Shown: positions 1 through 23,347 of the stretch, one piece after another
Position numbering within the stretch: position 1 is the stretch's first letter
Layout: each line of letters starts with the position of its first letter
IMG/VR virus record: IMGVR_UViG_3300023284_000965
Location: 1-23,347 of that record
Reading direction: 5' to 3' (one strand)
Length of the DNA stretch: 23,347 bases
Origin: a virus
Made by a program: the position numbers and the translations under genes
The notes under the pieces: model-generated
Told to the model about the DNA's origin: nothing
Databases searched by the model: none
The model's input: only the letters and a program-made list of their open reading frames with translations

Positions 1-216
1 GACCCCATAGGAACGACCACCACTAATTACTGCCGTATTGTCACCGCCCACCAAATCAACAATGACATTGCCGCCCTCATTGCAATTATGGCCGCCCTGA
101 CATTTGTGGTGACTGTCAGCTTTTACGACATAAACAGGAGCAAATAACAGTACCAACATTGCCGCAATCAGCAGAATTAATATCAATGATATTCTTTTGG
201 GTTCGCCTGTTCTCAC
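1..216 (-). CDS. Small exported protein of the lysis region (partial)
   Basis: The first 72 codons of a gene that runs off the left edge. It starts at GTG 216, overlapping the spanin stop (GTGA), with GGGAG seven bases upstream. The N-terminus RTGEPKRISLILILLIAAML continues VLLFAPVYVVKA, a signal peptide with likely cleavage after Ala. The mature part begins DSHHKCQGGHNCNEGGNVIV, with two close Cys, then DLVGGDNTAVISGGRSYG. The product is likely periplasmic and disulphide-bonded. The family is unknown to me. Confidence 0.65.
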   Translation of the reverse strand, partial: MRTGEPKRISLILILLIAAMLVLLFAPVYVVKADSHHKCQGGHNCNEGGNVIVDLVGGDNTAVISGGRSYGV

Positions 217-638
217 AATGAAACTCCCAGACCAATAATCACTACATAAAGACCGATCTTCTCAAGAAAATTCCTTTTCCTTTCATCGTCCAGCATTTCC
301 TGTTTCATATCGGCAATATTACGCTGTGCCCGTCCTGCCTCAGTGAGATTCTTTCGCACGATCTTCAGTTGATCAACCTGCTTTGCGTGTTCTCCAGCAA
401 TACCTTCATTAGCCTCACTGCACTTACGGTAGTCGTTCAGGTCGTTTAATCCTGAAATATCATAGGTTGCACCCGTATCTGTTGCCGCGCCCGCTACCGG
501 GAAGCTGCCGCAGTCTAATGGTGTAACGGCTGCGCTGGTTTCAGTTGTCAGAGCGTCCCACGGATTATGTGGTGGTCCCGATGCACAGCCACTAAGAAGA
601 ATTACGGAACTGATCAAGGATAGAAGCAACGTCCTCAT
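213..638 (-). CDS. Spanin lipoprotein with C-terminal membrane segment (u-spanin-like)
   Basis: A 141-aa protein with a lipoprotein signal and lipobox LSGC (C18; MRTLLLSLISSVILLSGCAS). The middle holds two further Cys and a helical stretch (EHAKQVDQLKIVRKNLTEAG). The extreme C-terminus is a short hydrophobic segment (IGLYVVIIGLGVSL, 128-141). A lipid-anchored N-terminus plus a C-terminal inner-membrane segment is the layout of unimolecular spanins such as T1 gp11. Yet it also overlaps an Rz-like gene as Rz1 does. Strong ribosome site GGGAGGTAAGG at ATG 638. The TGA overlaps a GTG start of the next gene (GTGA). Confidence 0.75.
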   Translation of the reverse strand: MRTLLLSLISSVILLSGCASGPPHNPWDALTTETSAAVTPLDCGSFPVAGAATDTGATYDISGLNDLNDYRKCSEANEGIAGEHAKQVDQLKIVRKNLTEAGRAQRNIADMKQEMLDDERKRNFLEKIGLYVVIIGLGVSL

Positions 639-900
639 CCTTACCTCCCATAGTGACCGCGTGAGCTTCGGCCTTTTCTTTTATCTCTTTGGCCTTGTCG
701 TCGTGAAACTTGGCTTGTGTTGAGGCCGCTGCTGCAGTAATAGTGGCATCTCTGATCTTTCCTGTTTCAAGGTCTACCGCTTTATCGTGCCATTTTTCGG
801 CAGCACCTTTTTGGCGCTGATAGGCCATTACTGACAACGCCATCAGAAGTGCTCCAATGGCAACCTTGACCGATATACCCAGACCTTTAAGCCATTGCAT
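592..900 (-). CDS. Inner-membrane spanin-like protein (Rz-like)
   Basis: A 102-aa protein with an N-terminal membrane anchor at residues about 10-26 (SVKVAIGALLMALSVMA). A charged helical periplasmic region follows (AAEKWHDKAVDLETGKIRDA, DDKAKEIKEKAEAHAV). This is the Rz (i-spanin) layout. ATG at 900 has AGGAGA upstream. Its last 47 bases overlap, in another frame, the start of the lipoprotein gene, the classic Rz/Rz1 overlap. It would span the periplasm and fuse the membranes with the lipoprotein partner. The call rests on architecture, since spanins share little sequence. Confidence 0.7.
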   Translation of the reverse strand: MQWLKGLGISVKVAIGALLMALSVMAYQRQKGAAEKWHDKAVDLETGKIRDATITAAAASTQAKFHDDKAKEIKEKAEAHAVTMGGKDEDVASILDQFRNSS

Positions 901-901
901 G

Positions 902-1027
902 TTATAATTCTCCTGACGATGCGACCGCTATTAACGCGAATGGTCGTGAACACACTGCTAACGGACCTAGGCCGGTTTGCAGAGTCGGTAGGAGTATGCT
1001 TTGCGCTGCGAGTCCGACCATCGTCAT
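902..1027 (-). CDS. Possible 41-aa hydrophobic peptide gene in the lysis cassette
   Basis: An ORF of 41 codons whose ATG overlaps the holin stop (ATGA) and whose TAA ends one base before the ATG of the i-spanin-like gene. The peptide is MTMVGLAAQSILLPTLQTGL followed by a weakly hydrophobic Ala/Pro/Ser-rich remainder with one Cys. The close fit between neighbours argues for translation. Against it, the same DNA has several self-complementary stretches, so it might instead be a structured RNA segment. No family is recognised. Confidence 0.35.
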   Translation of the reverse strand: MTMVGLAAQSILLPTLQTGLGPLAVCSRPFALIAVASSGEL

Positions 1028-1209
1028 TTTACCTTAAGTACATTCTCTTTCTTAAAATATCCAAACGCGGCAGCAACAAATGCCGTTGATCCACTGACAA
1101 CTCCTGCCGATACGCTCAAAGCTGAAAAGCTATCAACCAGCATCCAGATGAGAGTAACCCCGGCAGCCGCCAAACTAGCCGCTGTAATCGTGCTTGATGG
1201 TTTGTTCAT
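1024..1209 (-). CDS. Putative holin
   Basis: A 61-aa membrane protein with two hydrophobic spans, about residues 10-27 (AASLAAAGVTLIWMLVDS) and 32-51 (LSVSAGVVSGSTAFVAAAFG), and a basic tail (YFKKENVLKVK). Size, two-span topology and position right after the endolysin fit a small holin, which would open the inner membrane to release the endolysin. The ribosome site AGGAGA precedes ATG 1209. Its TGA overlaps an ATG of a tiny ORF (ATGA). There is no family motif to confirm it. Confidence 0.75.
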   Translation of the reverse strand: MNKPSSTITAASLAAAGVTLIWMLVDSFSALSVSAGVVSGSTAFVAAAFGYFKKENVLKVK

Positions 1210-1210
1210 G

Positions 1211-1606
1211 TCAATCTCCTGCTAATTCAAAATGGGGAAGGTCGTGAAAGCCCTGGTCCTTAAAACTGCCATCGCCGTCCCAATCTGCCCCTTGTCTGAT
1301 TCTAACACCCAAATCATGTGCTGCCTGTCGCACCAGCCCCGCCAGGAAATAGAACCGGGCTGTATCATTCCAGTCAATCGGGTAAGGTGCAATATCGACT
1401 GCTTTCGATGGCAGTGAATTATGTCTCGACTGTCCAGCCTTCAGCTTTGATTTACCCTGCCTGAATAATTCATTTTGCCGTTTGTCGGATCGCGTACCTT
1501 CTAACACGGTGAAATCATAATGTTCGATAATGAGTTCACAAATAGCCTGTAATTTCTCATCACAGGTGTCCAGTTTCGTTCTGCTTGATGTTCCAAAACT
1601 AGGCAT
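1211..1606 (-). CDS. Endolysin, peptidase M15-type (L-alanyl-D-glutamate or D-Ala-D-Ala peptidase)
   Basis: A 131-aa single-domain zinc peptidase that should cut peptidoglycan stem peptides at the end of infection. The M15 signature is clear: SRHNSLPSKAVDIAPYP with ligands H62 and D71, and DLPHFEL with the third ligand H125. GADWDGDG (107-114) is the usual loop before it. There is no signal peptide, so it needs the holin for export. ATG at 1606 has GGAT upstream. Length fits single-domain phage endolysins. It is followed at once by a holin candidate and spanin-type genes, forming a lysis cassette. Confidence 0.92.
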   Translation of the reverse strand: MPSFGTSSRTKLDTCDEKLQAICELIIEHYDFTVLEGTRSDKRQNELFRQGKSKLKAGQSRHNSLPSKAVDIAPYPIDWNDTARFYFLAGLVRQAAHDLGVRIRQGADWDGDGSFKDQGFHDLPHFELAGD

Positions 1607-1632
1607 ATAATTTATCCATTGTGAAGTTTTTA

Positions 1633-2856
1633 CTAAATCTCATAAATCTCACAAAGCCAGTCAGTACCGTCATAAGTAGCCTTGAGGAAATCCCCAGAAC
1701 CAGGAACCCAATCAACCCCGGCATTTCCCTTTAATCCGCTTGCTGTGAAATCAATCGTAGTATTAGCGTCATTGATCTTGACCAGGATTTGTTGGCCTGG
1801 TGAACCAAAGTCAAAGTCCGTAATCGTTTTTGATGTGGTGTTAGCCGTTTGAAAAAGATTCCCACCCCTGACAGCGGGTGTTAGATCGCCGTCTGTAAAG
1901 GACTGATAAACCTCACCCATCGAAAGGAATTTGGTGTTGTAGACTCCGGTATTCGTGGTGATGGAGGTGTCGTCTAAAGCGGTGTCACAGTCGTCAGGAC
2001 TCAACGATAATTCGTAAGTCCCACCGGTAATTCCCCGCAGTATTTGATTGGTTCCCTCCAGTCTGAATCGACCGACACGAATAAATCCGGCATCGGGCAA
2101 GAATGCAAACTTGGTTGTAGTCGGGGCATTGTCGTAAACAACGTGAGCAAAATTGATATACATATCGGCAGAGCATCTGAACGCACTTCCAGGTGTTGCG
2201 TTTTTCATCTGTATGTAAGCGTAGTCAATCCACAACTTAGATGAGGCGACACAATTAATTGCAGCATACGAGTCTGTGTCATCGTCCATATCAGAACTCA
2301 TGCGTATCTGACCGATCATCACTTCAGAGTTTGTTTGAACAAGTATATTCGATGCGGGTGCGTCGCTAGTGTCTTCTTTTGTAGACTCAACATCAATTAT
2401 TCCTATAGAGCCGGTAGCCTCAAGCAATGTAAGCGGGCTGGCGACATCGGTGTGACCTACAATAGAGCCTATAGCAAAGTTCTTTTGATACTTCAGTGAG
2501 ACTATTGCGGCTCCGCTCTCCACGCCTGCGCAAGTAATCTCACCGATGGTTAAGCCATTACCAATGTTTGACGCATCTCCCGGAAAGTAAACAGCATGAG
2601 GATTAACACCCTGAGACTTCAATATGTTAATGCCATTAACCTGACCTATCTGACAGCCATCACCGGGCTGTCCAAAAGCACCGAAATCAACATCTTCGAT
2701 AGTAATTTGATCAACACTCCAGTTATTACCAGAGGCAAATAAAACACCCCCTACGAAACCCTTAATATCTATATGTCCAAAATGAACATTATTAAAAGCA
2801 CGGCCATAAATAGCTACCGCTGCCCCTGTAGGTGAACTCGCGGCCTCTGTCTTCAC
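1633..2856 (-). CDS. Tail spike, beta-helix and C-terminal part (continuation of 2853-3722)
   Basis: A 407-aa open frame. After the duplicated stretch it reads as a right-handed beta-helix: NNVHFGHIDIKGFVGGVLFA, WSVDQITIEDVDFGAFG, INILKSQGVNPHAVYFPGD, GLTIGEITCAGVESG. The C-terminal domain (about 310-407) has DLTPAVRGGNLFQTANTTSK, TIDFTASGLKGNAGVDW and FLKATYDGTDWLCEIYE, a form often ending phage spikes. The nominal start, GTG at 2856, is a Val codon of the ancestral frame and overlaps the upstream TGA (GTGA). Reinitiation there could make this half separately, but no ribosome site stands out. It most likely belongs to one 678-aa spike. Confidence 0.75.
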   Translation of the reverse strand: MKTEAASSPTGAAVAIYGRAFNNVHFGHIDIKGFVGGVLFASGNNWSVDQITIEDVDFGAFGQPGDGCQIGQVNGINILKSQGVNPHAVYFPGDASNIGNGLTIGEITCAGVESGAAIVSLKYQKNFAIGSIVGHTDVASPLTLLEATGSIGIIDVESTKEDTSDAPASNILVQTNSEVMIGQIRMSSDMDDDTDSYAAINCVASSKLWIDYAYIQMKNATPGSAFRCSADMYINFAHVVYDNAPTTTKFAFLPDAGFIRVGRFRLEGTNQILRGITGGTYELSLSPDDCDTALDDTSITTNTGVYNTKFLSMGEVYQSFTDGDLTPAVRGGNLFQTANTTSKTITDFDFGSPGQQILVKINDANTTIDFTASGLKGNAGVDWVPGSGDFLKATYDGTDWLCEIYEI

Positions 2857-2918
2857 GGCAGCCGAGCTACCGCTGCCCCTGTAGGTGAACTCGCGGCCTC
2901 TGTCTTCACGGCAGCCGA
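2812..2918. repeat. Perfect 53-bp tandem duplication inside the spike gene
   Basis: Bases 2812-2864 and 2865-2917 are identical, and the match runs one base further (2918 equals 2865). Because 53 is not a multiple of three, the duplication changes frame. It separates the spike into two ORFs that both encode KTEAASSPTGAAVA at the junction. Confidence 0.95.
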
Positions 2919-3722
2919 ATTATTAGAGGCATCTAGCGCAGCCGCGTCAAAGGTTGATCGTGTTTCCGTTGTCTCAAGATACAAATGACCGGGACAACTA
3001 ACGTCATTAGACCTGATTTCAAACACCGGAACACCCCAGGATTTTTGTCGGATCTTTGACTTTCGGCCATAAGAAATAATCGTACAAGCATTGTCTATTG
3101 TTGCAGAAAATGAAACAGCCCATTTGCTGGTCGTTTCGGGAATCTCAATATATCCAACTTTGGATGCGTTTTGAAATGCGGTTGCGTTATCGGTTGAATC
3201 ATCATCAATAGCGTTATATCTGACTATGTTTTTTTCTATGTAGAAGTTTGTAGGTGTTACGCTTGCTGTAACCTCTGCCGCCCGCCGATGCCATATGCCA
3301 AAATGTGAGCCTTCTATCGTCACTGTTACGGTGCCGGAACCACTAAACCAGTTGGAAGGATATTCTGTGTATACAAGCCCACTGAATGTCAATGTTTTAC
3401 CCGCATCAACACTGAAAATACACCCAGCCGAAACATGGCAGGTAACGGTAGAGGGTATCGTTAAATTTGAATCAACAGTCCATGTTCCGGTAGAAAACAA
3501 AAGCGTCGCAGTTGCTCCACCCAAACGAGTAACAGCATCATTCATGGCGGCGGCGGTCCGGCTTGTTCCTGCTCCAAAGACCTGGAGAACATCGACCTCG
3601 TCAGAGAAATTCAATCCTGTGACCGTACCTCCGGAGGCGTCCACACGCGAAGCTGTTCGTGTGACCCCATCATAAAAGGCCACATCATTTCTGGTTATTA
3701 ATCCACGTTGTACGTTAGCCAT
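2853..3722 (-). CDS. Tail spike, N-terminal part, cut short by tandem duplication
   Basis: A 289-aa ORF. Residues 1 to about 150 are the third copy of the fibre module (ANVQRGLITRNDVAFYDGVT, DEVDVLQVFGAGTSRT, CIFSVDAGKTLTFSG). The rest begins a beta-helix (KVGYIEIPETTSKWAVSFSA, VFEIRSNDVSCPGHLYLETT). It stops after AAVKTEAASSPTGAAVARLP because a 53-bp duplication shifts the frame. Deleting one repeat copy fuses it cleanly to the ORF at 1633-2856, giving 678 aa. ATG at 3722 has a GGGGTGG ribosome site. As it stands, the product would lack most of its receptor-binding part. Confidence 0.75.
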   Translation of the reverse strand: MANVQRGLITRNDVAFYDGVTRTASRVDASGGTVTGLNFSDEVDVLQVFGAGTSRTAAAMNDAVTRLGGATATLLFSTGTWTVDSNLTIPSTVTCHVSAGCIFSVDAGKTLTFSGLVYTEYPSNWFSGSGTVTVTIEGSHFGIWHRRAAEVTASVTPTNFYIEKNIVRYNAIDDDSTDNATAFQNASKVGYIEIPETTSKWAVSFSATIDNACTIISYGRKSKIRQKSWGVPVFEIRSNDVSCPGHLYLETTETRSTFDAAALDASNNSAAVKTEAASSPTGAAVARLP

Positions 3723-4235
3723 TTACCACCCCGGAAATCCAGATGCACCCAAAGAACACGTTACAACTCCTGTATACCAGCCAGTGCCATCATTTTTCCC
3801 ATACTCCACATAAACCTGCCCGCTAAATGTCAAGGTCACTCCGGCCGATATAACGAACACACACCCAGCGGCAATATGATTGGCACAGTTGGCAGGTATT
3901 GTCACATCTGAATCAATCAACCATATTCCGGAAGACCATCGCAATGTTACATTATTAACGGTGCCGATGAAATTAACAGCAGACGTAATCGTGGCAACCG
4001 TATAAGTATTTCCACTGCCAAAAACCTGTAATACATCCGTATAATCACCAATCGTTAATCCGGAAACTTTGCCGCCAGTTTCATCAACTCGAAATACTCT
4101 TTTAGTAACGCCATCCCAGTTTGCCAAATCATCACGTACTATATTACCGCGAATGATTTTCTTACCTGTAACAGCACTAATCGGTCCCCACGAATCCCCC
4201 CAGGAAGCAGCCCATGAGTTACCCCATGCGCTCAT
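3723..4235 (-). CDS. Fibre module protein, second paralogous copy
   Basis: A 170-aa protein. A short Trp/Ser/Gly-rich N-terminus (SAWGNSWAASWGDSWG) precedes the module shared with the proteins at 6315-6767 and 2853-3722. The module runs from RGNIVRDDLANWDGVTKRVF through GDYTDVLQVFGSGNTYT and CVFVISAGVTLTFSGQVYVE to LGASGFPGW. The Trp-repeat leader is absent from the other copies and may be an anchoring peptide. It probably assembles with, or as an alternative to, the other module proteins on the tail. ATG at 4235 lies in a TAATG overlap. Confidence 0.7.
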   Translation of the reverse strand: MSAWGNSWAASWGDSWGPISAVTGKKIIRGNIVRDDLANWDGVTKRVFRVDETGGKVSGLTIGDYTDVLQVFGSGNTYTVATITSAVNFIGTVNNVTLRWSSGIWLIDSDVTIPANCANHIAAGCVFVISAGVTLTFSGQVYVEYGKNDGTGWYTGVVTCSLGASGFPGW

Positions 4236-4966
4236 TATGAACCCCAGGGATTAGCCGTAGTGCCCGATCCTGTGATTGTGGTTCCGAAGACTTTCACAAT
4301 GTTAACGCCCGCATCCAAAGAAGCCTGAGTAGCACCGGCATAATTATTAAGAGCCGCCCTTGGATGGGGTATTGCATGAATGCGTACCTTGTCTGGAGTG
4401 GCAGCAGTAATTGTAAAGGGTGGTGCAGAATCAAGCACAATAGTATTGGATGATTGCACCATTGATGTAGCCCATGTTACGTGGTGTTCAGTTCCTGAAG
4501 CGTCCTCTACAACCAGCACCAGATAGCGCCAGATATTGTCCGAATCAAATCCGGTAGTCATAATTAATTCTGTTTGACTGGTTACCGTGGTAATATCTGA
4601 CTCGTACAGTAAACCAACATCAGCCGAGGTTAAAATGGTCGAAGTGGACCCGAACAACACGTCATAGGCTGGTTCATCCATGACCTGCCATTCATGTCGC
4701 ACCGCCCTTGCTCCGGCGGTTTCGGCAACGGTTGCTACCAAAGTACCTACAGTATTTGTATCGGTAGCATCAAATTCACAATTATAATGTCCAGCGGCAT
4801 CGTGGGCTGGAGTAGTCGCATCATTCTTAGCTGCTAATGCTTGGCCGTTTTTGGAAAGCGTTACTGCTGGAGACTCCCCGGTTTCAGCAACATGCCCATC
4901 GGTCAGATCGACAAATGGCCCGATAAGGACATCAACCGCAGTGCTTTGTCTGAGAAATCCACTCAT
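4235..4966 (-). CDS. BppU-like fibre/baseplate-type protein
   Basis: A 243-aa protein. Its N-terminal domain (about 1-100) reads TAVDVLIGPFVDLTDGHVAE, AVTLSKNGQALAAKNDATTP, HDAAGHYNCEFDATDTNTVG and ends in a 'v..ea.w.v' strand. This pattern is common in phage baseplate or fibre proteins with a BppU-like beta-sandwich. The middle is a second beta domain (IWRYLVLVVEDASGTEHHVT, NTIVLDSAPPFTI). The C-terminus (DAGVNIVKVFGTTITGSGTT) is a fibre-like strand repeat. It is probably an attachment or receptor-binding component. The TAA overlaps the next ATG (TAATG). Confidence 0.6.
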   Translation of the reverse strand: MSGFLRQSTAVDVLIGPFVDLTDGHVAETGESPAVTLSKNGQALAAKNDATTPAHDAAGHYNCEFDATDTNTVGTLVATVAETAGARAVRHEWQVMDEPAYDVLFGSTSTILTSADVGLLYESDITTVTSQTELIMTTGFDSDNIWRYLVLVVEDASGTEHHVTWATSMVQSSNTIVLDSAPPFTITAATPDKVRIHAIPHPRAALNNYAGATQASLDAGVNIVKVFGTTITGSGTTANPWGS

Positions 4967-4978
4967 ATTTCTAGCCTA

Positions 4979-6307
4979 TCATGTATCACATGCCGAATAT
5001 TTCACCGGGCATGTGGAAGTTAGTAAAGGATCAGCGTTGATCGCTACAAGGATTGATGCCCAGCTTTTAGAACCGGTCTTGCTCGGTATCCATGAAAGAT
5101 GCGTAGTGCCGTGTTCTTGCTCATCGTTAATGGTGTCCTCTGGTTCTTCACCACCCCCCTGCACAGCGACATCATTACTGTAAACCTCTAAACACCCCAT
5201 TGGTTCAGCACTGTAATCTCTGGTCACCGCTACTGAATAGGTTGCAACGCCCTTAAATGCATTGTATCCAACGGTGGGTTTTGCATCCGGTGTGGCGTGC
5301 ATCATATCGGCTTGAAAGGCGGTTTCCAAAAGGCTTGGAACCTCATCATTTTGATTCGTGCCCAAATTATTGATATTGGCGGCGATGTTTGTCTTGACAG
5401 CATCCGGGGCCACCGCATCGTACATTCTACGAAGTTGAGTTCCATATTGCCCAGTGGTGAAATCACCCGGTGCCGAAGACCCCAAAGACGGTGAGCTTTC
5501 TGTAGGAACAAATATCTCCATATTCGGATGCGAATCAAACTCCGCAATAAATGCTTTCCAAAAAGTGATGTAGCGACCCATAACATCGGGGAACCCACCG
5601 GTCCCATCTCGCCATAATGTCGCGGTCCATCCCGTATTGGTTTGAATTATCTGATCGGTAAGGTCAGCAGGGGCCTCAAGACCTTTATTGGCTGAGAAGT
5701 TCTTTGACTGAATCTGTGCCAGCAAATACTTGTCAGAGGTCGCTAATCGATTCAGAACCGCATAAACAATATCCCAATCATACAAACTTCCGGTTGGATT
5801 CAATGCGCCCCAGCCAAATCCTATGTGCGCCCCTAGAATAAGTACATCGTCATCAACATAATTATCAAGATCTCGAATAATGGATGTCTGCCATCCCGCC
5901 TGATCTACTTGCGTAGGTTTGCCCTGTACCTTTAGATAATGTCCAGGATGCCACTTCTTGCCGGTGCCAGAGGCAAGCACAGTTATGGTTATATTGGGAC
6001 TTGCAACTGCCGCAGCAGTGCCATCATCAACCTTGAATCGAATGTTTATGGTGCTGCCCTCAGTTGCATCTGTACTCGCCGTTAATAACCCGCTTGATGT
6101 GTTCAGAGACAACCAGGATGGCATCGCAGTTGATGCGGCATCGTGTGAGTAAGTTAGCGTGTCTCCATCTGCATCCGAGGCATGATTAGCCAGTGCAAAC
6201 GTACCACCCACACCAGCGGTCCAACTTGGAGTCATGGTGCCACTCCATTGAGGTATTTGGTTTGGAGGCACAATAACAATAATCTGTGAAGCGGCGAAAA
6301 GAGTCAT
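4979..6307 (-). CDS. Ig-like domain plus glycoside-hydrolase-like barrel virion protein
   Basis: A 442-aa protein. Residues about 15-110 form a cadherin/Ig-type domain (HASDADGDTLTYS, MPSWLSLNTSSGLLT, INIRFKVDDG). From about residue 115 a TIM-barrel-like region follows (WDIVYAVLNRLATSDKYLLA, FWKAFIAEFDSHPNMEIFV), with an acidic strand end VPTESSP that sits where a glycoside-hydrolase acid/base Glu could be. The catalytic pair is not established. It may bind or cut a host surface polysaccharide. ATG at 6307 with AGGGTGGTGA upstream is preferred over the TTG at 6343, which would overlap the previous gene by 29 bases. Set among fibre genes. Confidence 0.65.
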   Translation of the reverse strand: MTLFAASQIIVIVPPNQIPQWSGTMTPSWTAGVGGTFALANHASDADGDTLTYSHDAASTAMPSWLSLNTSSGLLTASTDATEGSTINIRFKVDDGTAAAVASPNITITVLASGTGKKWHPGHYLKVQGKPTQVDQAGWQTSIIRDLDNYVDDDVLILGAHIGFGWGALNPTGSLYDWDIVYAVLNRLATSDKYLLAQIQSKNFSANKGLEAPADLTDQIIQTNTGWTATLWRDGTGGFPDVMGRYITFWKAFIAEFDSHPNMEIFVPTESSPSLGSSAPGDFTTGQYGTQLRRMYDAVAPDAVKTNIAANINNLGTNQNDEVPSLLETAFQADMMHATPDAKPTVGYNAFKGVATYSVAVTRDYSAEPMGCLEVYSNDVAVQGGGEEPEDTINDEQEHGTTHLSWIPSKTGSKSWASILVAINADPLLTSTCPVKYSACDT

Positions 6308-6314
6308 TAAAGAA

Positions 6315-6767
6315 TCACCACCCTGGAAAACCTGATGCGCCAAGAGTGCATGTTACAGCGCCGGTTCCCGTTAACGTATACCAACCGCTGCCATCGTTCT
6401 TGCCATACTCGACATTAATGGGCCCTGAAAACGTCAAAGTTACTGCGTTAGAGATTGCAAAAATACACCCTGCCGGAATGGTGTTGGCAAGGGTCGCAGG
6501 AATAGTCACATTTGCATCGATCACCCACGTTCCTGTTGTCCACATTAAGGTGGCAGTATTCGAGCCGATGAAATCCAGTGCAGAATTTATCGTCGCTACG
6601 GTGTAAGTGTCTCCCTTTCCAAACACCTGCAATACATCGACGTAATCACCAACCGTCAAACCCGTAACTGTTCCACCGGTGGCATCAAAACGACTACTGG
6701 TCTTGGTTTTACCGTCCCAATTAGCGATGTCATCCCTGATTACTTTTCCGCGCTGTACGTCTGCCAT
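6315..6767 (-). CDS. Fibre module protein, stand-alone copy of paralogous domain
   Basis: A 150-aa protein made of one domain. It opens ADVQRGKVIRDDIANWDGKT and includes GDYVDVLQVFGKGDTYT, the strands VIDANVTIPATLANTIPAGC and AVTLTFSGPINVEYGKNDGS, and ends LGASGFPGW. The same domain forms residues about 25-170 of the protein at 3723-4235 and the first 150 or so residues of the spike at 2853-3722; by eye well over half the residues match the former. The 'vtIPa...aGCiF.i..g.TLTFSG' stretch resembles the entry to right-handed beta-helix spikes. It probably binds the virion or other fibre subunits. It ends just before the ATG of the next gene. Confidence 0.7.
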   Translation of the reverse strand: MADVQRGKVIRDDIANWDGKTKTSSRFDATGGTVTGLTVGDYVDVLQVFGKGDTYTVATINSALDFIGSNTATLMWTTGTWVIDANVTIPATLANTIPAGCIFAISNAVTLTFSGPINVEYGKNDGSGWYTLTGTGAVTCTLGASGFPGW

Positions 6768-6988
6768 TATTCCATCGAATGTATGGGTCCGTCTTTATCG
6801 ACTACCAATACATCTCCTGTTGTTTCTACATCACCGCTAAACGTACCCGATGCGGTTTCAAGTTCACCCCGAAACCCCTCTAATTTGTCAAGTCTGTCTG
6901 AAATACTTGAAAGAATGGAATTAATGCGCAATAGCATCCCCTGAGGATCGGTGGTTGTGACCTGATAGTTTTCCCTTGAGATAGCCAT
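6767..6988 (-). CDS. Small coiled-coil protein leading the fibre module
   Basis: A 73-aa protein. Residues 18-45 form a heptad-like coiled coil (MLLRINSILSSISDRLDKLE), followed by a beta-type segment (ASGTFSGDVETTGDVLVVD) of the kind found at fibre joints. The ribosome site GGGAGGTG is strong. TAATG overlaps occur on both sides. It probably serves as a small trimeric linker or base of the fibre apparatus, inferred from composition and place. Confidence 0.65.
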   Translation of the reverse strand: MAISRENYQVTTTDPQGMLLRINSILSSISDRLDKLEGFRGELETASGTFSGDVETTGDVLVVDKDGPIHSME

Positions 6989-8259
6989 TATTGCACCTCC
7001 CTCAAAGCACTGGTCAAATTGCCGTCCTGCATTGCCTTTAACAGTTTGTTGGTAATCTCAGGCCCAAAGAACTCAGGGTCTTGTTGTAACTGCTGCAAGG
7101 TGGCATCAATGGTTTGCTGTTCGTCTGGTGTTGCATTTATATAATCTTCAAGCAAGGAAATACTGGTAGCTCTTGGAATGGTGGCTAGTGCATCAGTAAA
7201 CTTCGGTAAACTCTCTGCAAGCGCACCACCACGTAATCTTCCCGCTCCGGCTATCGCACTAACGGCACCTAGCGTCAGTCCCCACCAGACTTTTTCAAAG
7301 CCTGTCTCAAGAGAATCAAGGAAATTATCACGGCCACCCGGCGTGGTTTCTTTCGCCATTTGAATCAAAGCCGCCATACCAAAAGCAGACGCCAAAATAG
7401 GATGCTTACCCACACCCTTGATGCCTGTAAGTATTCCACTGCCTGCTATTTGTCCGCCCGTCGCATAGGCTGCAGTCTCAAGCGGATCAGCATCATTCAA
7501 TAAACTCAAAACAGACGCTTCAGCGCCGGTTTCCACTGCTCGGCCAGTGCCACGTTTAAGTGCGCGCACAGCCTTTGAATCCAAAACCAGTTCGACTATT
7601 TTCCGTGTACCAGGATTGGTCATTGATTCAGAGAATTTCTTAGCCACAAATGCCGTTTCTGCTGTATTTATGCCCTTAGCAAATGGCAATCTCCCGGCAA
7701 GAATAGACAACGCCTCACCGCCAATATCACCCGCAAAACTGGCCTTCGGGAATTGCTGCTGAGTTTGTGCCTCCCCTGCATTGATGCGCGCCAGTTCTTC
7801 ATCAAAAGCAGGTCCAAAACGTTCACTGAAAAGCGGAACTTCCCCGCCTCCAGCCCTTGTTTCTATGCCTTCATCGATAGCTGCCCGGCTTGCCGGTAAA
7901 AGCGCCTCTATATCCTGAGTGGTTGGTTTCGGAATGGCGTTCAATTGTGCGAATCCGGGCAGTTCAAGGTTTCTGTTTGCGCGACGTTCAAAATCAAAAT
8001 CACCGCCAGTAAGAACCGATACGCCACCTTCCAGTGCTGCCTCGGTTCCAGCAACTCCCTGTGACAATACCTGACCCGCAAATCCCGGCAGTGCAAGCAC
8101 ATTATTTATGAAAGACGATCCCACCGCATCACCAAAAGCAGTCGCAGGAGTTGCGGACAGTTCTGCCTCTCTGGTGGCTAATTGAGACTCAATCGCATCA
8201 ATAAGGAATTGCTGCTCTCGTTGCTGTAACTGATTTTCGATTTCATCAACTGTCGCCAT
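6988..8259 (-). CDS. Large internal (ejection-type) virion protein with hydrophobic glycine-rich segments
   Basis: A 423-aa protein. It begins with a helical Gln-rich region (EIENQLQQREQQFLIDAIES). Several hydrophobic Ala/Gly segments follow: FINNVLALPGFAGQVLSQGV, HPILASAFGMAALIQMA (about 285-301) and WWGLTLGAVSAIAGAGRLRG. The C-terminus is acidic and helical (DATLQQLQQDPEFFGPEI). Glycine-rich hydrophobic helices suit a protein ejected with DNA that inserts into the host envelope. ATG at 8259 lies in a TAATG overlap with the other frame of the upstream gene. Its TAA overlaps the next ATG. No enzymatic motif is seen. Confidence 0.65.
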   Translation of the reverse strand: MATVDEIENQLQQREQQFLIDAIESQLATREAELSATPATAFGDAVGSSFINNVLALPGFAGQVLSQGVAGTEAALEGGVSVLTGGDFDFERRANRNLELPGFAQLNAIPKPTTQDIEALLPASRAAIDEGIETRAGGGEVPLFSERFGPAFDEELARINAGEAQTQQQFPKASFAGDIGGEALSILAGRLPFAKGINTAETAFVAKKFSESMTNPGTRKIVELVLDSKAVRALKRGTGRAVETGAEASVLSLLNDADPLETAAYATGGQIAGSGILTGIKGVGKHPILASAFGMAALIQMAKETTPGGRDNFLDSLETGFEKVWWGLTLGAVSAIAGAGRLRGGALAESLPKFTDALATIPRATSISLLEDYINATPDEQQTIDATLQQLQQDPEFFGPEITNKLLKAMQDGNLTSALREVQ

Positions 8260-9634
8260 TACAGGCCAAGTTCCTTACGACGCTTATTGAAAGCAGCCTT
8301 TTGTTCTTCTGTCCATTGCTTGATATCTTCCTTGCTGACTCAATAGCAGATGCTGCCGCAAGTGTCGTTTTCAGTAGCGCCATTTTAGCCAGTAATTTTT
8401 GATCAGGAGTAAACTCCGCACCCTGTACGGCTGTAACGGTTTTTCCTACTGCATCGGATGACTGTTGTTTGAGTTGGTCGAATCTAGCCCGGAATGATTC
8501 TATCTGTTCAGGCGGCAATGACGGTATATCAATATTCTGTAATTGATCCATTGTAGATCTGGCAAAATCTCCGGCACTTTCCAACAAGCCCGGAGCATCA
8601 ACAACAGGTTCTGATTGTTGTTCAAACCCACCACTTCTTGCTTTGCGAATAAAGTCCAGAGTTTTCCTGCGTTCCTCGGCTGAAATCTTGGTGCCTTCAA
8701 TGTCCGCTCGGTTTAGTTCTTCCTGCAGAAAATCGGCCAGTAACTTGGCGTTTGCATCTGAACTCTTTTCTGTATCGGGGGAGATAGATTGTAGGAAGGC
8801 CAGTTTGTCATTGGTTATAGACTCCCCTGATTCCGACAGTCGCTGCATTCTAATCCCTAGAATCTGCCCGTAGAGTTTTTCTACACGATCGCGTTTCGCA
8901 ACTGCTTGCTTTTGTTCTTTTGTATCGAATCCCAAAGCACCACCAATCGTTGCCAAAGCAGACTTGCCGGTTCTGGCCTGCCCACCGAACGGAAATCCGG
9001 ACTCAAGCAAAGACCCCGCAAGCTCACCCTCAATGTCCATTATCTCAACAGCCTCTGTGGTCAATTGTGATAGTGACTGACGTGAAAAGGCGTCCTGTTG
9101 GCGGGTATTGAACTCAGGATTTAAGCCAAACTGCTGAGAGGGCCTACCCAATGAATCAATCGTAACCCCGACAGGGATAAACATTGGATTACCACTCTCA
9201 TCAGCTTGACCCGAAAATAATTGACTGATATCAGGTCTTGCTGCTAGCTGATCTTGTGCTGTTTGAAAGTCCAGCAGATCATTAATTTTAAGCGCACCGG
9301 ATTGAATGGCCGCTAACTGGCCTTCAGGGTCTGCTAATATTTGAGACAGCTCTAAAGGTTCCTGACTGGCATTGGTAAATTGTGGAATTTCACGACCACC
9401 AGGGGTTATCTGTGGATCTGCAGGCTCAAATTCTTCTACCGTTCCCGTCATCAAATCAGCTAAGGTTGTTTGTGCGTTGAGCTTTACTTCACCGAGCTTT
9501 AGTTGCTGCTCGACTAATTTGGCTTGTAACGCCGCAGTTTTTTCACGAGTCTCCTTCTGACTGTTCAGATTCATGGCATTCTGAAAAGACTGTGCGAAAG
9601 AACCAGCAAATTGTCCTAATCCTTGACTAGCCAT
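8246..9634 (-). CDS. Large internal (ejection-type) virion protein, probable frameshift at 3' end
   Basis: A 462-aa mainly helical, Gln-rich protein (SFAQSFQNAMNLNSQKETRE, KLVEQQLKLGEVKLNAQ), with no signal peptide. It lies between the S74-like protein and another large helical protein, the ejection-protein position of podoviruses. The last 30 residues (from about SARKISSNGQ) look out of frame. From about 8341 the -1 frame reads VSKEDIKQWTEEQKAAFNKR and ends RRKELGL with a TAA at 8261-8259. That TAA overlaps the next ATG (TAATG), as at other junctions here. With one base restored the protein would be 458 aa. The upstream part is sound. Confidence 0.75.
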   Translation of the reverse strand: MASQGLGQFAGSFAQSFQNAMNLNSQKETREKTAALQAKLVEQQLKLGEVKLNAQTTLADLMTGTVEEFEPADPQITPGGREIPQFTNASQEPLELSQILADPEGQLAAIQSGALKINDLLDFQTAQDQLAARPDISQLFSGQADESGNPMFIPVGVTIDSLGRPSQQFGLNPEFNTRQQDAFSRQSLSQLTTEAVEIMDIEGELAGSLLESGFPFGGQARTGKSALATIGGALGFDTKEQKQAVAKRDRVEKLYGQILGIRMQRLSESGESITNDKLAFLQSISPDTEKSSDANAKLLADFLQEELNRADIEGTKISAEERRKTLDFIRKARSGGFEQQSEPVVDAPGLLESAGDFARSTMDQLQNIDIPSLPPEQIESFRARFDQLKQQSSDAVGKTVTAVQGAEFTPDQKLLAKMALLKTTLAAASAIESARKISSNGQKNKRLLSISVVRNLACNGDS

Positions 9635-10316
9635 GACACAGCATTCCGTAATCGACCATCAAGTAACCATCGCTCTCTGATACGAACTTAGCGGGCATTT
9701 CCTGTGCCATCACACCAACACTGTGAGTGCCATCAAGGTAATCGAATGAATACAGATTATAAGGACCGTACATACCGATATGTTCAATGTTTTTCTTCAG
9801 GCGACGATCACTTTTAAGAATTGCAGCAGCAGCAGCACTACCAGCGGCGGAACCGGCCCCTTGAGACTTCCCGGCATTAGCTTGAGATTCTGCCCCAGCT
9901 CTTTGGGCTTGTATAAAGCCCGCACTGGATAATCCTTGAGAACCCGCAGCGGCACCAAACGTGCCTAGTTGTAATGCGCGGTTAACTTCATTCCCGGCGA
10001 GATCCCCGGTAAAGGCTGCCTGATTACCCGCTCGTTGACCCTCTAAGCCTGCCAGAGCCGCGGTCAATGCCCCACCTTCGGGTGTATTGGCAATAATGGC
10101 ATCTCTGGCCCTTCCAAATTGTCCCTCAGCAGCACCCTTAAAGGCAGCAAACTCAGGCAGACCCGTAACATCCCGATTGCCACTCAAAAAATCCGTGGCA
10201 TCGCCTATTAACCCACGCCTCAATGGATCGGTTTGGCTGACTAACTGTTGTGCAAGTGTGGTTTGTGCCTGTGCAGCTTGCCCTGCGGCTTGGTTTGCCT
10301 CGTCTTCTTTTCCCAT
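9627..10316 (-). CDS. Internal virion protein with S74 chaperone-like C-terminal domain
   Basis: A 229-aa protein in two parts. Residues 1-165 are Ala/Gln/Gly-rich and helical (NQAAGQAAQAQTTLAQQLVS; GSAAGSAAAAAILK), like small ejection proteins. Residues 169-226 match the start and core of peptidase S74 (intramolecular chaperone) domains: SDRRLKKNI (S169, K173/K174), NLYSFDYLDGTHSVGVMAQE and YLMVDYGML. In fibre proteins this domain trimerises the chain and then cuts itself off just before the Ser. Here it is short, about 60 residues, and sits on an ejection-type protein, so cleavage is uncertain. ATG at 10316. The stop overlaps the start of the next gene by eight bases. Confidence 0.75.
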   Translation of the reverse strand: MGKEDEANQAAGQAAQAQTTLAQQLVSQTDPLRRGLIGDATDFLSGNRDVTGLPEFAAFKGAAEGQFGRARDAIIANTPEGGALTAALAGLEGQRAGNQAAFTGDLAGNEVNRALQLGTFGAAAGSQGLSSAGFIQAQRAGAESQANAGKSQGAGSAAGSAAAAAILKSDRRLKKNIEHIGMYGPYNLYSFDYLDGTHSVGVMAQEMPAKFVSESDGYLMVDYGMLCHG

Positions 10317-10318
10317 AG

Positions 10319-10897
10319 CTATCTCGATGTATAATAAATCACCGCATCCTCTCGGTTACGATCTTTGTCTCGAAACATTCCAGGGATCGTCCCTAACTCA
10401 ATCCAGCCAAGTTTTTCAACGTATTTATGTGCCCGTGTATTAAAACCGGGCATAAGTCCCACAATCACATCCAACAACGGCCCATTATCACCGGGCCACG
10501 AAAACCAGTAATCGACACAGGTCTTTCCAATATTAACAGACCTGCCCCATATTTCCTTGAATAAACAGAAATGCGCAAAGGCGTAATTCGATGTCACCGC
10601 AGACAGCCATGCAAACCCAACACAACGCTTTTGTTCAAAAAACAGCACCATGTGATTGCCCGGCTTCTTTGACATGCCGATAAATTGACCGAAATCGATC
10701 ACCGAACCCTCCCAAAAGGTCGTTTTCAGCAATCCCTGATCAACCATCTTATCGAACACAGAACCCATAAAATCATCCGATAACATCCACTCACCATCAA
10801 TCTGCACATACGGAACAAGCTTTAATTCATTCAGATTCTGCTGCGTAGATTGTTGCCGGTCCTGTTCCTGAAAATCTGTTTGCTGCTCTGTCGCCAT
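10319..10897 (-). CDS. GNAT-fold phage protein
   Basis: A 192-aa protein. Residues 1-24 are Gln/Glu-rich and probably disordered. The core shows the GNAT pattern: a strand NHMVLFFEQKRCVGFAWLS, a helix region IWGRSVNIGKTCVDYWFSW in the acetyl-CoA-loop position, and motif B FNTRAHKYVEKLGWIELG. The pyrophosphate-binding QxxGxG/A is not well kept, so acetyltransferase activity is uncertain. GNAT-like proteins beside tail and ejection genes are known in podoviruses and may be structural. ATG at 10897 has GGAG and AGG upstream. The 71-base overlap with the nozzle gene is long, and a downstream start is possible. Confidence 0.7.
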   Translation of the reverse strand: MATEQQTDFQEQDRQQSTQQNLNELKLVPYVQIDGEWMLSDDFMGSVFDKMVDQGLLKTTFWEGSVIDFGQFIGMSKKPGNHMVLFFEQKRCVGFAWLSAVTSNYAFAHFCLFKEIWGRSVNIGKTCVDYWFSWPGDNGPLLDVIVGLMPGFNTRAHKYVEKLGWIELGTIPGMFRDKDRNREDAVIYYTSR

Positions 10898-11876
10898 TAC
10901 CTGTCTCCACTAATCGTCGTCTGGTAATCCTATCGCCGGTTATTGTATGAGATTGATGCACTGCACCATCAAGAATCAACGCAGCCGTACAGGTCGATCC
11001 TGTCGGCACATTGACATCGTATTTTACAAAGCGGGGGAAATGTTTTCGGGTCTGCAAAGTAAAGTCCTTGCTCTGAATTTCCCAACTGATCGCTGTACCA
11101 GAATCATCAGTATCAGAATTGGACTCAACAACCCGCACAAAACCCGTGTTATCGCCAACCAATAATCGTTTGTTGGTCTCATCAACAGTAGCGGTTCTTA
11201 TCTCAACATCGGAACCATCGTTATAGATAAAATACTGCAATCTGTTGGTATCAAGATTCATCACCAATACATTTGCCGGGTAAGAATCACCGCTGGACTG
11301 ATAACCAAAATACAGATTATTCTGAAATGCCACCAGCCATGATGTAGCCATAGACGAAACACCCGGCAAACCTTCCTTGGTTTCTCCCCGGAAAATAGGC
11401 TCTAAAGAATTTTCGGTTATCTTTCTGTCAACACCATTGGCAAATAAATAGATACCATCCGGACCGGTATGATAAATGCCCTTACCATCAACCGTAACGG
11501 CACCTAAAACCGACTGTGCGCCAGTTCGTGCCTGGGTGCGGGACGCTAGAAAAGTATTATTGCCCGTGCCCGCCACATAGTAAATTTCATTGCTGGCAAA
11601 AACATACGGTTGTTGATTGTAAAAAAGGCCGGTCTTCAACGGGAATTGTGGTGTTGTAACTTCAATAAAAAACAGTGCAGGCCAATACTCAGGTTGTTTT
11701 GGTTTGCAATAAAAAAGCAAGTTGTCCTTCAGGATAAAACACGTTCCATCATAAGCCGGACCAAACACAAACGACCCCAAAGGTGGACGGTCATGATCAA
11801 GCGCGACCTCTGACCCCAAAAGACCGTCGGGTAAGTTGGAGTCAAAGTTATCAATAGGGGCAGTAAAGGTTGTCAT
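10827..11876 (-). CDS. Tail nozzle/beta-propeller protein, C-terminal ORF
   Basis: A 349-aa beta-propeller-like protein. Blade-type repeats are visible: FGPAYDGTCFILKDNLLFYC with KPKQPEYWPALFFIEVTTP, GKGIYHTGPDGIYLFANG, NNLYFGYQSSG, LVMNLDTNRLQYFIYND and RLLVGDNTGFVRVVES. 'PEYWP' after an 'lfy' strand is characteristic of tail nozzle or stabilisation proteins related in architecture to P22 gp10 and T7 gp12. The C-terminal domain (IQSKDFTLQTRKHFPRFVKY onward) attaches the propeller. It is coupled to the upstream ORF by ATGA. Its last 71 bases are overlapped by the start of the GNAT gene. Confidence 0.75.
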   Translation of the reverse strand: MTTFTAPIDNFDSNLPDGLLGSEVALDHDRPPLGSFVFGPAYDGTCFILKDNLLFYCKPKQPEYWPALFFIEVTTPQFPLKTGLFYNQQPYVFASNEIYYVAGTGNNTFLASRTQARTGAQSVLGAVTVDGKGIYHTGPDGIYLFANGVDRKITENSLEPIFRGETKEGLPGVSSMATSWLVAFQNNLYFGYQSSGDSYPANVLVMNLDTNRLQYFIYNDGSDVEIRTATVDETNKRLLVGDNTGFVRVVESNSDTDDSGTAISWEIQSKDFTLQTRKHFPRFVKYDVNVPTGSTCTAALILDGAVHQSHTITGDRITRRRLVETGNGDRAANRFSGTGPATIYAAESE

Positions 11877-12811
11877 TTACGACCTCCTAAGCCAGCACGT
11901 TGCGCAAGCAGTTCCTGGTATAGTTGCTGGCCTTCAGCATCGTCATCCCACCAGTTACTGCCATTCACATATCCAGAGTTATCTTCAATATCGATGTCCG
12001 GTTGCTCCTCCCAGGTATAGGTATTTTCAGTATCATGCTCTGCATCTTGTATGGTGAATTTGAACGCAGCCCCGGTGATATAATTATCGGTATCCTCAAA
12101 AGACTCAGATACACCGTGAGTATAACCAGCGGCTGGAACTTCCTGATCCAGAAAATAAGTAACTCCACCGTTTAGCGTTCGATACAAACGAACATGCGTG
12201 ACCTGGGTATCGGATGAATCTGTAATCGATACACTCAAAGATTGATTATTACCCTCACGGTGAAGGTCAGCAGAAGGTGATGGATTGCTTTCCGAAACAA
12301 CCACAGCACCCACCTTTCGTACATAGGTATATTTGGCATTATATTTGCCGGTCAGTCCTGTGGCTTGCCCGTTGGTTAAGGTTGGCGCGACTGTGGGCGC
12401 ATTAATCCCCCACTCGAAAGCCGCTGAAGACTCGATGCGTTTTCTGTCGGTGCCATTAAGGGCAAATATGTTATCTGTCGTGTCATTGAAGGCATTGTAT
12501 TTGATCGCTACCCACTGAGCACTTGTCAGGCCCGTCGCAATACTGGATTCGTCCTCATAAATCTGTGTGCCCGCAAACGCAAACCTTGCGCCTGCCTGTT
12601 CTTCAATCCACCATATAGCCGCTTCAATAGCAGTAGTGTTGAGTTTTACCGATCCATCACGAGTTATTGATTTGCCGTTCTCGTTGGTGCGCATGTTCTT
12701 GCACCGCACCAATGCCCCGGAATGACTGTTTTTGCCATCACTGGTCTCTGGGAGGTCGCTGGCATCAATAGCGACATTCAATGAACCATCAGGTGAGAAA
12801 AAGGTACTCAA
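11873..12811 (-). CDS. Tail nozzle/propeller protein, N-terminal ORF
   Basis: A 312-aa protein that starts STFFSPDGSLNVAIDASDLP and continues GALVRCKNMRTNENGKSITR, typical of the first strands of podovirus nozzle or stabilisation proteins, where blades carry 'G.. R.G' motifs. A fibronectin-like segment follows (about residues 150-235: YNAKYTYVRKVGAVVVSESN, VTHVRLYRTLNGG). The C-terminus is acidic and ends LLAQRAGLGGRK. Start is TTG at 12811 overlapping the previous TGA. The stop overlaps the ATG of the next ORF (ATGA). The next ORF continues the same kind of protein, so this is probably one half of a two-subunit or split nozzle. Confidence 0.65.
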   Translation of the reverse strand: MSTFFSPDGSLNVAIDASDLPETSDGKNSHSGALVRCKNMRTNENGKSITRDGSVKLNTTAIEAAIWWIEEQAGARFAFAGTQIYEDESSIATGLTSAQWVAIKYNAFNDTTDNIFALNGTDRKRIESSAAFEWGINAPTVAPTLTNGQATGLTGKYNAKYTYVRKVGAVVVSESNPSPSADLHREGNNQSLSVSITDSSDTQVTHVRLYRTLNGGVTYFLDQEVPAAGYTHGVSESFEDTDNYITGAAFKFTIQDAEHDTENTYTWEEQPDIDIEDNSGYVNGSNWWDDDAEGQQLYQELLAQRAGLGGRK

Positions 12812-13857
12812 AATGGCCTCACAACCGGATAGCCATCCGGCAGTCTCGGCAGTCTTCGATTACGTCTTGATTGAGCAACTTTAGTGGTCAAGCGATAATC
12901 CCTGTCTGTACGGCGGTTTCTGACGTATTGTTTCACAAACCGCACCCCAACATCATAGCGGGTCTGCCAGTAAGCACCTAAACTGGGGATTCTACCGTCC
13001 GTGTTGGAGTTAAAAGCTCTTGCTGCTGTGCCATAGCGAAGATACTTTCTCAAGAACTCCGGATAATCCGGCTCATCATCAAAATTCGCCACATCATTGG
13101 GCGAGACATCGTACACAAGAAAGACCTGATCAATAGTCCCTATGATGTCCACAGAGGCACCAAAGCTCGCTGATGGGGTAGAATCATCACGCACCGCGAT
13201 AATACCCGTGGTATCGCTCTCAGTGTCTCCAGAGGCATAAAACGCCACACCCTCACCATCGACATCGTTCGCAAACGATACATCCGGCCTTGGATATAAA
13301 ACGTAGGAGTTATCGGTCTCATCGTAGGGATAATATGAAAATGCTCTGCCGGTACGAGTAACGAAGGAAGGATCTGTACTTTGCACCCGCTTTTTTGTGG
13401 TGGCGCTTATCGGTTCTTCATCATAGGCAATGTATTTGACGTTATTGAAGTTCTGCGGAAAGCGCATCTTGATTTCATGGCCCGCGAGTTCAGGCCCCAT
13501 GTACGCCTCCCAGGTCTGGATAAAGTTAATGCCATAATCGGTTACCGCAGAATCAATGCCTGTAATGGCTTGTGATTCCCAGCGATTGCAAATGACGTAC
13601 TGATCGTGTTGCAAAAGACACTGGTAAAACTGGCTCCATTTGCTCGGAAGATAACCGTATTCCCAATCATACATATAAGCGAAGTGATAAAGCTGCGGAA
13701 TACGCTGCCCAATAACATCTTCTAAAACGCGGGTCTTTTTCTGGAAGTCCTGCTGAATATCATTATAGATATGACGCAAGAAAACATCAGACCAGATATT
13801 ACCATCCGGGTCTCGAAGGGCTCGCCGTAATTTTGCTAATTCGGTTCCCCAAGACAT
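12808..13857 (-). CDS. Virion structural protein of the connector/tail module
   Basis: A 349-aa protein, N-terminal helical (DVFLRHIYNDIQQDFQKKTR), then Tyr/Trp-rich (HFAYMYDWEYGYLPSKWSQ), then beta-rich with SYYPYDETDNSYVLYPRPD, and a basic end (RRTDRDYRLTTK, RRNRRLPRLPDGY). It lies between the adaptor-like genes and the nozzle propeller, where podoviruses encode tail tube or adaptor subunits. It is therefore probably a connector or tail-knob component. ATG at 13857 overlaps the previous stop (TAATG); its TGA overlaps a TTG start (TTGA). The role is inferred mainly from position. Confidence 0.65.
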   Translation of the reverse strand: MSWGTELAKLRRALRDPDGNIWSDVFLRHIYNDIQQDFQKKTRVLEDVIGQRIPQLYHFAYMYDWEYGYLPSKWSQFYQCLLQHDQYVICNRWESQAITGIDSAVTDYGINFIQTWEAYMGPELAGHEIKMRFPQNFNNVKYIAYDEEPISATTKKRVQSTDPSFVTRTGRAFSYYPYDETDNSYVLYPRPDVSFANDVDGEGVAFYASGDTESDTTGIIAVRDDSTPSASFGASVDIIGTIDQVFLVYDVSPNDVANFDDEPDYPEFLRKYLRYGTAARAFNSNTDGRIPSLGAYWQTRYDVGVRFVKQYVRNRRTDRDYRLTTKVAQSRRNRRLPRLPDGYPVVRPF

Positions 13858-14099
13858 TACTTACCTTTTTTCTTGGCTTTCTTTTTCGCAGGCTTTTTCT
13901 TTGACACACCGGTAGTAAATTCCGCAGCCGGTGTCTTGGTGGCTTCCTTCACGGGAGTTGGAGTTATGATTACAACCGGCTCTCTCTCTGCATCAACCTC
14001 TGCAATAATACCGTTCAGGTCGTTCTGCGCCAAGGTCGGTAAAACACGGAAATGCTCTTTATGTGCATTCAGAATATTCCTGATTTCAAATCTGTTCAT
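13857..14099 (-). CDS. Small protein with Lys-rich C-terminal tail
   Basis: An 80-aa protein. The first 35 residues (MNRFEIRNILNAHKEHFRVL and onward) look folded and helical. The middle is a Pro/Thr/Val linker (IITPTPVKEATKTP). The last 15 residues are almost all Lys and Ala (KKKPAKKKAKKKGK). Such tails bind nucleic acid or acidic surfaces non-specifically. It is coupled on both sides, by ATGA to the adaptor gene and TAATG to the next structural gene, suggesting a virion or assembly role. No family is recognised. Confidence 0.7.
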   Translation of the reverse strand: MNRFEIRNILNAHKEHFRVLPTLAQNDLNGIIAEVDAEREPVVIITPTPVKEATKTPAAEFTTGVSKKKPAKKKAKKKGK

Positions 14100-14758
14100 G
14101 ATGTCACCGTAGGATGCTGTTCCTTGTTGGTCGATAATCTAGGGATGTCCTCTCGACTGATAGAATATCGCTCTTTCATTCCCAGAGCATCCAGATAGCG
14201 TACTCCAAACGCTCTGGCCGATTGTACATCACCACGAGAGGCCCAGTACTCCCCAATGGCATAAAGCACCGCCGCATACTGAAACGACTCACGCAGTTTA
14301 ATGCGTTCCGTGTCAGTGGCATAAGCATGGGGAATCTCCACAATGGTCAATTCCATCACATTGATCGATGAAGCTGGTTTTTTGTAAAATCCAATAACGT
14401 CCTCTCCAAGCTGCATGTACGCCTCTGGAAAGCCATTACCAACCATCCATCGCGGATCATGATGACTGAGTTTGGTCAAAGAAGTTTGTTCCAGGCGGAA
14501 TTTCCGATCAACGTCCCAAACGTCTGTTACCCAGCCCAAATAACCGTTCGCCAGTTTGAATCGATAGAAGGCTTGTCCTGTCCGTAGCGGCAATAGATAT
14601 TGACGTTTGTACATGCCGGTCAATAATGCGATTTCCTGGATGGCGTCGTTAAGACTGTCTCGGATAGGGGCTATTCCGGCATCTGTGTCTACAAACACAT
14701 CCGGATTGTCCGGGTCTTCGCCAATACCCTCAAGTACTCTGCGTTCCAGTGCGTTCAT
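14096..14758 (-). CDS. Head-to-tail adaptor-like protein
   Basis: A 220-aa protein. Its N-terminus (ALERRVLEGIG) leads into IRDSLNDAIQEIALLTGMYK, then a beta region (QYLLPLRTGQAFYRF, GWVTDVWDVDRKF). It ends with a helical segment (FQYAAVLYAIGEYWASRGDV, SARAFGVRYLDAL). This layout, helices with an inserted beta segment, is typical of phage adaptor proteins that bind below the portal ring. It follows directly on the radical SAM stop and ends in an ATGA overlap with the Lys-tailed gene. Assigned by pattern and position. Confidence 0.6.
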   Translation of the reverse strand: MNALERRVLEGIGEDPDNPDVFVDTDAGIAPIRDSLNDAIQEIALLTGMYKRQYLLPLRTGQAFYRFKLANGYLGWVTDVWDVDRKFRLEQTSLTKLSHHDPRWMVGNGFPEAYMQLGEDVIGFYKKPASSINVMELTIVEIPHAYATDTERIKLRESFQYAAVLYAIGEYWASRGDVQSARAFGVRYLDALGMKERYSISREDIPRLSTNKEQHPTVTS

Positions 14759-15604
14759 CTAATAGGTACACCTGTTACACGGATCATACGCCTGCCTGTT
14801 AAATGCTCCAGCCCTCATTCTACGATATCCAGGCGAATTAAATACCTCCAAAACATGATCTTTCGATACATCGCCTATCGGGTATTCACCGCCACCATCC
14901 ATACAGCACAAAGCAACGACCCCGGTAGACATAATATTTATCTCATACCAACGTCCGCAAGTTGTGGCAGGGACTTCCTTTTCAATCGCATCATGATCGT
15001 GGAAATCAATCCACGCCTCCCGCTTAATCAGGTGAACCACAAACTCAGGATATCGGTCATTCACAAATTCATAGAATTGACCATCAGCAAAAGTATCATC
15101 AACCACCTTCGATATAATGACAGGATGAGGAAATCCCTGCATTTTTTTCTTGTGTAACAGATCAAGTCTCTTTAACGTCTTGGACAAAGGCAACTGCATT
15201 ACCTTTTCGTACACATCAGATCGGTGTTCATTCAGGCTGATCCACAGATGTTCAACATTCCTTATCCTGGCGAGTTGGTCTATCTTTTTTTCAGTAATCG
15301 GAGTGCCGTTACTAAATAGCCTTATGAGTGCGTTTGGAAGTCTTTGGTTAATATCCTCCAATAAAGGCAACAGACGTTTATCAAGAAACGGTTCATTGAC
15401 CTTGAACGGCGATAAATAAAATGGATAAGTCTTGGGAATGTCCTCAAGGTCGGTGAGAATTTTTTCAAGCAACTCATCGGACATCTTGATGCCCTTACGA
15501 TCTAACGTAGGATAAGGACAAAAATCACAAGCCGCATTACATTTGGCCCATGTCTCTATTTGAACCGCAGCCGGATAATCAAGACTTGGAGAAAACTCTG
15601 GCAT
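14759..15604 (-). CDS. Radical SAM protein with short SPASM/twitch-like C-terminus
   Basis: A 281-aa radical SAM enzyme. The SAM-cluster motif CNAACDFC (C22, C26, C29) lies in AKCNAACDFCPYPTLDRKG. The barrel shows FYLSPFKVNEPFLD and ALIRLFSNGTPIT, the usual 'NEP' and 'TNG'-like strands. The C-terminus has C216-x11-G228-x4-C233, an adjacent C234, and a terminal CNRC (C276, C279). That is the first half of a SPASM motif plus one CxxC, enough for one auxiliary 4Fe-4S cluster rather than two. Related proteins include peptide-modifying enzymes and alcohol dehydrogenases; the substrate here is unknown. The ATG at 15604, with GGTGGGGG ten bases upstream, is preferred over GTG at 15628. The stop abuts the next ATG. 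Confidence 0.9.
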   Translation of the reverse strand: MPEFSPSLDYPAAVQIETWAKCNAACDFCPYPTLDRKGIKMSDELLEKILTDLEDIPKTYPFYLSPFKVNEPFLDKRLLPLLEDINQRLPNALIRLFSNGTPITEKKIDQLARIRNVEHLWISLNEHRSDVYEKVMQLPLSKTLKRLDLLHKKKMQGFPHPVIISKVVDDTFADGQFYEFVNDRYPEFVVHLIKREAWIDFHDHDAIEKEVPATTCGRWYEINIMSTGVVALCCMDGGGEYPIGDVSKDHVLEVFNSPGYRRMRAGAFNRQAYDPCNRCTY

Positions 15605-15683
15605 CTTCAAAAAGCCCCCACCGGGCACAGCATGGATAGGGCACCCTGCGTTTTACGGTTTCCCGTCCCGGCAGGAACAAACC

Positions 15684-15965
15684 TTATCGTCCGGTACGAG
15701 TAACAGTGACTCCGCCGTGCAAATGACCAGTGCCACCGGAAAGAATCAACTGTTCCTTGTCCAGTGGCATAGAGCGAATTATATCCATCCGGGCTATTTC
15801 GTCCTCCGGGTCGAAATCCACTGTAGCCACGTCAAAGGCAAACTTTTCTCCAACAATAAAGGGCTCAACCATTGCACCCAATGTCGTTGTTACCGTTGCC
15901 CAGTCCCAAAACATCGAAATACCGCGACTGTCATCGTGATAAACGGTCCTACTTTGAATACTCAT
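15684..15965 (-). CDS. Unknown 93-aa protein between the island enzymes
   Basis: A 93-aa protein with no family I recognise. It contains WDWATVTTTLGAMVEPF, an acidic middle (DFDPEDEIARMDIIRSM) and a Gly/His-rich end (GGTGHLHGGVTVTRTGR). It has no signal peptide or membrane segment. The ATG overlaps the stop of the GT/methyltransferase gene (ATGA), so it is co-translated with it. A 79-base spacer follows before the radical SAM start. The composition suggests a compact beta-rich protein, perhaps a small structural subunit displaced among the enzymes, or an accessory factor. Both are guesses. Confidence 0.7.
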   Translation of the reverse strand: MSIQSRTVYHDDSRGISMFWDWATVTTTLGAMVEPFIVGEKFAFDVATVDFDPEDEIARMDIIRSMPLDKEQLILSGGTGHLHGGVTVTRTGR

Positions 15966-17344
15966 GCTACTTTTTCCTCTTTTGAAACGTCAACATGCCT
16001 TTTTATCCACAAAAAGTCATTGCTTGGGTATACATTTCTTGCAACCAAAAACTCCTTGACCGCTTTATGATTCATGGAAATATGCTCCATATTTGCAAAG
16101 TCCATTGTTCTAAAGAAGTTAGTTACCAACCCGCCTTCCGGCTTCAAAGCATTCACTATCTTTTCCAGATCCTGTTCCCAATACTGCAAATGCTCAATAG
16201 CATCCAACATCAGTATATAATCATATGGACCTTTTAGCTCAAAACCACAATCAATGCCGCGTTTCTTGGCTCTCCATTTCGTAAACTCATAAGCACCGGC
16301 ACCATCAATGTCAATAAAGTCCATTTTGTTACCTTGCATCGCCAGCTCAAACCCAACCGGGCTGGAACCACATCCGTAATCAGCACCGTATGAGCCGTTA
16401 TTCGAGTTTATCAGGTTTTGAAAATATTCCATCTCATCCTGAGTTTTCTCAAGATGATGATAGGCAATTTGCCTTGCCAGTTGTTCTTTGCCCTTCGACG
16501 CATAATAATCATCTTTGTTTTCGTACTCTGGAAAATCAGTCATCGAGTACGTTTGAGCAAATTCACATATCTCAACAAAATCAAGCCCCAGATATTCCTC
16601 TGCATCCTGCCGGTATAAAGCCAAAGCACTGTTTTTTCTCCATTGTTTATTCATGCCTTGCGTAATTCCTTGAGAAACCTGTCCGGCATCAACCGCAATC
16701 TTATGGCGATTATCAGCCGTCACAACCTCGCGCTTACTGAGTACATGGCCGATTGTTATTGATGTATCACAAGCCACCTTGAAGCCAGCGTCCTTTGCCT
16801 TCTTGCAAATCTGTATATCTGTTCCCAGGTCAAATTCAGGCTCAAACCACGGCGATTTAATTTTATCGAATATCGACATGCGGATCATCATGCAGCCACC
16901 GCCCTGCACATCGACCTCTTGATACTTACCAAGAATTTCATCATCCCTTAACCAGTAATATCCGCCTTGCTCGCCCTCGCGCATCACCACTGGCCGACAG
17001 TCGCCACCACGATGATAGTAAAGCGCCCCAACAATTCCCAATTCAGGGTCATTATCGAAATGATCCAGAAAGGTCTGAATCATGCCATAACGTGAATTGG
17101 GTTCCGATGTTGTTTCCCAATCGATAACATGATCGTCGTCAAGAAACATCAGGTAATCGCACCCCGTTTGCAAAGCACCCTCGACAATGGCGTTTCTTGC
17201 TCTAAATTGCTCACTCTTGGATTTTATACCGATCATAAATTCATGATCTGTTCTGCGCCCGCAATAAAACGCGAATCGCATGTAATCCTCAAGCGTTTCT
17301 GCACTAACATTTTGATACGCGGGTATGCCGATTAGAATCTTCAT
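15962..17344 (-). CDS. Glycosyltransferase family 2-like / SAM-dependent methyltransferase fusion
   Basis: A 460-aa two-domain enzyme. Residues 1 to about 240 are a GT-A glycosyltransferase: MKILIGIPAY opening strand, RARNAIVEGAL, the metal-binding DDD at 69-71 (YLMFLDDDHV), GGGCMMIRMSIFDKI (148-162) as acceptor-side loop, then TDIQICKKAKDAGF and a late His (ITIGHV). Residues about 315-415 are a class I methyltransferase: motif I ADYGCGSSPVG (321-331), acidic turn FIDIDGAG (343-350), then DYILMLDAIEHL and LKPEGG. Known chemistry would be sugar transfer from a nucleotide sugar and methyl transfer from SAM. The ATG at 17344, overlapping the previous stop (ATGA), is preferred over GTG at 17356. 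It ends in another ATGA overlap. The acceptor is unknown. Confidence 0.88.
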   Translation of the reverse strand: MKILIGIPAYQNVSAETLEDYMRFAFYCGRRTDHEFMIGIKSKSEQFRARNAIVEGALQTGCDYLMFLDDDHVIDWETTSEPNSRYGMIQTFLDHFDNDPELGIVGALYYHRGGDCRPVVMREGEQGGYYWLRDDEILGKYQEVDVQGGGCMMIRMSIFDKIKSPWFEPEFDLGTDIQICKKAKDAGFKVACDTSITIGHVLSKREVVTADNRHKIAVDAGQVSQGITQGMNKQWRKNSALALYRQDAEEYLGLDFVEICEFAQTYSMTDFPEYENKDDYYASKGKEQLARQIAYHHLEKTQDEMEYFQNLINSNNGSYGADYGCGSSPVGFELAMQGNKMDFIDIDGAGAYEFTKWRAKKRGIDCGFELKGPYDYILMLDAIEHLQYWEQDLEKIVNALKPEGGLVTNFFRTMDFANMEHISMNHKAVKEFLVARNVYPSNDFLWIKRHVDVSKEEKVA

Positions 17345-17604
17345 ACTTCCACCCACAAATCAAGCCAAACCTTATCCAGCTTTCCCTGCTCTACCCATTC
17401 CCTGGCTTGCTGTAATTCTTCTTCCTTAAGAGTTATAACATTGCGCACTCGTCTGTTCCCACACTCACACATACCCAACTTGTTAAGTTGATTCAAAAAA
17501 ATCAGCTCAGAACAAGAATCGCAACGAACCAGAGGATCAATAAATTCGCCATCGTGGCTGTACCTTTCTGCTGCAAAAACCTGTTCTGTCGAGAGTTTCG
17601 ACAT
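17341..17604 (-). CDS. Zinc-ribbon small protein, first gene of enzyme island
   Basis: An 87-aa protein with CDSC at residues 28-31 and CECG at residues 46-49, the two halves of a zinc-ribbon-like site. A helical C-terminus follows (EEELQQAREWVEQGK) and ends in WLDLWVEV. The ATG at 17604 has a good AGGAGA ribosome site. Its TGA overlaps the ATG of the glycosyltransferase gene (ATGA), so the two are translationally coupled and probably act together or in fixed ratio. I do not recognise a named family beyond the metal site. Confidence 0.75.
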   Translation of the reverse strand: MSKLSTEQVFAAERYSHDGEFIDPLVRCDSCSELIFLNQLNKLGMCECGNRRVRNVITLKEEELQQAREWVEQGKLDKVWLDLWVEV

Positions 17605-17616
17605 GCCTATCTCCTG

Positions 17617-17644
17617 TCAAAAACGGGGAGTCCCTACACTCCCC
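17617..17644 (-). terminator. Rho-independent terminator after the capsid/decoration genes
   Basis: Read on the minus strand, GGGGAGT (17644-17638) and ACTCCCC (17631-17625) form a perfect 7-bp GC-rich stem around a 6-base loop, followed by GTTTTTGA. It sits between the decoration gene stop (17653) and the zinc-ribbon gene start (17604). It should lower transcription of the downstream enzyme, connector and tail genes relative to the coat protein. Confidence 0.8.
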
Positions 17645-17652
17645 AATTGGGC

Positions 17653-18129
17653 TTAAAGACCCTTGATGAAAACCGCAATCGCCTTGGTCGTGAAACTGGC
17701 TTGCGCCGCTAACGCAAAGCCAACCCAATCAAAGTTATGAACCGTGATTGTGGAAGTTGCTTGCGCGTTAGGGTCGGCACTTGCAAGGGCAAAAATCGCA
17801 TCCGCACAAGTTAATGCAGTACCTTTTGCAACAGCAGGATTCGTGCCTGTTTTCGTTCTGACACGTACCGCACTATGAAAACCATAGACCTGTAAAAGTC
17901 CGTAGTCGCCACTGGCAATCGTTTCTGCTGCAATACCGGCAAACGCCGCCCCGTAATGGCTATTAACACCCGTTCCATCAGTTGGCTTTGTAACACCCAC
18001 CCCGTCAATGTCGGTAGTGTAGTCCCAGATGACCGCTTGCCCATTTGTCAGGCTTGCGGTTGACCAGGAGTTCTTCGCGACGAGGAATACCTTTTCCGGA
18101 TTCGTCCGGTTTACTCGTTGAAATAACAT
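17653..18129 (-). CDS. Putative head decoration / structural protein
   Basis: A 158-aa beta-rich protein just after the capsid gene. Its middle part, AGIAAETIASGDYGLLQVYG followed by FHSAVRVRTKTGTN, resembles small head-associated proteins that follow capsid genes in many environmental phages. These are thought to cement or decorate capsomers. The C-terminus (HNFDWVGFALAAQASFTTKA) is hydrophobic and Ala-rich. The ATG at 18129 has a strong AGGAGA ribosome site. An intrinsic terminator begins nine bases after the stop codon. If the virion is glycosylated by the enzyme island downstream, this surface-exposed protein would be one candidate substrate (inference). Confidence 0.65.
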   Translation of the reverse strand: MLFQRVNRTNPEKVFLVAKNSWSTASLTNGQAVIWDYTTDIDGVGVTKPTDGTGVNSHYGAAFAGIAAETIASGDYGLLQVYGFHSAVRVRTKTGTNPAVAKGTALTCADAIFALASADPNAQATSTITVHNFDWVGFALAAQASFTTKAIAVFIKGL

Positions 18130-18184
18130 TAACAGTCTCCTTTTGTGACTGACGAATCCCCTATCAATTCCGTTTTGTTAAAGA

Positions 18185-19294
18185 CTAAGCGACAATAGTT
18201 TGAGATACGGCATAACCAACACCGTGTTTGCGTAAGTTGCTCACCGCAGCATTTGCCATCAGTAGAATCTTCGCCGTTTTAACGGTCTGATTCTCAGGCT
18301 CAATAAACGGAGTTGTCACCATATCGGTCTCCGCATCGATGATTAACTTGTAGAACTTCGTGTTCAGCATAAACACAGTACCGGCAGTGATAGCGGTAGT
18401 TCCGTTATCAATGTCAGGAACCTGCTCATCCCAAATACACGTTGCTCCACGTAGCTTGATGTTGTCAAAGCCCATGTCTGCCAACCTGGTGTTGGTGTAA
18501 CGGACTTTCTCATCAAGAGCGTTTTCATACGTTTCAAACGTGACCTGATCCATCAATGCAACATCCGGCGAACCACCCGACCCTCTGGAACAGTGGTTGT
18601 AAAGACGGCGTAAAGCCACAACCAACCCCTTATAGGTCGTTACCGAAAGTGCAAAGGCATTGCCGGTATCTGTCGAACCAGAATCAAACACCGCAGTCTT
18701 ATGCCTCCACCACGACTCAGTAGCTCCAGCAATATTGCCAACATTACCGCCGACTGTCGGGTCGGTAGCATTGAGCTTGCGCAGGAAATAACCCAGTGGG
18801 TTAATGTCCTTTACATCATTGCCGGGAACAAATGTCGCACTTGATACAGTGCCTTGTACGAGTTGCTGATTGAACGTTTCAAACAGGCTCATTTCAGCCT
18901 GACCAACCTTGGCCTTCAGAAGACCAATCTTTGCCGCCTCGCCGGAGTTCTGACGTTCTTCCTTGCGAGTAATGGAGATCGTTCCACCAATCTCTTTCCA
19001 CTCGTAAAAAGCCGTTGTCATTCCGTCCTGGATGGTTGTATCCAGTGTATCGGCACCAGAATAACTTTTTACGGTCTTATTCTCTTGCCACATCACCGGC
19101 GCGCGAATGCGCTCACCACCATCTTGCGTATCAACAGCCCCATTCAAGCGCATTAGTGCTAGAAACGCGCTGTCCTTGAAGATGTTGTCAAACATCGTGC
19201 CACCAGCCATATACGCATCCAGCGTTGTTGTAAGCAACGCATCGTAATAGATAGTGTTTGTACTGGGTGCACCTGTATCACCTACAGTAGCCAT
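18185..19294 (-). CDS. Major capsid protein
   Basis: A 369-aa protein, likely of the HK97 fold used by all tailed-phage coats. A helical N-terminal arm (about residues 10-50) is followed by RIRAPVMWQENKTVKSYSG and DGMTTAFYEWKEIGGTISIT, which resembles the E-loop to spine region, then the long spine helix (AAKIGLLKAKVGQAEMSLFE). A probable A-domain contains CSRGSGGSPDVALMDQVTFE and a C-terminal strand region with FMLNTKFYKLIIDAETDM. It has a strong ribosome site (AGGAGT) and lies between scaffold and decoration-type genes. A terminator follows two genes later, consistent with high expression. The fold is inferred, not aligned. Confidence 0.9.
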   Translation of the reverse strand: MATVGDTGAPSTNTIYYDALLTTTLDAYMAGGTMFDNIFKDSAFLALMRLNGAVDTQDGGERIRAPVMWQENKTVKSYSGADTLDTTIQDGMTTAFYEWKEIGGTISITRKEERQNSGEAAKIGLLKAKVGQAEMSLFETFNQQLVQGTVSSATFVPGNDVKDINPLGYFLRKLNATDPTVGGNVGNIAGATESWWRHKTAVFDSGSTDTGNAFALSVTTYKGLVVALRRLYNHCSRGSGGSPDVALMDQVTFETYENALDEKVRYTNTRLADMGFDNIKLRGATCIWDEQVPDIDNGTTAITAGTVFMLNTKFYKLIIDAETDMVTTPFIEPENQTVKTAKILLMANAAVSNLRKHGVGYAVSQTIVA

Positions 19295-19307
19295 AATTCA
19301 CTCCTGT

Positions 19308-20087
19308 TTACTCACCCGTTGGACGTTTAATACCTCTCCTTGCCAAGTCTTGTTTTGCGTGTTTAACCGCATCGTCAAAAGTCTTGATCTTGGGTGATTT
19401 GGTGGGCTGCTGTGTAGTCGTGCTTTGGCTCTGAACCAATCCACTTTCGGTTGTACCCTGAATTTTTGCCAGCGCGGCCTTGGTTGCTCTCGCATTCAAA
19501 ACCTCTTGCGGCACAGACATCTGATAGAGTTTTTCATGATCATTCACAAGCGTTGGGTGTGCTTGTAAATTTGCCATCATGGGTTCCTCATACATACGCC
19601 AGTCCGGAAACGAATTATCAAGCGCCAACTCAACGCCCTGCTTTTTCATGGTCTGCAGTTCGCCAAACATCGGCTTGAGTTCATCCATCACCTGCCGCTT
19701 TGCTTCAGTCATGACATCATCCCAGTTTTCATACGTCTTCTGGGTTTCACCTTGATCCTGCGGCTGGCCTTGTACCAACTGGTATCCGTTTTGCTGTGCA
19801 AGTTGACGCATGGACGCGATAGGATCAAGCATAAACTGATCGTACTGACTGATCTTGTCTGCACCCGCTTTGAACGCTTCGGTTTTCTTACCAAACGCTC
19901 GCTGCATCTCCTTGTAATGCGCTTCTAACTCAGGTTTACCTCGGATTGTTTCGTAATCAAAAAACGACTCACCACTCTGTTCAGTTCCGTTACCGGTTGT
20001 CCTTACAGGTGCTGCAGATTCTCCTACAGATTCTCCGGTAGTTTCCGTGGTTACGGATTCTCCACCAGTTTCCTCGGTTTCTGCCAC
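19308..20087 (-). CDS. Capsid scaffolding protein
   Basis: A 259-aa acidic, Gln- and Lys-rich protein placed directly before the major capsid gene, the usual site of the scaffold. The N-terminal 35 residues are Thr/Glu/Gly repeats (TGESV occurs more than once) and look disordered. The middle is predicted coiled or helical (AHYKEMQRAFGKKTEAFKAG, EAKRQVMDELKPMFGELQ). The C-terminus is basic (HAKQDLARRGIKRPTGE), as in scaffolds whose basic helix-turn-helix tail binds coat protein. The start is GTG at 20087 with TGGAGA upstream. The gene ends 13 bases before the capsid start. Function is inferred from position and composition. Confidence 0.85.
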   Translation of the reverse strand: MAETEETGGESVTTETTGESVGESAAPVRTTGNGTEQSGESFFDYETIRGKPELEAHYKEMQRAFGKKTEAFKAGADKISQYDQFMLDPIASMRQLAQQNGYQLVQGQPQDQGETQKTYENWDDVMTEAKRQVMDELKPMFGELQTMKKQGVELALDNSFPDWRMYEEPMMANLQAHPTLVNDHEKLYQMSVPQEVLNARATKAALAKIQGTTESGLVQSQSTTTQQPTKSPKIKTFDDAVKHAKQDLARRGIKRPTGE

Positions 20088-20131
20088 TTTGGTTCTCCAA
20101 CAATGTAAAACTCTTTCGAGTCCGCATCGGC

Positions 20132-20314
20132 CTAAGCCGACTTTTCTCTGCCAAGCCAGTTACGTTTTTTCTCAACGCCCTCTTTCCTGACATTTGAAAT
20201 AAATTTCTCAATCTCTCTCGCACAAGGTTCACATAAATCATAATGCGAATCAGACGATTTCATGTGTATCGTGTCCGTTGCCGGTTTACGAGGATGCCTA
20301 TCACAGACCCGCAT
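20132..20314 (-). CDS. Small Cys/His protein (possible zinc finger)
   Basis: A 60-aa protein with CDRH at residues 4-7 and CEPC at residues 28-31, a spacing that could hold one zinc ion. The C-terminal half is strongly charged and probably helical (KFISNVRKEGVEKKRNW). The ATG at 20314 is preceded by a strong ribosome site (AGGAGA), so this is a real gene despite its size. It follows the FmdB-like gene by two bases and precedes the scaffold gene. Two Cys-rich small proteins in a row here may form a pair acting on nucleic acid or on assembly; that is inference only. Confidence 0.7.
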   Translation of the reverse strand: MRVCDRHPRKPATDTIHMKSSDSHYDLCEPCAREIEKFISNVRKEGVEKKRNWLGREKSA

Positions 20315-20317
20315 AGC

Positions 20318-20596
20318 TCATCTCCTGTGCTTTCTGGCGCTAGTATGCCACCCTTGCCCAAAATATTCACTAACGCCCTGTTCCTTCATCACCTTCTGGC
20401 GATGCTGCTTGCTCTGAATATTGGTTTGCAGATGTTCATCGTAATACGGGGTCAGATCACTTATAGCGACATACGATGAGATAATCTTTCGTGTCTCACC
20501 ACCGCAATCACAGGGCGGACAATCATTTCTGTCAGCAACGGAACGGGCGGCCTCGGTAATTTCCTTACAGGTCTGACAACGATATTCGTAGTTCAA
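20318..20596 (-). CDS. FmdB-like zinc-ribbon small protein
   Basis: A 92-aa protein whose N-terminus, NYEYRCQTCKE, followed by CPPCDCGG around residues 26-32, matches the FmdB-type zinc-ribbon pattern: YEY-C-x2-C, about 15 residues, then CPxCxCG. It should bind one zinc; the function of this family is not settled. The rest is polar and basic, ending in ARKHRR. The start is a TTG at 20596 that overlaps the portal TGA (TTGA), so translation probably depends on coupling to the portal gene. It sits between portal and scaffold, where small proteins in phages are often regulatory or assembly-related, but no role can be read from the sequence. Confidence 0.75.
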   Translation of the reverse strand: MNYEYRCQTCKEITEAARSVADRNDCPPCDCGGETRKIISSYVAISDLTPYYDEHLQTNIQSKQHRQKVMKEQGVSEYFGQGWHTSARKHRR

Positions 20597-22422
20597 TTCT
20601 GCACCGTAGACGCACCACCGCCATTGGTATTACCACCTTGTTGGCCTAAAGCCTGACCCAATAAGGCTGCTGCCGGGTTATTAGAAGGTCCACCGCCCTG
20701 ACCACCTGGGAACGGCAATTCCCCACTAAGGATTTTCTCGCCCAAAGCACGTAACTCCTCAATCATCACATCATCTTCAATATGGAATAGTTCAGCAAAG
20801 CGTTTCATGGTCGCTGGTTGTGTCAGGATGTGCGGGAACGGGATAATGATCTGATTGAAAAACGCCATCAGTTGCGCGCGTTCAATATCCGGTAATCTGG
20901 GACGGGAGGCTCCGACATTGACTGAATATTCAAACTCACCCTCGATTTCTTTGTAGTCCTGTTCCTTGATGAGTTGCCAGAACTCACCTTGAGGGCCGGT
21001 GATTTTAACCGCCTCATCGCCTTCAATATGAAACTGCACAAGCTGATCTGTCTTTTTCGCCCAGTCCGTAATCCAGTCCACCACCGCACTGAGTCGATCG
21101 CCTTCACGAATTTCAAGCCGTGTATCAAGAATCGATGCCTCAGTCGCAGAATCCGCATCGGCAATGCCACGAGAAGAACCAGGCGAGCCAAACGCTTCGA
21201 CAATATCTCTATCAAAGGCTTGTATCTGTATCATCGCCTGTTGGTCCATCGGGGCATCCTGAATGGCCTTTATCGCCTCAGTGCTGCGCGCACGAATGAC
21301 TGTTCCATCACCACCGACTTCCAGTTTATCCAGTTCATCATCAAGATTGTCGAATTGAGCAACGTTTGCGATATATTTTCGGTTGAAGCGTTTGAAGTGT
21401 GTCATCCAAACTGACCGCGACATGGAAATTTCTTTCTGTGGATCAATCGCTGGAGACACAGGTGGTATTGGATACGGTGAGTTGTCTCTGAGCGTAAAGC
21501 GTAAAATAGAAAACGGATGTCCCTCAATCCCTGGAGCGACCGGACGGGGCTTGATAAGTAAGTCTTCGGCATCTTCCGCTACTGTCAGGGTTTGGTTATT
21601 ATCCAGATCGTATATTTCCCAGATATCGACAAATTCATCTTCTTTATCAGCAGCCTTTTTCGCCAGCCACGAAGACCAAAACCCTGTTTTTTGATCTTCC
21701 TTGGACTTCGGCGCTATAGACTTTGCAGCGGCCATATTAAACCGCTTGTCCTTTTGCGCTTCCTCTTTCTTCATGCGGATTCGCTGTGCCACAAACCCCC
21801 ACGAGTCTTCCAGAGGACCGGCATCGGCATCCCAGATAAAATCATCCGGATGTATTCGCATTGCCTCGTAACGCTTGTTAATCGGTAATTCGTCCGGGTA
21901 AACCTGTGTTTCACCAGAGTCCGGATCTTCGATATCATTACCATCATCGTCCACAATCGGCTTACCGGCATTCGGATGTTTTTCAGTGTCCGAGGCATGC
22001 CGTGACTTTAGAACACCATACGCAAAATGTGCATCTTGTATGCCAAGCCTTGCTTTGGATTTGAGCTTTAGCTCACCCTTGAGGTAATTCAGATAGCCAG
22101 CACGAACCGATCCCTTCACCTCAGTTTCAGCAATCACATTTGCCCGTTCTTCTTCGTTCATTTCGGCAATACCGGACTCATGTGACTTTTTAAGCTTCAC
22201 ATAAAAGTACGGATCAATCGAATACAGAAAAGGCAGTTGAGCTTGCAAATGGGAATATATTTTGGGAATGGAAATCCATTCTTCTTCCGGAAATCCGGGA
22301 TTTTGCTGACCCTCAAAATACGCCCTGCCCAAAGACACGCGAAACTTCTCATACCACTCATCGTGCGTTTCAAGCGCGACCTGAATGCGATGTTGCCATT
22401 CTTCCTGAAGATCAGTTGCCAT
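20593..22422 (-). CDS. Portal protein
   Basis: A 609-aa protein at the position and size of a podovirus-type portal, the dodecameric ring through which DNA enters and leaves the capsid. It opens with an acidic helical segment (about residues 1-40), then PEEEWISIPKIYSHLQAQLP, and later a stretch with PAIDPQKEISMSRSVWMTHF that resembles the long helical core of portals. The last 40 or so residues are low-complexity Gly/Gln/Asn, probably disordered. The ATG at 22422 overlaps the previous stop (TAATG). The TGA overlaps a TTG of the next gene. The assignment comes from size, composition and position after TerL and before scaffold and capsid; I cannot confirm it by alignment. Confidence 0.85.
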   Translation of the reverse strand: MATDLQEEWQHRIQVALETHDEWYEKFRVSLGRAYFEGQQNPGFPEEEWISIPKIYSHLQAQLPFLYSIDPYFYVKLKKSHESGIAEMNEEERANVIAETEVKGSVRAGYLNYLKGELKLKSKARLGIQDAHFAYGVLKSRHASDTEKHPNAGKPIVDDDGNDIEDPDSGETQVYPDELPINKRYEAMRIHPDDFIWDADAGPLEDSWGFVAQRIRMKKEEAQKDKRFNMAAAKSIAPKSKEDQKTGFWSSWLAKKAADKEDEFVDIWEIYDLDNNQTLTVAEDAEDLLIKPRPVAPGIEGHPFSILRFTLRDNSPYPIPPVSPAIDPQKEISMSRSVWMTHFKRFNRKYIANVAQFDNLDDELDKLEVGGDGTVIRARSTEAIKAIQDAPMDQQAMIQIQAFDRDIVEAFGSPGSSRGIADADSATEASILDTRLEIREGDRLSAVVDWITDWAKKTDQLVQFHIEGDEAVKITGPQGEFWQLIKEQDYKEIEGEFEYSVNVGASRPRLPDIERAQLMAFFNQIIIPFPHILTQPATMKRFAELFHIEDDVMIEELRALGEKILSGELPFPGGQGGGPSNNPAAALLGQALGQQGGNTNGGGASTVQN

Positions 22423-22625
22423 TAAATAACCTCATCGAAATACCACCGCAACAAATCATAATGCCATCTCTGTCGCCGGTAGCGAACATCATAACCATAT
22501 ACCGGGTACTTAACGTATGCCAGATAGCCTGTATGCCCTTCAACGTGAGCAACCCCAAACCAGTACGGCAAATGACAAGCCGGATCATGTGGCATTGATA
22601 TTGCAATAAGAAACTTCTTAATCAA
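22422..22625 (-). CDS. Small conserved-looking phage protein between terminase and portal, start uncertain
   Basis: A 67-aa ORF rich in Tyr, Trp and His (for example MPHDPACHLPYW and YPVYGYDVRYRRQRW). I do not recognise a function. It lies between the terminase and portal genes and ends in a TAATG overlap with the portal start, so it is probably translated. The only start covering the full frame is a TTG at 22625 with no good ribosome site. An ATG at 22638, overlapping the terminase stop, begins the peptide MVTEID and then meets TAA at 22620. Removing one base there would join MVTEID to KKFLIAISMP and give 71 aa. The true start may therefore be 22638 with a one-base lesion. Confidence 0.6.
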   Translation of the reverse strand: MIKKFLIAISMPHDPACHLPYWFGVAHVEGHTGYLAYVKYPVYGYDVRYRRQRWHYDLLRWYFDEVI

Positions 22626-22637
22626 TTTCAGTTACCA

Positions 22638-23347
22638 TTAGCGCACCCTGCCATACGCCTGAGACATTGAAATACCGTGTCGTTTGGCAAATTTCTTGGC
22701 CTTGATATAACGCGCTCTTTCAGCCTGAAAGCTGTGCGGATTGATGGACACGACATTCTTTGAGGTCATTGGTCTGGACATGCATGCATAACGAACATCG
22801 TCGTAAACATGATCTTCCTGGTCGGTGTCAACGTCATCCGGGTTCTTTTTGGATTCCTGCAGTAACGGGATTGTACGCCAAAAGTTACGGCAAGAGTTGG
22901 CAATCATCAGGTTAGCTTTTTGCGACATCACCTCACCAGTTTCAGGATCAGTCTCGATTTCCGGTTTCAAGCGTTTGTGAACCTGCTGCTTTCCGGCAAT
23001 TCTGTCATTATCGGCTTTTTGAAAATACACGCCTTCATTGGCGAAATCTTCTTCAATGGTAGGCCCCCGTGCTTCCTGCTTTCGAAACTCCGGGTGCTTA
23101 CCCCAGATCGATGGATCAGCAATTCGGCGCTTGATGGTTTCTCCGGCCTCCATTTCAATATTGAGAATACCTTTGGCAACCTCCCACGCCTGCAGTTTAA
23201 GGCCCTCATTCCAGCGTTCCGAATTGGCCCTGCCATCCCGATCTCGTTTGGATCCGTACCATTCACGATAACGATACATGATGCCGTCATAATCGACCGC
23301 GTACCAACCCACAGAAAAGGGCCGGGCAAAGCCCCAGTCAAACACAC
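22638..23347 (-). CDS. Terminase large subunit, C-terminal nuclease part (partial)
   Basis: This is the C-terminal part of TerL, running off the right edge of the window; the ATPase half lies outside. The large terminase packages DNA into the prohead and cuts it with an RNase H-like nuclease. Counting from the edge, the three acidic sites expected of that fold are visible: D3 in FDWGFARPF, D77 in ADPSIWG, and D182/D183 in HVYDDVRYACMSRP. The first codon seen is an internal GTG (Val), not a start. The end is basic (RYIKAKKFAKRHG). The TAA stop overlaps an ATG of the next gene (TAATG). The family call rests on the spacing of the acidic motifs and on the portal gene downstream. Confidence 0.9.
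   Translation of the reverse strand, partial: VFDWGFARPFSVGWYAVDYDGIMYRYREWYGSKRDRDGRANSERWNEGLKLQAWEVAKGILNIEMEAGETIKRRIADPSIWGKHPEFRKQEARGPTIEEDFANEGVYFQKADNDRIAGKQQVHKRLKPEIETDPETGEVMSQKANLMIANSCRNFWRTIPLLQESKKNPDDVDTDQEDHVYDDVRYACMSRPMTSKNVVSINPHSFQAERARYIKAKKFAKRHGISMSQAYGRVR

Follow-up and report, generated by a model that had tools for sequence, protein, structure and literature searches.

A 53-bp tandem duplication that probably inactivates the tail-spike gene of a phage known from one metagenomic contig

Two described systems come close to the locus considered here. Spontaneous tandem duplications occur in pneumococcal capsule genes, namely cap3A, cap8E and tts (Waite 2001, 2003, cited by PMC4243769), and the stf gene of phage lambda is lost through frameshifts at a high rate in plate-grown phage (PMC2762979). 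How does the present locus compare? The window, i.e. the whole stretch of DNA analysed, is 23,347 bp long and represents an entire IMG/VR record. It carries a tailed-phage structural module with a major head protein, a terminase large subunit and an endolysin. A minus-strand gene at 3722-1633, most likely a depolymerase-type tail spike as judged from homology, is broken mid-gene by a repeat into the open reading frames 3722-2853 and 2856-1633 (Table 1). As in cap3A, a perfect, frame-breaking tandem duplication lies inside an open reading frame.

Scanning of the 23,347-bp window with TRF gave a two-copy tandem of period 53 (2.0 copies, 100% matches) at 2812-2918, and a script found the two 53-bp stretches to be identical letter for letter. 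The period-53 identity continues one base past the second stretch, which makes 54 bp the length of the longest exact repeat and leaves the junction ambiguous by one base (A). One 54-mer occurs twice in the window; no 55-mer is repeated anywhere in it, and there is no other exact repeat of at least 20 bp. A perfect 53-mer tandem is expected by chance in 23 kb about 23,000 x 4^-53 times, which is effectively nil. The exact sequence of the repeat is absent from other IMG/VR contigs. In base composition the unit (2812-2864) stands out, with a G+C content of 66% vs 34% at 2700-2811 and 46% at 2919-3030; only 0.4% of the 53-mers in the window are as rich in G+C.

Why did the duplication arise at this position? 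The site offers neither an exceptional hairpin nor a junction microhomology of more than one base. The 53-bp unit can fold as DNA (-7.1 kcal/mol for one strand, -6.5 kcal/mol for the other), but approximately 7-8% of the window's 53-mers are equally stable, and a hairpin-driven duplication was rejected.

The consequences for translation follow from the length of the unit. Since 53 is 2 modulo 3 and no multiple of three, the ribosome reads the second copy in the wrong frame and terminates after adding RLP, and the 5' part accordingly ends, past the duplication, in the out-of-frame residues RLP*. With one copy removed the arithmetic is (2090-53)/3 = 679 codons, a gene of 2037 bp encoding 678 aa plus a stop. 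The 5' part consists of the anchor domain (approximately residues 1-140) and a stretch in common with two related spikes, G003 and G009, up to about residue 204-215, after which the variable body begins.

Table 1. Coordinates of the broken spike gene, the repeat copies and neighbouring genes in the window
Feature	Position	Strand	Basis
5' part of the interrupted tail-spike gene, 289 aa, ATG start	2853..3722	-	phrog_2234 tail spike, E 1e-4; homologues; translation
3' part, 407 aa, internal GTG start; rest of body and C-terminal domain	1633..2856	-	homology to G003
GTGA, where the TGA stop of the 5' part (2855-2853) overlaps the GTG of the 3' part (2856-2854)	2853..2856	-	sequence
Repeat copy on the 3' side, the second reached by the ribosome	2812..2864	-	TRF and script
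Other repeat copy; period-53 identity extends one base, to 2918	2865..2917	-	TRF and script
Stand-alone anchor domain paralogous to that of the spike, 170 aa, immediately upstream of the spike gene	3723..4235	-	46% identity to the spike N-domain, E 7e-39
Another such stand-alone paralogue, 150 aa	6315..6767	-	66% identical to 3723-4235
Endolysin, directly downstream of the spike	1211..1606	-	phrog_465, E 1e-35

The window's own proteins say little about what the gene encodes. The match of the 5' part to the tail-spike family is weak, and a protein-level search of phages likewise gave one weak tail-spike match; a DNA-level search of phages found no relatives. Neither half reached a Pfam family or had a significant match among solved structures, and AlphaFold models of the two halves are of low confidence (mean pLDDT 40 and 45), too low for a fold search, and lend no support. 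As neither half found a homologue in viral contigs when used as a single-protein query, relatives were sought by way of the major capsid protein. This brought out G003 (IMG/VR 3300022562_001358; G003:C1:18365-20269, L025:2866-4770), whose major capsid is 74% identical to that of the window and whose spike is one uninterrupted 634-aa open reading frame from an ATG. It matches the 5' part over residues 1-204 (45% identity, E 4e-51) and the last 89 residues of the 3' part, 317-405 (62%, E 4e-32). In G003 the body scores as pectate-lyase-like (PF12708, residues 167-376) and the C-terminal end as Phage_depo_C (PF25692, 553-625). It is these two families in G003 that make a depolymerase-type spike the most likely product of the window gene; the beta-helix body is thus read from the homologue and from the phrog_2234 match, the window halves themselves having no Pfam match, and the 62% identity of residues 317-405 is to a G003 stretch that scores above the PF25692 cut-off, whereas the window protein itself reaches no family.

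Is the unsplit form the rule? The anchor domain is found in 15 related records, and with G009 (cut by a contig end) and G004 (frame-broken) left out, it lies in uninterrupted frames of 274-774 aa, a range in which 678 aa is ordinary. Unsplit frames in the relatives indicate that the gene is normally unsplit, the split being particular to the window contig; moreover, no other window gene with homologues consists of two open reading frames that match the two ends of one relative's open reading frame and are split in no relative. The intact G003 spike resembles that of the window in its anchor domain (45-48%), its C-terminal domain (62%) and a related structural module, but it has no repeat. The break, at about spike residue 275-290, falls inside the variable body, between the two ends matched in G003. 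Around it the body is too diverged for alignment with any relative, which precludes a residue-by-residue comparison of the break, and G003 is the one relative that matches both parts. The main elements of the original prediction are borne out by these results: TRF and script agree on two identical head-to-tail 53-bp copies, the frame arithmetic supports both the split and a single 678-aa frame on removal of a copy, and intact, single-frame homologues exist, with both parts of the putative spike matched in one of them.

The neighbourhood holds further points of interest. The anchor domain at residues 1-140, common to the spikes of the 15 relatives and to the two window paralogues, probably serves attachment to the particle. 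Both paralogues end in GASGFPGW*, and another tail gene lies immediately downstream of each; in those relatives that were examined, the domain occurred joined to a body. The two stand-alone copies suggest that particles may tolerate a product made up of the anchor alone. Elsewhere in the window, the minus-strand frames 10827-11876 and 11873-12811 are one fused open reading frame in relatives L003 and L006 and separate ones in L007 and L011. A radical-SAM-like gene (14759-15628, minus strand) and a glycosyltransferase-methyltransferase fusion gene (15962-17356, minus strand), the latter kept in relatives, sit within the virion structural module. Relatives of the major capsid protein (L190-L193) are on contigs binned into unrelated metagenome-assembled genomes, of Dehalococcoidales, Gottesmanbacteria and Smithella; these are probably mis-binned phage contigs, uninformative on the host.

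A second frame-broken spike is present in the relative G004 (IMGVR_UViG_3300033143_001929, contig 17570-19569; L027:2571-4570), which has two adjacent spike paralogues with a common anchor domain. The spike frame stops at L027:3860, and up to 4570 the -1 frame continues with body-like sequence; the frame changes near ACTAAAAACAAGG (L027:3750-3765), where there is no repeat. This second break may likewise reflect a loss mutation, or else an error in the sequence.

On balance the window probably records a recent loss-of-function duplication of 53 bp in the tail-spike gene, and of the three options in the original prediction, a recent inactivating duplication fits best. The gene would have encoded one spike whose N-terminal domain anchors it to the particle, followed by a pectate-lyase-like body and a Phage_depo_C end, with a putative role in receptor binding, probably as a polysaccharide depolymerase. 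A 53-bp stretch of the body would then have been duplicated in tandem in the genome as assembled. Within the second copy the ribosome would lose the frame and stop after RLP, yielding a predicted 289-aa product of anchor and a stub of body, and with the remainder of the body in another frame the spike would be switched off. It could be restored if strand slippage, or recombination of one copy with the other, removed one of the two. Most likely, then, the two-copy allele has lost the receptor-binding function of the spike; the allele is presumably present in the phage population, its origin appears to be recent, which would explain why the copies are still identical, and it should be reversible by loss of one copy. 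The kind of mutation is already known; the evidence here consists of one contig, and the mutation is probably transient.

Could the second copy have been written by the assembly, through a chimeric read or in the course of joining contigs or closing gaps, with the spike intact in the phage? We consider this less probable than a real mutation, but the most probable of the alternatives. The array is known from a single metagenomic contig, as assembled sequence alone; the repeat is tens of bases long and frame-breaking with identical copies, and it is present in none of the relatives' spikes examined. However, an untrimmed overlap of length L yields a repeat of period L, and 53 equals neither k nor k plus or minus one in the k lists familiar to us, which may or may not include that of the record's own assembler; we know of no assembler k-mer setting that matches a period of 53. 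The usual error of graph assemblers with tandem repeats is, moreover, collapse and not expansion. One such list is 21, 33, 55 for metaSPAdes, used for example in PMC10405475. With a longest repeat of 54 bp and no repeated 55-mer, a graph with k = 55 resolves the array unambiguously, and a de Bruijn graph with k of at least 55 would contain the array only if reads had crossed the junction. In 1.58 Mb of non-redundant other loci, mostly IMG/VR contigs, exact tandem duplications do not cluster at k-like lengths, a sample size with which a low artefact rate is compatible: simple two-copy exact tandems of at least 40 bp are rare there, with a single further example (42 bp, in L045), most of the other exact tandems being 27- and 36-bp arrays, with unit lengths that are multiples of three. 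The resolvability at k = 55, together with a period outside these k lists, favours a real mutation.

Much less probable is an evolved on/off switch, the second option of the original prediction, whereby the lineage would keep a one-copy (on) and a two-copy (off) allele through slippage or recombination and so modulate receptor binding. The off state is formally reversible, and analogies exist, as similar duplications in pneumococcal capsule genes give high-frequency phase variation (Waite 2001, 2003, cited by PMC4243769) and the side tail fibres of lambda are readily lost by frameshift (PMC2762979). The broken spike of G004 and the anchor-only proteins encoded by the window phage can be read in the same direction. 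But the G004 break is without a repeat, and the spike loci examined in the relatives contain no comparable repeat and no exact tandem of at least 20 bp, so that recurrence in the same gene of related genomes, as would be expected of cap3A-type phase variation, was not found here; the switch has no positive evidence in its favour. Nor does the site carry a flanking long repeat, a short-unit array, an invertase or other machinery, and the array, two copies of 53 bp by TRF, differs from the many short units of a simple-sequence-repeat contingency locus. A more elaborate version, in which the reversible duplication and stand-alone anchors occupying the same particle sites together constitute a switch that gives spike-bearing and spike-less particles, is less probable still.

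That the split gene is functional as it stands, its 3' part made by reinitiation at GTGA or by frameshifting to give two chains or a fusion longer by about 18 residues, is highly improbable. The GTG does overlap the TGA stop, as had been predicted, both frames are open across 2856-2919 (64 nt), the frame of the 3' part being open from 2919, and other structural genes of the window also overlap by a few bases. However, this GTG, the only start-like codon in the doubly open zone, serves within the repeat as an ordinary valine codon, and anti-SD pairing upstream of it amounts to only -3.0 kcal/mol, among the weaker values for genes of the window. Reinitiation, as raised in the original prediction, is conceivable in principle, but there is no usable Shine-Dalgarno site, and the product would lack the particle anchor and should not attach to the particle. 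The overlap looks accidental: among off-frame stops in the spike genes of the window and four relatives, 63 of 375 (17%) have a start-like codon equally near (within -4 to +10 nt), and no explanation for it is needed. Programmed -1 frameshifting was rejected, as the overlap zone has no slippery heptamer of the form XXXYYYZ.

The loss-of-function duplication thus remains the preferred reading. If real, it captures a phage population soon after the loss of a host-binding spike, a loss that could be reverted directly, and would allow the costs and benefits of spike loss to be studied in nature. Automatic annotation would file the one broken spike as two unrelated proteins.

With pneumococcal cap3A, cap8E and tts (cited in PMC4243769) the locus has in common an in principle reversible duplication within the open reading frame of a surface structure that switches the gene off; the pneumococcal examples concern a bacterial capsule gene in which reversion and phenotype have been demonstrated, whereas here the allele is that of a phage spike from one metagenomic contig. 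With lambda stf it has in common the loss of a host-attachment appendage by a frame-breaking mutation, a loss that can be favourable where fast adsorption is costly (PMC2762979). The stf mutations are mostly one-nucleotide slips in homonucleotide runs and affect an accessory fibre (PMC2762979), whereas the spike of the window is broken by a 53-bp duplication.
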